Origin: Chthoniobacterales bacterium
Lineage (GTDB): Bacteria > Verrucomicrobiota > Verrucomicrobiia > Chthoniobacterales > UBA10450
Direction of reading: 5' to 3'
DNA length: 64,000 nucleotides
Assembly (NCBI GenBank): GCA_035274845.1
Contig: DATENU010000009.1
Coordinates: forward strand, 310,001 to 374,000
Shown here: piece after piece, positions 1 through 64,000 of the stretch
Numbering within the stretch: position 1 is the stretch's first letter
How the letters are laid out: the number at the start of each line of letters is the position of its first letter
Position numbers and translations under genes: made by a program
The notes under the pieces: generated by a model
Seen by the model: the letters and a program-made list of their open reading frames with translations, nothing else
What the model was told of the DNA's origin: nothing
Database searches by the model: none

Positions 1-1
1 C

Positions 2-436
2 GTGGTCGACGAAATCTCGCCGGACACGGAGAACCGAAATATTGCCTGGAGCATTGGGACTTTACCGGTCTGTTACGGCGATCCTTCCATGCTCCGGCTT
101 GTCTTCGGGAATTTGATCTCGAACGCCGTGAAGTTCACCCGCCCCCGGCCTGCTTCTCAGATCGAGATCGGCTCGATCAATCATCAACCGAACGAGGTGA
201 TTGTTTTCATCAAAGACAACGGCGTCGGCTTCGACATGAAATATCGGGACAAGCTCTTTGGTGTTTTCCAGCGTCTTCATTCGCAGGAGGCATTCGAAGG
301 CACTGGTATCGGGCTCGCCACTGTCGAACGCGTGGTCCATCGGCACGGCGGCCGGGTCTGGGCGGAAAGCTCGGTCGATCACGGCGCCACCTTTTTTGTC
401 GCACTCCCTAAACCAGAAAGGTCACCCCATGACTAG
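2..436 (+). CDS. Sensor histidine kinase, C-terminal ATPase part (5' truncated by window edge)
   Basis: This is the C-terminal 144 residues of a histidine kinase whose N-terminus lies outside the window. It is an HATPase_c domain: the N box (NLISNAVKF) is near residue 37, the G1 box (DNGVGFD) near 72, and the G2 box (GTGIGLATV) near 100, followed by a GGRVWAES strand. The protein would autophosphorylate a His in the missing dimerisation domain using ATP. It is a close paralogue of the next gene: the two ATPase domains are nearly identical over about 130 residues, which points to tandem duplication. The coding frame is open to the window edge, so no start is assigned. Its stop overlaps the next start by 8 bases, which suggests translational coupling. 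Confidence 0.9.
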   Translation: MVDEISPDTENRNIAWSIGTLPVCYGDPSMLRLVFGNLISNAVKFTRPRPASQIEIGSINHQPNEVIVFIKDNGVGFDMKYRDKLFGVFQRLHSQEAFEGTGIGLATVERVVHRHGGRVWAESSVDHGATFFVALPKPERSPHD

Positions 437-1919
437 CAGCACCCAACTCCTGGCGTCACTCGAACAACTCGGCCCCCACGATCACTTCTGCTCCATCTAC
501 GAAAGCCCGGAGGAACATTACGCCGTCGCGATTCCCTTCATGCAGATGGGTCTCGAGCGTGGCGAAAAATGCATTTACATCGCCGGTGACGGCACGACGG
601 ACCACGTCCGCCAACGGATGGAGTCGGAAGGCATCGACGTCGAGCGGGCGACCGAATCCAACGCCCTGGTCGTGGCAGGGAAAGAGCAAGCATATCTGAA
701 GCATGGATCTTTTGATCCCGACTGGATGTTTAACTTTTGGAAGGAAGCCACCGATTCGGCGATGAGCGAGGGGTTCTCGGCGCTGCGCGTCACCGGCGAG
801 ACAGAGTGGGTGGTAAGAGGCGGCCAAGGGCTCGAGCGCTGGATGGAATACGAAAGCAAGTTAACCCATGCGCTCTTGGAAAATAACTGTTCTGCGCTCT
901 GCCAGTACAATCGACGCCATTTTCCACCGGATGTCATTCTCGACGTCATCCGCACCCATCCCGTGGTCGTTTACCGTGGCACGGTCTGCCGAAATTTTTT
1001 CTACGTTCCGGCTGACGAATTTCTGGGGACAAACGAAACCGAGCGTGAGGTGGAGAGGCTATTAACCAGTATCCGGGAACGCGAGGAGGTAGAGCACGCG
1101 CTCCGAGAACAACTCATTGAGCGCGAAAGAGCCGAAGAAGCTCTTCGCCGATCTCGAGATGAATTGGAGATGAAAGTAAAGGAACGAACTACGGAGTTGA
1201 GGAACACAAACGACGACCTGCAGTCGGTTAACAGGGAGCTGGAGGCATTCGCCTATTCCGTCTCTCACGATCTGCGCGCGCCTCTTCGGCATATCGCGGG
1301 GTTCACCGAGCTTTTGCAAAAACATTCCGACTCAGTCCTCGACGACAAAGGCCGGGGCCACATCGGAATGATTCGGACCGCCGCCAACCGGATGGATAAT
1401 CTGGTGGACGATCTTCTGGGTTTTTCCCGGATCGGCCGGGCCGAAACGCAAACAACAACCATCGATCTCGCGCAACTCGTGAACGAAGTCGTGAGCGAGA
1501 TCGCGCCGGACACCAAGGACCGTAACCTTGTCTGGCGTATCGGCAGTCTGCCGATTGGCTCCGGCGATCGTTCGATGTTGCGGCTGGTCTTCGTGAACCT
1601 CATTTCGAACGCGGTGAAATTCACTCGAACTCGCGATCAAGCCGAGATAGAAATTGGTTCGTTAGACCACGGGCCCGACAAGCTGGTGGTGTTCGTCAAA
1701 GATAACGGCGTCGGTTTCAATATGAAGTACCAGGAGAAGCTGTTCGGCGTCTTTCAACGGCTCCATTCCCAGGAAGCGTTCGAAGGCACCGGTATCGGGC
1801 TTGCCACTGTGCAGCGAATCATCCATCGGCACGGTGGGCGAGTCTGGGCTGAAGGTTCAATCAATGGCGGCGCCACCTTTTATGTCGCGCTGCCTAAAAG
1901 CGGAAAGACAAAAACATGA
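429..1919 (+). CDS. MEDS-domain sensor histidine kinase
   Basis: This 496-residue cytoplasmic histidine kinase has no membrane segment. Residues about 12-185 match the MEDS (DcmR-like) sensory domain, beginning around GPHDHFCSIYE. A charged coiled coil (about 200-265, rich in Arg/Glu) leads to a HisKA domain with the H box SHDLRAPL and an HATPase domain with NLISNAVKF, DNGVGF and GTGIGLATV. The ATG at 429 is chosen because the MEDS domain begins a few residues later; the longer reading from 258 would lie inside the preceding gene. It overlaps that gene by 8 bases and the following receiver gene by 4 (ATGA), so the block is probably one operon. The MEDS ligand is not known to me, so the input signal cannot be named. 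Confidence 0.9.
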   Translation: MTSSTQLLASLEQLGPHDHFCSIYESPEEHYAVAIPFMQMGLERGEKCIYIAGDGTTDHVRQRMESEGIDVERATESNALVVAGKEQAYLKHGSFDPDWMFNFWKEATDSAMSEGFSALRVTGETEWVVRGGQGLERWMEYESKLTHALLENNCSALCQYNRRHFPPDVILDVIRTHPVVVYRGTVCRNFFYVPADEFLGTNETEREVERLLTSIREREEVEHALREQLIERERAEEALRRSRDELEMKVKERTTELRNTNDDLQSVNRELEAFAYSVSHDLRAPLRHIAGFTELLQKHSDSVLDDKGRGHIGMIRTAANRMDNLVDDLLGFSRIGRAETQTTTIDLAQLVNEVVSEIAPDTKDRNLVWRIGSLPIGSGDRSMLRLVFVNLISNAVKFTRTRDQAEIEIGSLDHGPDKLVVFVKDNGVGFNMKYQEKLFGVFQRLHSQEAFEGTGIGLATVQRIIHRHGGRVWAEGSINGGATFYVALPKSGKTKT

Positions 1920-2368
1920 GCGACATAAAGCGGATATTGTTAGTGGAGGACGACCCAAAGGATGTCGAGCTCACTTTGACCGGGCTGGCGGAATACAATC
2001 TGGCTAACGAGGTCGTCGTAGCGCACGACGGAGAAGAGGCGCTCGATTATTTACATCGGCGGGGCGCTTACGAGAACCGAAGTAACGGGAATCCCGCCGT
2101 AGTGCTGCTCGACTTGAAGTTGCCCAAGATCAACGGCTTCGAGGTCCTCGAGAAGATCCGGGCCGATGAAAGCCTCAGGCTGCTCCCGGTGGTCGTGCTC
2201 ACTTCTTCGCACGAAGAGCGCGACCTGGTAGCCAGCTACAAGTTAGGTGTGAACGCCTATGTGGTGAAGCCAGTGGACTTCCATCAGTTCGTTAATGCGG
2301 TCAAAGAGCTCGGCGTGTTTTGGGCGGTGATCAACGAACCTCCTCCCGGCAGCATCAAGAAAAGCTAG
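1916..2368 (+). CDS. Single-domain response regulator (CheY/Rcp1-like)
   Basis: This is a 150-residue receiver domain with no output domain. The acidic pair is in VEDDPKD near residue 11, the phospho-acceptor Asp in VVLLDLKLPKINGFE near residue 63, the Thr/Ser switch in VLTSSHEE and the conserved Lys in YVVKPVDF. The inserted loop after helix 3 (HRRGAYENR) is typical of Rcp1-like phosphotransfer receivers, which often pair with bacteriophytochrome- or MEDS-type kinases. The start overlaps the stop of the kinase gene by 4 bases, so the kinase at 429-1919 is its likely partner. It probably relays phosphate or acts allosterically, because no DNA-binding domain is present. Confidence 0.93.
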   Translation: MSDIKRILLVEDDPKDVELTLTGLAEYNLANEVVVAHDGEEALDYLHRRGAYENRSNGNPAVVLLDLKLPKINGFEVLEKIRADESLRLLPVVVLTSSHEERDLVASYKLGVNAYVVKPVDFHQFVNAVKELGVFWAVINEPPPGSIKKS

Positions 2369-2373
2369 GAGCA

Positions 2374-5300
2374 ATGCACTCCCCGCTTCGAGTTCTGCAC
2401 CTGGAAGATAATAGCACCGACGCGGAATTGGTGCGGGCTACGCTCGAAGCGGAAGAGATCCAAAGCGAACTGACGAGGGTTGAAGCGGAGCCGGAGTTCG
2501 TTGCCGCGCTGAAGCCGGGGGACTTCGACATCATTCTGGCTGATTACACACTGCCGTCCTTTGATGGCTTGTCGGCGCTTAAGCTCGCGCAAGAACGCCT
2601 GCCCGATGTCCCCTTCATCTTTGTCTCAGGAACACTAGGCGAAGATGTCGCAATTGAAGCGCTCAAGACAGGCGCGACCGATTATATCTTAAAGACGCGC
2701 CTGACGAGACTGGGCCCAGCAGTCAAGCGTGCCTTAGGCGAAGCTCGGGAAAAAGCAGAACGTCAACGCGCCGAAGGGTTGCTGGCGGGAGAGAAACGGC
2801 TTTTGGAAATGGTAGCCAGAGGAGATTCGCTTCCTCGCACCTTGGATGAGTTATGCCGGCTCGTAGAAACGCAATGTCCGGGCGTGCTGGCATCGGTTCT
2901 GTTGATGGATCAAAATGGCAAACAACTGCGGCACGGCGCCGCGCCGAGTTTGCCGAAAACGTATGCCGACGCAATCGACGGAGCTTTCATCGGACCCCGC
3001 GTCGGCTCGTGCGGTACGGCGGCGGCGACCCGCCAACAAGTCATTGTCTCTGACATAGCGACCGATCCGCTTTGGGCGGATTTCCGCGACCTGGCCCTGG
3101 CACATTCGCTGAGAGCCTGCTGGTCCACGCCGATATTTTCCTCGGAAGAAAAAGTCCTGGGAACTTTCGCCTTCTACTATCGCGAGCCGCGCAGCCCCGC
3201 TCCGCGAGAGCAGGAGATTATCGAACAGATCACCCATATCGCCGGCGTCGCCATCCAACGTAAAAGCGCGGAGGAAGCGCTGCGGCGGAGCGAAGGATTT
3301 CTCGCCGACGGTCAGCGGATAAGCCACACCGGAAGCTGGAGCTGGAAGGTTTCCACCGGGGAAGTTACCTGGTCGGACGAGCACTTTCGCATCTTTGGCT
3401 TTGACCCTGAGAAGACCGAATCCTCTTTCCAGCTATTTCTGGAAACGGTTCATCCGGACGATCGCTCATTTATCCAGGAAGAGCTCGACAGAGCGACTCG
3501 CGAAAAGAGCGGTTTCAACGTGGAATTTCGGATCGCGCTTGCGGATGGCTCGATCAAGCATGTCCAGGGTGTAGGCCGACCTAATCTCGGGAAATCTGGC
3601 GAAGTCGAATTTTATATTGGCACGACCGCGGACATCACCGAGCGCAAGCGAGGCGAAGCGCTCTTCGCAGGAGAAAAGCGTCTCCTTGAAATGATCGCCA
3701 CCGGCGCTGCCCTGAGCGAGATTCTGAAAACGCTCTGTCTGATTATCGAAGAGTACCGAAGCGGCACCCTAGCTTCGATCTTATTGCTTCAGTCCGATGG
3801 TCTCCATCTGGATTCCGTGGCGGGACCGAGCCTTCCCAAGGCGTGGACGCGGCAGATGGAAAAGTTGCCGATCGGACCATGCGCCGGTTCTTGCGGCACA
3901 GCCGCGTATCGCGGAACGCCTGTCATCGTTTCCGACATTGCGACCGATCCGCTTTGGGAATTGCCGGAGCATCGTGAGTCAGCCCTAAGACATGGGTTCC
4001 GAGCTTCCTGGTCGAATCCAATTCTTTCTTCCAAGGGAAAGGTCCTGGGAACGTTTTGCATTTATCATCGTGAAACGCGAAGTCCGAGCTCGCACGACCT
4101 CGAGCTGATGGAAAAGGCAACGGACCTGGCCCGAGTGGCGATCGAGCGCGATCGAGCGGAGGAGGCGCTGCGGAACAGCGAGGAGAAGTATCGGGATCTT
4201 ATTAACGCTTCCCCCGATGCTATCTTCGTCACCGACCTGGAAGGCAAACTTGCGTTGTTGAATCCAGCCGGCGTCGAGCTGATCGGCCGTCCGGAAGAGG
4301 AATTGATCGGCAGTTTGATGATCGACACCTATGTCCCGGAAGAGCTCCATCTCGCGGAGCGACGAACCGCGTTACTGGAAACGGGAGGGTCGCTGCGTTA
4401 CGAGCGAAAATTCGTGCGCGGCAATGGCGAGGTGATTCCGGTCGACGTCTCGGTTTCATCGCTGCACGGGAAATATTTCCAGGCGGTGATTAGAGATATC
4501 AGCGAGCGCAAGCGGGCAGAAGAAGCGTTGCGCGCTTCCGAACAAGTCGCCCGCGGACAAGTCGAGGCCCTGACCTACAGCCTCGACGTGCTCGCGACCG
4601 CACCAGCGCCGGACAAGTTCCTTGGACAAATGCTGAGCACAATCGGCCGTCTGCTGGATGCGCAAAGTGTGGTTCTTTGGTTGATAAGCGACGCGACTGA
4701 TTCGCTCGATTTTCGTGCGCTGGCGCAGGGCGCAAAACTCGCCAGTGCCGATCCGGAGCATCCGTTCGTTAAAGACCCTTCAGCCTGGAAAACCGATAAG
4801 CTGATGCAGGAAGCGATTTTCACGGCGGCGCCGGTCATTTGCGAAGACGTCGAGCATGATCCGCGGGTTTCTCCCGAACTCCGGAAATTTTTCTCGTCCC
4901 GAGGAACGAAAAAGCATCTGACTATTCCGACGCTCGTGGCGGGGCGCGTTAGAGGGTTTATTGGGGTCCGTCACGATGCTCGGCCGCGCTATCGGCCGGA
5001 AGAGATCGAACTGGCCCAAGCCCTCGCTCACCAGGCCATGCTGGCCATTCAACTTACCGACTTGGCCGAGCAAGGCCGGCGGGCGGCCATCCTCGGAGAA
5101 CGAAATAGAATGGCGCGCGACATCCACGACACCCTCGCGCAGGGGTTCACCGGAGTGATCGTGCAATTGGAAGCGGTGGCCGATGCTATCTCGAGCAGCG
5201 ATCATAAAGAGGCGGAGAACTATCTTCGTCGTGCCAGCGAATTGGCGCGGCAAAGTCTCAATGAAGCGCGCCGTTCGGTTCACGCCCTGCGCCCGGAAGC

Positions 5301-5709
5301 GCTGCGAGACGCCAACTTCTGGGACGCGCTCAAGGGCATTATCAAGAACACAACCGCCGGCAACGCAATTTGTACCAGGACGAAATTGCGTGGAAAATTG
5401 CCGGATCTTCCCAGCGACTGGCAGCAAAACCTGATGCATATCGGCCAGGAAGCTCTCACCAACACGCTGAAGTACGCGCACGCCGACAATTTTGAAACTC
5501 ATTTGGCCTGCAGTGACAAGGAGCTGCGTCTGCAATTCAAGGACGATGGCGCTGGATTCAGGTTGAAAGAAGGACATGACGGTTTTGGCCTGGCCGGAAT
5601 GCGCGAGCGCGTCGAGCAAATGGGTGGAGAATTGAAAATCACGAGTGCCCGCGGCAAGGGCACCATGGTCAGCGTAATTTTGCCGTTGAACGGAGAATCG
5701 AAGTCATGA
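2374..5709 (+). CDS. Hybrid REC-GAF-PAS-GAF-PAS-GAF histidine kinase (HisKA_3 / NarX type)
   Basis: This is a 1111-residue soluble kinase. In order it has a receiver (1-125, acceptor in ILADYTLPSFDG), GAF1 (about 144-300), PAS_3 (305-425), GAF2 (432-590), PAS (600-725), GAF3 (735-900), HisKA_3 with the catalytic His in MARDIHDTLAQGF (near 916), and HATPase_c with QEALTNTLKYA (near 1022) and GFGLAGMRERV. GAF1 and GAF2 share long stretches (SCGTAA, IVSDIATDPLW), which indicates an internal duplication of the GAF-PAS unit. The ATG at 2374 follows a TAGGAG ribosome site 5 bases upstream. The 4-base overlap with the NarL-type gene downstream makes that regulator the obvious cognate target. The receiver at its N-terminus could accept phosphate from the upstream proteins. 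Confidence 0.93.
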   Translation: MHSPLRVLHLEDNSTDAELVRATLEAEEIQSELTRVEAEPEFVAALKPGDFDIILADYTLPSFDGLSALKLAQERLPDVPFIFVSGTLGEDVAIEALKTGATDYILKTRLTRLGPAVKRALGEAREKAERQRAEGLLAGEKRLLEMVARGDSLPRTLDELCRLVETQCPGVLASVLLMDQNGKQLRHGAAPSLPKTYADAIDGAFIGPRVGSCGTAAATRQQVIVSDIATDPLWADFRDLALAHSLRACWSTPIFSSEEKVLGTFAFYYREPRSPAPREQEIIEQITHIAGVAIQRKSAEEALRRSEGFLADGQRISHTGSWSWKVSTGEVTWSDEHFRIFGFDPEKTESSFQLFLETVHPDDRSFIQEELDRATREKSGFNVEFRIALADGSIKHVQGVGRPNLGKSGEVEFYIGTTADITERKRGEALFAGEKRLLEMIATGAALSEILKTLCLIIEEYRSGTLASILLLQSDGLHLDSVAGPSLPKAWTRQMEKLPIGPCAGSCGTAAYRGTPVIVSDIATDPLWELPEHRESALRHGFRASWSNPILSSKGKVLGTFCIYHRETRSPSSHDLELMEKATDLARVAIERDRAEEALRNSEEKYRDLINASPDAIFVTDLEGKLALLNPAGVELIGRPEEELIGSLMIDTYVPEELHLAERRTALLETGGSLRYERKFVRGNGEVIPVDVSVSSLHGKYFQAVIRDISERKRAEEALRASEQVARGQVEALTYSLDVLATAPAPDKFLGQMLSTIGRLLDAQSVVLWLISDATDSLDFRALAQGAKLASADPEHPFVKDPSAWKTDKLMQEAIFTAAPVICEDVEHDPRVSPELRKFFSSRGTKKHLTIPTLVAGRVRGFIGVRHDARPRYRPEEIELAQALAHQAMLAIQLTDLAEQGRRAAILGERNRMARDIHDTLAQGFTGVIVQLEAVADAISSSDHKEAENYLRRASELARQSLNEARRSVHALRPEALRDANFWDALKGIIKNTTAGNAICTRTKLRGKLPDLPSDWQQNLMHIGQEALTNTLKYAHADNFETHLACSDKELRLQFKDDGAGFRLKEGHDGFGLAGMRERVEQMGGELKITSARGKGTMVSVILPLNGESKS

Positions 5710-6422
5710 AATCCAAAACCAAAGCGACGGCAAAGTCTAACAAGTCCGCCCGAAAACCAAAGGTTGCGGCAAAGAAAACGGCGAAGACGGCAGCGCCGGA
5801 AAAATCGCGGATCGGCGTGCTCATCGCGGACGACCACAGCGTCGTGCGCGAAGGCCTTGCTTCACTGATCGGGCGGCGAGCCGATATGACGGTCATCGCG
5901 GAAGCAGCCAATGGACGCGAGGCTGTCGATATCTGGAAAGAACACCGGCCCGATGTAACGCTGCTCGATCTGCGGATGCCGGAGGTTGATGGAGTCGGCG
6001 CCATTCGAGAGATCCGGGCGGAAGATGAGAAGGCGCGAATCATCGTCCTTACCACGTTCGACGGCGATGAAGACATCTTTCGCGCTATTCAGGCTGGCGC
6101 GAAAGGTTATCTGCTGAAGGACGTGCCTCGCGAAGCGCTGATGGATTGCATCCGCCGCGTCAACGCCGGCGAGACTTGTGTCCCCGTCCATCTTGCGGCA
6201 AAGCTGGCCCAGCGCGTGAGCGGTGAAGCTTTGAGCGCGCGCGAGATCGACGTCCTCAAACTCATGGCGCAGGGAAAGAGCAACAAGGAGATTGGTTCAG
6301 CGCTCTTTATCAGCGAAGGCACCGTGAAGTCGCACGTCAAAGGAATCTTCGCCAAGATGAATGTGATCAGCCGCACCGAAGCTGTTGCTAACGCGACGCG
6401 ACGCGGCTTGATTCAGTTGTAG
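5706..6422 (+). CDS. NarL/FixJ-family response regulator with basic Lys/Ala-rich tail
   Basis: This is a 238-residue DNA-binding regulator. The receiver occupies about 38-155 (IADDHSVVREG acidic pair, acceptor Asp in TLLDLRMPEVDG, Lys in GYLLKDVP), and a LuxR-type helix-turn-helix lies at about 172-235 (LSAREIDVLKLMAQG, ISEGTVKSHVKGI). The first 35 or so residues are unusual: they consist almost only of Lys, Ala, Thr, Ser and Pro with repeated KKTAKT and KPKVAAK elements, like a histone-H1-type tail. Such a tail would add non-specific DNA affinity. The gene overlaps the hybrid kinase gene by 4 bases (ATGA), so the pair is a NarX/NarL-like system. It probably controls an unlinked or local regulon. 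Confidence 0.93.
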   Translation: MKSKTKATAKSNKSARKPKVAAKKTAKTAAPEKSRIGVLIADDHSVVREGLASLIGRRADMTVIAEAANGREAVDIWKEHRPDVTLLDLRMPEVDGVGAIREIRAEDEKARIIVLTTFDGDEDIFRAIQAGAKGYLLKDVPREALMDCIRRVNAGETCVPVHLAAKLAQRVSGEALSAREIDVLKLMAQGKSNKEIGSALFISEGTVKSHVKGIFAKMNVISRTEAVANATRRGLIQL

Positions 6423-6474
6423 GAGCGCGCCCCTCGCCACAACATCTCGCTCTTCCGATTGCACCAACCTGCCT

Positions 6475-6543
6475 CTCTCTCATTGGAGGGACGCGTATGT
6501 GCATCCGATGAGAGACCACAAGATCATACGCCTGAGTAGAGGC
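6475..6543 (+). promoter_or_regulatory. Recurrent leader element, copy 1 (diverged)
   Basis: This is a diverged copy of the family described under findings. The hairpin position reads CTCTCATTGGAGGGA, followed by exactly 28 bases, then AAGATC (6520), exactly 7 bases, then TGAGTAGAGGC. The spacing, not the sequence, is what identifies it. It ends about 30 bases before the start of the peptidoglycan-binding protein at 6574. Confidence 0.5.
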
Positions 6544-6573
6544 ACTCCCGACCTCGCAGGGATAGCATGAGGA

Positions 6574-6879
6574 ATGAAAAACAGTATCATACTAAGTATC
6601 GCCATTGCCGCCCTCGCCCTAACTGTCCCGGCCGATCGCGCCGGTGCTGCGGGCGACGACCGTTATCAGCAGGATGCGGGTTATGGGTCGTTAACGGCCA
6701 ACGAACTTACCCAAAAGGTTCAGCTCGCCCTGGAAAAGAGGGGTTACTACACCGAAAACGACGAAGGAAGGTTTACCAGGGAAACACGAGCGGCTGTGCG
6801 TCGTTTCCAGAGGGACAATAACCTGCGCGAAACAGGCACGATTACCCCGGACTTGCTCCGCGCCCTCGGCATCGCTTGA
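6574..6879 (+). CDS. Small exported peptidoglycan-binding-domain protein
   Basis: This is a 101-residue protein: a signal peptide (about 1-25, ending near AGAAG), a short linker, and a single PG_binding_1 domain (about 42-100) with the typical QLALEKRGYY, GRFTRETRAAVRRFQ and TGTITPDLL elements. The domain is the usual three-helix wall-binding fold of periplasmic amidases and related proteins, but no catalytic domain is fused to it, so it would act as a wall-binding or lattice protein. The ATG at 6574 lies in a weak ribosome-site context (ATAGCATGAGGAATG). It sits behind the diverged leader element at 6475-6543, like the two larger proteins with the same domain at 33254 and 35871. Confidence 0.85.
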   Translation: MKNSIILSIAIAALALTVPADRAGAAGDDRYQQDAGYGSLTANELTQKVQLALEKRGYYTENDEGRFTRETRAAVRRFQRDNNLRETGTITPDLLRALGIA

Positions 6880-6904
6880 GGCAATAGTAGAATCGGCTCG
6901 GTTA

Positions 6905-6970
6905 CCTCGAAAGAGGGTATGGCAATGAGCTCCTAGGTGGCATTGAAAAACCTCCCGACCGCGCCGTCGC
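6905..6970 (+). promoter_or_regulatory. Recurrent leader element, copy 2
   Basis: CCTCGAAAGAGGG forms a 4-bp hairpin with a GAAA loop. It is followed by about 28 variable bases, AAAACC (6947-6952), exactly 7 bases, and CGCGCCGTCGC (6960-6970). It stands about 30 bases before the start of the membrane-fusion protein of the first RND efflux operon and about 25 bases after the preceding stop codon. Confidence 0.75.
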
Positions 6971-7000
6971 TGCCCGCCAAACCCGAGCGCAGCTTTGTCC

Positions 7001-8269
7001 ATGAAAGCCACACGGCCATTCTCCGGGACTTTCAATTTCCTAACCGGCCATTTGCGGACCCTAAAAGTTTCCCGGCGGACAATCTTCGTGATTGCCGCCG
7101 TTCTTATCCTCCTGGTCGGGTGGTGGAGCTGTTCTCACGGTAGTTCGTCCAATTCATCTCGAGACAACGCGGCGAGTGCATCGTCGGAACGACGTGGTAG
7201 CGGGCCTGCCGGCGGCGGTCCGGTCCCAGTGGTGGCGGGGAAATCCGAGCAAAAGGATGTGCCGATTTATCTCGATGGCCTAGGCACGGTGCAGGCCTTC
7301 AACACCGTGACGGTTCACACCCGCGTCGATGGCCAGCTAGACAAAGTTCTTTTTGTCGAAGGCCAGGACGTGAAAGCGGGCGATCTCCTGGCGGTGATCG
7401 ATCCGCGGCCGTTCCAGGCAGCGCTTGATCAGGCAGTCGCAAAAAAAGCGCAGGACGAAGCGCAACTGGCCAACGCCAAAGTCACGCTCCAGCGCAACAC
7501 GGATCTGTTGAACAAGAAGGTGATCGACCAACAGGACTTCGATACCTCCAAATATCTGGGCGATCAATTCGTGGCTGCAGTCCAGGCGGATCAGGCGGCC
7601 ATCGAGGCCGCGAAGACCCAGCTTGATTACACTCAGATCAAGTCGCCAATCGACGGACGGACTGGCGTTCGCCTGGTCGACGGCGGCAACATCGTCCACG
7701 CCGCCGATCCAACCGGCATTGTTGTTATCACGCAGATGCATCCGATTTCGGTGGTGTTCACGTTGCCGGAACAAAATCTCCAACCGATTTTGAACTCGGG
7801 CGGCGCTGACGGCGGACTGCACGTTTCCGCCCTTGATCGCGGCAACACGACGGCGCTCGACGAAGGATCTCTCGCCGTTGTCGATAATCAGATCGATCAG
7901 GCGACCGGCACGGTGAGGTTGAAGGCGACCTTTCCGAATGAGCAGCTAAAACTTTGGCCGGGAAAATTTGTGAACGCGCGTTTGATTTTGACGACGCGCA
8001 AAGACGCCATCGTTGTGCCCGCGAGCGTGGTCCAGCGCGGGCCGCAGGGAACGTATGCGTATGTAATCAAGCCGGACAAATCCGTCGAAATGCGGGCGAT
8101 CAAAGTGGGGCAGGTCGAAGCGAACCTGGCGTTGATTGAGGAAGGATTGAAAGCCGGCGAGCAGGTGGTGGTTGACGGGCAATACAAACTTCAACCGGGC
8201 GCGCATGTCGAGGTGGCGGCTCCGCAGCCGCAACCGTCGCCCGACCCGGCGAGGTTGGCGGAATCGTGA
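7001..8269 (+). CDS. RND efflux periplasmic adaptor (membrane fusion protein, MdtA/AcrA-like)
   Basis: This 422-residue adaptor links an inner-membrane RND pump to an outer-membrane channel. A basic N-terminus is followed by one membrane anchor (about 27-45, IFVIAAVLILLVGWW). The split lipoyl/barrel-sandwich domain (GQLDKVLFVEGQDVKAGD and the QIKSPIDGRTGVR half) flanks an alpha-helical hairpin rich in Ala/Gln, and a beta-barrel and membrane-proximal domain follow. ATG 7001 is preferred over an in-frame TTG two codons upstream. The stop overlaps the GTG start of the first pump gene by 4 bases, which gives an mdtABC-like order. It lies directly behind leader element copy 2. No TolC-type gene is present nearby. 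Confidence 0.9.
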   Translation: MKATRPFSGTFNFLTGHLRTLKVSRRTIFVIAAVLILLVGWWSCSHGSSSNSSRDNAASASSERRGSGPAGGGPVPVVAGKSEQKDVPIYLDGLGTVQAFNTVTVHTRVDGQLDKVLFVEGQDVKAGDLLAVIDPRPFQAALDQAVAKKAQDEAQLANAKVTLQRNTDLLNKKVIDQQDFDTSKYLGDQFVAAVQADQAAIEAAKTQLDYTQIKSPIDGRTGVRLVDGGNIVHAADPTGIVVITQMHPISVVFTLPEQNLQPILNSGGADGGLHVSALDRGNTTALDEGSLAVVDNQIDQATGTVRLKATFPNEQLKLWPGKFVNARLILTTRKDAIVVPASVVQRGPQGTYAYVIKPDKSVEMRAIKVGQVEANLALIEEGLKAGEQVVVDGQYKLQPGAHVEVAAPQPQPSPDPARLAES

Positions 8270-11200
8270 GCATTTCCGAGCCGTTCATTCGCAGGCCGGT
8301 CGCGACATCGCTCTTGATGGCGGGCGTGATTTTGCTCGGCCTGCTCGGCTACAAACTGTTGCCGATCTCCGCACTGCCGGCCGTCGATTTCCCCACGATC
8401 GAGGTGACGACGTTTTTCCCGGGCGCAAGCGCGGACGTGATGGTCTCATCGGTTACTACGCCACTCGAGCGGCAGTTCGGACAAATCAGCGGGCTCTCGT
8501 CGATGAACTCGACCAGCTCGTTCGGCACTTCGACCATCACTTTGCAGTTCGCGCTCGATCGACCGATCGACGTGGCCGCGCAGGACGTGCAGGCCGCGAT
8601 CAATACCGCCAGCGGCTTTCTGCCGCCCAATCTCCCGAACCCGCCGAAATACAACAAGGTCAACCCCGCCGACACGCCTATCCTGACTCTCTCGATCACT
8701 TCCGACAGTTTGCCGCTCGATCGCGTGAACGATTTCGCCGACACCTTGCTCGCGCAGAAATTGAGCGAGGTCACCGGCGTCGGGCTCGTCACGATCCAGG
8801 GAAATCAAAAGCCGGCCGTGCGCGTGCAAGTGAATCCGGCGGCGATCGCGGCGCTCGGTCTGGGGCTCGAAGATGTGCGTACCATTCTTGGGCAGGCGAA
8901 CGTGAACGCGCCGAAAGGCAGCTTCGACGGGCCGCGGCAATCGTTCACCATCGGATCGAACGATCAGATTTTTTCCGCCGACGCCTACAAGCCGATCATA
9001 GTCGCATACAAAAACGGCGCGCCGATTCGCCTCGGCGACGTCGCGAACATCATCGACGGCGTGGAGAACGACCAGCTCGGAGCATGGGTCGGCACGAAAA
9101 ACGGCGAACGACCGGCTGTCCTGCTCGACATCCAGCGGCAGCCCGGCGCGAACATCATTGAAACCGTCGACCGCGTGAAGCAATTGCTGCCGCGGTTGAC
9201 CGGCACGCTCCCCCCTTCGGTCCACGTCGATGTCCTGGCGGATCGCACCGAGACGATCCGTGCGTCGGTCCGGGACGTGCAACTCACCTTGCTGCTCACC
9301 ATCGCGCTCGTCGTCATGGTGATGTTTCTGTTCCTGCGAAAACTTTGGACGACCGTCATCACGAGCGTGGCGTTGCCGTTGTCGCTCATCGGCACGTTCG
9401 GCATCATGTATTTGGCCGGGTATAGCCTCGACAATCTCTCGTTGATGGCGCTGACCATCTCGACCGGGTTCGTCGTCGATGACGCGATCGTGATGATCGA
9501 GAACATCGTCCGCTACATCGAAGCGGGCGACCGTCCGCTGGAAGCGGCGCTCAAAGGCGCGAAGCAAATTGGGTTCACGGTCGTGTCGTTGAGCGTCTCG
9601 CTCATCGCGGTTTTCATTCCGCTTTTGTTCATGACCGGAATTGTCGGCCGATTGTTTCGCGAGTTCGCCGTCACCCTGAGCGTGGCAGTCGCGATGTCGG
9701 CCTTCGTTTCGCTCACTCTCACTCCAATGATGTGCGCGAAACTCTTGAGCTCCGAAAAGCAGGACGATGAACAGGGCGGCAAGTTCTATCGCTACACGGA
9801 GGATCTCTGGATGCGGTTCCGTAATTTATACGAACATGGATTGCGCTGGGTGCTGGATCATCAACGATTCGTTTTAAGCGTTGCGATCGTCACGCTGGTG
9901 GCGACCATTCTGCTTTACGTCATCGTGCCGAAAGGATTGCTGCCCCAGCAGGACACCGGCGTTATCGTCGGCGTGACCGATGCCGCGGAGAATATTTCCT
10001 TCAAGGCGATGGTGCAACGCGTCCACGCTGTTTCCGACATCGTGAGACAGGACCCGGATGTCGCCAGCGTCTCGGCTGCGGTCGGCGCGGGCACGGTGAA
10101 CGCGACCGTAAACACGGCGCGCCTCTACATTGTGCTGAAGCCGCACGACCAGCGCGCTAACGCGGAGGAGATTATCGAACGATTGCGGAACGCAACCCGC
10201 GACGTGCAGGGCGTCTCGCTCTTCATGCAAGCGGCGCAGGATTTGCAAATCGACGCGCGCGTCAGCCGCACCCAATTCCAGTACATCCTGCAGGACGCGG
10301 ATGCGGCCGAGCTCGCGGAGTGGACGCCGAAACTCGTGCAAAAGCTCGGGCAACTGCCGCAACTCACTGACGTGGCGAGCGATCAACAGGTGAACGGCTT
10401 GCAGCTCAACGTCGATGTCGATCGCGAAAAGGCGTCGCGCCTGAACGTGCTCACCCAGGCGATCGACGACACGCTTTACGACGCGTTCGGGCAGCGACAG
10501 GTCTCGATCATTTTCACGCAGCTCAATCAGTTCCGCGTCATTCTCGAAGTGGAACCGAACTTCCGGGAATCGCCCGATCTGCTCGACAAGATTTACGTGA
10601 GATCGAGCACCGGCCAGCCGGTGCCGCTGAGCGCCTTCGCGACCATGCACGTAAGCAACACGCCGCTCGCGATCCCGCACCAGGGACAATTTCCGGCGGC
10701 GACGATTTCGTTCAATCTCCAGAGCGGCAGCTCGCTCAGCCACGCGATTCCGGCGATCCAAAAGGCCGAGCGCGAAATCGGTTTGCCCGACACGATCGCA
10801 TCCACGTTCACCGGCGCGGCGGCGGAATTTCGTTCCTCCCTCACGAGCGAGCCATTTCTGATTCTGGCGGCTGTCGTTGTGATCTACATCGTCCTCGGCG
10901 TTCTCTACGAAAGCTACATTCACCCGATCACAATCCTTTCCACTCTGCCGAGTGCCGGCGTGGGCGCGTTGCTTGCCCTGCTCATTTGTCGCACCGACTT
11001 TTCCCTGGTGGCGCTCATCGGAGTGGTCCTTCTCATCGGCATCGTAAAAAAGAACGCGATCATGATGATCGATTTCGCGCTCGAAGCCGAACGCAACGAA
11101 GGAATGTCGCCCGAGGAATCGATTTATCAGGCGTGTCTGCTCCGTTTTCGCCCGATCATGATGACGACAGCCGCGGCGTTGCTCGGCGCTTTGCCGCTCG

Positions 11201-11448
11201 CCCTCGAAAGTGGAACCGGCAGCGAACTGCGGCGGCCGCTCGGCATTTCCATCGTCGGCGGACTTTTGCTCTCGCAATTTCTCACGCTTTATACCACGCC
11301 GGTGATTTATCTTTATCTCGATCGCTTTGCCGCCTGGATCGAGGAAATGCGGAACAGAGGACGATTAGCGCAAGCGGAACTGCCTCTCCACGCATCGTCC
11401 AGCAACGGCCAGCACCCTGAGTTCGCAGGAAGCCCACGGCGAACATGA
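8266..11448 (+). CDS. RND multidrug efflux pump subunit (MdtB/MdtC-like, HAE1 family)
   Basis: This 1060-residue inner-membrane proton-driven pump has the RND layout: TM1 near residues 12-30, a large periplasmic loop, TM2-6 (about 335-480), a second periplasmic loop, and TM8-12 (about 860-1030). Recognisable motifs include the N-terminal FIRRPVATSLLM, the TM4 proton-relay acid pair in TGFVVDDAIVMIENI, and GIVKKNAIMMIDFALEAER in TM10/11. The start is a GTG at 8266 that overlaps the adaptor stop by 4 bases. It is about as long as the following pump gene and homologous to it along its whole length, so the two probably form an MdtBC-like heterotrimer. Substrates cannot be read from the sequence. 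Confidence 0.93.
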   Translation: MSISEPFIRRPVATSLLMAGVILLGLLGYKLLPISALPAVDFPTIEVTTFFPGASADVMVSSVTTPLERQFGQISGLSSMNSTSSFGTSTITLQFALDRPIDVAAQDVQAAINTASGFLPPNLPNPPKYNKVNPADTPILTLSITSDSLPLDRVNDFADTLLAQKLSEVTGVGLVTIQGNQKPAVRVQVNPAAIAALGLGLEDVRTILGQANVNAPKGSFDGPRQSFTIGSNDQIFSADAYKPIIVAYKNGAPIRLGDVANIIDGVENDQLGAWVGTKNGERPAVLLDIQRQPGANIIETVDRVKQLLPRLTGTLPPSVHVDVLADRTETIRASVRDVQLTLLLTIALVVMVMFLFLRKLWTTVITSVALPLSLIGTFGIMYLAGYSLDNLSLMALTISTGFVVDDAIVMIENIVRYIEAGDRPLEAALKGAKQIGFTVVSLSVSLIAVFIPLLFMTGIVGRLFREFAVTLSVAVAMSAFVSLTLTPMMCAKLLSSEKQDDEQGGKFYRYTEDLWMRFRNLYEHGLRWVLDHQRFVLSVAIVTLVATILLYVIVPKGLLPQQDTGVIVGVTDAAENISFKAMVQRVHAVSDIVRQDPDVASVSAAVGAGTVNATVNTARLYIVLKPHDQRANAEEIIERLRNATRDVQGVSLFMQAAQDLQIDARVSRTQFQYILQDADAAELAEWTPKLVQKLGQLPQLTDVASDQQVNGLQLNVDVDREKASRLNVLTQAIDDTLYDAFGQRQVSIIFTQLNQFRVILEVEPNFRESPDLLDKIYVRSSTGQPVPLSAFATMHVSNTPLAIPHQGQFPAATISFNLQSGSSLSHAIPAIQKAEREIGLPDTIASTFTGAAAEFRSSLTSEPFLILAAVVVIYIVLGVLYESYIHPITILSTLPSAGVGALLALLICRTDFSLVALIGVVLLIGIVKKNAIMMIDFALEAERNEGMSPEESIYQACLLRFRPIMMTTAAALLGALPLALESGTGSELRRPLGISIVGGLLLSQFLTLYTTPVIYLYLDRFAAWIEEMRNRGRLAQAELPLHASSSNGQHPEFAGSPRRT

Positions 11449-14400
11449 GCGTTTCCGAGCCATTCATTCGCCGTCCCGTCGGGACTTCGCTGCTCGCGGC
11501 GGGATTATTATTACTCGGAGCGGTGGCCTATCATTTCCTGCCGGTAGCGCCGCTGCCGAAAGTTGATTTCCCCACCATTTCGGTGAGCGCGCAGGAACCG
11601 GGGGTCGATCCTGCCACCGCAGCCTCGTCGCTGGCCGCGCCGCTGGAGCGCCGGTTCGCCCAGATCGCCGGCGTTTCGGAAATTACTTCGGTCAGTTCGT
11701 TAGGCGGGTCGTCGATTACGATTCAGTTCGATCTCAGCCGGGACATCAACGGCGCGGCGCGCGATGTTCAGAGCGCGATCAACGCCGCCGCGGGCGAACT
11801 GCCGACCGGTCTGCCGCAACCGCCGTTCTATCGCAAAGTCAATCCGTCCGATGCGCCGATCATGGTCCTGGCGATGACTTCTGACTCCCTCCCTTTGTCG
11901 CACGTTTACAATCTGGCCGATCAAATCATTGGCCAGCGCATCAGTCAGGTCGAAGGCGTGAGCCAGGTCATCATCGGCGGCGGCGCGAAGTCCGCCGTGC
12001 GCGTCCAGATGAATCCGGTCGCGCTCGCTTCCATGGGCCTGAGCATCGAAGACATTCGGACCACGCTTTCGCAGGTGAATGTCCTTTCGCCAAAGGGTTC
12101 GTTTGATGGCGAGAACCAGCGATTTGTTATCGCGAGCAACGACCAGCTTACTAAGGCCGATCAGTATCACCCGATCATCGTGGCACAACATAACGGCGCG
12201 GCCGTGCCCTTGCGCGATGTCGGCACGGCCATCGATGCGCAGGAAAATCGGGACCAGGCCGGTTTGTTCAATAACAAGCGCGCGGTGCTCCTGGTCATCT
12301 TCAAACAGCCGGACGCCAACGTCGTCAGCACGACCGACCAGGTTCGCGCGGTCCTTCCTCAATTGCGCACCTGGTTGCCGCCGAGCGTGCGTCTCGATGT
12401 GATGGCAGATCGCACCGTCACGATCCGCTCCTCGGTGCGCGACGTGCAACTGACGCTCCTCATCACGATGGCGCTCGTCGTGATGGTGATGTTTCTGTTC
12501 CTGAGAAGATTTTGGCCGACGTTTATCTCGAGCATCACCATGCCGCTCGCGCTGGCTGGCACCTTCGGCGCGATGTGGCTCTGCGGTTACAGTCTCGACA
12601 ATCTTTCGCTCATGGCACTAACGGTCTCGACCGGCTTCGTGGTCGACGATGCGATCGTGGTCATCGAGAATATCGTGCGCTTCATCGAGAAAGGTGAGCC
12701 GCCGTTACAAGCCGCGCTCAAAGGCGCGCGCCAGATTGGGTTCACGGTGATTTCGATCAGTCTCTCGCTCGTCGCGGTTTTCATTCCGCTGCTGTTCATG
12801 GGCGGCTTGATCGGACGTTTGTTTCACGAGTTCGCGGTCACCTTGAGCGCGGCGATTCTCGTCTCCGGCATCGTTTCATTAACGCTCACGCCGATGCTCT
12901 GCGGCGGCTTTTTGAAAACCGAAGATCCGAATCGGCGACGCGGTCCGATCGATCGGCTGAGCGAACGGGGCTTTAACGCCATGCACCGGTTTTACGAGCG
13001 GACTTTGAAATGGGTCCTCAAGCGCGAGTACCTGATGCTTGGTGTCACCGCGGTCGTGCTCGTCACCACGATCAGCCTCTACTTCGTCGTGCCGAAAGGA
13101 TTTTTCCCGCAACAGGACACCGGACAAATGATCGGCACGACTGAAGCCGCGCAGGACATCTCGTTTGACGCGATGCGGGAAAAGCAGGAGCGGGTCGTTG
13201 GAATCGTGATGGCCGATCGGGCAGTGCAGGCGGTCGGCTCATTTTTTGGCGGCGGCAGCGGTCAGGCGCTGAATAACGGACGGATGTTTATCAGCCTGAA
13301 GCCGAAGGGCTGGGGCAAGGACGAACGCAGGGACAGCATCGACACGATCATCGCGCGGCTGCGGAGGAAGCTCTCCCAAGTTACCGGCGCCAATCTCTTT
13401 CTTCAGCCAAGCCAGGACATTCGCGTCGGTGGACGCTCTTCGAAGGCGCTCTATCAATACGCGTTGACCGATCAAAACGTGGACGAGCTTAACTCGTGGG
13501 CGCCGAAACTGGTGACGAAGCTGCACGACTACCCGCAGATCAAGGATGCGACCAGCGACCAGCAATTTCGCGGCTTGCAGGCGAACGTCGTGATCGATCG
13601 TGACGCCGCCGCGCGTCTAGGTATCCAGCCGCAAGCGGTCGATAGCACCCTCAACAGCGCATTCGGCCAGCGCCCGGTCTCAATCATTTACACCCAGCAA
13701 AATCAGTATCACGTCGTACTCGAGGTCGATCCGAAATTCCAGCTCGACCCAGGTTCGCTCGATAAGATTTACGTCAAATCATCGTCGGGAAATCAGGTCC
13801 CGCTCAGTACCATCGCGCGTTTCGAGACCGCGAACACGCCGCTCTCCGTTAATCACCAGGGCCAGTTTCCCTGCGTGACAATTTCATTTAACACTGCGTC
13901 TGGCGTTTCGTTAGGCCAGGCAACCCAGCTCATCCAGCGCGCGGCGCGAGAGTTGGGAATGCCTTCCGGCATCGTCGGAACTTTTGCCGGCACCGCCCAG
14001 GTCTTTCAATCGTCGCTGGCCACCGAGCCGTTGCTCATTCTGACCGCGCTGATCGCGGTCTACATCGTGCTCGGTATGCTTTACGAGAGCCTCATTCATC
14101 CCCTGACGATTCTTTCCACCCTGCCCTCGGCCGGACTCGGCGCTTTGCTGGCCATGCTCGTCGTTGGCGACGAATTATCGATTGTTTCCATTATCGGCGT
14201 CATTCTCCTCATCGGCATCGTGAAAAAGAACGCCATCATGATGGTGGATTTCGCCCTCGAGGCGGAGCGTCGGGAGGGGCTCAGTCCCGAAGAATCGATT
14301 TATCAGGCATGTCTTATTCGCTTTCGTCCCATCATGATGACAACGATGGCGGCGCTCTTTGGCGCGGTGCCGCTCGCCATTGGAATGGGCGTTGGCAGCG

Positions 14401-14573
14401 AACTTCGTCAGCCGCTCGGCATCGCGATCGTCGGCGGCCTGATCGTCTCGCAGATGCTGACGCTCTACACCACGCCGGTTATTTATCTCTTTCTTGATCA
14501 GCTCCGGAACCGCCGGAAGAAGACTCGAACTGAACTTGTCGCCGCGCCGAGCCTCGTGATGGCGACCCAATAG
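11445..14573 (+). CDS. RND multidrug efflux pump subunit, second of tandem pair
   Basis: This 1042-residue RND permease is paralogous to the preceding one. It starts with the same FIRRPVGTSLL segment and keeps the TM4 DD pair in TGFVVDDAIVVIENI, the TM5-6 segment VAVFIPLLFMGGLIGRLFHEF and GIVKKNAIMMVDFALEAER. The ATG overlaps the stop of the first pump gene by 4 bases, so adaptor and two permeases are translationally coupled, as in MdtABC, where both permeases are needed for one pump. The operon ends here with no outer-membrane factor; that channel must be supplied from elsewhere. Confidence 0.93.
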   Translation: MSVSEPFIRRPVGTSLLAAGLLLLGAVAYHFLPVAPLPKVDFPTISVSAQEPGVDPATAASSLAAPLERRFAQIAGVSEITSVSSLGGSSITIQFDLSRDINGAARDVQSAINAAAGELPTGLPQPPFYRKVNPSDAPIMVLAMTSDSLPLSHVYNLADQIIGQRISQVEGVSQVIIGGGAKSAVRVQMNPVALASMGLSIEDIRTTLSQVNVLSPKGSFDGENQRFVIASNDQLTKADQYHPIIVAQHNGAAVPLRDVGTAIDAQENRDQAGLFNNKRAVLLVIFKQPDANVVSTTDQVRAVLPQLRTWLPPSVRLDVMADRTVTIRSSVRDVQLTLLITMALVVMVMFLFLRRFWPTFISSITMPLALAGTFGAMWLCGYSLDNLSLMALTVSTGFVVDDAIVVIENIVRFIEKGEPPLQAALKGARQIGFTVISISLSLVAVFIPLLFMGGLIGRLFHEFAVTLSAAILVSGIVSLTLTPMLCGGFLKTEDPNRRRGPIDRLSERGFNAMHRFYERTLKWVLKREYLMLGVTAVVLVTTISLYFVVPKGFFPQQDTGQMIGTTEAAQDISFDAMREKQERVVGIVMADRAVQAVGSFFGGGSGQALNNGRMFISLKPKGWGKDERRDSIDTIIARLRRKLSQVTGANLFLQPSQDIRVGGRSSKALYQYALTDQNVDELNSWAPKLVTKLHDYPQIKDATSDQQFRGLQANVVIDRDAAARLGIQPQAVDSTLNSAFGQRPVSIIYTQQNQYHVVLEVDPKFQLDPGSLDKIYVKSSSGNQVPLSTIARFETANTPLSVNHQGQFPCVTISFNTASGVSLGQATQLIQRAARELGMPSGIVGTFAGTAQVFQSSLATEPLLILTALIAVYIVLGMLYESLIHPLTILSTLPSAGLGALLAMLVVGDELSIVSIIGVILLIGIVKKNAIMMVDFALEAERREGLSPEESIYQACLIRFRPIMMTTMAALFGAVPLAIGMGVGSELRQPLGIAIVGGLIVSQMLTLYTTPVIYLFLDQLRNRRKKTRTELVAAPSLVMATQ

Positions 14574-14584
14574 CATTGAAACCT

Positions 14585-15748
14585 ATGACTCACCTCTTTG
14601 ATCCTCTCGCAATTCGCGATGTCATTTTGGCAAATCGCGTCGTGGTCTCGCCCATGTGCGAATATTCCAGTCACGACGGATTGGCGAACGACTGGCATTT
14701 CGTTCATCTCGCCAGCCGCGCGGTGGGCGGAGCCGGATTGGTCTTAACCGAAGCGACCGCGGTTCTACCGGAGGGCCGCATCAGTCCGCAGGACCTCGGT
14801 ATCTGGAGTGACAAGCACATCGAACCGCTGGCCCGCATCGTCCGTTTCATTCATGAACAAGGCAGTGTTGCCGGAATGCAGTTGGCGCATGCGGGACGGA
14901 AGGCCAGCACTTACCGGCCATGGGAAGGCGGCGGAGCGATTCCCGAAGACAAAGGAGGTTGGAAGAAAGTCGTGGCTCCGAGCGCGCTTCGCTTCGTCGA
15001 TAATTATCCCATGCCGCAAGCTCTCACGGACGACGGCATTCAGGAAGTAATCGCTGCCTTCGCGCAAGCGGCCCAACGGGCGTGCGTAGCCGGTTTCCGG
15101 GTGATCGAGATTCATGCTGCCCATGGCTATTTGATTCATGAGTTTTTGTCACCGCTCAGCAATAAACGGGACGACGCTTACGGAGGTTCATTCGAGAATC
15201 GCACGCGATTGGTTCGTGAGATTGTTACGGCTGTCCGATCCGCCTGGCCAAAGGGTTCGCCGTTGTTCGTCCGCATTTCGGCTACCGATTGGGTCGACGG
15301 CGGGTGGGACATTCAACAGTCGATTGAACTTGTTCGCGGATTGAAAGGACTCGGCGTCGATCTGATCGATTGCTCTTCGGGCGGCTTGGTTCCTCATGCG
15401 GAGATTCCGGTTGGTCCCGGTTATCAAACGGCATTCGCTGAACAAATCCGGCGCGAAACTGGAATCATGACGGGCGCGGTCGGAATGATCACGTCTCCCA
15501 TTCAAGCCGAGCACATCGTCGGCACAGGACAAGCCGATGCCGTCATCATGGCGCGCGAGTTTCTGCGCGATCCATATTGGCCGTTGCGAGCAGCGAGCGA
15601 GCTCGCGCAGCCAATTTCCTGGCCCATCCAATATCTCAGGGCCGCTCCGAGAGGCGCGCAAGGGCGCGTTCCCGTTAACTTGAAGAACCTGGAGTCCTGC
15701 TTCGAGGAGCAACACGCGATCCCCGAAAGACGAACGTCGGCGACCTGA
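14585..15748 (+). CDS. NADH:flavin oxidoreductase, Old Yellow Enzyme family (YqjM/NamA-like)
   Basis: This is a 387-residue FMN-dependent TIM-barrel ene-reductase. It has the class III (YqjM) signature: Cys in VVSPMCEYSS, the Trp-His pair in NDWHFVHL, the GMQLAHAGRKAS strand, the substrate-binding HAAHGYLIHEFLSP His pair, the AYGGSFENRTRL motif and the FMN phosphate site MAREFLRDPYWPL. Such enzymes reduce activated C=C bonds, nitro groups and quinone-like electrophiles with NAD(P)H, which fits an oxidative/xenobiotic stress region. ATG 14585 gives the standard N-terminus; a TTG three codons upstream is the alternative. It begins 11 bases after the RND operon and may be co-transcribed with it. 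Confidence 0.93.
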   Translation: MTHLFDPLAIRDVILANRVVVSPMCEYSSHDGLANDWHFVHLASRAVGGAGLVLTEATAVLPEGRISPQDLGIWSDKHIEPLARIVRFIHEQGSVAGMQLAHAGRKASTYRPWEGGGAIPEDKGGWKKVVAPSALRFVDNYPMPQALTDDGIQEVIAAFAQAAQRACVAGFRVIEIHAAHGYLIHEFLSPLSNKRDDAYGGSFENRTRLVREIVTAVRSAWPKGSPLFVRISATDWVDGGWDIQQSIELVRGLKGLGVDLIDCSSGGLVPHAEIPVGPGYQTAFAEQIRRETGIMTGAVGMITSPIQAEHIVGTGQADAVIMAREFLRDPYWPLRAASELAQPISWPIQYLRAAPRGAQGRVPVNLKNLESCFEEQHAIPERRTSAT

Positions 15749-15773
15749 ATCGCCGTTTCCTTTTCATCGTTCT

Positions 15774-15840
15774 ATCTCGAAAGAGGGAGCACATACCACC
15801 CCGGAGGTGGTGTCACAAAATCTCGCGGACGCGCTGTAGC
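15774..15840 (+). promoter_or_regulatory. Recurrent leader element, copy 3
   Basis: This is a near-consensus copy: ATCTCGAAAGAGGGA, exactly 28 bases containing a strong inverted repeat (ACCACC...GGTGGT), AAAATC at 15817-15822, exactly 7 bases, and CGCGCTGTAGC at 15830-15840. It lies 26 bases after the flavin reductase stop and 31 bases before the small CPTC protein. Confidence 0.8.
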
Positions 15841-15871
15841 AGCCACCTTTCCATTACCGGTATGGTCTGGA

Positions 15872-16075
15872 ATGAAAATGCACCCCGTTGAGAGCAGCTC
15901 CGGACAAAATCCTGCCTACGCTGAGCTTCAGCATCAAATGCACGACGCCCTCCGCGAGCAGCATCCCGAATGGGTCCAGCCGAACGGAGATTGCCCGACC
16001 TGCGAATCGTACGAAGCGCGTTTCGCGGCAATCCTCGACACTTTTCAAGCGAACGAACACAGGTCGGCTGCCTGA
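15872..16075 (+). CDS. Small soluble protein with CPTC motif
   Basis: This 67-residue hydrophilic protein has no signal peptide or membrane segment. The only striking feature is a CxxC pair (GDCPTCESYEARF) near residue 43 in a helical, acidic context, with several His and Gln residues in the N-terminal half. A CxxC in so small a protein suggests a metal site or a redox-active pair, but nothing in the sequence decides. It is believed real because it is preceded at the family-typical distance by leader element copy 3 and is followed 28 bases later by a Dps-like gene. I do not recognise the family. Confidence 0.6.
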   Translation: MKMHPVESSSGQNPAYAELQHQMHDALREQHPEWVQPNGDCPTCESYEARFAAILDTFQANEHRSAA

Positions 16076-16103
16076 TGCAATGCAGTCCACACAAGGATAT
16101 CAG

Positions 16104-16640
16104 ATGAAAAGAAATGGTTCGACCATAACGGCGGATTTTCAGCGGAGCCGCGACCTGCCCTTGGTAACAACAACCGATCTGACACGTTCGGCCACCAAGG
16201 CCATTACACACGTGATGAACGCGATCCTCGCGGACGTCTTCGCGCTCTACCTGAAGACGAAAAATTTCCACTGGCACATGAGTGGACCGCACTTCCGCGA
16301 TTATCACCTGCTTCTCGACGAGCAAGCCGAGCAGCTTTTCGCCATGACCGATCCGATCGCGGAGCGCGTGCTCAAGATCGACGGACTTACGATCAAGTCG
16401 ATTGGTCAGATCGCCCGGCTTCAGCGCGTAGTCGATAATGATGCCGATTACGTCGGTCCATCGGACATGATCGCCGAGCTGGCCGAGGACAACAAAGCGC
16501 TGACTGAGCGCCTGCGCGAGGCCCACGACGTGTGCGACGAGCATCGCGACGTCGCCACCGCGAGTCTGATCGAAGTCTGGATCGATGAAACCGAGCGCCG
16601 GACCTGGTTTCTTTCAGAGATAAAACGTGGCGGGAAATAA
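16104..16640 (+). CDS. Dps/ferritin-like DNA-protection protein
   Basis: This is a 178-residue four-helix-bundle protein of the Dps family. The ferroxidase-site signature is visible as FHWHMSGPHFRDYHLLLDEQAEQLF (given only as landmarks: the FHWH pair near residue 56 and the DEQAEQLF helix near 73), followed by DPIAERVLKI and a late EHRDVATASLIE helix. Dps proteins oxidise and store iron with hydrogen peroxide and coat DNA in stationary phase. ATG 16104 is chosen because AAGGA lies 6 bases upstream; an ATG eight codons earlier is possible. The N-terminal 25 residues are hydrophilic and may be the DNA-binding tail. Neighbouring genes are oxidative-stress-like, which fits. Confidence 0.9.
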   Translation: MKRNGSTITADFQRSRDLPLVTTTDLTRSATKAITHVMNAILADVFALYLKTKNFHWHMSGPHFRDYHLLLDEQAEQLFAMTDPIAERVLKIDGLTIKSIGQIARLQRVVDNDADYVGPSDMIAELAEDNKALTERLREAHDVCDEHRDVATASLIEVWIDETERRTWFLSEIKRGGK

Positions 16641-16661
16641 CCCTCAAACAAAATAACTACA

Positions 16662-17504
16662 ATGCCGTACGTAACTGCCGGAAAAGAAAACGGAGGTAAC
16701 ATCGACATCTACTATGAAGACCATGGCTCGGGTAAACCGGTCATCCTGATTCACGGTTATCCTTTGAGCGGTGCGTCATGGGAGAAGCAATTGCCGGTGC
16801 TGCTGAATGCGGGCCATCGTGTCATCACTTACGACCGCCGAGGTTTCGGCAAATCCGATCAGCCGACTGCGGGCTACAACTACGACACGTTCGCAGCAGA
16901 TCTGCGGGAGTTGATCACGCAGCTTAAGCTTCAGGATGTCACGCTCGTGGGATTCTCGATGGGCGGCGGGGAGATCGCGCGGTATTTTGGCAAGTACGGT
17001 TCGAAGGGTATTAACAAAGCCGTGTTTATCGGTGCGGTGCCTCCGTTCTTGCTGAAAACTGCCGATAACGCGGAAGGCGTCGATGCCAACGTGTTCGATG
17101 GAATCAAGAAGGCGGTGGCCGCGGACCGCTACGCATTCTTCACCGAGTTTTTCAGAAACTTTTACAATACCGATTTGTATCTCGGGAAGCGGGTCAGCGA
17201 AGACGTGGTGCAGGCCAGTTGGAATATTGCTGCCAGTGCTTCCGCCGCCGCCAGCCTGGCCTGCGTGGCAACCTGGTTGGAGGATTTCCGCGAGGATCTG
17301 AAACGGGTTGATGTGCCTGCTTTCGTCATCCACGGCGATGATGACCGCATCGTTCCTTTAACGGCAGCTGGTCAGCGGACAGCCAAACTCGTCAAAGGCG
17401 CGCGGCTTGTCGTGATCAAAGGAGGCCCGCATTGCATCACTTGGACGCATGCCGACGAGGTTAATACCGCGTTGCTCGCGTTCCTTAAAGGTGAACAAGA
17501 ATGA
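16662..17504 (+). CDS. Alpha/beta hydrolase (cofactor-free haloperoxidase/arylesterase type)
   Basis: This is a 280-residue alpha/beta-fold enzyme. The oxyanion-hole HGYPLSG segment (near 31), YDRRGFGKSDQP, the nucleophile elbow GFSMGGGE (Ser near 101), the acid in VIHGDDDRIVP, and the catalytic His in GGPHCI near the C-terminus complete the triad. The layout and length match the non-haem chloroperoxidase/esterase group, which form peracids or hydrolyse esters. No signal peptide is seen, so it is cytoplasmic. Its stop overlaps the start of the DUF305 gene by 4 bases, which suggests co-expression with the exported proteins downstream. Confidence 0.9.
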   Translation: MPYVTAGKENGGNIDIYYEDHGSGKPVILIHGYPLSGASWEKQLPVLLNAGHRVITYDRRGFGKSDQPTAGYNYDTFAADLRELITQLKLQDVTLVGFSMGGGEIARYFGKYGSKGINKAVFIGAVPPFLLKTADNAEGVDANVFDGIKKAVAADRYAFFTEFFRNFYNTDLYLGKRVSEDVVQASWNIAASASAAASLACVATWLEDFREDLKRVDVPAFVIHGDDDRIVPLTAAGQRTAKLVKGARLVVIKGGPHCITWTHADEVNTALLAFLKGEQE

Positions 17505-17914
17505 AAACGGCAGTCAACGCGTCCATTGCGCTTGCTGTGTTCAGTTTCGCGGTGGCTTCGATTGGACGCGCGACAGATCATGATCAGCGAAGTCGCGAGG
17601 GTGACGATCCCAATTGGTCGGAGCTGATCGCGAGCATGGATAAGATGCACATGGCCATGGGCTCTGTCGCGCAATCGGGCAACAGCGACGTCGACTTTGT
17701 CCGGCTGATGTTGCCGCACCACCAGGCGGCACTCGATATGGCAAAGATCCAACTCCTACACGGTACGGACCCTCAAATGCGCAGACTGGCGCAGGAAATC
17801 ATCACCGACCAACAATTGGAGATTGAGTTGATGCAAGGCTGGCTCAGACAGCATGAGTCGGTTCAAGTAGAAATAAATCCAACGGCAACCGTCGACACCC
17901 GAAGGAGCAACTGA
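17501..17914 (+). CDS. Exported DUF305 protein
   Basis: This is a 137-residue protein with a signal peptide (about 1-25) and a DUF305 four-helix domain. The family landmarks are FVRLMLPHHQAALDMAK with the paired His, and RRLAQEIITDQQLEIELM with Gln/Glu on the next helix. DUF305 proteins are periplasmic, His/Met-containing and often found with copper-handling genes; a metal-related role is plausible but not shown here. Met residues are concentrated in SMDKMHMAMG, which may be an extra soft-metal site. It overlaps the hydrolase gene by 4 bases and is followed after one base by the YVTN propeller gene, so the three form a tight operon. Confidence 0.88.
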   Translation: MKTAVNASIALAVFSFAVASIGRATDHDQRSREGDDPNWSELIASMDKMHMAMGSVAQSGNSDVDFVRLMLPHHQAALDMAKIQLLHGTDPQMRRLAQEIITDQQLEIELMQGWLRQHESVQVEINPTATVDTRRSN

Positions 17915-17915
17915 C

Positions 17916-19379
17916 ATGAAAAAGCTCCTTTGCCTTTTGTCGTTGTCGTTCTTGTCCGCGGCTGTCGCGCAACAAGCGCCGTGGGCCAGATCAAGTATCG
18001 CCTTGTCTGCTCGTGACCGCGTTTACACAGCGGATCAGACATCGAATACCGTTTCGGTGATTGACCCTTCGGAAAACAAATTGCTTGGAGTAATTAAACT
18101 CGGGGATGCGGTTCCTGCAGCTCTGAGCCCACTCTACAAAGGACAGCTGCTTGTCCACGGTCTTGGTTATTCGCCGGATTCGAAGACTCTGGCCGTGGTG
18201 TCGGTCGGATCGAATTCCGTAACCTTGATCGATACGGCAACGAACAAGGTCAAAGGCGCCGTTTACCTCGGCCGTTCGCCCCATGAAGCGTTCTTCACTC
18301 CGAATGGGCGAGAGCTGTGGATAACTGTACGTGGCGAAAACTACGTCTCGGTAATTGACCCTGAGCGGATGAAAGAGACGCGGCGAATGGAAGTCGCCAA
18401 TGGACCTGGGATGACCATGTTCGGGCCGGACGGCAAATACGCCTTTGTGTGTTCCAGCTTTACTCCGGAAGTGGCGGTTATCGACGTCGCGTCACATAAG
18501 ATCATCAAGCGATTGCCGCAAGCCAGCCCATTTTCTCCCAACATCGCTGTCACCCCGGAAAACGACGAAGTCTGGATCACGTTGAAAGACGTCGGCAAGG
18601 TTCAGGTGTTCGATGCGAGGCCGCCCTTTGAGCAAAAGGCGGTGTTGGATACCGGGCCGATCACGAATCACGTGAACTTCGCCAGCAACGTTAACGGCAA
18701 ATTCGCTTATGTGACTATTGGTGGATCGAACGAAGTGAAGGTGTTCCGACGAGCCGGCCCGCCCGAATTAGTTGCAACCATTCCGGTAGGTGAGCTTCCG
18801 CATGGAATCTGGCCGTCGGGTGACGGTTCGCGAATTTATGTCGCGCTGGAAAATGGCGAACATTGCGTCGCCATTGATACCACAACCAACAAGATCGTCG
18901 CTAACATTCCAATCGGACAAACGAGCCAGGCTTTAGTCTATGTTCCAAATGCCGTGCCGAGTGGGTCCGGGACGGAAAATCTAATGCCGCTCGGCACCGC
19001 TGCTAACACGGCACGATTGCATTTGGAGGGGGCCGGAACTGAGCGGGCCTACGCTCAGGCGTCGGTTGCGGTGAACTCGTTGGGTTTATTGGACCTGCTT
19101 CAGATCGCGGCGCAAGGACTGGCTCCGCGTTCGCAATATCAGGTTTATCTGGCGGAGTCCAATGGTCCGCCATTCGGCAAACTTGAGCCCCTCGCCGTTT
19201 TGAAAACAAATCCGGATGGTGCCGGAATTGTGCAGGCGATTGGGCCCTTAAAGACACTCGCAGGCAAGCTCCCAAACTCTTCCACGCCGCAACGGTTTCT
19301 GATCGTTACCGAGATTAAGGATTCGTCACAGGTCGTGCTACAGCAGACTAGCGTTTCGGACGCTATAACAAGTAGATGA
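17916..19379 (+). CDS. Exported YVTN-type beta-propeller protein
   Basis: This is a 487-residue exported protein. The signal peptide (1-19, ending AVAQQ) is followed by a seven-bladed propeller of about 45-residue repeats with recurring elements such as TSNTVSVIDPSENK, SNSVTLIDTATNK, ENYVSVIDPERM and NGEHCVAIDTTTNK (about 30-350). The last 130 residues form a separate beta-rich domain (SRYQVYLAES region) without a clear family. Such propellers are binding scaffolds or, in YncE-like proteins, PQQ-free sensors; no catalytic residues are evident. A strong AAGGAG site lies 8 bases before the ATG. It is the last gene of the hydrolase-DUF305-propeller operon. Confidence 0.88.
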   Translation: MKKLLCLLSLSFLSAAVAQQAPWARSSIALSARDRVYTADQTSNTVSVIDPSENKLLGVIKLGDAVPAALSPLYKGQLLVHGLGYSPDSKTLAVVSVGSNSVTLIDTATNKVKGAVYLGRSPHEAFFTPNGRELWITVRGENYVSVIDPERMKETRRMEVANGPGMTMFGPDGKYAFVCSSFTPEVAVIDVASHKIIKRLPQASPFSPNIAVTPENDEVWITLKDVGKVQVFDARPPFEQKAVLDTGPITNHVNFASNVNGKFAYVTIGGSNEVKVFRRAGPPELVATIPVGELPHGIWPSGDGSRIYVALENGEHCVAIDTTTNKIVANIPIGQTSQALVYVPNAVPSGSGTENLMPLGTAANTARLHLEGAGTERAYAQASVAVNSLGLLDLLQIAAQGLAPRSQYQVYLAESNGPPFGKLEPLAVLKTNPDGAGIVQAIGPLKTLAGKLPNSSTPQRFLIVTEIKDSSQVVLQQTSVSDAITSR

Positions 19380-19436
19380 CGTACCGGACATCAAAGTACG
19401 CTCAGAAGCAACCAGGTTAGATTTTGAGAGAATAGC

Positions 19437-20519
19437 ATGGGTCTCGATCAATATATAACGCTCGGTCACTCCGGCCTCCGCGTGAGTCCGTTTTGCCTGG
19501 GCACAATGACATTTGGTGAAGACCTGGGATGGGGATCGACCGTTGCGGAATCTCAGCAGATCCTTGACCGATTCATCGAGCTCGGCGGCAACTTTATCGA
19601 CACCGCCAATTTCTACACGAAAAGCCATTCCGAGAAGATCATCGGCGACCACATCGGCCGTCATAAGGGGAAACGCGATCGGCTGGTCATTGCCACGAAA
19701 TTCAGCGGCAATCTCTACCCGGGCGATCCGAACGGCGGCGGCTCCGGCCGAAAGTCGATTCTCGCGGCGTGCGAACAGTCGCTGCGCCGCCTGCAGACCG
19801 ATTACATCGATCTTTACTGGCTGCACAATTGGGACGTGCATACGCCGATCGAGGAGACGATGGCGGCGCTCGATGATCTCGTGCGGGCGGGCAAGGTTCG
19901 CTACCTCGGCGTGTCGGACACGCCGGCGTGGAAAGTCGCCGAGGCGAACGTGACGGCGCATTTCCGCGGCTGGTCGGCGTTCATCGGACTGCAGATCGAG
20001 TATTCGCTGCTTGAGCGGACTGTCGAGCAGGAACTGATGCCGATGGCACGTGAGCTCTGCCTCGGCGTGACGCCGTGGTCGCCGCTCAAGAGCGGTCTGT
20101 TGAGCGGCAAATACACGCGGACCAGCGCGCAGGCGAAGGAAGGACGCGCGGCTTTCATCGGCCATTTTCTCAACGACAACACTTTTGCCATCGTCGACGA
20201 ACTCGAGAAGATCGCCAAGGCTCACGACTCCACGGTCGCGCGCGTCGCGCTCGCGTGGGTGCGGATGCAACCCGGCGTCACGTCTACGATCATCGGCGCA
20301 CGTCGCCTGGCCCAGCTCGAGGACAACTTGAAGGCGCTCGAAGTGAGACTCACCTCCGAGGAGCTCGCGGACCTCGACGAAAAGACGAAGCCAACGCTCG
20401 GCTTCCCGGCCAGCATGCAATCAATGTTCCCGGCGATCCACCACGGCGGCGCCACCGTAAACGGCGTCTACGCCGAACCTTCGCCATTCGTGATCCTGCG
20501 GGGCGAAAAGCCGTATTAG
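19437..20519 (+). CDS. Aldo/keto reductase
   Basis: This is a 360-residue NADPH-dependent TIM-barrel reductase. Catalytic residues are visible: Asp in GGNFIDTANFY with its Tyr four residues on, Lys in VIATKFSG and His in DLYWLHNWD. The cofactor site is at SPFCLGTMTFGED and the C-terminal TSTIIGARRLAQLEDN. It belongs to the YajO/YghZ-like group that reduces aldehydes and ketones. It is about 30 residues longer than minimal family members because of a C-terminal extension (PAIHHGGATVNGV). An SDR gene follows 116 bases later on the same strand; the interval holds a purine-rich stretch and no obvious element. Confidence 0.92.
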   Translation: MGLDQYITLGHSGLRVSPFCLGTMTFGEDLGWGSTVAESQQILDRFIELGGNFIDTANFYTKSHSEKIIGDHIGRHKGKRDRLVIATKFSGNLYPGDPNGGGSGRKSILAACEQSLRRLQTDYIDLYWLHNWDVHTPIEETMAALDDLVRAGKVRYLGVSDTPAWKVAEANVTAHFRGWSAFIGLQIEYSLLERTVEQELMPMARELCLGVTPWSPLKSGLLSGKYTRTSAQAKEGRAAFIGHFLNDNTFAIVDELEKIAKAHDSTVARVALAWVRMQPGVTSTIIGARRLAQLEDNLKALEVRLTSEELADLDEKTKPTLGFPASMQSMFPAIHHGGATVNGVYAEPSPFVILRGEKPY

Positions 20520-20635
20520 ACCGGCACCGGGGAGGGAAGCTCGAAGAACAAAATCGAAACTCGAAGAAAGCGTTTTCAAAGCCAGGGCGGTTTTCACCAT
20601 GCCGAAGATTTCAAAAGTCAAAACGGAGGAAGCAA

Positions 20636-21391
20636 ATGAAGAACGGAAAGCTAGACGGAAAGGTTGCAATCGTAACAGGTGCTTCGAAAGGAATTGGCGC
20701 CGCCATCGCGAGGCAGCTCGCGGCCGAGGGTGCGGCAGTAGTCGTTAACTACGCCTCGTCCAAGGCAGGGGCGGACCACCTGGTTGACGAAATCACCAAA
20801 CAAGGTGGGAAAGCCGTCGCGATTCAGGCGGATGTGGGAAAGAAGAAAGAGGTCGAACGGCTTTTCGCCGAGACCAGGAAAACGCTCGGTCAGCTCGACA
20901 TCCTGGTTAACAATGCCGGAGTGTATGAGTTCGGACCGCTCGAATCGGCCACCGAGGAGGAGTTTCATCGGCAGTTTAATACCAATGTTCTAGGTTTGAT
21001 TTTGACTACCCAGGAAGCGCAAAAGCACTTCGGCCCAGAGGGCGGGAGCGTAATCAATGTCAGTTCCCTGGCCAGCAGCGCGACGCCGCCAACCTCAGTT
21101 ATTTATAGCGCCACCAAGGCTGCCGTGGACGCAGTCACCAACGTGCTCGCGAAGGAACTTGGACCAAGGAAAATCCGAGTGAATGCGATCAATCCGGGCC
21201 CCACTGAGACCGAGGGTTTTCAGGCGAAGGGATTTTCCGGAAGCGACTTTGAAAAGCAGTCGGTCGCGCAAACGCCGCTGGGCCGGCTCGGACAGCCAGA
21301 CGATGTGGCGCCGGCCGCCGTCTTCCTCGCCTCGGCCGACAGCGCGTGGATCACCGGCGAAACGATTCGCGTTGCCGGAGGACTTCGTTAG
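20636..21391 (+). CDS. Short-chain dehydrogenase/reductase (SDR)
   Basis: This is a 251-residue classical SDR with a Rossmann fold. The cofactor motif is TGASKGIG (near 14), the NNAG motif near 91, the catalytic Ser in INVSSLASS, and the YSATK Tyr-Lys pair near 157, followed by the INPGPTETEG loop. The residues after the second strand (NYASSKAGAD) favour NADP(H). It has the glucose-dehydrogenase/3-ketoacyl-reductase layout; the substrate is not readable. CGGAGG lies 8 bases upstream of the ATG at 20636, which fixes this start against the longer open frame. Confidence 0.92.
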   Translation: MKNGKLDGKVAIVTGASKGIGAAIARQLAAEGAAVVVNYASSKAGADHLVDEITKQGGKAVAIQADVGKKKEVERLFAETRKTLGQLDILVNNAGVYEFGPLESATEEEFHRQFNTNVLGLILTTQEAQKHFGPEGGSVINVSSLASSATPPTSVIYSATKAAVDAVTNVLAKELGPRKIRVNAINPGPTETEGFQAKGFSGSDFEKQSVAQTPLGRLGQPDDVAPAAVFLASADSAWITGETIRVAGGLR

Positions 21392-21474
21392 TCCCACACG
21401 GCAACAAAACGAATAATCCAGTGAAGTTTATGCGAACCTAACGAAGAATACTTCAGAATCCAAGGAAGGCCCCA

Positions 21475-21917
21475 TTGCGGATCTCGCTTTTCGTTGTCGC
21501 GCTATTCGCAGGGCACAGCGTCACTCGCGCACAAACGGAGACCAACGCTGACGTCGTAACGGCCATCACTAGCGTGGAGAATGAGGCCGTTAAGGCCGAT
21601 TTGGCCGGCGATGCAAACTTTTACCGAAAGCTCCTGGCTGAGGATTGGACCGAGGCGACAGTGACGGAACCTTTTACACCAAGACCGATATCCTGGAACT
21701 CATGGCCGACGGCAGGAACCTCAAGACAAATAGTGAGAAACTGTCTGAGCTCGAAGTGCGTGTTTACGGCGATACCGCAGTGGCGACCTACAAGGACACC
21801 TACGACATTGTGATCAAGGGTAAACATCGCGCGCACGACATCATCGCTACGGACACTTTCGTCAAGGTGGGCGGCAAATGGAAGCAGATCGCCAGTCACG
21901 GGTCGGAGACGGAGTAG
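21475..21917 (+). pseudogene. Exported SnoaL/DUF4440-like protein, frameshifted
   Basis: Two frames together make one protein of the NTF2-like (DUF4440/SnoaL) fold. The first, from a TTG at 21475 with AAGGAAGG upstream, gives a signal peptide (ending TRAQT) and helix EVENEAVKADLAGD-like up to YRKLLAEDWTE. The second, from about 21655 to the stop at 21917, gives DSDGTFYTKTDILELM, the VRVYGDTAVATYKDTY strand and the C-terminal TFVKVGGKWKQIASH typical of the family. The shift lies near 21650-21660 and needs one base restored. This is either a real pseudogene or a read error; a second frameshift in a small gene lies 1.1 kb downstream. Family functions range from hydrolases to steroid isomerases. 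Confidence 0.75.
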
Positions 21918-21933
21918 CCACTTAGATCGTCTC

Positions 21934-21999
21934 TAACTAAAGAGGGAGCAGGGATTGTCTAGCCGGTGGCAGCGCAAAATCCTTCGCACGCGCCATAGC
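21934..21999 (+). promoter_or_regulatory. Recurrent leader element, copy 4
   Basis: AACTAAAGAGGGA, exactly 28 bases, AAAATC (21976-21981), exactly 7 bases, CGCGCCATAGC (21989-21999). It begins 17 bases after the preceding stop codon and ends 31 bases before the lipoprotein start at 22031. Confidence 0.75.
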
Positions 22000-22030
22000 C
22001 GGAACCCGCGCGCACGGGATACTTTTGGGC

Positions 22031-22258
22031 ATGAACAATACGGTACTCACACAAAGAATCGTCAGCGTCGCCGCCGGTGCGCTCATGACTCTGCTTACGG
22101 CATGCGCGACATCACCCTACGCGAGCAAACCTCCACTAACAGCCTCGAGGGATAGTTCAGGCCCGGTGCGGAACCCCGACATAATCCGCGACGGAACCAG
22201 AATACCGGTTTCAACATACTATAACTGGCCACCTATCGGCGACACCGGCCCACGTTAG
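22031..22258 (+). CDS. Small lipoprotein
   Basis: This is a 75-residue lipoprotein. A signal sequence with lipobox LLTAC puts the acylated Cys near residue 25. The mature part is about 50 residues, Pro/Ser/Thr-rich (SPYASKPPLTASRD, PVSTYYNWPPIGDTGPR), with no predicted secondary structure of note. It is too small for an enzyme; a structural or surface role in the outer membrane is the plain reading. Leader element copy 4 precedes it at the usual distance. The ATG at 22031 is preferred to an in-frame codon two positions upstream because it begins the basic-free n-region directly. Confidence 0.75.
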   Translation: MNNTVLTQRIVSVAAGALMTLLTACATSPYASKPPLTASRDSSGPVRNPDIIRDGTRIPVSTYYNWPPIGDTGPR

Positions 22259-22323
22259 GAAAATGACGGCACTAACACGGTGTCATCGCTGGGGCTGCCA
22301 AAATCCCTATATCCGCGATGGCC
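22257..22323 (+). promoter_or_regulatory. Recurrent leader element, probable degenerate copy
   Basis: GGAAAATGACGGCA stands where the hairpin should be, then 28 bases, AAAATC (22300-22305), exactly 7 bases, and CCGCGATGGCC (22313-22323). It begins at the stop of the lipoprotein gene, like other copies, but the next start codon (22478) is 155 bases beyond its end. Treat as a decayed or distant member. Confidence 0.4.
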
Positions 22324-22477
22324 GACGTGAAATGATTGGCGATATCAGCGTGCATCTAATCCAACCTGCACGAGGAATACGCATCCCTTAGCGAGTCGCG
22401 ATCAAAGGCGGATTTCATTCCCGGCAGCTCGCCAAGCTCGACTAGAGTAGCCGCTGACGACACCGAAACTATGACTC

Positions 22478-22805
22478 GTGAAAGCCATTATCCTGCTCAC
22501 CGTCTCTAATATCTTCATGAACCTTGCCTGGTATGGACATCTGAAGTTTAGAAACCGGGCGCTTTGGTTGGTGATCCTGGCAAGTTGGGGATTGGCCTTG
22601 TTCGAATATATTTTTCAGGTGCCGGCAAATCGCATCGGATCGGAGCAATGGAGCGTGCCGCAACTGAAAATCCTCCAGGAATGCATCACGCTGGTTGTAT
22701 TCATGCTAATGGCGTTTGTGCTCTTCGACTCTCCGCTGAAATGGAACTATTGCGTTTCCTACGGATTGGTTGTTGGGGGCGGTGTTCTTCGCGTTCAAGT
22801 TCTGA
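22478..22805 (+). pseudogene. DUF486 (DMT_6) small membrane protein, frameshifted at C-terminus
   Basis: This small integral membrane protein of the DMT superfamily (DUF486) should be about 108 residues with four membrane helices. Clear family segments are LTVSNIFMNLAWYGHLKF, ALWLVILASWGLALFEY, FQVPANRIG and LKILQECITLVVF. After KWNYCVSYGLVVG the frame departs at a run of five G near 22775-22779. Removing one G restores the family-typical ending GAVFFAFKF and a stop at 22803-22805. As sequenced the frame runs on to 22873 with a foreign tail. A homopolymer error or a recent mutation are both possible. The start is a GTG. Transport substrate is unknown for this family. Confidence 0.8.
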
Positions 22806-22837
22806 TCAACTCCCCCCTGTCTCGCGATTCTGCGCTA

Positions 22838-22903
22838 CCTCCAAAGAGGGAACGAGCGCAGCTCCATAAGTAGCAGGACAGAATCCTACCCACGCGCAGT
22901 GGA
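22838..22903 (+). promoter_or_regulatory. Recurrent leader element, copy 5
   Basis: CCTCCAAAGAGGGA, exactly 28 bases, AGAATC (22880-22885), exactly 7 bases, CGCGCAGTGGA (22893-22903), with GCAGTG/CACTGC able to pair around the last motif. It begins about 32 bases after the restored DUF486 stop. A short reading frame could start at 22936, but the better start for the exported protein is 23014. Confidence 0.8.
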
Positions 22904-23013
22904 CGGCACTGCAAATCACCGCGCAAGTGACGGGTATGAAATTAATAACCAGTTCGGCAATATTATCCAGCACTTCAACCTCAAATCCCGGATGGCACAA
23001 AGTAAGGAGTGTC

Positions 23014-23520
23014 ATGGCCCGAAAGATCGCCATGTTGATCGCCCTGGCTTTCGTTACGGGAGCCATTGCTCAATCGGCCGTGGCCCAGAACGTCGACAGG
23101 TCGGGTAGCCAGAGTCTGGTCAGGTTCATTGGAGGCATCGGCGATATTAGCACTGGTTCGATAAATACCACCGTCCGCGGCGTCCCGGCCGCAGGACAGA
23201 TTTGGGTTATCCGCGACCTTGCTGCTGACGTGAAGCAGGACGGGAGAATTCGGATCGACGGCAGCGGTCTCCTTCTGGGCGCAGGCGATGCCGTCGGAAG
23301 CAACGGCAATGCGAGCGTTTTTGCTACGCTGTTCTGCTCAAATGATGGCAATGTCCAGCACAGCTCAACTCTTGCAGGCGTCCCGCTCGAAGTGAATGGC
23401 GATTTTCGTATTGACGATACGCTTTCACCCGCGCCGCCGAGTCAATGCACCAGCCCGGTGCTCCTCATCCGCGTCGTTGGACCGGGCTCGTGGTTCGCCG
23501 CTGGAATTCCGAAGCAGTAA
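23014..23520 (+). CDS. Exported protein of unknown function
   Basis: This is a 168-residue protein with a clean signal peptide (MARKIAMLIALAF start, cleavage near SAVAQ) and a beta-rich mature part of about 140 residues. Landmarks are GQIWVIRDLAADVKQDG, GSGLLLGAGDAVG, a Cys in TLFCSNDG and a second in SQCTSPVLLIRV that could form a disulphide, and an ending GPGSWFAAGIP. ATG 23014 is chosen because AAGGAG lies 5 bases upstream; an earlier in-frame ATG (22936) would add 26 residues that hide the signal peptide. I do not recognise the family; the Gly-rich strand pattern resembles small periplasmic beta-sandwich proteins. Confidence 0.75.
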   Translation: MARKIAMLIALAFVTGAIAQSAVAQNVDRSGSQSLVRFIGGIGDISTGSINTTVRGVPAAGQIWVIRDLAADVKQDGRIRIDGSGLLLGAGDAVGSNGNASVFATLFCSNDGNVQHSSTLAGVPLEVNGDFRIDDTLSPAPPSQCTSPVLLIRVVGPGSWFAAGIPKQ

Positions 23521-23546
23521 CCGGCGCTTAATAAGGAGAAATGATC

Positions 23547-24248
23547 ATGCGTGTTAAACCATTCATAGTTCTGTTCTTAGTTATTGGTGCGTTTTCCACC
23601 TTGATTGACAATGCTGTGGCTCAGTCCGAGCCACAGCAGTCCGTCATCGTTTACGTGGAATTCAAGCCCGCCGACACGAGGGTCGGGAGCGAATTGCTTC
23701 AGGACCTTGCTTCGACCGCTAACGGCAGCGCGGGTCTCGTCCGGTTCGATGTGCTACAGCAGATCGTCCGCGGGAACTTCTTCGCTCTGTCCGAGACCTG
23801 GAGTAATGCGCAGACATTCGCCAACTTCGAGAACTCGCCGGCGGTGCAAAATATCTTTACTCAACTCATGCGCCTGGTGGAGGCGCCGCTGGATGAACGG
23901 CCGGGCAATTTGCTCGCGGGCACTCTAAATCCTCGCAATGAACATGCCCAGGCGCGTCAGGTTTTTGTCATCACGCACGTGGACGTAGACCCTCAGTTCG
24001 TGGGCCAAGTCCAACCACTGCTGAATACATTCGTGAGCGACAGCCTCAGGGATGCGGGAGTCCAGACGTTCGCCCTGGTCAGCCAAACGCCGACCGCGAA
24101 CCATTTTCAGCTCGTTGAGACCTTCGCGAACCAGCAGGCTTTCGACGATCACGTAAGCGCGTCGCATACCGTGATCTTTCGCACGAATGCCGACGCATCC
24201 TTGGGGGCACCTTATGATGAGCGGCTCTATCACTTCGTGAACCGCTAA
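23547..24248 (+). CDS. Exported protein with two antibiotic-biosynthesis-monooxygenase-like (ABM) domains
   Basis: This 233-residue protein has a signal peptide (ending near NAVAQS) and two dimeric-alpha/beta-barrel (ABM) halves. The first half is about 30-120: VIVYVEFKPADTRVG, VRFDVLQQIVRGNFFALSE and WSNAQTFANFENS. The second is about 140-225: VFVITHVDVDPQF, TFALVSQTPTANHFQLVETF and FANQQAFDDHVSASHT. ABM domains occur in quinol monooxygenases and haem oxygenases. The exported fused pair is uncommon, since most ABM proteins are cytoplasmic homodimers. The ATG at 23547 lies 8 bases after AAGGAG, better placed than the ATG at 23541. Confidence 0.82.
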   Translation: MRVKPFIVLFLVIGAFSTLIDNAVAQSEPQQSVIVYVEFKPADTRVGSELLQDLASTANGSAGLVRFDVLQQIVRGNFFALSETWSNAQTFANFENSPAVQNIFTQLMRLVEAPLDERPGNLLAGTLNPRNEHAQARQVFVITHVDVDPQFVGQVQPLLNTFVSDSLRDAGVQTFALVSQTPTANHFQLVETFANQQAFDDHVSASHTVIFRTNADASLGAPYDERLYHFVNR

Positions 24249-24285
24249 CAGTGAGGTCGCACCACACTATCGCCAGTTGAAGGCC

Positions 24286-25074
24286 ATGAAAACACGAAGA
24301 ATCTCAGGCGTCGCGATGGTCGGGTTGCTCCTATTGCCTTGCTGCCCGGTCCCAGCGCAGAACGAAGAGCATCCGGTTCGGAATATTGTGCTGGTTCACG
24401 GGGCGTGGGCGGATGGTTCTGGTTGGAAGGGCGTTTACGACATTCTGAGCAAGGATGGGTACAACGTTAGCATTGTCCAGGAACCGGAGACCTCATTTAA
24501 AGAAGATGTGGCCGCGACGAAGCGCGTGCTCGCTCAACAAGAGGGACCATCGATTTTGGTTGGGCATAGCTATGGCGGCGCTGTAATCACGGAGGCTGGA
24601 ACAGATCCGTCGGTCGTCGGGTTGGTTTACATCGCTGCTCACATGCCGGATGCCGGAGAGAATGAGGCGGACGACGGAAAACGCTTCCCCAGTGATCTCG
24701 CCAAGTCGGGTGCGATCCAGAAGACGCCAGATGGCTTTACTTACATCGATCCGGCGCAGTTTCACGCACTGTTCGCCGCCGATGTGCCTATAGAACGGGC
24801 CACTTTGATGGCGCGCTCGCAGGTGCCTAACTTCGCCGAGAATTTTGCAGCGACGATCACCACGGCCGCGTGGAGAAGCAAGCCAAGCTGGATGTTGGTC
24901 GCAAAAAAAGACAGAGCCATCAACCCCGACCTTGAACGCTGGTATGCCGAACGAGCTAAGAGCCGAACCGTGGAAGTCTCGGGCGCCAGTCACGCAGTCT
25001 ACGTCTCCAGGCCGAAGGAAGTGGCGGCTCTAATCGAAGAAGCTGCATCGCACGCGCTCGAGAAAACCCAATAA
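24286..25074 (+). CDS. Exported alpha/beta hydrolase
   Basis: This is a 262-residue secreted alpha/beta hydrolase. A signal peptide (about 1-22, ending VPAQN) precedes the fold: LVHGAWADGSGW oxyanion loop, nucleophile elbow VGHSYGGAV (Ser near 98), acid in VAKKDRAINP and His in SGASHAVYVSRP. The lid-less compact layout matches the salicylate-esterase/EstC-like group with preference for small esters. It follows the ABM gene by 37 bases and precedes another exported protein by 27, so these three probably share a transcript. ATG 24286 is preferred over a TTG three codons upstream. Confidence 0.88.
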   Translation: MKTRRISGVAMVGLLLLPCCPVPAQNEEHPVRNIVLVHGAWADGSGWKGVYDILSKDGYNVSIVQEPETSFKEDVAATKRVLAQQEGPSILVGHSYGGAVITEAGTDPSVVGLVYIAAHMPDAGENEADDGKRFPSDLAKSGAIQKTPDGFTYIDPAQFHALFAADVPIERATLMARSQVPNFAENFAATITTAAWRSKPSWMLVAKKDRAINPDLERWYAERAKSRTVEVSGASHAVYVSRPKEVAALIEEAASHALEKTQ

Positions 25075-25101
25075 TAATCACTGGCTTAGGAGGCAATAGT
25101 T

Positions 25102-25635
25102 ATGAGAAATCACATCGCGACATTTAGCCTCGTCCTGCTGTGCGGGGCTTTGTTTCTTGGTTCAAACGAACGCGCTGCGGCACAGAACTCCAACCTGGAC
25201 GGAACCTACATCCTGGATGCAACCGAAAGCGACAACGTGAATAAAGTGGTCGAGGCGGCGGCGGGGAAGCAGAACTTCCTCACGCGGGATATCGCTAGAG
25301 AGCGCCTCAAAAAGCTGAACCCCGCTTATCGCAAGGTCGCCATCAGTTCTTCGCCGAATGAAATCAGCGTGGCGGTGGATAACGAGCCTGCGTTACGCAC
25401 ACCAGCGAAGGGCGGACCGGTTGCGTGGGTTGGTCCCGATGGAGGAAAGGCGGACGTGACCATGCAGTTGGGAGGCCGGCATCTGGCGCAGACATTCACG
25501 TCACCAGAGGGGCGCAGAGTTAATGACTACACTCTGAGCTCTGATGGGCGAATCCTAACTATGCAAGTGACAGAGACGAGCCCCCGGCTGTCCCAAAGTG
25601 TCAGTTACAGACAAGTTTACAGACGGGTCCCTTGA
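25102..25635 (+). CDS. Exported protein of unknown function
   Basis: This is a 177-residue exported protein: a signal peptide (ending near RAAAQN) and a mature beta-rich domain starting LDGTYILDATESDNVN. The repeated strand pattern (YRKVAISSSPNEISVAV, GGKADVTMQLGGRHLAQTF, VNDYTLSSDGRILTMQVTETSPRL) looks like a lipocalin- or lipid-binding-type barrel, but no signature motif is present. An AGGAGG site lies 8 bases before the ATG. It closes the ABM-hydrolase group. Family not recognised with certainty. Confidence 0.75.
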   Translation: MRNHIATFSLVLLCGALFLGSNERAAAQNSNLDGTYILDATESDNVNKVVEAAAGKQNFLTRDIARERLKKLNPAYRKVAISSSPNEISVAVDNEPALRTPAKGGPVAWVGPDGGKADVTMQLGGRHLAQTFTSPEGRRVNDYTLSSDGRILTMQVTETSPRLSQSVSYRQVYRRVP

Positions 25636-25666
25636 AGGCGGCATCCCCCCCACTGGAGAAAACATT

Positions 25667-25891
25667 ATGATTATCTCAAACCCAGAATTAGACGAGCACG
25701 ATATCGATGACGCGCTTTGGGCTGCATACCGAAGCCATGACAAGAGCGCAGTCACGATGAACTTGCTTTGCCGTTATCTGCGAGACCCTCGCGCCTTTCC
25801 AAGCCTAGGCGCAACTCAGTGGAGGAGAAGCAGGGCGAGGACTTACGTTCGTTTGGCCATAAAGTCTCCCTGCGAAATTCAGGCACGTTAG
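25667..25891 (+). CDS. Small acidic protein, doubtful
   Basis: This is a possible 74-residue protein starting MIISNPELDEHDIDDALW with GGAG placed 8 bases upstream. The first 45 residues are acidic and helical with a DIDDALWAAY segment; the last 25 are Arg-rich and may be out of natural frame. There is no signal peptide and no recognised domain. The initiation context is the main support. It lies just upstream of leader element copy 6. Confidence 0.35.
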   Translation: MIISNPELDEHDIDDALWAAYRSHDKSAVTMNLLCRYLRDPRAFPSLGATQWRRSRARTYVRLAIKSPCEIQAR

Positions 25892-25916
25892 CTCGGTATC
25901 GCCGGAAAGAGTCTCC

Positions 25917-25983
25917 CCACCGAAAGAGAGAGCGGGCGCCGGTTCTGAAGGGGCAGGCAAAGACCTTACGATTGGAGCATGGA
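25917..25983 (+). promoter_or_regulatory. Recurrent leader element, copy 6 (diverged)
   Basis: CCACCGAAAGAGAGA, exactly 28 bases, AAGACC (25960-25965), exactly 7 bases, TGGAGCATGG. The spacing matches the family although the last motif is weak. It ends 30 bases before the small exported gene at 26014. Confidence 0.5.
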
Positions 25984-26013
25984 AGGAAGATCGGGACGGA
26001 AGGAGCTTGCGAT

Positions 26014-26342
26014 ATGAGAACAAAGATATTGATCGCTTGCCTGGCTGCTGGATTTCTGGGGTTAGTCAATCAGGGCGGGCCGCCAGTAACCGCGCCATCG
26101 CCGGTAAGCACACTGCGTCTTTCCAGTCTAAATATCAGGCGCGTCAAGCTCATCGACCCGCGACCGTTTCCGAGCAAACCGTTTCCGGCGTGATTCCGCG
26201 CGCAATCCGCGGGAGCAATCCGCTCCAGATGCTCAATCCGCTGGCGCCGGCGAAATATGGCACCGCGGAAGAGAGCGTCTCTCTCGATCCCGATGTTGCC
26301 GGAAAAGCGAGCGGAATCAACTTGTTCAGTATCTCTTTCTAG
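26014..26342 (+). pseudogene. Small exported protein, probably frameshifted
   Basis: An ATG at 26014 (AAGGAG 11 bases upstream) opens a signal peptide, MRTKILIACLAAGFLGLV, but that frame stops at 26193. A second frame running to 26342 continues with IPRAIRGSNPLQMLNPLAP, KYGTAEESVSLDPD and ends GINLFSISF. The NPLQMLNPLAP...YG...GINLF pattern is one I associate with small exported verrucomicrobial proteins, so the two frames are probably one gene of about 105 residues split by a frameshift between about 26070 and 26160. The function is unknown. It is placed behind leader element copy 6. Confidence 0.55.
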
Positions 26343-26377
26343 CGGGTGTGACTCCTGCCTAACGAGTTGCGCGGGGT

Positions 26378-27655
26378 ATGCCGCAAGGCGGTCGATACAG
26401 GCGGTGGAGAGGTCTCTTCAGGCGATACTTCGCTGGGTTGGGACCGGGGCTAATCACGGGTGCGGCTGATGACGATCCTTCCTCCATTGGGACGTATTCG
26501 GTGGTGGGAGCCCAGCTCGGCACCTCTATTCTGTGGACTGCTTTTCTTACCTGGCCGCTGATTTCTGCCATCCAGATAACCTGCGTGCGGATTGGCCTGG
26601 TGACAGGCAAAGGCCTGGCCTCCGCTCTCGGCGAAAAATTTCCACGCCCAATCGTGGCGGCGGTTTCCCTGGGATTGCTGTTTGCAAACACGATCACCGT
26701 CGGCGCCGACCTCTCCGCCATGGCGGACGCAACGGAAATGCTCAGCGGCCTGAATTCGCATTACTGCGTAATCTTCTTCGGTGTGATCATCGCGCTCGGA
26801 ATGATTCTGTTTCGCTACCGCTACATCGCGAATGTCTTGAAGTGGTTCGCGCTAAGTCTTTTTGCTTATGTGCTGACCGCGTTCGTGCTCCATCCGAACT
26901 GGAATAACATCCTGCGCGAAACGTTTCTGCCGGTCTGGCCAACCGGGCACGATGCCTGGGCGGGGCTGGTCGCCATCTTCGGGGCCACGATTAGTCCCTC
27001 CGTATTTTTTTGGCAGGCTTCCCAGGATCCGGAAGAAAACAGCCACCTCGGTCCAGTCATGCGCTTCCACAAGCGACGGGTGAGAGCAAAACGAATTGGC
27101 CCTCGCAACCTCGGAGTAGCCGCCGGCACCGTGTTCTCGAATATTGCCATGTATTTCATTATCCTCACCACCGCGCTGACCCTGCACCGAAATGGCATCA
27201 CAAATATCGATACCTCGCGTGACGCCGCGGCGGTCCTCGCGCCGCTCGCCGGCCCGTTCGCGGCCACTTTATTCACGGTTGGAATTGTTGGCGTCGGGCT
27301 GGTCTCAATTCCCATTTTGATTACTTCCGCGGCCTATGCTCTGGCAGAGGCGTTTCGGTGGAAGGCCGGCCTAAATGAAACGTTCAAGGGAGCGCGGCCA
27401 TTTTACCTCGTGATCATCCTCTCGATTGTGACTGGCATTGCGCTCGACTTCGTGAATGTAAGTCCGATCAAAGCTCTTTATTGGGCCGCAATCGTCAGCG
27501 GCCTGCTCGCTCCGTTCCTCCTCATCGGCATTCTGCTCGTCGCATCGGATCGGAACGTCATGCGGCAGCAACCGAGTTCTCTCCTCTCGCGGATAGCCAT
27601 CGCAGCGACTGCGGCCGTCATGCTCGGAGCCGCGGCCGGCATGTTCGTCTTTTGA
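26378..27655 (+). CDS. Nramp-family divalent metal transporter (variant DPGN motif)
   Basis: This is a 425-residue polytopic transporter of about 11 membrane helices. The N-terminal FAGLGPGLITGAADDDPSSIGTYS aligns with Nramp TM1, where the classical DPGN metal-binding motif reads DPSS. The TM6 region reads GATISPSVFFWQASQD instead of the usual MPH-containing helix, so a different or broader metal (for example Mg or Mn) is likely. A cytoplasmic basic loop (RFHKRRVRAKRIG) precedes TM7. It is a known divergent clade of Nramp proteins rather than MntH proper. It follows the frameshifted exported protein by 35 bases with no visible element. Confidence 0.9.
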   Translation: MPQGGRYRRWRGLFRRYFAGLGPGLITGAADDDPSSIGTYSVVGAQLGTSILWTAFLTWPLISAIQITCVRIGLVTGKGLASALGEKFPRPIVAAVSLGLLFANTITVGADLSAMADATEMLSGLNSHYCVIFFGVIIALGMILFRYRYIANVLKWFALSLFAYVLTAFVLHPNWNNILRETFLPVWPTGHDAWAGLVAIFGATISPSVFFWQASQDPEENSHLGPVMRFHKRRVRAKRIGPRNLGVAAGTVFSNIAMYFIILTTALTLHRNGITNIDTSRDAAAVLAPLAGPFAATLFTVGIVGVGLVSIPILITSAAYALAEAFRWKAGLNETFKGARPFYLVIILSIVTGIALDFVNVSPIKALYWAAIVSGLLAPFLLIGILLVASDRNVMRQQPSSLLSRIAIAATAAVMLGAAAGMFVF

Positions 27656-27667
27656 TTGCGAACCCGG

Positions 27668-27735
27668 CCTCCAAAAAGGGCTGCCCGGCGCTCCCTCTCC
27701 CGGAGGAGGGAAAAACCATGCGTTTGCGCCGTGGC
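27668..27735 (+). promoter_or_regulatory. Recurrent leader element, copy 7
   Basis: CCTCCAAAAAGGGC, then 29-30 bases containing a strong inverted repeat (CCCTCTCCCGGAGGAGGG), AAAACC (27712-27717), exactly 7 bases, TGCGCCGTGGC (27725-27735). It starts 12 bases after the transporter stop and ends 31 bases before the PepSY-like gene. Confidence 0.65.
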
Positions 27736-27766
27736 AAGCTGCCCGCCGCTCGCCAATCCTCACTAC

Positions 27767-28093
27767 ATGAAAAAATTAATCGCAGTCCTATCGATCGCAG
27801 TAGTCGCGAGTCTCGCTTATCCCAGTCTCCTGTTCGCAGACGACCTCAGCAGCAAGGCAGTTCAGTTGTCCGATTTGCCCGCCGCGGTCCAGACAACAAT
27901 CAAAGACCAGGCCGGCACCGATCAGGTCATCAGGATCGAGAAGAAAATCGAGGAGAACGAAATCGTCTATGAAGCCACGGTAAAGAGAAGCGGTAAGGAA
28001 TGGGCCATCGATGTAAACGAGAACGGTGATTTCCTCAAATCGTACGAGGAGAGCAAAGAGGATGCGGCGGATGTTGATGACGAACAATCCTAA
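27767..28093 (+). CDS. Small exported PepSY-like protein
   Basis: This is a 108-residue protein with a signal peptide (ending SLLFADD). The mature part has the PepSY/BLIP-type layout: a short helix LSDLPAAVQTTIKDQAG followed by strands VIRIEKKIEENEIVYEATV and KEWAIDVNENGDFLKSYEE, then a strongly acidic tail. PepSY modules bind or inhibit peptidases and are common in secreted envelope proteins. Leader element copy 7 precedes it. Confidence 0.8.
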   Translation: MKKLIAVLSIAVVASLAYPSLLFADDLSSKAVQLSDLPAAVQTTIKDQAGTDQVIRIEKKIEENEIVYEATVKRSGKEWAIDVNENGDFLKSYEESKEDAADVDDEQS

Positions 28094-28098
28094 TCGCG

Positions 28099-28162
28099 AG
28101 GTGATATCGTCTGCCCTTTCGCTATCGTGCGAGCGGCGACGATATGCTCGCTTTCGTCACCT
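28099..28162 (+). other. Nested inverted repeat before the DUF1259 gene
   Basis: AGGTGA (28099-28104) pairs with TCACCT (28157-28162), and inside it ATATCGTC (28104-28111) pairs with GACGATAT (28138-28145), with a further small CGCT/AGCG stem between. The whole 76-base interval between the PepSY-like and DUF1259 genes is thus able to fold. It does not match the recurrent leader element. It could be an attenuator, an operator or a processing site. Confidence 0.5.
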
Positions 28163-28169
28163 TCATCCC

Positions 28170-29090
28170 ATGATCAAACAAAGTTTCATTGCGGCCGTAA
28201 TCCTCACCGCATCGCTTGGCGCTTCGTTGGCCGCCGACCTCGATACGGCGAAGATCGACAGTCTGACCGGCCTCAAAGGCAAGATGAGTGCGGCGGAAGG
28301 GGTCTACAAAGTCACGTTCCCGCGAGACGACGTGAAAATTTCGGTCGCTGGATGGCAAATGCCGCCTTTTATGGGTCTCGGCACTTGGGCTGCGTTCCAA
28401 GGTAGCGCTGAGAACGCGATGATGATGGGCGACACCGTGTTATTCGAGGACGAGGTCAATGCCGCAATGTCCGCAGCTCTCGAGAACGGGTTGAGCGTGA
28501 CCGCGCTGCATAATCATTTCTTCTTCGATCAGCCCAGGATTTTTTTCATGCACATCGAAGGCAAGGGCAGAGCGGAGCAGTTGGCCGCCGCGGTCAGGAA
28601 AGTTTACGACAGCGTCAAAGCAATTCGCCGGCTGACCCCCAAGCCAGGCGACAGCTTTGGTCGCCTGGTAAGCGATAAGGGATTCCTGCCGGAGAAAAAT
28701 TCGGTATCGGCTGGGCCGTTGAACGAGATTTTTGCCGTTCCCGGCGAAACCAAGGACGGAATGGTAAAGTTTACGATCGGTAAGAAGTCCAGAATGGACC
28801 AAATGGAGATTGGCAACACCATGGGTGTAAACACCTGGGCAGCCTTTGCGGGGAGTGATGATAGCGCGGTCGTCGATGGCGATTTTGCGATGACCGAAGA
28901 CGAATTGCAGCCTGTTCTGCAATCCCTCCGCAAATCAGGAATCAACATTGTCGCGATTCACAATCACATGACCCACGAATCCCCCCGCATTATGTTTCTG
29001 CATTTCTGGGGACGCGGCCCTGCCAGTGACCTCGCGAACGCGATCAAAACTGCACTCGAGCTAACCGAAACGGACCTTACCCGATCATAA
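28170..29090 (+). CDS. Exported DUF1259 protein
   Basis: This is a 306-residue exported protein: signal peptide (ending LAADL) plus two tandem DUF1259 repeats (about 30-160 and 170-300). Each repeat carries the paired LGTWAAFQGS / NTWAAFAGSDD strand and a VTALHNHFFFDQPRIFFMH or IVAIHNHMTHESPRIMFLH segment with conserved His-x-His. The internal duplication and duplicated HNH-like His clusters suggest two equivalent metal sites. The family (LpqO/LppY-like) has no established function that I can state. ATG 28170 gives the signal peptide directly. Confidence 0.88.
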   Translation: MIKQSFIAAVILTASLGASLAADLDTAKIDSLTGLKGKMSAAEGVYKVTFPRDDVKISVAGWQMPPFMGLGTWAAFQGSAENAMMMGDTVLFEDEVNAAMSAALENGLSVTALHNHFFFDQPRIFFMHIEGKGRAEQLAAAVRKVYDSVKAIRRLTPKPGDSFGRLVSDKGFLPEKNSVSAGPLNEIFAVPGETKDGMVKFTIGKKSRMDQMEIGNTMGVNTWAAFAGSDDSAVVDGDFAMTEDELQPVLQSLRKSGINIVAIHNHMTHESPRIMFLHFWGRGPASDLANAIKTALELTETDLTRS

Positions 29091-29149
29091 TAGTCCCAGC
29101 GCGGACGGCCACGAAGTGGATCGGGGGCCGGGCCGCTTTCGGTCAAAGC

Positions 29150-29392
29150 TCATCCCCGCTTCTGGGCGGCGTGCTTCCCCATTTTCTTCAAGAGCTCCAG
29201 CAATGTCAGGCGCTCGTTCTCGGAGATGAGACTCACGGCAGTTTCCATCGCGGCGGCGTGCTCCCGAAAGCCGCGGGTAATCAGGGCGCGCCCTTTCGCG
29301 GTCAGTTCAACCCGACGAACGCGACGATCCTTCGGATCATCCTTGCGCGAGACCAGACTTTTCCGCGGACAACGAGATCAACGAGCTCCTTA
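29150..29392 (-). pseudogene. MarR-family regulator remnant
   Basis: On the minus strand this encodes the C-terminal wing and dimerisation helix of a MarR regulator: LVSRKDDPKDRRVRRVEL, TAKGRALITRGFREH and SENERLTLLELLKKMG, ending at a stop at 29150-29152. Just upstream the frame is broken near 29358, beyond which another frame reads AYAAPPKELVDLVV, which could be the recognition-helix region. The N-terminus is absent, replaced by an unrelated remnant on the other strand. It is therefore a decayed gene. Confidence 0.7.
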
Positions 29393-29400
29393 GGGGGTGC

Positions 29401-29532
29401 GGCATAGGCGAGATCGGTCTGGCCGGCATCGCTGCGGCGATTGCGGCGGCGGTCCATCATGCGACGGGGGTTCGGCTGCGCGAATTGGCGGTCAGGACCG
29501 AAGATTTCCTGACGTCTTCGGTCTTGAGTTAA
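29401..29532 (+). pseudogene. Xanthine dehydrogenase/aldehyde oxidase large-subunit C-terminal remnant
   Basis: Only the last 43 codons of a molybdenum hydroxylase large subunit remain: GIGEIGLAGIAAAIAAAVHHATG followed by a VRLRELAVRTEDFL-type ending. This segment carries the Glu that acts as the base in the Mo active site of the family (in GIGEIG). No body of the gene is present upstream; the frame meets the MarR remnant at about 29395. This is a deletion or recombination junction. The stop is 29530-29532, right before leader element copy 8. Confidence 0.75.
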
Positions 29533-29542
29533 ATCGAATCTA

Positions 29543-29608
29543 CCTCAAAAGAGAGGCGGAGTAACCGCCCGTTCGCGAGACCCAAAAACCCTTCGGACGT
29601 GTTGTAGC
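29543..29608 (+). promoter_or_regulatory. Recurrent leader element, copy 8
   Basis: CCTCAAAAGAGAGG, 27-28 bases with an inverted repeat (GCGG...CCGC), AAAACC (29585-29590), exactly 7 bases, CGTGTTGTAGC (29598-29608). It lies 10 bases after the stop of the xanthine dehydrogenase remnant and 40 bases before the small membrane protein. Confidence 0.7.
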
Positions 29609-29648
29609 TACGCTGTCGGGGTACGCCCTAGGTTTGAGGTATCAACCA

Positions 29649-29918
29649 ATGAATACCTCGACTCGTCTTTTACTGGCAGCAGGTATCGAGGCTGCGGGAA
29701 TTCCGGCCTTACGCGCGGCCTTTGCCATCGCCTTCCTCGCTTTCGCGGCCGTCGGAATTTTCATCTTTAAGAAGCGACACGCGTTGTTCGATCGCGATCC
29801 CAATGTCTCAAATGACTTCAAGGGCGCAAGAGAGACACGGATGGGAAACGTTCTTTTTGTCTGGGCAGCGCTGTCGATCGTCTTGCTCTACATCTTTATC
29901 GACGTCTGGGTGACATAA
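29649..29918 (+). CDS. Small membrane protein with two transmembrane segments
   Basis: This is an 89-residue membrane protein: a first hydrophobic helix (about 20-42, AFAIAFLAFAAVGIFIF), a charged loop (KKRHALFDRDPNVSNDFKGARETRMG), and a second helix (about 66-86, VLFVWAALSIVLLYIF). Both ends would be outside or both inside. No family recognised. It stands between leader element copy 8 and the oxalate decarboxylase gene (24 bases downstream), so it may share a transcript with the oxalate module and could be an accessory membrane factor. Confidence 0.75.
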   Translation: MNTSTRLLLAAGIEAAGIPALRAAFAIAFLAFAAVGIFIFKKRHALFDRDPNVSNDFKGARETRMGNVLFVWAALSIVLLYIFIDVWVT

Positions 29919-29942
29919 CCGGAATTAAAAGAGGATATAGCT

Positions 29943-31142
29943 ATGCGTTACTTCAATCGCCGGAACTTTCTCGGCACAATGGCGGTAACCGCTGCCAGCT
30001 TCGGTGCCTTAAAGGTGGCGGGAGCGGACCGGCGCGACCCTGGCCCGGCTAATGGAACCCTGGACGGGCAAAACCCGGATTCTACCTGGCCTCCGAGCAC
30101 GGACTCGAAGAGCCTGGTGCAAAACTTCAAGTATCCATTCTCCTTTGCGAACAAGCGCGTGTACGAAGGCGGATGGTCCCGGGAAGTAACTGTCAGGGAG
30201 CTGCCAGTCTCAAAGTCGTTGGCGGGCGTGAACATGCGGCTTACTGCCGGAGGCGTTCGGGAGCTGCATTGGCACACATCCGCCGAGTGGGCCATCATCC
30301 TTTACGGGACGGCACGGATTACGGCAATCGATGCGGAGGGCAAAAGTTTTGTTGCCGACGTTAAGAAAAACGATCTTTGGTTTTTCCCCAGCGGCATCCC
30401 GCATTCGATTCAGGGTCTCAGTCCGGACGGTTGCGAATTCATGCTCGTCTTCGACGACGGCGATTTTTCGGAGTCAGAAACGGTGCTGCTAAGCGACGCC
30501 ATGGCCCACCTGGCGCCCGAAGTGTTGTCAAAAAATTTCGGCATTAGCGAACGAGCTTTTGGAAATGTTCCGAAGCAGGAGTTGTTCATTTTCCAAACGG
30601 ACGTCCCAGGTGGACTGGAGAAAGACCAAGAAGCAGCGGCGGGAGCGCTGGGAAAATCACCGAAGGATTTTGCTTTTCGCACGATGGACATTCCGGCGAC
30701 GAGGCAAACGAAAAGCGGCGAGGTGCGAATTGTCGATTCGAGTAACTTCAAGGCTTCAACCACGGCGATGGCGATGGTCACCGTTCATCCGGGCGGGATG
30801 CGGGAACTCCATTGGCATCCGAACGCCGACGAGTGGCAGTACTTTATCGCCGGAAAAGGACGAATGACGGTAGTGGCGACGGGCAACAAAGCTCGGACGA
30901 TGGACTTTCAGGAGGGAGACGTCGGCTATGTGCAGAAAACTCTGCTGCATTACGTCGAGAACACGGGAGACACAGACCTGGTGTTCCTCGAGATGTTCAA
31001 GGCCGATCGCTACCAGGAGTTTTCGTTCTCGGAATGGCTCGCGCACACGCCACCGGAACTAGTGAGGGCGCACCTGAAGATCGATCAGGTGACGTTCGAT
31101 GCGATCCCAAAAAACGGCGGTGCGGTCATGCCGATAGCCTAG
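29943..31142 (+). CDS. oxdC: Exported bicupin oxalate decarboxylase
   Basis: This is a 399-residue Mn enzyme converting oxalate to formate and CO2. A twin-arginine signal (NRRNFLGTMAVTAASF) exports it folded. Both cupin halves retain the metal ligands: ELHWHTSAEWAIILYG in the first (His, His, Glu) with the later His in GIPHSIQG, and ELHWHPNADEWQYFIAGKG in the second with the His of LLHYVENTG. The lid segment between the cupins, which decides decarboxylase against oxidase chemistry, is not resolvable by eye, so oxalate oxidase remains an alternative. GAGG lies 8 bases before the ATG. The next gene is an oxalate/formate-type antiporter, which supports the assignment strongly. Confidence 0.92.
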   Translation: MRYFNRRNFLGTMAVTAASFGALKVAGADRRDPGPANGTLDGQNPDSTWPPSTDSKSLVQNFKYPFSFANKRVYEGGWSREVTVRELPVSKSLAGVNMRLTAGGVRELHWHTSAEWAIILYGTARITAIDAEGKSFVADVKKNDLWFFPSGIPHSIQGLSPDGCEFMLVFDDGDFSESETVLLSDAMAHLAPEVLSKNFGISERAFGNVPKQELFIFQTDVPGGLEKDQEAAAGALGKSPKDFAFRTMDIPATRQTKSGEVRIVDSSNFKASTTAMAMVTVHPGGMRELHWHPNADEWQYFIAGKGRMTVVATGNKARTMDFQEGDVGYVQKTLLHYVENTGDTDLVFLEMFKADRYQEFSFSEWLAHTPPELVRAHLKIDQVTFDAIPKNGGAVMPIA

Positions 31143-31149
31143 GACTGTC

Positions 31150-32601
31150 ATGGACGCGAGTAATTCAATATCCGGTCATTCCATTGCGTTCCGCGAGCCA
31201 CTGCCGTCGGTGGCACCTAACGCCAGGTTTTTTGATCGAGAGCGAACCGTCGCCGATCCCGGCTTTAACCGGTGGCTGGTTCCTCCAGCCGCACTAGCCG
31301 TGCATCTTTCCATCGGGCAAGTCTATGCGTTTAGCGTCTTCAAACTACCGCTCACGAAAATCCTGGGCGTCACTAATTCCGCCCCGGGCGACTGGACGCA
31401 GCCGCAACTGGCGTGGATTTTTAGTCTCGCGATATGTTTCCTCGGTCTTTCCGCCGCGGTGTTTGGTCGTTGGGTCGAGCGTGTCGGTCCACGAAAGACA
31501 ATGGCTGCCGCGGCACTCTGTTTCGGAGGTGGGTTAATAGCTGCCGCAGTTGGGGTCTGGTTACATCAACTTTGGATCGTCTACCTTGGCTATGGCGTGC
31601 TTGGCGGTTGCGGGTTGGGACTCGGCTACATATCGCCGGTCTCAACTCTGGTGAAATGGTTTCCCGATCGTCCCGGCATGGCAACCGGCATGGCTATCAT
31701 GGGGTTTGGCGGCGGCGCCTTTATCGGATCTAATCTGAGTCTGTTACTCATGGATCACTTCAAGTCGGCGACAACCACGGGTGTCGCGCAGGCATTCGGC
31801 GCGCTAGGCCTGATTTATTTTTGCTACATGATGTTTGGGTCGTTCATCGTGCGCGTTCCGGCGAAAGATTGGAAGCCGGCCGGATATCATGCGCCCGACC
31901 ATTCGCAAGGTCTGGTTACGTCCGCGAATGTCGCGCTCGATCAGGCCTGGCGCACTCCGCAGTTCTGGCTGCTCTGGGTTGTGCTTTGCTTCAACGTCAC
32001 CGCTGGCATCGGCATTCTCGAGCAGGCTTCGCCCATGATTCAGGAAATGTTCGGCAATGTTACCGCTGCGGCGGCGGGCGGATTCGTCGCATTACTCAGC
32101 CTGTTTAATATGGGTGGTCGATTTGTCTGGTCGTCCTTGAGTGATTACACCGGGCGGAAAGTCGTTTACGCCATCTACCTATTGTTAGGAGCGCTCCTTT
32201 ACGGGCTGATCCATTTCGCAGGTTACAGCGGCAATATCATTTTGTTCGTCGCGATATGCGCCGTCATCGTCAGTATGTACGGTGGCGGATTTGCGACCGC
32301 GCCAGCATACTTGAGAGACTTGTTCGGGACGATGCAGGTCGGAGCGATTCATGGCCGCTTGCTGACGGCCTGGTCTGTCGCAGGAGTCCTGGGACCGGTG
32401 CTGGTGAATTACATTCGTGAATATTTGCAGAGGCAAGGCGCAAGCGGAGCCCAACTTTATGCTCCGACCATGTACCTAATGGCGGGATTGCTCGTCATTG
32501 GATTGATCTGCAATCTTTCGGTTCGCCCGGTCGACGAGCGGTTTCATTTTCAGGAGAAGAATCATGCAACCCTGGATCAAATCAGTTTATCCCATGGATA
32601 A
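31150..32601 (+). CDS. MFS oxalate/formate antiporter family (OFA) transporter
   Basis: This is a 483-residue 12-helix MFS transporter. The first 50 residues are hydrophilic, then LAVHLSIGQVYAFSVFK opens TM1. Family landmarks are the loop GRWVERVGPRKTMAAAAL, YGVLGGCGLGLGYISPVSTLVKWFPDRPGMATG and, in the second half, NMGGRFVWSSLSDYTGRK. OFA proteins exchange oxalate for formate, so with the decarboxylase upstream (7-base gap) the pair can take up oxalate and expel the product formate, generating ion-motive force if decarboxylation were internal; here the decarboxylase is exported. A 51-residue partner overlaps its 3' end. Confidence 0.92.
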   Translation: MDASNSISGHSIAFREPLPSVAPNARFFDRERTVADPGFNRWLVPPAALAVHLSIGQVYAFSVFKLPLTKILGVTNSAPGDWTQPQLAWIFSLAICFLGLSAAVFGRWVERVGPRKTMAAAALCFGGGLIAAAVGVWLHQLWIVYLGYGVLGGCGLGLGYISPVSTLVKWFPDRPGMATGMAIMGFGGGAFIGSNLSLLLMDHFKSATTTGVAQAFGALGLIYFCYMMFGSFIVRVPAKDWKPAGYHAPDHSQGLVTSANVALDQAWRTPQFWLLWVVLCFNVTAGIGILEQASPMIQEMFGNVTAAAAGGFVALLSLFNMGGRFVWSSLSDYTGRKVVYAIYLLLGALLYGLIHFAGYSGNIILFVAICAVIVSMYGGGFATAPAYLRDLFGTMQVGAIHGRLLTAWSVAGVLGPVLVNYIREYLQRQGASGAQLYAPTMYLMAGLLVIGLICNLSVRPVDERFHFQEKNHATLDQISLSHG

Positions 32602-32719
32602 AGAGGCCGAGTCGCCTGGTAACGCTCTCCACCTTTTCATCTCCTGGTTGGTAGTCGGGATCCCGCTCGTTTGGGGTGTCTGGACCACGCTTTTGAAACT
32701 GCCGGCGCTTTTCGGATAG
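32564..32719 (+). CDS. MFS transporter small subunit
   Basis: This is a 51-residue single-helix membrane protein overlapping the end of the antiporter gene by 38 bases in another frame. AGGAG lies 6 bases before the ATG at 32564. The helix reads LHLFISWLVVGIPLVWGVWTTLLK, with a short acidic N-terminus (MDKEAESPG). A small subunit of this pattern accompanies OFA-type MFS carriers in many bacteria. Overlap and ribosome site make expression with the antiporter nearly certain. It is too short for routine gene finding and easy to miss. Confidence 0.8.
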   Translation: MQPWIKSVYPMDKEAESPGNALHLFISWLVVGIPLVWGVWTTLLKLPALFG

Positions 32720-32732
32720 CGCAAAGGCCTTC

Positions 32733-32798
32733 CCTCGAACGAGGGGGTGACAAGTCGTCCTCCAGAAAGAGTTCAGAACCCTTCGCGTGCGCAGTCGC
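32733..32798 (+). promoter_or_regulatory. Recurrent leader element, copy 9
   Basis: CCTCGAACGAGGGG, exactly 28 bases, AGAACC (32775-32780), exactly 7 bases, TGCGCAGTCGC (32788-32798). It starts 13 bases after the small-subunit stop and ends 30 bases before the start at 32829. Confidence 0.7.
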
Positions 32799-32828
32799 GA
32801 ACGCTGAGGGCAATCGCAAACTTGTGAT

Positions 32829-33176
32829 ATGAAAACGCGACCTCTCCAAGATTCACAGGGTCTGGCGTCACCTCCGAACTGGGTTCGAGCTGTGAAGGCG
32901 GATAATCAAAGCATTCGCCGCCTCGCCATGCGCACCCCTTACAGCAAAGTGCGCAAGCTGTTCGCGATTGTAAGAGCTTCGAAAACAAGTCGCGCTCGAC
33001 GGGTCATCATTTTCGACAACCATCCAGAGACGCTGGCCTACCTTTTCCCTCCGGAGCTCGATCAGGAAGCTGCTCCTGGTTCGCTCGCTTCGCTGTCCAC
33101 CTGGCAATTCGCATCCCTCCTGATCTCGATCTGCGTGCTAATCACCGTCTTGTCGTGGTTGCTTTTCTTTCACTGA
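32829..33176 (+). CDS. C-terminally anchored small membrane protein
   Basis: This is a 115-residue protein: a hydrophilic, basic N-terminal region (about 1-85, with RRLAMRTPYSKVRKLF and RARRVIIFDNHPETLAYLF) and one C-terminal helix (about 92-113, FASLLISICVLITVLSWLLFF). A tail anchor would hold the basic region in the cytoplasm. The RRVIIFDNHPETL segment looks like the first strand of a receiver-type fold but the rest is missing. The family is not recognised. Leader element copy 9 precedes it and copy 10 begins 5 bases after its stop. Confidence 0.75.
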   Translation: MKTRPLQDSQGLASPPNWVRAVKADNQSIRRLAMRTPYSKVRKLFAIVRASKTSRARRVIIFDNHPETLAYLFPPELDQEAAPGSLASLSTWQFASLLISICVLITVLSWLLFFH

Positions 33177-33181
33177 GATCA

Positions 33182-33222
33182 TCCAAAAGAGGGAAGGCAA
33201 AATCCTGCTGAAGCGCGTTGGC
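33182..33222 (+). promoter_or_regulatory. Recurrent leader element, copy 10 (short form lacking the 28-base block)
   Basis: ATCCAAAAGAGGGA is followed after only 4 bases by AAAATC (33199-33204), then 7-8 bases and GCGCGTTGGC. The 28-base middle present in the other copies is missing, which makes this copy a natural deletion variant. It ends about 31 bases before the peptidoglycan-binding protein at 33254. Confidence 0.6.
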
Positions 33223-33253
33223 AACACCTGCTCTGCGAACGGAATTTCGTTTC

Positions 33254-34153
33254 ATGAATGCAAGGACAATTACTAGCCTGGTAGCTGGTGCCGCGTTGTT
33301 CGCGCTGGCGCCGGCACTTTGGGCGGCTGGTGACGGCGGCTTCCGAGGGAGAGGCCAGAACTTCGGAGGACGCGGGCGTGGATTCGGAGGCGGCGCACCG
33401 CGATTTAGCGCGCCGGGCCGTAACTTTGCGGCTGCGCCTCGAATTCGGCCCCAAACATTGGGAGGTTTTCATCGGCCTGGCATCGGGGGAGTGATGGGAA
33501 ACCGGCCCATCGTCCCAAATATCGCGCGCCAGCAGCAGCGCAATTTTAGCAGTAATGCGCCCCGATCGCGCCCGATTACGCCCTCGAACGTGCCGGGCGT
33601 CCAACCACGCCAAGGACCGTCCGGCTCGCAGCCGCAACAGCAGGCAACCGCCAGACAGAACGGAGCACGAACTTTCACAGGCCATATTTCCGAGCGCCAC
33701 GATAGCAACTGGCATAATGACTGGGACCGCAGGCGTCCACACTTTGATCGAGGTCGCGGGCGTTTCTTCGTGTTTGTTAACGGATCCTGGGGCGGACTCG
33801 ATGCCGGGGTGTTTCCGTGGGACTACTATCCATATGACGCCTACGACTACTATCCTTACGACTACGCCGTAGATGGCTTGGAGAACGCTCCCCCGGATTA
33901 CGCCGTTGGTAGCGTGGACAATGTTCCAACGGATGATCACGCTCCACCCCAGCCTGATGTGACGGTCTCCAGCGTTCAGACGCAACTAACGCAATTGGGT
34001 TACTATAATGGACCGGTCGATGGCTTGTTTGGGCCTACCACGCGGGATGCCGTTGCTCGTTACCAGACCGATCAGAATCTCGAAGTCACTGGTAGCCTTT
34101 CGCCCGAAACCCTGCAATCGCTTAAAGTGCCAGGGAAAACCGATTCGAACTGA
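33254..34153 (+). CDS. Exported Gly/Arg-rich, Tyr/Asp-rich peptidoglycan-binding protein
   Basis: This is a 299-residue exported protein. The order is signal peptide (ending LWAAG), a Gly/Arg/Phe-rich disordered region (FRGRGQNFGGRGRGFGGG), a Gln/Pro linker, a NWHNDWDRRRPHF segment with WGGLDAGVFPWDYYPYD, a Tyr/Asp repeat (YDYYPYDY), and a C-terminal PG_binding_1 domain (about 235-295, LTQLGYYNGPVDGLFG, TRDAVARYQ, TGSLSPETL). The Tyr-Asp-Pro repeat and the Arg/Gly tract could phase-separate or bind metal. It is a close architectural paralogue of the protein at 35871, and both sit behind leader elements. It is probably a wall-attached surface protein. Confidence 0.85.
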   Translation: MNARTITSLVAGAALFALAPALWAAGDGGFRGRGQNFGGRGRGFGGGAPRFSAPGRNFAAAPRIRPQTLGGFHRPGIGGVMGNRPIVPNIARQQQRNFSSNAPRSRPITPSNVPGVQPRQGPSGSQPQQQATARQNGARTFTGHISERHDSNWHNDWDRRRPHFDRGRGRFFVFVNGSWGGLDAGVFPWDYYPYDAYDYYPYDYAVDGLENAPPDYAVGSVDNVPTDDHAPPQPDVTVSSVQTQLTQLGYYNGPVDGLFGPTTRDAVARYQTDQNLEVTGSLSPETLQSLKVPGKTDSN

Positions 34154-34155
34154 AG

Positions 34156-34545
34156 ATGAAGCCGAAGGTTGTCCTGCTTTATACGCGCGACGGCGGGTTC
34201 GCCTGCCTTGTGAGTGAGGCGTTGGCTGAAACCGAAACCATCATTCTGCCTGCACGGACCGTCGCGGAGGCGTTCCAAATCATTCGTAAACGCGGCCGCG
34301 ATCTCGCCTTCGCCCTGATGGACTTTGATGGTGCGTGCCGTGGAATGATACTCCTCAGCGCTGTCCACAGTTGCTTTGAGAATCTGCCCATTCTGGTGAC
34401 GACTTCAGACAACGCGGAACATGTAACTGCGATCGCGTATGCGAACGGCGCGACGGCTTGTCTTAACCGGCCAGGACATTCCAGCGTGCTCACCGGGGCA
34501 ATCGCGGAGCTGACAAGGCCAAAGCAGCACTTAGATGCTGCCTGA
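34156..34545 (+). CDS. Receiver-like protein with altered signature
   Basis: This is a 129-residue protein with a CheY-like beta/alpha pattern: VVLLYTRDGGFACLVSEAL first strand and helix, LAFALMDFDGACRGMILLSAV where the acceptor Asp would be, and LPILVTTSDNAEH for the switch strand. The first acidic pair reads YTRD rather than DD, and the conserved Lys is replaced (ACLNRPGH). It is therefore either a degenerate receiver that works without phosphorylation or a distantly related fold. It begins 2 bases after the stop of the wall-binding protein and is probably co-transcribed with it. Confidence 0.7.
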   Translation: MKPKVVLLYTRDGGFACLVSEALAETETIILPARTVAEAFQIIRKRGRDLAFALMDFDGACRGMILLSAVHSCFENLPILVTTSDNAEHVTAIAYANGATACLNRPGHSSVLTGAIAELTRPKQHLDAA

Positions 34546-34561
34546 CAGAAGCGGAGAATTT

Positions 34562-34750
34562 ATGAAAACAAATAAACAACAGACATCGGCAAAGGAGTCG
34601 ACGTATTCAATGCTGGTTGGTTGCAATGAGAAGAAGCGCGGCTACCTCGAGACGATCTTGTATGCGGTGGTTATGATCAGCGCGATCGTGGCGATTGCGC
34701 AGTTTTCGCTGCAACCCGATTCTCTCCCGTTAACTGCGTTACCGAATTAA
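34562..34750 (+). CDS. Small single-pass membrane protein
   Basis: This is a 62-residue protein with a hydrophilic N-terminus (MKTNKQQTSAKESTYS) and one helix (about 33-49, TILYAVVMISAIVAIAQF) followed by a short Pro/Ser/Leu tail. GGAG lies about 5 bases before the ATG at 34562. No family recognised. It sits 16 bases after the receiver-like gene and 19 before the aldo/keto reductase, all on one strand, so it probably belongs to the same transcript. Confidence 0.65.
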   Translation: MKTNKQQTSAKESTYSMLVGCNEKKRGYLETILYAVVMISAIVAIAQFSLQPDSLPLTALPN

Positions 34751-34769
34751 GACTCCGGGTTATCTCGAT

Positions 34770-35810
34770 ATGGAGACGAACATAAGACAATCCGAGCCGC
34801 CAACCAAGCAGTTAGGCGCCACCGACCTGTTCATCACTCCAGTGGGTTTTGGAGCCTGGGCCATCGGCGGGGATGGTTGGGAATTTGGCTGGGGCGAGCA
34901 GGACGACAAACAGTCCGTGGCCGCTATTCACCGCGCTCTAGAGCTGGGAGTAAACTGGATCGACACGGCCGCCATTTATGGAATGGGACATTCAGAGGAA
35001 GTCATCGCGTTTGCCCTAAAGACCTGGCGGGGAACCAAGCCGTATATTTTCACGAAATGCGGCCTCCGCTGGGACGACCAGGGTTATGTCCATCGCAGCT
35101 TGAAAGCTGAATCGATTCGCCGCGAATGTGAGGATAGCTTGCGCCGACTGAAGGTAGACGTAATCGACCTCTACCAAATCCATTGGCCGACCGAGGACCT
35201 GGAGGAAGGCTGGAGCGCAATGGTGCAGCTGCAAAAGCAGGGGAAGGTCCGATGGATTGGGGTCTCCAATTTTGGCGTCAACGAGATTCGTCGAGCTGAC
35301 ACCATTTCTCGCGTGGCGTCGTTGCAAGCTCCCTACTCCCTGATTCGACGCGAGGTTGAAGGTGAGATTTTTCCCTACTGCCGAACGAATAAAATTGGGG
35401 TGCTCGCCTATTCGCCGATGGCTTCCGGATTACTAACCGGTGCGATGACCCGCGCCCGAGTGGCTGCACTTCCTGCCAGCGATTGGCGCAGCCGCGATCT
35501 GGAGTTTTATGAACCGAAGCTTTCGCAAAATCTCGGTCTTGCTGAAGGGCTACGGAAAATCGGGGAACGCCATGGGCGGTCTCCGGGACAAGTCGCCATC
35601 GCCTGGGTTCTTCGTAATCCCGCCGTGACTGGCGCGATCGTTGGAGCGCGAAGCGCGAGCCAAGTCGAGCGAAATGTTGGGGCCAGCGACTTGGTGTTGA
35701 GCGAGGAAGACCTCGCGGTGATTGAGGACAGTAAAGTCATCGAACCGGAGGAACCAGGTGCGACAAACGCAGTTCCTCCGAAGAGGGAGCCGTGTCTCCA
35801 TCTTCGGTAG
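34770..35810 (+). CDS. Aldo/keto reductase
   Basis: This is a 346-residue NADPH-dependent reductase. Catalytic residues: Asp in VNWIDTAAIYG with Tyr four residues later, Lys in YIFTKCGLRW and His in DLYQIHWPTED. The cofactor loop TGAIVGARSASQVERN is intact. It belongs to the group with the GFGAWAIGGDGWEFGWG start, seen in soil bacteria. The last 12 residues are encoded within leader element copy 11, whose hairpin begins at 35775, so the final codons (from about VPPKREP) serve double duty. Different from the reductase at 19437 (different N-terminal and lid). Confidence 0.9.
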   Translation: METNIRQSEPPTKQLGATDLFITPVGFGAWAIGGDGWEFGWGEQDDKQSVAAIHRALELGVNWIDTAAIYGMGHSEEVIAFALKTWRGTKPYIFTKCGLRWDDQGYVHRSLKAESIRRECEDSLRRLKVDVIDLYQIHWPTEDLEEGWSAMVQLQKQGKVRWIGVSNFGVNEIRRADTISRVASLQAPYSLIRREVEGEIFPYCRTNKIGVLAYSPMASGLLTGAMTRARVAALPASDWRSRDLEFYEPKLSQNLGLAEGLRKIGERHGRSPGQVAIAWVLRNPAVTGAIVGARSASQVERNVGASDLVLSEEDLAVIEDSKVIEPEEPGATNAVPPKREPCLHLR

Positions 35811-35840
35811 CACAATAAAATCTCGCTGCCGCGCAGTGGT
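35775..35840 (+). promoter_or_regulatory. Recurrent leader element, copy 11 (overlaps upstream CDS end)
   Basis: CCTCCGAAGAGGGA, exactly 28 bases, AAAATC (35817-35822), exactly 7 bases, CGCGCAGTGGT (35830-35840). The first half lies inside the last codons of the aldo/keto reductase, whose stop is at 35808-35810. It ends 30 bases before the start at 35871. Confidence 0.8.
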
Positions 35841-35870
35841 TGCCGGCGTCCGCGGGACCGACCTTTAGGT

Positions 35871-36494
35871 ATGAAAATAAAATTACTAATCAGTCTGATA
35901 ATCGCCGTTGTCGCGATGGCGCTCAGTCCCATGACATGGGCTCGGGGGGGCGGCGGTGGTGGCGGTGGCGGTCACTTCGGTGGTGGCGGTCACTTCGGTG
36001 GCGGCGCTCGCTTCAGTGGCAACCGAGGAGGATTTCGTTCCAACGGAGCCCGATTCGCGCGTCCTGGATTTTCCGGCCCACGGGTGATGAACTCAAACCG
36101 GTTCGTCGGTCGTCAGGGTGCCAATTGGCACCGTGACTGGGATCGACGCCATGATCACCGCTTTGGCGGCCACCGGTTCCGCTTCATCGATGGCTTCTGG
36201 TGGGACCTGGATCTGTGGCCGTACGATTACTATGCGTACGACGACTACCCGTACGATTACTACGATTACCCATCCGACAACTATAGCGATGCCAACTATA
36301 GCGATGCGACTGTGAGCGCAGTCCAATCGGAATTGACGAGGCTCGGTTACTATCGTGGCGCCATCGACGGGGTTTACGGTCCACAGACGCGGGGCGCGCT
36401 TGCCCGTTATCAAGGGAGACAAGGCTTGCCTAAAACCGGCAGCATCACGACCGCGACGCTTCGATCACTCCGAGTGCCGGCGGGAGCCAGCTAA
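35871..36494 (+). CDS. Exported Gly-rich, Tyr/Asp-rich peptidoglycan-binding protein
   Basis: This is a 207-residue paralogue of the protein at 33254. Its parts are a signal peptide (ending TWARG), a pure Gly/His/Phe tract (GGGGGGGHFGGGGHFGGGA), the shared NWHRDWDRRHDHRFGGHRF segment, a Tyr/Asp repeat (WPYDYYAYDDYPYDYY), and a C-terminal PG_binding_1 domain (about 145-203, LTRLGYYRGAIDGVYG, RGALARYQ, TGSITTATL). The Gly/His tract has many spaced His and could bind metal. Leader element copy 11 precedes it. Together with 6574 and 33254 it makes three wall-binding proteins behind the same element. Confidence 0.85.
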   Translation: MKIKLLISLIIAVVAMALSPMTWARGGGGGGGGGHFGGGGHFGGGARFSGNRGGFRSNGARFARPGFSGPRVMNSNRFVGRQGANWHRDWDRRHDHRFGGHRFRFIDGFWWDLDLWPYDYYAYDDYPYDYYDYPSDNYSDANYSDATVSAVQSELTRLGYYRGAIDGVYGPQTRGALARYQGRQGLPKTGSITTATLRSLRVPAGAS

Positions 36495-36579
36495 CAACGA
36501 ATTGCAAGGGGTTGGGGGAATGGAGGTGGGTGTCCGCAAGGGCACTCACCTTCAGCTTTGTCAGCCATCCCACCAGCCT

Positions 36580-36646
36580 CTCTCCAAAGAGGCAATCGGC
36601 CGCAGTTCGTCGGGGGTAGGGGAAAATCCTCCCATCGTTCAGTGGC
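36580..36646 (+). promoter_or_regulatory. Recurrent leader element, copy 12
   Basis: CTCTCCAAAGAGGCA, exactly 28 bases, AAAATC (36623-36628), exactly 7 bases, CGTTCAGTGGC (36636-36646). It lies in the 213-base gap before the sigma factor gene and ends 62 bases before its start; a GGCCGGACGGAAGCCGGCC inverted repeat directly follows. Confidence 0.7.
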
Positions 36647-36707
36647 CGGACGGAAGCCGGCCGCCTTAATTTTAGGTCGTTCGACAAGACACTAAAGGAA
36701 AGGCCAC

Positions 36708-37562
36708 ATGACTCTGCACAATAACCGGGAAGCAATCGACAAATATCTCCGCGAGATCGGGCACCTTCCCTTGTTGACCCCGAAGCAGGAAATCGAGCTG
36801 GCGGGGAAAATCAAAGCGGGCAATCACGGCGCTCGGGACCGAATGATCACCTCAAACCTGCGCCTGGTGGTTACGATTGCGCGCAGCTACACGAACTTCG
36901 GTCTGCCACTCGCCGATCTGATTTCTGAAGGCAACATCGGATTGGTGAAAGCGGTGGAACGCTTCGATCCGTCGAAAGGCGCGAAGCTGAGCAGCTATGC
37001 CGTTTGGTGGATCAGGCAAGCGATCAAACGCGCGTTGGACGATCAAAGCCGTTTGATCCGCCTTCCCGTGCATCACCGGGATAAGTTAACGAAGATGCAT
37101 CAGATCACTTTGCAGATGACCCAGGTGCTCGGTCGCGAGCCCACCGATGAAGAGCTCAGCGAAGAGATCGGGATTGATCCTGACAAGGTTGCCAAGCTGA
37201 ACACTGTTTCGGTGCCTCCGGCCTCGCTCGATGCGCGAATTAGCGACGACGACGTAACCGAGTTCGGCGAAAGCATCGCTGACGAAACGGCGCGAACGCC
37301 CTTTGAAACCCTGCGCGACCAGGATCTCCAGGGAAAACTGGGCGGCTTGCTCAAAGTTTTGAATGAACGCGAGCGGAAGATCGTTCGTCAGCGCTTCGGA
37401 CTCGGGGGCGAAAAACGCCAAACGCTCGAGGATGTCGGTGTCACCCTCGGAGTTACACGGGAGCGAGTGCGGCAATTAGAAAAGGCGGCCCTGCTGAAGA
37501 TGCGGAGTGCCCTGGAGAAAAGCGAAGCGCCGGCTGATTTCCCACTGCCGATGGCAGCCTGA
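36708..37562 (+). CDS. Sigma-70 family RNA polymerase sigma factor (group 2, RpoD/RpoS-like)
   Basis: This is a 284-residue sigma factor lacking region 1.1 of the housekeeping protein. Region 1.2 is the start (YLREIGHLPLLTPKQE). Region 2 shows RMITSNLRLVVTIARSY, LISEGNIGLVKAVERFDPSKG and SSYAVWWIRQAIKRAL. Region 3 spans HRDKLTKMHQIT to the DDDVTEFGESIADE segment, and region 4 has RFGLGGEKRQTLEDVG with the helix-turn-helix TRERVRQLEKAALLKM. Region 4.2 should read a -35 element of the RpoD class. Size and absence of region 1.1 put it among the non-essential stress sigma factors. It lies behind leader element copy 12, so it may belong to the regulon it helps to transcribe. A GGAAAGG-type site precedes the ATG by 5 bases. 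Confidence 0.93.
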   Translation: MTLHNNREAIDKYLREIGHLPLLTPKQEIELAGKIKAGNHGARDRMITSNLRLVVTIARSYTNFGLPLADLISEGNIGLVKAVERFDPSKGAKLSSYAVWWIRQAIKRALDDQSRLIRLPVHHRDKLTKMHQITLQMTQVLGREPTDEELSEEIGIDPDKVAKLNTVSVPPASLDARISDDDVTEFGESIADETARTPFETLRDQDLQGKLGGLLKVLNERERKIVRQRFGLGGEKRQTLEDVGVTLGVTRERVRQLEKAALLKMRSALEKSEAPADFPLPMAA

Positions 37563-37666
37563 TAAATCGACAAAATGAAACGAATGGCTGCAGCTTGCTG
37601 GGTATCTAAGCCTCGATTCGCGGAGGCAAGGCGAGTAATCTCCGGGCGGATGCCTTTCTCGATCTT

Positions 37667-40210
37667 ATGATCGACGCGAACAACGACCCGGCACGGCCTG
37701 CCTCAGGCGAGGCAAATCACCCTAATTGCGAGGATGATACGGTTCACCAGCGGCCCACTCATATCGGAGCCGGCACGCCTACTACACCGCCACACCAGGA
37801 TGCACACATGGCAAATAGGAATCCAACCGCGGGAGCGGAACCGCCCGAGGAGCGTGGCCGTGTGAAGTTGCGCGAGCCGCATCGCGTCGCGGCAGGAATG
37901 TTGGCCCTGGTCGAAAGCCTGCGTTTCACCATGCGCGAGACCGGCTTTACGCGCGGCCTGACAGATTGGCTAAAGGTCAACAAGAAGAACGGTTTTGATT
38001 GCCAGAGCTGCGCCTGGCCGAGTCCGGACGATCACCGGCATATCTTTGAGTTTTGCGAGAACGGAGTCAAAGCCCTAACGAGTGAAGCGACCAAGAAGAA
38101 AATTACGCCCCAGTTCTTTCGCGAGCATTCGCTCGCCGACCTGCAAAAGCAAAGCGACAACTGGCTCGAGCTTCAGGGCCGGCTGGTCCACCCGATGGTA
38201 AAGCGCACCGGCGCGACGAACTATGAGGCGATCGACTGGGATCAGGCCTTTGAGCTCATGGCGCGGGAGCTAAACGCATTGCCGACACCAAATGCGGCAG
38301 CCTTCTACACGAGTGGGCGAACGAGTAATGAAGCGGCGTTTCTTTACCAACTCTTCGCGCGACAATTCGGGACCAACAACCTGCCGGATTGCTCGAACAT
38401 GTGCCATGAGTCAAGCGGCGCGGCTCTTAACGAAAGCATCGGCGTGGGTAAAGGTTGCGTAACTCTTCACGACTTTGAGGAGACGGATCTCATTATCATC
38501 CTCGGCCAAAACCCGGGCACGAACCACCCGCGGATGATGACCCATCTGGAGCGGGCAAAAAAGAACGGTGCGAAGATCATCGCGATCAATCCGATGCCGG
38601 AACCGGGATTGATGGAGGTGGTGAATCCGAATCCGCAGGAGTACCGCAACCCGCTGACATTCGCGGCCAGGATGCTGTTCAACAAAGGCGTGCCGATAAG
38701 CGATCTCTGGTTGCCGGTGCGGTTGAATGGGGACATGGCGGTGATGCGCGGGATGATGAAGGTGATGCTGGAGGAAGAGGACCGGAGCCCGGGCTCAATC
38801 TTCGACCGCGAGTTCATCCGGCAATACACGGTCGGCCTTGAACGGTTCGTCGCCCATCTCCGCGCGACGCCCTGGGACGTCATTACGGAAGCGAGCGGCT
38901 TGACCCAGGAGCAGATTCGCCATGCGGCGAACATCGCGATGCAATCCAAATCCATTATCACCTGTTGGGCGATGGGATTGACTCAGCACAAGAACGCGGT
39001 TGCGACCATTCAGGAGATCGTGAACTTCCATCTGCTGGGCGGACACATCGGCCGGCCGGGCGCGGGACCCTGCCCGGTTCGCGGACATTCGAATGTGCAA
39101 GGCGATCGCACCATGGGCATCTGGGAGCGGATGAACGACAGCTTCATGGACAAGCTCGGCACTGAGTTCCAGTTCGTGCCGCCGCGGGCACACGGCACCG
39201 ACACCGTAGAGACGATCAAGCAGATGCACGAGGGCAGAATTCGCTTCTTCCTTGGAATGGGCGGCAACTTTCTCGCCGCAAGTCCCGACACGGAATACAC
39301 CGCCAAGGCTCTGCAGAAATGCCGCGTGACGGCGCACGTCTCGACGAAGCTGAACCGGTCCCATCTCATCACGGGCGAGATCGCCCTCATCCTTCCATGC
39401 CTCGGACGATCGGAGATTGATTGCCAGGAAGCGGGCGACCAGTTCGTAACGGTCGAGGATTCAATGGGGGTCATCAGTGCTTCGCGCGGCCACGCCGAAC
39501 CGGCGAGCGATTACCTGATGAGCGAGCCCGCGATCGTTGGTCGCCTTGCGCAAGCAACCCTCGAAAGCCGGAGCACGATTGATTGGAAAGGCCTGGTTGG
39601 GAACTACGATCGCATTCGCGATCACATCGATCATGTCATCCCCGGCTTTGAGGATTTCAACGCCAGGATACGCAAGGATATCTTCTACCTGCCCAATAAC
39701 GCGCGCGACAAACGCCAGTTCGACACGCCGGCTGGCAAGGCCCAATTCATCGTTTCGGAGCTGAAGCCTCTTGAGACGGCACCCGGACAGTATCTCATGA
39801 TGACGGTGCGCAGCCACGACCAGTTCAACACCACCATCTACGGCCTGGACGATCGCTATCGCGGCGTCTACAACGGCCGGCGGGTCGTCTTCATGAACGA
39901 GGAGGACGTAAAGGCGGCCGGTTTGCAGCAGGGTCAACTGGTTGACCTAACGAGCCATTTCAACGGTGAGGAACGGGTGGCGCGTCATTTTATGGTCGCG
40001 CCGAATCAGATCGCGCGCGGCTGCACCGCGACTTATTTTCCCGAGGCCAACGTCCTCGTCCCCATCAATAGTACCGCCGACCGCAGCAACACGCCCACCA
40101 GCAAAAGCCTTGTCATTTCGATCAAGCCATCTCCGGACACAGGCGAAGCTGTCGATGCGATTTTGCGCAATGCGAGGCTAGCGGCCATGGATCAAATGTA
40201 TGACGATTGA
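37667..40210 (+). CDS. YdeP/FdhF-family molybdopterin oxidoreductase
   Basis: This is an 847-residue formate-dehydrogenase-H-like molybdoenzyme of the YdeP group. After a Pro/His/Asn-rich N-terminal 45 residues of doubtful coding value, a short Cys region (FDCQSCAWPSP, EFCENG) replaces the classical four-Cys cluster motif. The bis-MGD domains are visible in ATNYEAIDWDQAFELM, FYTSGRTSNEAAFL, DCSNMCHESSGAAL, IILGQNPGTNHPRM and VRGHSNVQGDRTMGIWE, and the C-terminal cap in YLMMTVRSHDQFNT. E. coli YdeP is linked to acid resistance. An ATG at 37808 with AGGA upstream is an alternative start. The MOSC gene follows with an 11-base overlap. Confidence 0.9.
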   Translation: MIDANNDPARPASGEANHPNCEDDTVHQRPTHIGAGTPTTPPHQDAHMANRNPTAGAEPPEERGRVKLREPHRVAAGMLALVESLRFTMRETGFTRGLTDWLKVNKKNGFDCQSCAWPSPDDHRHIFEFCENGVKALTSEATKKKITPQFFREHSLADLQKQSDNWLELQGRLVHPMVKRTGATNYEAIDWDQAFELMARELNALPTPNAAAFYTSGRTSNEAAFLYQLFARQFGTNNLPDCSNMCHESSGAALNESIGVGKGCVTLHDFEETDLIIILGQNPGTNHPRMMTHLERAKKNGAKIIAINPMPEPGLMEVVNPNPQEYRNPLTFAARMLFNKGVPISDLWLPVRLNGDMAVMRGMMKVMLEEEDRSPGSIFDREFIRQYTVGLERFVAHLRATPWDVITEASGLTQEQIRHAANIAMQSKSIITCWAMGLTQHKNAVATIQEIVNFHLLGGHIGRPGAGPCPVRGHSNVQGDRTMGIWERMNDSFMDKLGTEFQFVPPRAHGTDTVETIKQMHEGRIRFFLGMGGNFLAASPDTEYTAKALQKCRVTAHVSTKLNRSHLITGEIALILPCLGRSEIDCQEAGDQFVTVEDSMGVISASRGHAEPASDYLMSEPAIVGRLAQATLESRSTIDWKGLVGNYDRIRDHIDHVIPGFEDFNARIRKDIFYLPNNARDKRQFDTPAGKAQFIVSELKPLETAPGQYLMMTVRSHDQFNTTIYGLDDRYRGVYNGRRVVFMNEEDVKAAGLQQGQLVDLTSHFNGEERVARHFMVAPNQIARGCTATYFPEANVLVPINSTADRSNTPTSKSLVISIKPSPDTGEAVDAILRNARLAAMDQMYDD

Positions 40211-40682
40211 GATTTGTCAGCTCTATATCTCTTCCGGCCATAATTTCTTCGGCCATCATGGGCGTGAGCCTGATGGGCATCTGGCAATCGAAGTCTCGAG
40301 CATCGAATGTGTCGCCAGTCATGGCATTCGCGGCGATCGCTTCTTTGATTACAAGGAGAATTACAAAGGCCAGATCACCTTTTTCGCTTTCGAAGTCTTC
40401 GAGGCGCTCTGCCGCGCTCTGAGCGTTCCCAACTGCCCGCCATCTTCGCTCCGCCGGAATGTGATCACACGGGGGGTGGACTTGAACACGCTGATCGGCC
40501 GTGAATTCGAGATCCAGGGGGTGCGCTTTGAGGGGACGAGCGAATGCCGCCCTTGTTACTGGATGGATCGGGCGATCGCACCAGGAGCAGAGGATTTTCT
40601 CAAAGGTCATGGCGGCCTGCGGGCTCGAATTCTCAGTGATGGCGTTTTGCTCCCCAATTCGCGGCTTCTTGCGGCGGCTTGA
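40200..40682 (+). CDS. MOSC-domain protein
   Basis: This is a 160-residue single MOSC domain. Landmarks are the GIRGDRFFDYK strand, RRNVITRGVDLN, FEGTSECRPCYWMDR with the conserved Cys pair, and GGLRARILSDG. MOSC proteins bind molybdenum cofactor and are found in Moco sulfurases and in YiiM/YcbX-type detoxifying reductases; without a partner domain it may carry or modify cofactor. It overlaps the upstream molybdoenzyme gene by 11 bases, so the pair is coupled and the MOSC protein probably serves that enzyme by supplying or modifying its cofactor. Confidence 0.88.
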   Translation: MTIEICQLYISSGHNFFGHHGREPDGHLAIEVSSIECVASHGIRGDRFFDYKENYKGQITFFAFEVFEALCRALSVPNCPPSSLRRNVITRGVDLNTLIGREFEIQGVRFEGTSECRPCYWMDRAIAPGAEDFLKGHGGLRARILSDGVLLPNSRLLAAA

Positions 40683-40691
40683 TAGGCCCTG

Positions 40692-40757
40692 CCTCCAAAG
40701 AGGCAGAGTGCAATAGCTCATCGGGATCAGTTCAAAATCTGTCGGTCGCGTAGTCGG
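40692..40757 (+). promoter_or_regulatory. Recurrent leader element, copy 13
   Basis: CCTCCAAAGAGGCA, exactly 28 bases, AAAATC (40734-40739), exactly 7 bases, CGCGTAGTCGG (40747-40757). It begins 10 bases after the MOSC stop and precedes the 37-residue reading frame at 40788 by 30 bases, then the second RND locus. Confidence 0.75.
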
Positions 40758-40787
40758 CATCCCCCGCGCGGGAGTTGAAGTTAGTGC

Positions 40788-40901
40788 ATGAAACAAGCAT
40801 TACTTAGGCGCATAGCGCTTGGCGCGGTCTTCGCAGTGGCCGTTAGCGCCAGAGTCCCCGTCGACGTTATTCACGACTGGCCGCCGTTCGAGGATCGGTA
40901 G
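40788..40901 (+). CDS. Tiny reading frame, 37 residues, possible leader peptide
   Basis: ATG 40788 opens a 37-residue frame with a basic start (MKQALLRRIALG) and a short hydrophobic core (AVFAVAVSA), then VDVIHDWPPFEDR. It lies exactly where other leader-element copies place their first start codon and ends 18 bases before the RND gene at 40920. It could be a leader peptide coupling the element to the pump or a tiny exported peptide. The evidence is positional only. Confidence 0.45.
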   Translation: MKQALLRRIALGAVFAVAVSARVPVDVIHDWPPFEDR

Positions 40902-40919
40902 CTCAACCTTGCTGGCGCC

Positions 40920-43900
40920 ATGTGGATCATTCGGCTAGCTCTCAGTCGTCCTTACACGTTTGTAGTAGGAGCACTGCTTCTGCTCCTCATCACACCGTTC
41001 GTTCTTGTCCGGACGCCGACTGACATTTTTCCGGCGATCAACATCCCGGTCGTCAGTATCATCTGGAATTACACCGGGCTAAGCGCGCGCGAAATCGAGC
41101 AGCGCATTGTTTATACGCAGGAACGCGCGCTGACTACCACGGTCAATAACATCGAGCATATCGAATCGACCTCATACGACGGGATCGGCATCATCAAGCT
41201 CTATTTTCAACCGGGCGTCACCATCTCGACCGCCGTCGCCCAGGTCACCGCCGTCTCACAAACGATCCTGAGACAGCTTCCGCCGGGTTCGACGCCGCCG
41301 CTCGTCATCCAGTACGACGCGGCCACGGTTCCGGTTTTGCAATATGGCATCGGCAGCAACACGCTGTCTGAGCAACAGATTCAGGACATTTCGCTCAACC
41401 AGATTCGCGTCGGCTTGGTTAGCGTTCCTGGCATCACGATTCCTTTTCCTTTCGGTGGCAAGCAACGTCTTGTCTCGGTCGATCTCGACCCGAGAAAGCT
41501 GCAGGAGAAGAACCTGACGCAGACCGATGTCACCAACGCGATCAATTTACAGGCTCTGGTTTTCCCCAGCGGCACGACCAAGTTTGGCGCCCTCCAATAT
41601 CCGATCGATATCAATACCTTTCCGGGGAAAATCGACAGCCTGAACGAGCTGCCGATCAAAGTGGCCGACGGCACGCAGATTCGAATCGGTGACGTCGCCC
41701 AGGTCCGTGACGGTTACGATCCACAACAAAACATAGTCCGGCAGGATGGTGTTCGCAGCACCCTGTTGAGTGTCTTCAAGAGCGGCACCGCTTCCACTCT
41801 GAGCGTCGTCTCCGGAGCGAAACAGGCCATGGCTAATGTCCTAAAAACGGTTTCGAACGCAGTGCAGGTAAAAGAATTCGCCGATCAATCGCTCTTTGTC
41901 CGGGCGGCGATCAGCGGGGTGGCGCGGGAAGGAATCATCGCCGCCGCTTTGACCGCGCTAATGATCCTGCTGTTTCTCGGTTCCTGGCGCAGCACGATCA
42001 TTATTGCAATATCGATTCCGCTTTCCGTGCTAGCATCGATCGCCGTTCTTAGCCTGATCGGAGAAACGATTAACCTGATGACGCTCGGCGGCCTTGCTCT
42101 CGCTGTCGGCATCCTGGTCGATGACGCCACCGTGACGATCGAGAATGTCGAGCGTCACATGAGTCTGGGGGAAAAACTCGAGGACGCGATTCTCAAGGGC
42201 GCGGGCGAGATCGCGCTGCCGGCGTTCGTCTCGTCGTTGTGCATCTGCATCGTGTTCGTGCCGATGTTTCTCCTTTCGGGAGTGGCGCGTTTCCTCTTTG
42301 TTCCCCTGGCTGAGGCGGTGATGTTCGCCGTCTTTGCTTCCTACATTTTGTCGCGGACCCTGGTGCCGACCTTGATCATGTGGTTCGAGCGAAACCACCA
42401 TCCTCCTACGGTTGGGACCACCGCCGGCGCGGCAGGTAAGAAAGAAGACCAACCGAGCGCCTTCTGGCTCAGACCGTTTATCGCTCTCCAACAACTTTTC
42501 GAACGCGGCTTCAATCGCTTCCGAGAAGGATATCACAACCTGCTAGGTGCGATCCTGACGCGCCGGGTGGTTTTCGCCGCGGTCTTTCTCGGAGTTTGTG
42601 CGGGCTCATGGATCCTTGTGCCCTTTCTCGGACAGGACTTCTTTCCGACGGTCGACGCGGGAGCGTTCCAACTGCATGTCCGCGCGCTGGCCGGAACGCG
42701 TGTGGAAGAAACAGCCAACCTCGTCGATCAGGTAGAAACCGTCATCAAACAACGAGTCCCGACGAAGGAACTCAAGGGAATCGTCGACAACATTGGCCTT
42801 CCCACCTCCGGGATTAATTTGAGTTATAACAACAGTGGCATCGCTGGATCGGCCGATGCTGACGTTATTGTCGCGCTGCAGCCAGATCACAAACCAACGG
42901 CGGATTACGTGCGGCAATTGCGGCTCGATCTGCACCAGAAATTCCCGGGCGCCGAATTTTATTTCCTGCCGGCCGATATCGTAACCCAAACCATTAATTT
43001 CGGATTACCGGCGCCGTTCGACATTCAGGTTCTAGGCCGCGACCTCGCGACTAATCACAAGGTCGCGGCCATGCTCTCCCAAAAGCTTCGCAGCGTTACC
43101 GGCGCAGTTGATATTCGAGTGCAACAGCCTGCCCACTTGCAACGACTCCAATTTACGGTCGACCGGGTCAAAGCAGCGGGCGTGGGACTGACGGAGAGAG
43201 ACGTGGCGGGCTCGGTGTTGTTGAGCTTGAGCGGCAGCGGTCAAACCGCGCCGAGTTACTGGGTCGATCCGACCACCGGCGTCCAATATCTGGTCAATGT
43301 GCGCGTGCCGGAGTACCGGGTGGACTCACTCGACGCCCTGCAATCATTGCCGGTGAGCGCGTCGCAACCGGGCGCGGCGAACGGGCAGTTGTTAACGAAC
43401 CTGGCTTCCTTCACCCGGACGAACAGCCAGCCGATCTACTCGCACTACAACATTCTGCCGGTGGTCGATATCTTCGGCGCAGTCGCTAATCGCGATCTCG
43501 GCGGCGTGGTGAGCGATATCAAGCCGATCATAGCCGAAGTGCAAAAGACTTTGCCACGCGGCACTTCAATCGTGTTGCGCGGCCAGGCCTTGACGATGAA
43601 CACCAGTTTCATCGGGTTGAGCATCGGTCTGATTGCCGCGATCGCGCTCATTTACCTGCTGCTCGTCGTGAATTTCCAGAGCTGGCTTGATCCTTTCATC
43701 ATTTTGACAGCGCTGACCGGCGCTCTTGCCGGAGTCATCTGGGGCCTCTACGTTACCGGAACAACCCTGAGCGTTCCCGCAATGATGGGAGCGATCATGT
43801 GCCTGGGGGTCGCTACCGCGAATTCCGTCCTCATTGTAACCTTTGCGCGCCAGCAGCTCGCTGAAGGAAAGGATCCGCTGCACGCCGCGTGGGAAGCAGG

Positions 43901-44156
43901 CACGACGCGTTTGCGTCCCGTGTTGATGACCGCTCTCGCGATGATCATCGGAATGTTGCCAATGGCGCTGGGTCTCGGCGACGGCGGCGAACAAAATGCG
44001 CCGCTTGGTCGCGGGGTCATCGGCGGTCTCATCGTGGCCACTGTCGCCACTCTCCTTTTCGTCCCAGTCGTGTTCAGTCTTTTACACCGAAACAATTCGA
44101 AGCCTGAAAAAACAAATGAATCGCCAGGACCGGCTACGGCCATTCCAGCCACCTAG
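40920..44156 (+). CDS. RND efflux permease, AcrB-like
   Basis: This is a 1078-residue RND pump with TM1 near the start (YTFVVGALLLLLITPFVLV), the porter domain opening AINIPVVSIIWNYTGLSA, and TM4 with GGLALAVGILVDDATVTIENVERH (proton-relay acid pair). TM10-11 reads MGAIMCLGVATANSVLIVTFARQQL. The second half lacks the KKNAIMMVDFA signature of the MdtB/C pair, so it belongs to a different branch from those at 8266 and 11445. The order permease then adaptor is reversed relative to the first locus. It sits behind leader element copy 13 and the tiny frame at 40788. Substrate unknown; no outer-membrane channel follows. Confidence 0.92.
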   Translation: MWIIRLALSRPYTFVVGALLLLLITPFVLVRTPTDIFPAINIPVVSIIWNYTGLSAREIEQRIVYTQERALTTTVNNIEHIESTSYDGIGIIKLYFQPGVTISTAVAQVTAVSQTILRQLPPGSTPPLVIQYDAATVPVLQYGIGSNTLSEQQIQDISLNQIRVGLVSVPGITIPFPFGGKQRLVSVDLDPRKLQEKNLTQTDVTNAINLQALVFPSGTTKFGALQYPIDINTFPGKIDSLNELPIKVADGTQIRIGDVAQVRDGYDPQQNIVRQDGVRSTLLSVFKSGTASTLSVVSGAKQAMANVLKTVSNAVQVKEFADQSLFVRAAISGVAREGIIAAALTALMILLFLGSWRSTIIIAISIPLSVLASIAVLSLIGETINLMTLGGLALAVGILVDDATVTIENVERHMSLGEKLEDAILKGAGEIALPAFVSSLCICIVFVPMFLLSGVARFLFVPLAEAVMFAVFASYILSRTLVPTLIMWFERNHHPPTVGTTAGAAGKKEDQPSAFWLRPFIALQQLFERGFNRFREGYHNLLGAILTRRVVFAAVFLGVCAGSWILVPFLGQDFFPTVDAGAFQLHVRALAGTRVEETANLVDQVETVIKQRVPTKELKGIVDNIGLPTSGINLSYNNSGIAGSADADVIVALQPDHKPTADYVRQLRLDLHQKFPGAEFYFLPADIVTQTINFGLPAPFDIQVLGRDLATNHKVAAMLSQKLRSVTGAVDIRVQQPAHLQRLQFTVDRVKAAGVGLTERDVAGSVLLSLSGSGQTAPSYWVDPTTGVQYLVNVRVPEYRVDSLDALQSLPVSASQPGAANGQLLTNLASFTRTNSQPIYSHYNILPVVDIFGAVANRDLGGVVSDIKPIIAEVQKTLPRGTSIVLRGQALTMNTSFIGLSIGLIAAIALIYLLLVVNFQSWLDPFIILTALTGALAGVIWGLYVTGTTLSVPAMMGAIMCLGVATANSVLIVTFARQQLAEGKDPLHAAWEAGTTRLRPVLMTALAMIIGMLPMALGLGDGGEQNAPLGRGVIGGLIVATVATLLFVPVVFSLLHRNNSKPEKTNESPGPATAIPAT

Positions 44157-44159
44157 CGA

Positions 44160-45413
44160 ATGAACGAATGCCTTATGAACGGAACAATTCTTAGTCACAT
44201 TCTACTACCCGGAGCAAAGAGCGGATCCAAGAAATCGCTGTTCGGAAAACGCGGACCTCGTCTGCTCATCGTCATTGGCGCCGTGCTGTTGCTCCTCGCC
44301 GTTGTCGCTGGCGCCTTGCCCCGATTTTTGCAGCGACGCGTGGCAATAACGGACACGAAGCAACTGGCGGTGCCAAATGTGTCCGTCGTTTCGCCCAAGA
44401 CGGGGGCGTCGGCGGATGGCTTGATGTTACCCGCTGAAGTCCGGCCGTGGCAAGAAGCGAGCATTTTTTCCCGGGTGAATGGCTACCTGAAAAGCTGGCA
44501 GGTCGACATTGGCGCGCACGTCGAACAAGACCAATTGCTCGCGGAAGTCGACACCCCGGATCTCGATCACCAGCTCGAGCAGGCCCGCTCCCAGGCAGCG
44601 CTGGCCGTGAAAAGCGCCGAGCTCGCCAAATTGACCAATATTAAATGGCAGCAACTATGGCACCAAGGAGTCGTCGCCGAGCTCGACGCCCAAAACACCG
44701 CGACCAACGAGGAGACAACCAAGGCGAATGCGGAAGCATTTGCGGCCAACCTTCGCGTTCTCGAGCAACAGGTTGCGTTTAAACGCGTGACCGCGCCGTT
44801 CGCCGGCACGATTACCGCGCGCAACATCAATGTGGGCGACCTGATCGCCGCCAATAACACGAACATGGAAATGTTCCATCTCCAGCAAATCAATCCGTTG
44901 CGCATATATTTTCGAGTGCCGCAGTCTAACGCGACCGACATTCACAACGGGCAGTCGATCGATGTTGTGTTTCCAGATCAAGGGGGGAAAACGTTGCAGG
45001 CGAAGGTTGCGACCACTTCGGAATCGATCACGCCCAATTCTCGAACGCTGCTGGTCGAACTCCATCTCGACAACGCCGACAATCAGATCCAGCCCGGTAG
45101 CTACGCGCAGGTTAGACTGACGGCCAGTGCATTAGGTCAGGTTATGACTCTGCCGAATAACACCCTGCTCTTTCGCGCCCAGGGATTGCAGGTCGGAGTG
45201 GTGAAGCCCGACAACACAGTCGAGCTTCGCGATATCAAGGTAGGCCGCGACTTTGGCACGACGATTGAAATTGTTCAGGGCCTCACTCCGTCGGATCAGG
45301 TCATTCTTAATCCAGCTGATTCTCTTGTCACCGGCAACGTGGTGACTGTCGCGCCACCTTCTCAACCCAACCAGAAATCTGGTTCATCGCCGCCTCAAGT
45401 AGCTGAAAAATGA
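44160..45413 (+). CDS. RND efflux periplasmic adaptor (membrane fusion protein)
   Basis: This is a 417-residue adaptor for the preceding pump. An N-terminal basic region and one anchor helix (about 37-56, LLIVIGAVLLLLAVVAGAL) are followed by the lipoyl half FSRVNGYLKSWQVDIGAHVEQ and the alpha hairpin (TPDLDHQLEQARSQAAL, heptad-like). The second lipoyl half is VTAPFAGTITARNINVGDL, with a beta barrel and a membrane-proximal domain (IEIVQGLTPSDQVILN). The gap from the pump gene is 3 bases, so both are made together. No outer-membrane factor follows; a tRNA gene comes next. Confidence 0.92.
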   Translation: MNECLMNGTILSHILLPGAKSGSKKSLFGKRGPRLLIVIGAVLLLLAVVAGALPRFLQRRVAITDTKQLAVPNVSVVSPKTGASADGLMLPAEVRPWQEASIFSRVNGYLKSWQVDIGAHVEQDQLLAEVDTPDLDHQLEQARSQAALAVKSAELAKLTNIKWQQLWHQGVVAELDAQNTATNEETTKANAEAFAANLRVLEQQVAFKRVTAPFAGTITARNINVGDLIAANNTNMEMFHLQQINPLRIYFRVPQSNATDIHNGQSIDVVFPDQGGKTLQAKVATTSESITPNSRTLLVELHLDNADNQIQPGSYAQVRLTASALGQVMTLPNNTLLFRAQGLQVGVVKPDNTVELRDIKVGRDFGTTIEIVQGLTPSDQVILNPADSLVTGNVVTVAPPSQPNQKSGSSPPQVAEK

Positions 45414-45462
45414 CAGCGTTTGCCCTGTCCCGCGACGTGATTGAAAGTGCTTCGCGAGCTGA

Positions 45463-45544
45463 GCCAGGGTGGCGAAATTGGCAGACGCGCCAGACTTAGG
45501 ATCTGGTGGAGCAATCCTTAGGGGTTCGAGTCCCCTCCCTGGCA
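45463..45544 (+). tRNA. tRNA-Leu (anticodon UAG)
   Basis: An 82-base cloverleaf. The acceptor stem GCCAGGG pairs with CCCTGGC (45537-45543) with discriminator A. The anticodon arm is CCAGA-CTTAGGA-TCTGG with anticodon TAG, decoding CUA/CUN leucine. A long variable arm (type II) follows, and the T arm has GGTTCGAGTC. CCA is not encoded. It marks the boundary between the accessory region and the ordinary chromosome. Confidence 0.97.
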
Positions 45545-45559
45545 CTTTCCTGTGGAGAC

Positions 45560-45587
45560 GGAAGATGGAAGATAGAGGATTGAGGAT
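45560..45587 (+). repeat. Degenerate heptamer repeat, GGAAGAT type
   Basis: Four 7-base units follow directly: GGAAGAT, GGAAGAT, AGAGGAT, TGAGGAT. It lies 15 bases after the tRNA gene. Two perfect units only, but the period is the same as in the clear heptamer arrays at 47741 and 62558. Confidence 0.5.
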
Positions 45588-45596
45588 GGCGACGGC

Positions 45597-46175
45597 TTAA
45601 GGCTGGCCGCAATATTTGAAGAGGAGCATCTCCGCAGTTCCATCCGGATAGAAAAAGCGAATGGCGCCATCGCGCCCGACGTAATCGGAAAGGACGCTGC
45701 AACTGGCGCGGCGGCTGTGAACCTGGTGGAGGCCGAGATGGGTTCGAACGTAGAGCTCGCCCCACGCTTCAATGAAAAGAGCGCGACGACTCTTTTCCGT
45801 GAGAAGAACTTCCAGCGCCGGGCGCTCATATTCGACAAATTTTACGGGCGTATCGGCTTCGATCCGGGCGTAATCGAGACCGGGAGATTCAACCATCCCT
45901 GCCGCCGGCAACCCTTCCCAACTGGTGGCGACTACGCCCACTCGCACCCGCGCATCGAACCCGGCAGCGGCGTTTTGCCGCGAGTGGGTACTGAGCGCGA
46001 TGCGCAACGGACCGAGATCGCCCATCCGGATCGTGATCCAAAAGTGATCGATGTTACTTGCGACCTTGTCGATCTCGGCTGCGAACGCGACCGGTTCGCC
46101 CGTCACCTGGACAATGGCGCCGTGCTGGGCTGGAAATTTGGGACGTTGGCCGCGGGGTCGATGTCGATGTGGCAC
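45597..46175 (-). CDS. Conserved-looking protein of unknown function
   Basis: This is a 192-residue protein read from a GTG. The coding character is clear from about residue 18 on: AIVQVTGEPVAFAAEID, DHFWITIRMGDLGPLRIALSTHSRQN, GVVATSWEGLPAAG, VKFVEYERPALEVLL and the ending FFYPDGTAEMLLFKYCG. No signal peptide. The first 17 residues are Arg/His/Pro-rich and look unlike the rest, while another frame reads IFFACHIDIDPAANVP there, so the true N-terminus may be elsewhere or the start may be disturbed by a frameshift. Family not recognised. It follows the phosphodiesterase gene by 20 bases. Confidence 0.7.
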   Translation of the reverse strand: MPHRHRPRGQRPKFPAQHGAIVQVTGEPVAFAAEIDKVASNIDHFWITIRMGDLGPLRIALSTHSRQNAAAGFDARVRVGVVATSWEGLPAAGMVESPGLDYARIEADTPVKFVEYERPALEVLLTEKSRRALFIEAWGELYVRTHLGLHQVHSRRASCSVLSDYVGRDGAIRFFYPDGTAEMLLFKYCGQP

Positions 46176-46195
46176 GCGAAGAAAATCAAATTGGC

Positions 46196-47782
46196 TCAGT
46201 GCTTCTCGCCTGAACTCTCGAAAGCGCCGTTGCCTTCATCGAGGTAGATCGTCTCACCCAGGGACGAAATCCGCAGGTGCTGACGCCATTGACCGGACGG
46301 AAATTTGCGGGTGGCCTCGATCGTCTTGCTGACCGCTTCAATTCGCTCGCCTTTTTCATTCATCGCCTCGATCAAAACGCGACCGTCGAATTTCTGCGGC
46401 GTCTCGACTCCCAGAATGTGCAAAACGGTCGGCGCGATATCGAGGTTGCTGCTCGGCAAAGTCGTGGCGGCGCCTTTTCGAAAATCCGGGCCGGCGGCGA
46501 TGAGCGTGTTGTGCACGTCGAACTCGCTCAAGGTAACGTGGGTGCCCGTTCCGGCGGGGCGAGCGTTGTCGGCGATGACGTGTCCGGGAACGCCGAACTG
46601 ATTGGGCTTCCTGTTCCAGCGCAACGCGACCATGACGTCCGGCGCGTCCGGACTGTTCACCCGGCCGAACTCCAGCGGGAAAGTCCCTTCGAATTGTTCG
46701 CGGGCGAAAATGACGCCGGCAAAATCGGAGCGTTGCAGCCATTCGACGAGGCGCGCGGTAACGTCGCGGTCGTGCTCGATGACGTAGAAGAGAATCGTGC
46801 CGGCGTTGTGGGCGGTGATGACCTGACCGCGCTTTGGCGTCTCGGTAAACGAAGTCTTCGCGTCAAAGCCGGCTTTGCCCAGCTCAGCGGAGAAGTCGAT
46901 CGCGCGTTCGATGGTGGAGAAGCCGTGATCGGAGACGACGAAAATATCAGTGGACGCGCGCGCCTTCTTCTTTTCCAAGGCATCGACGACAACCGAAAGG
47001 TTGCGATCGGAGCTGCGAATGGCGGCCAGGCAAGCCTCCGAACCCGGAGTGGAATCATGCTCGGCCAGGTCAGGTTCATTGAGCCAGAGAAGGGAGAATG
47101 CCGGAAGCCCGTCGCCCCAGAGCATCTCGGTGAGAGCCCGGGCTGCGTAGCGGTTTCGTTCGTCGCTTGTTTCAGCCGGTTGAGGGAGCAACGGTCCGAG
47201 AAGCCGAATCGTTTCTTCGCGTAACGTCGCCGCCATCGGCGCGGCGGCGAATTTCACCGCATTCTTCAATTCCGCGTGAGTCCATTCCGCGTGGCGGTCG
47301 TGCAAAAAGGCGACCGATTTTGTTCCGGCGACCGCTGTCTTCCGGCCGGCCGCGCGGAGCAGCTCCGCGATGGTCGGCGTGGCCACGTACCGGCCACCGG
47401 TCACTTCGTCAGCCTTCTTGATTAACTCCCAGTCCGCGTTGTCGAAGACCTTGCGGGCGTCGATGCCAGGACGGAATTCGCGGTTGGCGATGATCCCATT
47501 CCGGCCCGGGAAAACGCCGGTCGCGATGGCGGCGCCATTAACGTTCGTAGCGGTCGGATAGACGGAGTGGTGATGAGTGAAGGTGACGCCTTCCTGCGCG
47601 AGTTTCCAAAGCGTGGGGGTGTTGCGTTCGGTAACGAAGTCGGGGCGCATCCCGTCCCAAACCACCACGACAACGTGGCGATCGGTGGGCGGGTTTTCGC
47701 ACCGGAGGACTGCGGGAAAAAAGACGAGGAATAGGGAAAACGTCCAACGCCCAACGTCCAACGTCCAACGTCCAACGTCCAA
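46196..47782 (-). CDS. Exported alkaline-phosphatase-superfamily phosphodiesterase
   Basis: This is a 528-residue type I phosphodiesterase/nucleotide pyrophosphatase of the alkaline phosphatase superfamily. A heptamer-encoded start (DVGRWTLDVGRWT) is followed by a hydrophobic signal segment (FSLFLVFFPAVL). The metal site is visible in VVVVVWDGMRPDF (first Asp), the nucleophile Thr in HSVYPTATNVNG, the second site in DIFVVSDHGFST, and the third in AGTGTHVTLSEFDVHNT. It should cleave phosphodiesters or pyrophosphates in the periplasm. The reading as given starts at a TTG within a heptamer array; the array lies where slippage would change the frame, see the repeat at 47741-47782. Confidence 0.85.
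   Translation of the reverse strand: MDVGRWTLDVGRWTFSLFLVFFPAVLRCENPPTDRHVVVVVWDGMRPDFVTERNTPTLWKLAQEGVTFTHHHSVYPTATNVNGAAIATGVFPGRNGIIANREFRPGIDARKVFDNADWELIKKADEVTGGRYVATPTIAELLRAAGRKTAVAGTKSVAFLHDRHAEWTHAELKNAVKFAAAPMAATLREETIRLLGPLLPQPAETSDERNRYAARALTEMLWGDGLPAFSLLWLNEPDLAEHDSTPGSEACLAAIRSSDRNLSVVVDALEKKKARASTDIFVVSDHGFSTIERAIDFSAELGKAGFDAKTSFTETPKRGQVITAHNAGTILFYVIEHDRDVTARLVEWLQRSDFAGVIFAREQFEGTFPLEFGRVNSPDAPDVMVALRWNRKPNQFGVPGHVIADNARPAGTGTHVTLSEFDVHNTLIAAGPDFRKGAATTLPSSNLDIAPTVLHILGVETPQKFDGRVLIEAMNEKGERIEAVSKTIEATRKFPSGQWRQHLRISSLGETIYLDEGNGAFESSGEKH
47741..47782. repeat. Heptamer tandem repeat CGTCCAA x 6 at the start of the phosphodiesterase gene
   Basis: Six consecutive 7-base units (one with a T to C change) cover 42 bases. 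On the minus strand the unit is TTGGACG and encodes the DVGRWTL pattern in whichever frame is read, because 7 is not a multiple of 3. An ATG on the minus strand at 47798 lies 16 bases ahead of the TTG start and is out of frame with the mature protein by one base; loss of one unit would bring it into frame. Confidence 0.85.
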
Positions 47783-47813
47783 TGTGAGAGAGAAGCATCG
47801 GTCGTTGATTGAG

Positions 47814-48272
47814 TTATTCCCTGGCGAATTTGGGAGGGACGAGCCAGCGCAGCTCGCCTTTCATCGAACCGGGATCAAGCTGGACCAGAGCGACGCCCGC
47901 TTTGGGAAGCTTGGTCTCGCCGCCGGTCAATTGAAAGATGGTCCGCGTGAAATCGGGTTCGTGACCCACAACCATCAGGCTGTCGCCGGCAAAGTCCTTG
48001 AGCAGCTTCTTCAGGTTGGCGGCGTCGAAGCCGGGGCGGAGAAGGGGATCTACGCGAACTTTCTGCTTCAGATATTTGCCCGCGATTTCGGCGGTTTGAC
48101 TCGCGCGTGGCAGCGGACTCGTAAAAATGGCGGGGGAAATTTCGAGCTGCTTCAGGAGTTTCGCGACGGCGGCGACCTGGACCTTGCCCTCCTCGGTCAG
48201 CGGGCGTTCGTCGTCGGGCTTGCGCCAATTCGGCCAATCGGCTTTTCCGTGACGAAGAAAATAGAGCTTCAT
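47814..48272 (-). CDS. sixA: SixA-type histidine phosphatase
   Basis: This is a 152-residue member of the histidine phosphatase superfamily. It opens MKLYFLRHGKADW with the catalytic RHG motif near residue 7, then RPLTEEGKVQVAAVA, a SPLPRASQTAEI Arg site, and the second catalytic His in VVGHEPDFT. SixA-type proteins remove phosphate from phospho-His in phosphorelay HPt domains. The start is the MKLYF Met (48272), since upstream residues are unlike the family. It lies 31 bases after the phosphodiesterase start, on the same strand but in a separate region. Confidence 0.88.
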   Translation of the reverse strand: MKLYFLRHGKADWPNWRKPDDERPLTEEGKVQVAAVAKLLKQLEISPAIFTSPLPRASQTAEIAGKYLKQKVRVDPLLRPGFDAANLKKLLKDFAGDSLMVVGHEPDFTRTIFQLTGGETKLPKAGVALVQLDPGSMKGELRWLVPPKFARE

Positions 48273-48398
48273 AAATGGAAATGAGACAGGGGAGAAAGAG
48301 TCAGACAGGATCAACCGGATTCCAAGGATTGTTTCGAGACCAATTCCTCGCGCGCACGATCAGGTTCACGCCGCTGGCGTTCTCTTTAACCTGGATCG

Positions 48399-48815
48399 CT
48401 ACGTTCCGCGCCACCAGGCGGTGATCGTGCAGGCGAGTACGGACGTCGTCAGCGCATTGACGACCTGCCCGACCACGAACCACGGATGAAGATTGATGAA
48501 CACCGCGGCGTTTACGATGAGCGGCGCGGAAAGGGCCATCCAGCACACCGCGGCGAAACGCAACGCGCCGACGCAGCCACCGGCAAACACGCCACCATTT
48601 CGCGCCACGAGGAGAAAGACGGTGGCGATCGCAATGCAGCTCAGGAACGTGATCGTGGAGGAGAGCGTGTAACTGCGGTTGTTTTCCGGGCGCCAGGTGT
48701 TCGGGGTCAGTTGCTGGAACCGGTGAAACACCATTCCCATCCAAAACCAGCTGGTGAAGATCGCCGCCAGGCCGGCGATGGCGCCTGGAGCGAGTGCAAA
48801 TTGTAACGTCTTCAT
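48399..48815 (-). CDS. Small integral membrane protein of unknown function
   Basis: This is a 138-residue protein with about four hydrophobic segments: IAGLAAIFTSWFWMGMVF (about 12-30), TITFLSCIAIATVFLLVA, AVCWMALSAPLIVNAAVF and VVNALTTSVLACTIT. A polar TPNTWRPENNRSY loop joins the first two. The layout resembles DUF1761-like proteins, but I cannot be sure. It is divergent from the small His-rich protein at 48923. The 126 bases between its stop and the SixA start hold no recognisable feature. Confidence 0.75.
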   Translation of the reverse strand: MKTLQFALAPGAIAGLAAIFTSWFWMGMVFHRFQQLTPNTWRPENNRSYTLSSTITFLSCIAIATVFLLVARNGGVFAGGCVGALRFAAVCWMALSAPLIVNAAVFINLHPWFVVGQVVNALTTSVLACTITAWWRGT

Positions 48816-48922
48816 AACGTCAAAGCCGGCTGCAGATTAGCCGGCAATGCGGGCAGGTGTCACGCCTCTAAATTGGGCGCGGGGCAACCTCCACCTCCTC
48901 TCCATCCGATTGATTAGTTAAT

Positions 48923-49204
48923 ATGATTAACAAACTACTGCTGCTCGCGGCCATTGCGGCGAGCTTCACTTTCGGGGCCGTCCTCAAGGCTGAGGCGGGA
49001 CTTCACATCGAAATCGGTGACCGGCCGTACTATTCTCACGGCCCGCGTTACTGGGAGGGTGAATATGAAATGATCTGGGTGCCGGGCCATTGGTCCGAGC
49101 ACGGTCATCATTGGATCCACGGCCATTACCGCCGTGGCGAACACCGCCACCATCGTCACCACGACGAGGTGAGGTCTGATATTCGGATCGAAGAACACCG
49201 CTAA
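48923..49204 (+). CDS. Exported His-rich small protein (YXWGXW/BcpO-like)
   Basis: This is a 93-residue exported protein: signal peptide (ending AEAGL), then GDRPYYSHGPRYWEGEYEMIWVPGHW with the WVPGHW repeat found in small periplasmic proteins, then a His-rich stretch (HGHHWIHGHYRRGEHRHHRHHDE) able to bind metal ions. The His content (about one residue in five) suggests Ni, Zn or Cu buffering. It lies opposite to the small membrane protein; the 107-base interval between the two starts should hold divergent promoters. A clear terminator follows it. Confidence 0.8.
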   Translation: MINKLLLLAAIAASFTFGAVLKAEAGLHIEIGDRPYYSHGPRYWEGEYEMIWVPGHWSEHGHHWIHGHYRRGEHRHHRHHDEVRSDIRIEEHR

Positions 49205-49230
49205 TCAGTCAGCGACCAGGAAAATAAAAG

Positions 49231-49268
49231 GGCCCGGCGGCTGCCATGTCGCCGGGCTCATTTCTTTT
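49231..49268 (+). terminator. Intrinsic terminator after the His-rich protein
   Basis: GCCCGGCG (49232-49239) pairs with CGCCGGGC (49250-49257) with a short extension and a TGCCAT loop, followed by a T-rich run (TCATTTCTTTTTG). It ends the unit at 48923-49204. Confidence 0.8.
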
Positions 49269-49323
49269 TGCCACACGATGCACTTTCGATTCGGCAACCG
49301 GAGCGGTTGCCCTACAATGTCGG

Positions 49324-49728
49324 ATGAGCGCCACCGCCCCGCCCTTTGAGATGCCGATGGCGGTGCAACCGGCCGACATCGACCAGCAGAACCACGTCAA
49401 CAATACCGTTTACGTGCGCTGGATCCAGGAAGCGGCGACCGCGCATTGGAACGCCACTGCGCCCATGCCGGCGCACGATGAGATCGGCTGGGTCGTCCTT
49501 CGTCACGAGATCGATTACAAAGCCCCGGTTTCTCTCCGAGACGAGATCCTGCTTCGCACCTGGGTTGGGAAAGCGACGCGGGTGACTTTCGAGCGTTTCG
49601 TTGAAGTTCTGCGAAAGAGCGACCGCAAAGTTCTGGCCCAGGCGCGGACTCTGTGGGTCCCGATCGATCCGAAAAGCGCCCGGCCGATTCGCGTCCCCGC
49701 GGAAGTTCGCGAGCGCTTTTCGATCTGA
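49324..49728 (+). CDS. Hotdog-fold acyl-CoA thioesterase
   Basis: This is a 134-residue 4HBT-type thioesterase. The catalytic region reads PADIDQQNHVNNTVYVRWIQEAA, with the Asp and the HVNN motif typical of the YbgC/acyl-ACP thioesterase group. A second strand is VVLRHEIDYKAPVSLRDEI and a third is VTFERFVEVLRKSDRKVLAQA. The protein should form a tetramer and hydrolyse short acyl-CoA. It ends with a basic tail and no membrane segment. It is convergent with the lipoprotein gene; the 89 bases between the two stops show nothing recognisable. Confidence 0.88.
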   Translation: MSATAPPFEMPMAVQPADIDQQNHVNNTVYVRWIQEAATAHWNATAPMPAHDEIGWVVLRHEIDYKAPVSLRDEILLRTWVGKATRVTFERFVEVLRKSDRKVLAQARTLWVPIDPKSARPIRVPAEVRERFSI

Positions 49729-49817
49729 ACCTCGTCTCGAGAGAATCTGCTTCGCTTTGATCCTTCGGCGCACGCGCCTTGTGTTTCGCGCTGCCTTGAG
49801 TTGCGGCGATCGGAAAC

Positions 49818-50486
49818 CTACAGACGCCCGAGGATGTGTTGCGCGAGAATCTTCGATTTCCTGGTCTTATCGGCCTGGTCGCCGGCGCCGCCCACGCTGA
49901 TTCGAATGAAGCTGTTCCCTTTCAGGACATACAAGGCGCCGCCGACCCGGTTCCCGGTCCAGAACGCCTCGTCTCCAATTCCTTCGATTTTCTCCGGCTC
50001 CTTCTCCCCTTCTTCTCGTTCTTCCTTTTTCGCAGAACGTTCTTCCTTCTCCTCAGAAGCCTTCTCCCGATGGAACATTTCCTTCCAGCTTTCCTCGGGG
50101 TCGCGCGCGCCGGGCCCGTCGGCCTTTTTGGTAAGGGTAACGACGATTGAGTTCACGGCCTGCGGCAGCTGGAAATAACACTGGGAAACAGAAAGTCCGA
50201 GACCGGTTTTCCCGCTCTTGATGCTTTCCTTGAACGGTTCTCCCTGGACCGCCTGGACTTCCTCCTTTGTCAGCAGCGTGCAGGCATCGGTGCCGGTGAA
50301 TGCCTCGGTTTTTGCGGGAACCGTGGATACTTGCGTGGTTTTTGAGTTCGCTGTGGGTTGCGGGCTGGCGGCGGCCGAATCGGCCTTTTCGGATTTCGAG
50401 CAGCCCGCCAGAAGCGCAACGGCGCAGAGAGAGAGCAGAAACGGAAGCTGCTGCCGGATTCTGCCTCTCATCGGGTTAAAGCACAT
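49818..50486 (-). CDS. Lipoprotein with Glu/Lys-rich central segment
   Basis: This is a 222-residue lipoprotein. The lipobox is LLAGC (Cys near 29) after a basic n-region; the start Met at 50486 has AGG 8 bases upstream, while 50471 is a second choice. A DACTLLTKEEVQAVQGEPF domain with a Cys pair and the GLSVSQCYFQLP strand follows, then a highly charged Lys/Glu segment (EKEERSAKKEEREEGEKEPE) and a C-terminal GGALYVLKGNSFIRISV strand. The fold resembles DUF3558-type lipoproteins. It is the last gene of the polyphosphate cluster (8 bases after the ROK kinase). Confidence 0.8.
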   Translation of the reverse strand: MCFNPMRGRIRQQLPFLLSLCAVALLAGCSKSEKADSAAASPQPTANSKTTQVSTVPAKTEAFTGTDACTLLTKEEVQAVQGEPFKESIKSGKTGLGLSVSQCYFQLPQAVNSIVVTLTKKADGPGARDPEESWKEMFHREKASEEKEERSAKKEEREEGEKEPEKIEGIGDEAFWTGNRVGGALYVLKGNSFIRISVGGAGDQADKTRKSKILAQHILGRL

Positions 50487-50494
50487 GCAGTTGC

Positions 50495-51181
50495 CTAAAT
50501 CACATTCCATTTCGGACGGCGGGTGCGGGGATCGGTTTCCCACATCCGGCAGCCGCCCGTGAACGCATTGCGATTGTGCCCCGGCTCGATTCCCTCGGGC
50601 AACTTGTTGAATTGCTTGGCGTTTCCGCCGCCCAGGACAATGTAATCCGCAATAAAGGAGAGCTTGAGTTGGCTGAGGCAAAAGAGAACGTGTCGCATCC
50701 ATTCCTTTTTTCCCAGGCGTTCGAGGCCGGGCTTGCCCAGATATTCTTCGATGATCCCGCCTTCGTAAGGCAGGTCGCCCAGCTCCAGCGGCAGAAGGTT
50801 CTTTGGCCAGATCAGGGCTGAACCCAAGCCCGTCCCCAGGCCCAGAAAAAGCATCCGGCCACCGCGATAACTTCCCAGCGCCTGCATCGCGGCGTCGTTG
50901 ATCACCCGGGTTGGTTTGCCTAACGATTTGCTGAAGTTCCAGCCGACCCAGCCGCGCGCGAGATGCTTCGGATTCTTCATGATCCGCCCTTTGGAGACCG
51001 GCGCGGGAAAACCGATCGAGATGGCGTCATATTTCCAACCTTCCGCTGTTTTTTTCACCTGGGAGATCAGCTGTTTCGGCGAAAGCCTGGTGCCGGAATC
51101 AAATTTGCGCTTCTCTCCCCGGGAAATCATGAGTTTCACGTGGGTGCCCCCGATGTCGATGACGAGAATCCTTTTTTTCAT
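50495..51181 (-). CDS. ROK-family kinase, probable polyphosphate glucokinase-like
   Basis: This is a 228-residue ROK kinase: phosphate-binding IDIGGTHVKLMI start, sugar-site DAISIGFPAPV and WNFSKSLGKPTRVINDAA, and the LGLGTGLGSALI phosphate loop. The classical ROK zinc-Cys motif is absent, which is typical of the polyphosphate/ATP glucomannokinase branch. Its ATG overlaps the ppk1 stop by 4 bases, so a role as a phosphoryl acceptor enzyme using polyphosphate is likely; ATP-only glucokinase is the alternative. Confidence 0.85.
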   Translation of the reverse strand: MKKRILVIDIGGTHVKLMISRGEKRKFDSGTRLSPKQLISQVKKTAEGWKYDAISIGFPAPVSKGRIMKNPKHLARGWVGWNFSKSLGKPTRVINDAAMQALGSYRGGRMLFLGLGTGLGSALIWPKNLLPLELGDLPYEGGIIEEYLGKPGLERLGKKEWMRHVLFCLSQLKLSFIADYIVLGGGNAKQFNKLPEGIEPGHNRNAFTGGCRMWETDPRTRRPKWNVI

Positions 51182-53403
51182 GAAGCTTGTTTTCGCTCGA
51201 GGGTGATGGGGGTGAGTTTTACCACCGGCGCTTTTTGCGATTCGGCCAGCTTGCGCGCCTGGCCGCGCGATCGTTCGCGGAAGTGCAGCTGGGCCTGCGA
51301 GCGCGGCGCTCCTTCTTCCGGCTTGAGACGCACATAAGAGCCGTCTGCCTGGAGCTCGCGCGCTTTGATGTGGTCGTTGAGAAAACGCGGGAGCACCTCC
51401 TTGATGATCTCGTCGCGAAGGGCCGGGTCTTCGATCGGGAATGCAATCTCTACGCGCCGGACAAAGTTTCGCGGCATCCAATCCGCACTCGCCAGGTAGA
51501 CCTCCGGGTTGCCAGCGTTCTCGAAATAATAAATGCGGCTGTGCTCGAGGAAGCGGCCCACAATGCTGATGACGCGAATGTTTTCGCTCAGGTTCGGCAT
51601 TTTCGGCCGGAGGCAACAAATGCCGCGGACGATCAGATCGATCTTCACCCCGGCACAGGAGGCCTCGTAAAGTTTTTCGATGATGTGCTGGTCGACCAGC
51701 GAATTCAATTTTACGACAATGCGGCTGCTCTTGCCGGCCAGCGCGTTGTCGCGTTCCCGTTCGATTTTCTCGATGACGCGCTTGCTCAGGTCGAAGGGCG
51801 CCACCAGCAATTTTTCCGAGCCCGGGTACCCGGCCAGTCCAGTCAGGGTGTTGAAGACAATCGCAACTTCCTCGGTGATTTTTGGGTTGGTCGTGAACAG
51901 GCTGAAGTCGGTATAAATGCGCGCGGTGCGGGAGTGGTAGTTCCCCGTGCCGAGATGCACGTATTGACGGAGCCGGTCGGTATCACGCCGGAGGATGAGA
52001 AGCGCTTTGCAATGCGTCTTCAAGCCGACCACGCCATAGACGACGTGGGCGCCGGATTCTTCAAGGCGCCGGGCCCACTGGATGTTGGCGGCTTCATCGA
52101 AACGCGCGCGCAATTCCACCAAAGCCGTGACCTGTTTGCCCGCGCTGGCCGCCTGGATTAACGCCTCCACCACGGGCGAATCGCCGCTCGTCCGGTAAAG
52201 CGTCATCTTGATCGCGAGCACGAGCGGATCTTCCGCGGCGCTCTCGATGAATTCGACCACCGGATCGAAGCTTTCGTATGGATGGTGGAGAAGCACGTCC
52301 TGCTTGCGCATCACCTCAAAAATATTGGCGTGCGGCGGCAGGGCCGGATCGCGGGCCGGTTGGAAGACGCGGTCCTTTAGCTTGGCGAAGGCATCATTGG
52401 CAACGAGGGGCGCGAGGTGCGTCATCGAGAGCGGCCCATCGACTTTGTACAAATCCATCTCGCCGAGATCGAAAAATTCGAGGAGAAGCTCCCGAAAATC
52501 CTTCGGGCAATCGGCTTCCACTTCAAGGCGGACGGCATCGCCCCGGCTGGAACGCCGGAGTTCCTGCTCGATGCTCCGGAGAAGATTGTCCGCTTCTTCC
52601 TCATCGATGTAGAGGTCGCTGTTCCGCGTCACGCGAAAGGCGTGAGCGCCATCCAGAAGCAGGCGAGGAAAGAGGTCGGCGATGTGATGCTTGATCAGCG
52701 AGGAGAGATAAATGTAATCCCACGGCTCGTCCTCTCCTTTGCCGCGGGGCATCAGGATGAGCCTGGGCAGAACGCGCGGTACCTGGACGATGGCATGGAG
52801 CAATTCGCCGCCCTTCTCGGTGCGCGCGCGCACCAGCAGGTTATGGCTCTTGTTCAGCAACTGCGGGAAGGGATGGCTGGCATCGACCGCGAGCGGCGTC
52901 AGGAGCGGGAAAACTTCCTCCCGGAAATAACGCTGCGCCCAGGCCGTGCGTTTCGCATTCAGGTTATTGATGTCATGGACGCGGATGCCGTTCTTCGCCA
53001 GGGCTGGCGCAATGTCCTCTTTCCAGAGCGAATACTCCGCGGCCACCATTTCTCGAGCGGTGCGCTGGATGGCGTTGAAGATTTCCGTCGGGCTCAATCC
53101 GTCGGGGCCGACGTCGCTCGTCTCGCTTTCGATCTGCTGCTTGATCCCGGCGACGCGAATCTCGAAAAACTCGTCCAGGTTCGAGCTAAAGATGGTGAGG
53201 AATTTGACCCGCTCGATGAGAGGTTGGGTTGGGTCCTGCGCTTCTTCGAGGACGCGCCGGTTAAATTCGAGCCAGCTGAGCTCGCGATTGATGAAATTTT
53301 CCGGCGCGGAAAAGCGAGAGTGCTGGCCGTTCTCAGACGCGCCCGGCAGCTCAACAATGTTCGACGGCTCTTCCGGCGTCGAAGATTCCGTTTTCGCCTG
53401 CAT
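51178..53403 (-). CDS. ppk1: Polyphosphate kinase 1
   Basis: This is a 741-residue PPK1 that polymerises ATP gamma-phosphate into polyphosphate. An N-terminal 40 residues precede the family start FINRELSWLEFNRRVLEEA. The head domain follows, then catalytic segments RTSGDSPVVEALIQAA, GLKTHCKALLILRR (the phosphorylated His near residue 455) and RGICCLRP with EHSRIYYF (second His), and the end TADWMPRNF-like ASADWMPRNFVRRVEIAFP. Length is usual for the family. Its stop overlaps the ROK kinase start by 4 bases; the lipoprotein follows. It is 17 bases downstream of the two-receiver protein gene, so all four are probably one transcript. Confidence 0.95.
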   Translation of the reverse strand: MQAKTESSTPEEPSNIVELPGASENGQHSRFSAPENFINRELSWLEFNRRVLEEAQDPTQPLIERVKFLTIFSSNLDEFFEIRVAGIKQQIESETSDVGPDGLSPTEIFNAIQRTAREMVAAEYSLWKEDIAPALAKNGIRVHDINNLNAKRTAWAQRYFREEVFPLLTPLAVDASHPFPQLLNKSHNLLVRARTEKGGELLHAIVQVPRVLPRLILMPRGKGEDEPWDYIYLSSLIKHHIADLFPRLLLDGAHAFRVTRNSDLYIDEEEADNLLRSIEQELRRSSRGDAVRLEVEADCPKDFRELLLEFFDLGEMDLYKVDGPLSMTHLAPLVANDAFAKLKDRVFQPARDPALPPHANIFEVMRKQDVLLHHPYESFDPVVEFIESAAEDPLVLAIKMTLYRTSGDSPVVEALIQAASAGKQVTALVELRARFDEAANIQWARRLEESGAHVVYGVVGLKTHCKALLILRRDTDRLRQYVHLGTGNYHSRTARIYTDFSLFTTNPKITEEVAIVFNTLTGLAGYPGSEKLLVAPFDLSKRVIEKIERERDNALAGKSSRIVVKLNSLVDQHIIEKLYEASCAGVKIDLIVRGICCLRPKMPNLSENIRVISIVGRFLEHSRIYYFENAGNPEVYLASADWMPRNFVRRVEIAFPIEDPALRDEIIKEVLPRFLNDHIKARELQADGSYVRLKPEEGAPRSQAQLHFRERSRGQARKLAESQKAPVVKLTPITLERKQAS

Positions 53404-53420
53404 CCCTCACCCGCCGCGTT

Positions 53421-55808
53421 CTATTCGCCAAAGCCGAGCTTTTGGAAGAAGCCGCGTTTTTCTTGTTTCCCGTCCGCGACCGCCGGGGGCCAGCATTCCA
53501 CGATCTCGAGGGCGAGGAAGCGAAACAGGGTGAGCCGCGCAAATTTGAAATCCAGCCGAAGATTTTTCGCGATCTGGGCAACAGAACGAACGCCGTTGAA
53601 TTGCGAGGCGAACTGCGCTTCGGCGACCGTGAGACGGAGCTTTTGGACCCGATCGTACCCGTCCCGGGTGTAAGCCGGGATGGAGCCCGACTCGATCTCC
53701 TTGGTGGATCCAAGCTCTTGAAATTGGATGCAACGCAAGGTCGTCAGCATCCAGTGGTCAATATCGGGTTCGCCCGGCACGTCGTTGCAATAATCCGGCA
53801 GCGTTTCGCTTTGTTCGAAGACGAAGCGGACTCTTTTCGCCGTCCAAAGCTGCGCGAAAAGTTTCTGGCCGTAATGCTGGACCAATTGCACCGCCGGCTC
53901 GCGCAGGATCTGTCCCTGGCTGGCCAGAGTCAGAAAGAGTGGGCAACCCGATTCCCTTTGTTCCGCGCGGCCTTGTTCGGTTTGTTCTGCGTCCACATTG
54001 ACGAGCGTGATCGGCGCTTCCGGGCAATAGAGGGCCGGATCGCGGGTGGTAACGAGAATGATCTCGCCCTCTTTGGCGAGCAGATCGACGGTCGCTTTGT
54101 TCCAGAAGGAACGAAGCGTTCCGGTAAGCTTTTCCTTCCCGATTGTGTGGAGCGCGCCGTTTAGCGAAAAAAAGCTGGTGTCGCCGGAAAAGAAGGCGCC
54201 GTTGACCGGCAGTGGTTCTTCGGTCTCGGCCGCCGTTACGGGCTGCGCGACCGGCGCTTCAAACCCCCCGAGGGCGGCGGCAGGCTGGGCGGCCGGAAAG
54301 GTGGATGAGGAGGAGACTGGTGCGCTCCACCAGGCGTCGCTGGTTGCTCCCGCAGCCGAGGCGATTCCGGCCGTCTCGGCAGCTTCAGTTGGCGCGGGAG
54401 AAACGGCTTCGCTGGCGGGCAAAATGGTTTCGGTTGCCGGTGGAACGGCTTCGCTTGGGGTTGAAATGTTTTCGGTGGGTTCGGGCCAGGCCGGCTCGTT
54501 TGCGGCGACGGGCTCCGGCGCCGGTTGTGACCAGACGGGCTCCGTCCAGGCTGGCGCTTCGTTTGCCAGTGGCGTCGGTTGGTCCCAGATCGGGGCTGGT
54601 TCCGCCGCGGCGGGAAACTGTTCTTCGGCGGCCGGCTTGATCTCCGGCTCTGCTGGCTCGCTCGTCTGCTTGGGCATGTAATTTTCCACCGTTTTTATTA
54701 ACAGATCAGATGTGAACGGTTTGTTCAACGATCCGATCACACTGGCGCTCTTAATTTGCTCCGGTTGAAGGTCTGTTCCGAAACCCGACATGTAAACGAT
54801 CGGCACTTTTGCGGTCACCGGATCCTGCCCGAGCCGCTCGCAGACTTCGTCACCTTTCATGTCGGGCAAAATGTAGTCGAGCAGGATCAAATCGGGCGCA
54901 TCGCTCGCGGCGGAGGAGAGCCCTTCTTGCGCCGTGGCCGCGGTCGTGACCTGATAATTTGCTTCCGCCAATATCTCTTTCACGAAACTGAGGAGCATCA
55001 GGCTGTCGTCGATAACGAGCACTTTCCGACCGCCCGAGGCGGACGCGGAAGTCGCCGCAGTTTCAGTTCCGCGCGTTTCGTCCATTTTCCGTACGGCCTC
55101 CATCAGGAGAATTTGCCAGTCGAGATCAATCGTGCGCGGGCTTGTGCCAGCGCCGGAGACTTCGGAAATCTGGCCGCCCTTCCAGTTCACAATTTCATTA
55201 AAGGCGGCGATTCCCTCCTTGCCGGGAGCGGTGGCGTGACGCACCTGGCCGCTTTCGAAATAAACTCGCGCTTTTTCACCCTGAGGTCCGGTGAATTGCA
55301 GGGCCGCCGAGGAACCGCTCATGCATTTGAGCTGAATGATGTCGGCGAGGTGGAGATCGCTTAGCGTCCCTTGAAATTTTTCGCTCTCCGGTGTGCTCGC
55401 AGGCGAAAGGAGCGCCTGGACCAGATCGACGAAATCGCCGTGTGGGAACGGCTTTTCCAGAAAGTGGATGGCGCCGAGCCCAGCCGCTTGTTCGCGATGG
55501 GTGGCGAAATGGGTCCCGGTGAGAACGATAGCGCGAGCGTTCGGATGGCTCGTTCGCAGGTCGTAAAGGAATTCCTGGCCGACATCGGGAACGGCGTCGG
55601 CGTCGAGCACAAAGAGGTCCGGCTTGGCCCGCAGGATCAGGTCCTGGGCCTGTTCCAAAGTCGCCTCGAAATCGGCCTGGGCGGAAGGCGCGGCTTCCTG
55701 GAGCGCCGCGCGGATTTTCTCCGCGAGCTCGAGGTCGGGTTCGAGGATAAGAATGCGTCCGCCGTGTTCAGCGGCAGTCGAGGAATGGGTCGGCGTCGTT
55801 TCGTTCAC
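53421..55808 (-). CDS. Two-receiver DUF4388 (PATAN) protein
   Basis: This is a 795-residue cytoplasmic protein. The order is receiver 1 (about 18-130, DLFVLDADAVPDVG), a DUF4388/PATAN domain (145-240, FQGTLSDLHLADIIQL), and receiver 2 (about 262-380, VLVIDDSLMLLSF, acceptor in LILLDYILPDMKGDE, Lys in SLNKPF). Then comes a long Ala/Pro/Glu linker with a repeated TP/SEAVPPA pattern (about 385-560), and a second DUF4388-like domain (565-795, FFSLNGALHTIGKEKLTGTL). Proteins of this kind are known in Myxococcus and Verrucomicrobia as signal integrators in motility or gliding systems; no output enzyme is fused here. It is separated from ppk1 by 17 bases. Confidence 0.85.
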   Translation of the reverse strand: MNETTPTHSSTAAEHGGRILILEPDLELAEKIRAALQEAAPSAQADFEATLEQAQDLILRAKPDLFVLDADAVPDVGQEFLYDLRTSHPNARAIVLTGTHFATHREQAAGLGAIHFLEKPFPHGDFVDLVQALLSPASTPESEKFQGTLSDLHLADIIQLKCMSGSSAALQFTGPQGEKARVYFESGQVRHATAPGKEGIAAFNEIVNWKGGQISEVSGAGTSPRTIDLDWQILLMEAVRKMDETRGTETAATSASASGGRKVLVIDDSLMLLSFVKEILAEANYQVTTAATAQEGLSSAASDAPDLILLDYILPDMKGDEVCERLGQDPVTAKVPIVYMSGFGTDLQPEQIKSASVIGSLNKPFTSDLLIKTVENYMPKQTSEPAEPEIKPAAEEQFPAAAEPAPIWDQPTPLANEAPAWTEPVWSQPAPEPVAANEPAWPEPTENISTPSEAVPPATETILPASEAVSPAPTEAAETAGIASAAGATSDAWWSAPVSSSSTFPAAQPAAALGGFEAPVAQPVTAAETEEPLPVNGAFFSGDTSFFSLNGALHTIGKEKLTGTLRSFWNKATVDLLAKEGEIILVTTRDPALYCPEAPITLVNVDAEQTEQGRAEQRESGCPLFLTLASQGQILREPAVQLVQHYGQKLFAQLWTAKRVRFVFEQSETLPDYCNDVPGEPDIDHWMLTTLRCIQFQELGSTKEIESGSIPAYTRDGYDRVQKLRLTVAEAQFASQFNGVRSVAQIAKNLRLDFKFARLTLFRFLALEIVECWPPAVADGKQEKRGFFQKLGFGE

Positions 55809-56008
55809 GATGGAGATTGGCGCGGGGCCAACGCCGGCTTCGACTCGGCGCCACCCCTAATTAGAGATGCCTGCTTCCGACAAAATGGAAAGCAGTTTTT
55901 CTTCCACGCAATTTTGGAGACCGCCTGCCCCTCAGGGCGTTACGGAAAGAAGCGACCCTCGACCGGTGCGATGGAGCGCCGGCTCCAGCGGTCCTCAATG
56001 CGCCGGGG

Positions 56009-56125
56009 CTAGTGGACGCCGGCGGTGACGCCGTGGCCGCTATCGGTCTTGACGCTGGTCGAGCAGCTGCTGAATGCGCCCAGAAGGACGATTGCCGTAA
56101 TGAAAGAGAGTAGAATTGTTCGCAT
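56009..56125 (-). CDS. 38-residue lipoprotein
   Basis: MRTILLSFITAIVLLGAF is followed by the lipobox Cys (FSSCSTS) and a short TDSGHGVTAGVH tail. AAGGAA lies about 7 bases upstream. Entericidin-like small lipoproteins have this form. It is too short for automatic gene calls. The 200-base interval after it, up to the DUF4388 protein start, holds a small TGGAGC/GCTCCA inverted repeat and nothing else I can name. Confidence 0.6.
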   Translation of the reverse strand: MRTILLSFITAIVLLGAFSSCSTSVKTDSGHGVTAGVH

Positions 56126-56194
56126 GATGGTTTCCTTATTTACCCTCTAATTCGGAGCCCAAATGGGAAGTGGGTGTCTCTCAGCCCAAATCAC

Positions 56195-57508
56195 TTAGGA
56201 GCCAAAGCGTTGCGCCAACTCGCGGCGACTGACTTTGCCCCGCTCATTCACCGGAATCTCTTCGACGAAAAAGATCCGCTTCGGCACCTGCCAGCCGCTC
56301 AGCCGTCCCCGGCAAAAATCGAGCAAATCCGTTTCCCGGACGCCTTCGCTCGCCACCACACAGGCCGCGACCTCTTCGTTCCGCAGGGTTGAACCACGGC
56401 CGAAAACCACCGCGGCGCGGACTCCGGAAAAGTGCAACAGCTCCGCCTCTACTTCCGCGGGATTCACTTTTTTCCCGGCGACATTGATAACGTCCGAGAT
56501 GCGTCCGACGATCCGGTAGCCGCTCTCGGTCCGGCTCAGGAGATCGTCGGGAACAAAGTAGCCACGGCCAAGTTTCTCCGGCTCCGGGTCCGGGAAATAG
56601 CCGTCACCGGCTGCCTGGCTTTGAACCCGGATTCGGCTGGCCGGTAATTCCGGTTCGATCACGTCCAGGTGGATACCTTCCATCGGCGTTCCGACAAAAC
56701 CGGGTTCGAGCAAACTCGCCTCGCGGTCGTAACAAATGCCGCCGCACTCTGAAGAACCGTAGAAGGAATGGATCGAGCGGCCGAATTTGTCGCGGAACTT
56801 GTGCGCGATCTCCAGGGGCAACGGTGCGCCAGCCGAAATGCAAAGCCGCAGTTTGGGGAGCGGTGGCGCTTTCTCCAATTCGCAAAACGCCTGGTAGAAG
56901 ATGGGCATGCCGGGGAAAACGGTCGCCCCCGTGCGCGCGAGATCGTCCAGCACCGCGCGGGGCATCCGGTCGCGACTCAGCACCAGCGGGATGCCGAACA
57001 CCAGGAGCGGCGTCACCAAATTGCTGAAGCCGTACGAATGCGAGAGCGGGATGACGGCGAAATTCACATCGTCGTCCGTCAGGCCCATCGTCTGGCAAAT
57101 CTGGACGCAATCGGCCAGGAGCTGTTCGCTGCGGAAACGGATCGCACGCGGCGCCGCCGTCGTGCCCGAAGTCAGTTTTAGTAATGCCGGCCGCTCTTGC
57201 GTCCATTCGCTCTCGCACATCTGGAGCGCGGCAGCGCGTTGCTCGGGCGTGATTGATTTTTCGAGCGGCAGCGCGATGCGGCGCAGCCGGAGGCAGGCGA
57301 GGAGAACCGAAGGCCAATCGGGGTGGTTTCCCTGGTCGATCGGGTAGACCTGGCCGGCCGCCGCGCTGATCTCGATTTCGAAAGATCCCGCTTTTTCCTC
57401 AATCTCGCGAAACGTGCGCGAAACCTCGCCGCTGGTGGCGAAAATGGCCGGCGCATCGCCCTTGCGGGCAACGGTTTCCTCCCAGGCGGCGAGCAAAACG
57501 TCTTTCAC
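56195..57508 (-). CDS. AMP-dependent synthetase/ligase (ANL superfamily)
   Basis: This is a 437-residue acyl-adenylating enzyme. The P-loop [17 protein letters not shown] is near residue 108, the [12 protein letters not shown] aromatic-site motif near 246, the hinge [17 protein letters not shown] near 335, and the C-terminal catalytic Lys in [11 protein letters not shown]. It is shorter than typical acyl-CoA synthetases because the N-terminal domain is reduced, so it may transfer its acyl adenylate to a carrier protein rather than to CoA. It is divergent from rpmE; a 90-base interval between the starts should hold both promoters. Confidence 0.88.
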
Positions 57509-57598
57509 GGGGTTACCTTGAGTGCGCTTGGGATGACGGCGATTTCATCCCTTGCGCGCGAGCAGGAGCAGGCTACAGTTCGCCCCTCGTTTCCAAAC

Positions 57599-57826
57599 AT
57601 GAAAGCGGACATTCATCCAGAATATTTCGAGACCGACATCATCTGCGCCTGCGGAGCTGTCTATCATACCCGCTCCACCAAGCGGGACATCAAAATCGGC
57701 ATCTGCGCCGCCTGCCATCCGTTTTTCACCGGTGAACAGAAGTTCGTCGACACCGCCGGCCGCGTCGAGAAATTCGCGCGCCGTTACGGCGGAACCAAGG
57801 CCACTCGGGTTCCGAAGAAAGGTTAG
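57599..57826 (+). CDS. rpmE: Ribosomal protein bL31
   Basis: This is a 75-residue bL31 of the zinc-binding type. It starts [19 protein letters not shown], has the first Cys pair in CACG and the second in [10 protein letters not shown], and ends with the basic KATRVPKKG. bL31 bridges the ribosomal subunits and serves as a zinc store. It precedes prfA, as usual in the Verrucomicrobia group, which supports the chromosomal nature of this region. Confidence 0.96.
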
Positions 57827-57842
57827 CTGATCAGCGACCCCG

Positions 57843-57902
57843 CTGTAGCCGCCTCGCTCGGTCGAGGCGCCTCGCGGAACGGCGACTGAGCGCCGTGGCT
57901 AC
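57843..57902. repeat. Cloverleaf-like inverted repeat between rpmE and prfA
   Basis: Outer arm GTAGCC (57845-57850) pairs with GGCTAC (57897-57902). Inside are two hairpins, GCCTCG/CGAGGC (57851-57868) and GGCG/CGCC (57881-57894). The three-stem layout resembles dispersed REP-like intergenic repeats. There is no T run, so it is not a plain terminator. Confidence 0.55.
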
Positions 57903-57913
57903 GGAGAAGACCC

Positions 57914-58993
57914 ATGGACTTTGATTCCCTGATTGCCCGTAAGCGCGAGCGGTTTGAGCAGCTCGAACGCGAGATCGCCGCCCCAGCCCTTTTCGAAAAC
58001 CGAAAACGCGCGAGCGAAATCATGCGGGAACATTCCAGCGTGAAACAATTGCTCGCGCTCTGGAACGACCTCGAAATCGCGCGCGAGCAGCTGGACCAGA
58101 ACCGCGAGCTGGCAGCTTCAAACGATGTCGAGATCGCCGCCATGGCGGAGGATGAAATTCCCGATCTCGAGAAACGAGTCGCGGATCTCGAGCGTGAATT
58201 TCAGATCGCCCTGCTTCCGCCGGACGAAAATGAAAATCGCGACGCGATCGTGGAAATCCGGGCCGGCACCGGCGGAAGCGAAGCCGCCATCTTCGCCGCC
58301 GATCTTTATCGGATGTACAATCGCTACGCGGAATCGGCGGGACTCAAAGTGGAAGACCTGGAATCCAGCCCATCTGAGCTGGGAGGATTAAAAGAATCAA
58401 TCTTCAGAGTTTCTGGCGAAAGCGTGTTCAAGACTTTGCGTTTTGAAAGCGGCGTCCACCGGGTCCAGCGCGTTCCCGCCACCGAAGCCCAGGGCCGCAT
58501 CCACACCTCCACCGCGACCGTCGCCGTGCTTCCCGAAGCCGAGGAAGTCGATATTGAATTGAAGCCCGAGGATCTGCGGATCGAAGTTTGCCGCGCGGGA
58601 GGTCCTGGCGGCCAGGGCGTGAACACCACCGACTCCGCGGTCCAGGTCCTGCACATTCCCACGGGCCGGATTGTGCGTTGCCAGGATGGCCGCAGCCAGC
58701 AGAAGAACAAGGAGAAGGCGCTCAAGATCATGCGCGCCCGTTTGCTCGAGGACAAGCGGCGGGAAGAAGAGGAAAAATATTCCGCCCATCGCCGAAACCA
58801 GATTGGCTCCGGTGGCCGGGAAGAAAAGATCCGGACCTACAACTACGCCCAGAACCGGGTCACCGATCATCGGATCGGACTGACTCTCTATAATCTCGAC
58901 CGGTTCATGGAAGGCGACTTGGAGGAGATGATCAAATCGCTCCAAACCGCCGATCTCCAGGAGCGGCTCAAGGAATCAGCGGTCGCAACCTGA
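57914..58993 (+). CDS. prfA: Peptide chain release factor 1
   Basis: This is a 359-residue RF1. The decoding PxT motif occurs in [18 protein letters not shown], the catalytic GGQ in [18 protein letters not shown], and the basic C-terminal [21 protein letters not shown] is typical. RF1 reads UAA and UAG. The N-terminal helical domain (1-100) is standard, which excludes the shorter paralogues. The Gln of GGQ is the substrate of the methyltransferase encoded by prmC downstream. Confidence 0.96.
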
Positions 58994-59029
58994 CAATCGA
59001 CCTCGCCGACAGACGAGCGCTCTGATAAG

Positions 59030-59251
59030 ATGGGAATCGCAATGAGCGACGACGAAGCATGGCGCGAGCAATGCCGCCGCGGGCTGGATCGCGATGTCAT
59101 GACGCGCATTAAGTACGGCTTCTGTCACGTCCACAAACCGGTGCTCGATGATATGCCCTATCGTTCATTCGCGACGATGGCCGAATATCGCGCCTGGTGC
59201 GAAGCGAACCTCCCCGCTTATCTTGGTTACGGTCGTCCGCCAGAGCGTTAG
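59030..59251 (+). CDS. Small protein, possibly paired with the next gene
   Basis: This is a 73-residue protein, MGIAMSDDEAWREQCRRGL start, with helices ALDRDVMTRIKYGF-like and MAEYRAWCEANLPAY. It is hydrophilic and alpha-helical; a second ATG at 59042 is possible. Family not recognised with certainty. It ends 4 bases before a minimal nucleotidyltransferase, so the two could be a module of the MNT/HEPN or AbiEii kind, but no HEPN or antitoxin signature is seen here. Confidence 0.65.
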   Translation: MGIAMSDDEAWREQCRRGLDRDVMTRIKYGFCHVHKPVLDDMPYRSFATMAEYRAWCEANLPAYLGYGRPPER

Positions 59252-59255
59252 GTCG

Positions 59256-59735
59256 ATGCCTGAAAGCAAATTCATCCCGGCGCAGGCCGAAGAGCTGGCG
59301 ACGGCCTTCGCGGCGGAGGGCGTCGATTACCTTTTCATCGGGAAAAGCGCCGCGATCCTGCTTGGATATCCTGATACCAGTCAGGATGTGGATGTGTTCC
59401 TGCCGCGCTCGCGCGAGAACGCAGAACGCGTCCTGGCCGCGCTCGCCAAACTCGGGTTTGACCTCGACGCCGCTACGGCCATGTCCATTCTAACTGGAAG
59501 CGAGATCGTGTTAATGAAGGGTGGACCGTTCGCGCTCGATCTCATCCACGCACCGGACGGAATCGAGAGCTTCGAGGCGGCGAAGTCGAGGCGGATTGTT
59601 TCGGGAAAATTTCCCATCGCTTCGCTGGATGACGTCATTGCAAGCAAACGGGCGACCGGACGCACGAAAGACCTAAGTGACGTCGAGCGTCTCGAAGGAT
59701 TCAGGGACGAATACCTTCGGCGGCGGCAAACATGA
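59256..59735 (+). CDS. Minimal nucleotidyltransferase-fold protein (AbiEii/DUF6036-like)
   Basis: This is a 159-residue small NTase-fold protein. Motif I reads [11 protein letters not shown] with the DVDVF carboxylates ([11 protein letters not shown]) that form the metal site. A second acid may lie in [12 protein letters not shown], and the C-terminal [18 protein letters not shown] is typical of DUF6036/AbiEii-type proteins. Such domains nucleotidylate partner proteins or tRNA in toxin and antiphage systems, but the upstream partner is not a recognised antitoxin. The stop overlaps the ATG of the prmC fragment by 4 bases. Confidence 0.8.
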
Positions 59736-59953
59736 CGGTCTTGGAAGTCCTGCAATCGACCACCGGCTGCTTCCAGAAGCACGGCGTGGAGAGCCCGCGG
59801 CTAAACGCGGAGCATTTGCTCGCGCACGTTCTGGGGCGAAAGCGGCTCGAACTCTATCTCGAGTTTGAGCGTCCCCTGACGGAGGCGGAATTGGCACCTT
59901 TGCGGGAATTGGTCAGACGCCGCGGTCAGGGAGCGCCGTTACGGCAGCTGGTA
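59732..59953 (+). pseudogene. prmC 5' duplicate, truncated
   Basis: This is a truncated copy of the first 73 codons of prm[51 protein letters not shown] and [12 protein letters not shown]. It resembles 62244-62465 at about 85% of bases (my estimate), then ends inside the 3' end of the convergent beta-helix gene. It lacks the whole methyltransferase domain, so it cannot be functional. Its ATG overlaps the stop of the nucleotidyltransferase gene. It is either the remnant of the original gene after recombination or a tandem duplicate. Confidence 0.85.
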
Positions 59954-62137
59954 AACTTCGACGAGCGCGACCCCAGTTCCGCCGTCGTTTCCTCGAACAA
60001 TCGCGGTATAAGCTCCGGGCGGCAGCATCATTAGCATCGCTGATTCCTTTGGATCACTTGGAGCCAGGCCAGCTGCGTTGACGTTGTCTTCCTGCAACGG
60101 GTCTTCCTGCCAATTGTCATTGATTGCCAGCGTCTCGCCGTTCGAATCGTGCAACTCGAGCACCGGGTCCGGCAGAGAATTCTGAATTCCGAAGTTGGAA
60201 AGCGACGGTCCGAGCGCGCGCAGGACAAAGGGGGTCTGGCCATTGCCATCAGCCGCGATGAACCCACCGATCATCACATTGTCGCCGCTTTGAACGAGCC
60301 CGCGTGTGCTGACATTCACGAGATGCATCCTCGTACCGGTGACGTCGTAGAATTCAACAACGCCAATACCACCGGAGTTATTTTTACCACGGACGACCAC
60401 GGTAAACTGTCCTCCAATTCCAGGATCAATCTCGCCCGCTGCCTCCAAGTCATTTGCTGGGGCCAAGCCGTATTTTTGGAGGTCAGCTGCAGTATTTGGA
60501 TCGTCCCGCCAGTTATCATTCGATCCAATGAGTCCATTTCTTCCGTAAATTTCCAACGTCGGATCTTCCAGGCGGCCGGCCAGCGGGGAACCGTTTGCGG
60601 CCAGGGATGGACCGATTGCCCGGACGATAATTTTTGATCCGGCCTTTGGAAGTCCGGAAGCAGTAATGCCGCCGATGAGCGCGTTATCGCCGGGTTCAAC
60701 TCGACCGCGCGTCGAAAGATTACGAAACCTGGACTCGCGCAGGAAAAACTCGGACGTGTTTCCGGCCGGATCGGTCGCAGTAGCGTTGACGTAGCCGGCG
60801 GGCGTCGGGACGCTGGCAAAGAAGGGCGCGTTGCCGTTATTGTCGGTCGTGACGATGGTGGAGCCCAGAAAGCTCTGGCTGGGATCCAGGTAATCCTGGC
60901 TCTCACCGAAGAATTCGATCCTGAACTCAGTGTTCGGGGTCGAATTCAGGTACCCATCAATTGCCGTGCCCTTGGTGGAGAAGTAAGTCGAGGTGATGAC
61001 CGGAAAATTTTGCCGGTGATTAGGACCGTCATCGGTGTCCATCGGATCGTTCGGTGTCGGGCCATCAGCATCGAGGTCGATATTGCAAATGCCGTTGGCG
61101 TAAATGGAATTCGAAAGGATGCGGTTTCCCGAGGCGCTTCCGGCGAAGTTTTCGACGCTGATGCCTTGCGCGCCGTTGAACGCGATCGTGTTGCCGCTGG
61201 CGGGATCCGACCCGCCAATGGTGTTATCCACGCCGTCGAAAATGGCGATGCCCTGATAACGGTTCCCGAGCCGGCCCTGTCCGTCCGCCGTGGTGCCGAT
61301 GAGATTGCCACTAACAGTAACGTAATTGCCCGGGTTGCTGACGGGATGACCATCCGGCGCTCTAAACGGGTAACCGAGACGAACGCCGTAGGAATTACTG
61401 GAAATGACGTTCCCGGAGGCGTGATCGCCTCCAATGACGATTCCGGCGTTCAGGGCACTCTGCACATCAATCCCGATCGAGTTCGGCAGCGCAACTGCTC
61501 CGCTCAAGCCCGTTCCAATGTAGTTGCCCGCGACTGTTGTCGGATTTCGAGAACCAAGGCCTACACCGATCGTGTTTCCACTGATCACGTTGCGCGCGGC
61601 AGCCGTAGTTCCGCCGATGGTCGCGCCTGTCGACACAAATATTCCGACTCTGTTTGGAGCAGCGGAATGAGCGGCGGCCTCAATCCCTATGAAATTGCCG
61701 TCAAACAGATTTCCATCGAATGGATCGAGCGCCGCAATCGCGGTGTCGCAGCGGGTGATCGCCAGGCCGCGAATTTGGCTAAAGCCAAGCACCCAGAAGC
61801 CGTATCGTCCCGCGACTCCGCCGCCGTCGATCTGGATGAGAATGACCGCGTCGTCGCCGAGCGCGAGCGTGTTCGGATGAGCGCCCGGCTGCGAATAACC
61901 ATCGATGATGACGTTCTTGACTTTGGGCAAAGGATTAGCGCCGACGTCGATGACATGAACGCCGGAGCCGGGGATATTGAAATTGATTACGGCGCCACCG
62001 GGTGAGTTGCTCCCGGCATTGATCGCCTCGTAAAGCGATCCGGGTCCGGAATTATTCGTATTGGTTACCGTAAAAGTTTCAGCGATGGCTGCACTGCTCG
62101 ACCACGCGAGGGCGAGAATAATGAGGAGATACTTCAT
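59939..62137 (-). CDS. Exported right-handed beta-helix protein with two C-terminal repeat domains
   Basis: This is a 732-residue exported protein: signal peptide ([13 protein letters not shown]), then a beta-helix of about 430 residues with recurring [26 protein letters not shown] and [18 protein letters not shown] turns. Then come two copies of a repeat domain (about 490-615 and 620-730) each with [17 protein letters not shown]- or [17 protein letters not shown]-type start, [32 protein letters not shown] and [15 protein letters not shown] end. The repeat is one I associate with verrucomicrobial secreted proteins. The final codons overlap the truncated prmC by about 15 bases. ATG 62137 is chosen since an earlier Met adds hydrophilic residues before the signal. 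Confidence 0.9.
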
Positions 62138-62243
62138 GAGGCGAAACCTGGGGGGGCCGCAAGAGGACATAATCCGTTATTTTCGGTAATTATCAACTTC
62201 GGCTTGGACGCCGGTCTTGGCCTGCTCCACCAATAGCGAGCCG

Positions 62244-63080
62244 ATGACCGTCCTGGAATTGCTCCAAACGACAACTGCCTACTTTAACAAGCGCGGAGTG
62301 GAGAGTCCGCGGTTGAACGCGGAGCATTTGCTCGCGCATGTTCTGGGGCGGAAACGGCTCGAACTCTATCTCGAGTTTGAACGCCCTCTGGTGGAAACGG
62401 AATTGGCGCCCCTGCGCGAATTGGTCAGGCGCCGCGGCCAGGGAGAACCGCTCCAGCATTTGCTCGGCACCGTGGAGTTCGCGGGACAGGTCTTCCTTTG
62501 CGACAAGCGAGCTTTGGTTCCGCGGCCGGAGACGGAGCACCTCGTGGAGCTGCTCCAATCGAGAATCGAGAATCGAGAATCGAAATTTCTGGACGTCGGC
62601 ACTGGCAGCGGAGTGATCGCCCTCAGCCTCGCGGCGAAATTTCCTGGGGCAAAAGTAACGGCAACAGATGTCTCCGACGATGCGCTTGCGTTGGCGCACG
62701 AAAACGCCGAACGGCTTGGTCTAACTGACCGCGTAACCTTTCTTAAGAGCGAGCTGCTGACATACGTCAGTGACGTATATGACCTGATCGTCGCGAACCT
62801 GCCTTATGTCGCGGAGACGGATCGGGCGACGCTTTCGCGCGAAGTGCGGCACGATCCGGAGATCGCGCTTTTCGGTGGGGAACGGGGGGACGAAATTGTG
62901 CGCAAGCTGATTGAAGCGGCCCCGTCTTATCTTGCGCCGGGCGGTTTGCTGGCGCTTGAACTAGGGTTGGGGCAGGCGGACGATTTGGCGGCGTTGATGG
63001 CAGAAAAGAATTATCACGACATCGAACAAATGCGCGATTATGGCGGTGTGACACGATTCCTTTTTGGGCGGTATGGATAA
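62244..63080 (+). CDS. prmC: Release factor glutamine methyltransferase
   Basis: This is a 278-residue N5-glutamine methyltransferase that modifies the GGQ Gln of RF1 and RF2. The N-terminal helical domain (1-75) is followed by the SAM-binding DVGTGSGVIALSLAAKFPGA-type loop (I give only DVGTGSG as landmark), a second Asp in ATDVSDDALALA, and the catalytic NxPY motif read here as NLPYV in DLIVANLPYVAETD. The classical sequence is NPPY; NLPY is an unusual but seen variant. The heptamer array at 62558 lies between the helical and SAM domains. A truncated copy of its 5' end lies at 59732. The stop overlaps the murA start by 8 bases. Confidence 0.92.
   Translation: MTVLELLQTTTAYFNKRGVESPRLNAEHLLAHVLGRKRLELYLEFERPLVETELAPLRELVRRRGQGEPLQHLLGTVEFAGQVFLCDKRALVPRPETEHLVELLQSRIENRESKFLDVGTGSGVIALSLAAKFPGAKVTATDVSDDALALAHENAERLGLTDRVTFLKSELLTYVSDVYDLIVANLPYVAETDRATLSREVRHDPEIALFGGERGDEIVRKLIEAAPSYLAPGGLLALELGLGQADDLAALMAEKNYHDIEQMRDYGGVTRFLFGRYG
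62558..62585 (+). repeat. Heptamer repeat ATCGAGA in prmC
   Basis: Three perfect units plus one with a change (ATCGAAA) lie inside the prmC coding region and encode SRIENRESK. The loop between the helical and catalytic domains tolerates this, but a change of one unit would shift the frame. Confidence 0.75.
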
Positions 63081-64000
63081 GATTGTCATTCATGGCGGAC
63101 AACCGCTGTCCGGTTCGATCAAGATCAGCGGCTCGAAAAACTCGGCCCTGCCGATCGTGGCCGCGACGCTTCTGACTCGCGAGCCATGCATCCTCCATCG
63201 CGTGCCGGACCTGAGCGATCTGCATTACATGCTCCAAATCCTGACGCATCTCGGTGCGCAAGTGGAACGAGCCAGCGGGACCGTCACGGTCACTGCTGAG
63301 AAAGTGGAATCGGTCGCGCCCTACGACGTCGTCCGGAAGATGCGGGCGTCAGTCTGCGTGCTCGGACCGCTCCTTGGCCGCTGCAACGAAGCCACCGTTT
63401 CGCTCCCGGGCGGCTGTGTCATTGGCGATCGGCCGATCGATCTGCATTTGAAGGGATTCGAAGCCCTCGGCGCGGCAGTCCGCGTGGAAGGTGGCAATGT
63501 GAAAGTGTTCGCGCCAAAACTGAAAGGCGCCGTCGTGAATCTGACCGGCAAGTTCGGGCCGACCGTTCTTGGCACCGACAACGTGATGATGGCCGCGGCC
63601 CTGGCTGAAGGTATCACCGTGATCGAGGGAGCTGCGACTGAGCCCGAGGTCGTGGACCTCGCGAATTTTCTCAACAAAATGGGCGCGAAGATCGAAGGCG
63701 CGGGCACGCGGCGGTTGATTATCGAGGGCGTAAAAGAATTGCACGGCGCCGAGCACGACGTCATCCCGGACCGGATCGAGGCAGGAACGTTCCTGGTGGC
63801 CGGCGCAATTTGCGGCAAGGGCGTGACGGTGAAGCGGGTGAATCGCGACCACCTGACGGCGGTCACCGATGCGCTGACGGCGTGCGGTCATCAAATTCAA
63901 TGGGCGGAAAATTCAATCACGGTTTCGCCAAACGGAACCACGAAGCCGGTCGAGCTGGCGACGGAGCCCTATCCGGGTTTTCCGACCGATATGCAGGCGC
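63073..64000 (+). CDS. murA: UDP-N-acetylglucosamine 1-carboxyvinyltransferase, 3' part outside window
   Basis: This is the first 309 codons of MurA, the first committed step in peptidoglycan synthesis (transfer of enolpyruvate to UDP-GlcNAc). It has the [15 protein letters not shown] Lys-Asn motif, [10 protein letters not shown], and the catalytic Cys in [16 protein letters not shown] near residue 117, followed by the inside-out alpha/beta barrel repeats ([14 protein letters not shown]). ATG 63073 overlaps the prmC stop by 8 bases. The C-terminal part is cut by the window edge. Confidence 0.95.

Follow-up and report, generated by a model that had tools for sequence, protein, structure and literature searches.

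A tandem heptamer array spans the start of a phosphodiesterase gene in a 64,000-nt stretch of a Chthoniobacterales genome (hereafter, the window). Such an array raises the question of whether changes in unit number switch the start of translation, or whether the repeat came to lie within the gene by another route.

The array at the start of the phosphodiesterase gene

The relevant features, all on the minus strand, are as follows.

46196..47782, minus strand: type I phosphodiesterase / nucleotide pyrophosphatase family protein (PF01663) with a signal peptide-like N-terminus (open frame and Pfam)
47714..47740, minus strand: pyrimidine-rich tract 3' of the array, coding FSLFLVFFP, the signal peptide's hydrophobic stretch (sequence)
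47741..47782, minus strand: six tandem TTGGACG units, the fifth being TTGGGCG (sequence, TRF and shuffle comparison)
47759..47761, minus strand: second in-frame TTG, in unit 4 (third from the 3' end), a candidate start (sequence and arithmetic)
47780..47782, minus strand: in-frame TTG in unit 1, a candidate start (open reading frame)
47796..47798, minus strand: upstream ATG, out of frame at six units; its counterpart in congener G001 (five units) is in frame
47814..48272, minus strand: SixA-like histidine phosphatase gene (PF00300), upstream on the same strand (open frame and Pfam)

The original prediction described six CGTCCAA units (TTGGACG on the minus strand) at the N-terminus, and this description holds, with one unit reading TTGGGCG. 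From 47798 to 47741 the minus strand consists of the ATG and 13 further bases followed by the six heptamers, in the order ATGCTTCTCTCTCACA, four TTGGACG units, TTGGGCG and TTGGACG, after which TTTTCCC begins. TRF reported 6.3 copies with 94% matches and a score of 81, the second highest in the window after a row scoring 84 at 35964-36019. The longest exact period-7 run was 25, compared with 10 or fewer across 60 shuffled windows; the six-unit array is thus real and far beyond chance.

The frame arithmetic was likewise as predicted. The ATG at 47798 lies 16 nt ahead of the first TTG, and with six units the distance becomes 58 nt (16 + 42), out of frame; loss of one unit (51 nt) or gain of two, giving eight (72 nt), restores the frame. 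The earlier account left out the second in-frame TTG, at 47761. Since 7 equals 1 modulo 3 and the unit is stop-free in every frame, the third unit counted back from the 3' end has a TTG in frame at every array length, and a TTG start therefore tolerates any unit number of at least three.

Read from the TTG at 47782, the open frame encodes 528 aa and matches PF01663 at 6e-37; the stop codon of the sixA-like gene lies ~31 nt ahead of the array. A search for sigma-70 promoters and terminators at this locus found none above chance expectation. Comparison of the window gene with that of congener G005 gave dN 0.18 and dS 1.16 (dN/dS ~0.16), and dN/dS between G005 and G006 was 0.15. There was accordingly no sign of relaxed selection, and the gene is under purifying selection, so that the enzyme is presumably expressed despite its out-of-frame ATG.

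A dispersed family with conserved positions

TTGGACG arrays occur at ~35 sites of the window's genome (G000), most of them in intergenic sequence or before an ATG, so that tandem 7-bp units are found at many loci of one genome. Exact matches to TTGGACGTTGGACG numbered 40 and were spread over most of the genome's 24 contigs (reversed control, 0), while a degenerate pattern gave 110 matches genome-wide (control, 0). The heptamer array was found in 8/8 genomes of the genus and 71/213 genomes of the order, and the longer form TTGGACGTTGGACGTTGG in 11/288 genomes of a phylum-wide draw. Those genus records that have names are MAGs, and their labels point to palsa (Spartobacteria), Antarctic and soil-depth samples. 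Loci were examined as separate genome stretches, with one genome per species compared. In four genus genomes the modal unit number was 5 (23/37, 18/31, 5/8 and 9/10 arrays), and in G082, from another family of the order, it was 4; unit numbers were mostly 4-5 across the genus, and no wide range was found among these relatives. The literature searched contained no report of a TTGGACG repeat sequence in a bacterium.

The positions of the arrays are conserved between species. Array loci of G000 cover ~5% of its genome, from which we estimate that ~1.4 matches would be expected in G005; in fact, 18 of the 29 G005 array loci were orthologous to G000 array loci, as were 6/10 in G001 and 3/12 in G007. 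Orientation was equal in nearly all matched loci, and unit numbers differed by one or a few. Considering that identity at four-fold sites between G000 and G005 is 0.50, synonymous sites are near saturation while many arrays keep orthologous positions. From one orthologue to the next, the gap between array and ATG differed by just 0-6 nt, as in 12/12/12 (L043, L074, L199), 11/9 (L031, L082), 14/15 (L041, L061) and 10/11 (L053, L078). G000, G005 and G001 have all kept an array 5' of trpA, and G082 also has one near trpA, where contigs end nearby (L033 3324-3347; L091, L112).

To place arrays relative to genes, we called genes with a simple 3-periodic Markov caller written for this analysis, with arrays masked and starts uncurated. 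In G000 and G005 together, arrays lay in 20/54 divergent but only 1/45 convergent intergenic regions (Fisher P = 9e-6), and in co-directional regions 25 pointed toward the start and 12 away (P = 0.02). The gap from array to start codon was commonly 2-20 nt. In both genomes the arrays are followed by pyrimidine-rich sequence of a kind not observed before other starts. A location mostly outside genes, with orientation to a nearby start, was thus seen in the genus; it was weak in G082, as was the 5' bias. Arrays called within genes were antisense in 21/21 cases (G000 and G005), some of these ORFs being doubtful and perhaps spurious, and some co-directional regions had an additional array in the opposite orientation, past the stop of the upstream gene. 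Genes near arrays are largely housekeeping, e.g., trpA, starch synthase, HrpB helicase and an SDR dehydrogenase. In one clear case of an in-gene array, the antisense TTGGACG units follow the heavy-metal-binding motif CPMHPEV...CPKCGMTL of a protein (L052, L080, L116, L207) and code a KRPTxNVQRPTS linker, whose place is unchanged in four species.

Cyanobacteria carry genome-wide intergenic heptamer arrays, the STRR sequences. The closest known system is the TAACTGA repeats of marine Beggiatoaceae, which are dispersed tandem heptamers, mostly intergenic and facing a start codon only a few nt away, with no functional gene class and a patchy phylogeny; an effect on translation has been proposed for them but is unproven (PMC4679880). 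TTGGACG arrays share all of these features of sequence, placement and distribution, but they have another unit, usually a pyrimidine tract between array and ATG, common inverted pairs, and demonstrated conservation of position from species to species. In Xanthomonas and Nostoc, GGGNATC repeats are also genome-wide intergenic heptamers with a preferred unit number, 4, but they form G-quadruplexes and avoid divergent regions (PMC4692102). The arrays described here resemble them in preferring a unit number (5 in the genus, 4 in G082) and differ in favouring divergent regions and in that GGG is found in few units. Because their positions are conserved among species in an uncultured soil group, the TTGGACG arrays offer a comparative test of whether dispersed heptamers 5' of genes are functional, a question raised by both the TAACTGA and the GGGNATC repeats.

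The phosphodiesterase locus among congeners

In 4/7 congeners (L003, L005, L007, L008), the array lies between the sixA-like gene and the phosphodiesterase gene, 5' of the latter's own ATG, which opens a good signal peptide (MELK... or MKSP...). In L006 the ATG is present without an array, and L002 has a different upstream region, also without an array. Only in the window and in L004 (G001) is the array fused into the coding sequence. Alignment showed that the ATG segment is gone in both, with the array and pyrimidine tract read into the signal peptide. Since both genomes are missing the gene's own ATG, the array has turned into N-terminal coding sequence. G001 has the same ATG and 16-nt leader as the window but five units, and its ATG is in frame, with the product MSLSSFGRWTLGVGRWAFLLFFFAALPVVALGQS; among clear arrays at this locus, unit numbers were 4-6. 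A single deletion common to the window and G001 was considered and rejected, since the phosphodiesterase gene tree groups the window with G005 and G006, apart from G001 (moderate support). Two independent losses of the ATG therefore appear more likely, and judging from the gene tree the loss probably happened twice. At a second locus, whose CNQCH...CTDCH motifs indicate a probable multihaem cytochrome, two species (L058, L213) likewise have an array absorbed into a signal peptide; the starts there are GTG or ATG and lie in frame.

Explanations for the array

Taken together, these results favor the explanation that the array is a dispersed, position-conserved heptamer repeat of 5' leaders that was absorbed into the signal peptide, with translation probably starting at a TTG; we consider this reading rather likely. 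The array belongs to the genome-wide GTTGGAC family, which in this genus sits on the coding strand in 5' leaders shortly before start codons and is followed by a pyrimidine tract. Ancestrally, to judge from the four congeners, it would have occupied the short spacer between the sixA-like and phosphodiesterase genes, ahead of a normal ATG. In the window's lineage the ATG segment, which the alignment shows to be missing, was presumably deleted; the array and pyrimidine tract now supply the signal peptide with its n- and h-region, and the translation start is most likely a TTG within the array. The locus exemplifies a non-coding repeat becoming part of a signal peptide. The step of which we are least confident is that leader arrays probably act at the RNA level near the ribosome-binding region, where they might provide a binding site or an unstructured leader, as proposed for TAACTGA repeats. 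Any function of the leader arrays, including an effect on translation, is an inference. The weak 5' bias in G082 and the two congeners without an array at the phosphodiesterase locus count against the leader reading, and a pure leader function leaves the antisense in-gene arrays and the second, opposite arrays unexplained. A bolder version, which we regard as doubtful, is that the GTTGGAC arrays of Chthoniobacterales-type soil bacteria amount to a conserved leader code that acts post-transcriptionally and is convertible to signal-peptide coding; a dedicated RNA-binding factor would read about five heptamers immediately ahead of dozens of start codons.

The original prediction proposed instead that slippage would bring the ATG at 47798 into frame or take it out, so that initiation alternates between this ATG and a weak TTG. 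Part of this stands. A change in unit number does shift the frame of the upstream ATG, species differ by one or a few units in their arrays at orthologous sites, and the comparison with relatives that had been suggested as a check found five units with the ATG in frame in G001 against six units out of frame in the window. Phase variation at the phosphodiesterase locus is therefore possible, the window being one unit from the in-frame state. The switch itself fared less well as an explanation of the array: unit numbers are narrow, with a mode of 5 in each of the four genus genomes; the TTG start within the array survives changes in unit number; four congeners carry the array 5' of the gene's real ATG; and array-adjacent genes are largely housekeeping. 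Moreover, most family arrays precede an ATG or are intergenic, where unit number cannot shift the frame. Viewed as a whole, the family is not suited to frame switching, and we consider a slippage switch improbable here. The precedent for 7-bp arrays upstream of a phase-variable gene is the promoter repeat of Haemophilus hmw1A, reported as a single contingency locus where unit-number variation alters expression (PMC8262952, PMC2424069); TTGGACG arrays resemble it as a heptamer array ahead of a gene but differ as a dispersed family known here from sequence comparison between species. A repeat near a start codon is thus not automatically a phase switch.

A serious, although less likely, possibility is that the arrays form a neutral, dispersed satellite of heptamers, which slippage and copying would have spread and which is tolerated without function in spacers and hydrophilic linkers. 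Such a satellite would fit the antisense arrays in protein linkers, the patchy spread across order and phylum, and the similar behavior of other heptamer families (CGTCATT, and AATCGAG in the window); it does not readily account for the bias toward divergent over convergent regions, or for position, orientation and start distance being kept at near-saturated synonymous divergence. An identity with integron-type core sites is largely refuted and very improbable, even though 88-100% of internal units fit GTTRRRY and IntI scored above cut-off in four congeners (G001, G003, G005, G007). No heptamer array lies within the IntI regions, whose attC-like sites have GTTAGRY or GTTAAAT cores and do not share the array sequence; G000 and G082, both array-rich, have no IntI above cut-off; and the arrays sit between conserved neighbours rather than in cassettes. 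Mobilisation of the RAYT/REP type was rejected because Y1_Tnp matches in G000 do not adjoin listed arrays, as was a mobile element with inverted termini, since spacers between inverted pairs are unconserved and no target duplications were seen by eye.

Several further elements were observed. Full-length integron integrase matches are present in G001, G003, G005 and G007 (L219-L223), that of G003 with an internal TGA, and candidate attC sites of ~122 bp lie near IntI in several congeners; the window's genome is without IntI above cut-off. Several relatives have another dispersed heptamer family, CGTCATT (e.g., G014:C66:537-642, G018:C187:5276-5392 and L054 ~11150), often as inverted pairs with arms outward, ~60-160 bp apart. 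In the window, an AATCGAG x3.9 array at 62557-62583 lies within a PrmC/HemK-like methyltransferase ORF and codes SRIENRESK immediately N-terminal of the LDVGTGSG motif. Finally, a GC-rich hairpin-like repeat (~GCCTGCCCGCCGCAGCCTTGCGGAGGAGG) seems to be inserted within heptamer arrays at L059 3662-3736, L060 near 2489, L083 near 2575 and the L008 leader.
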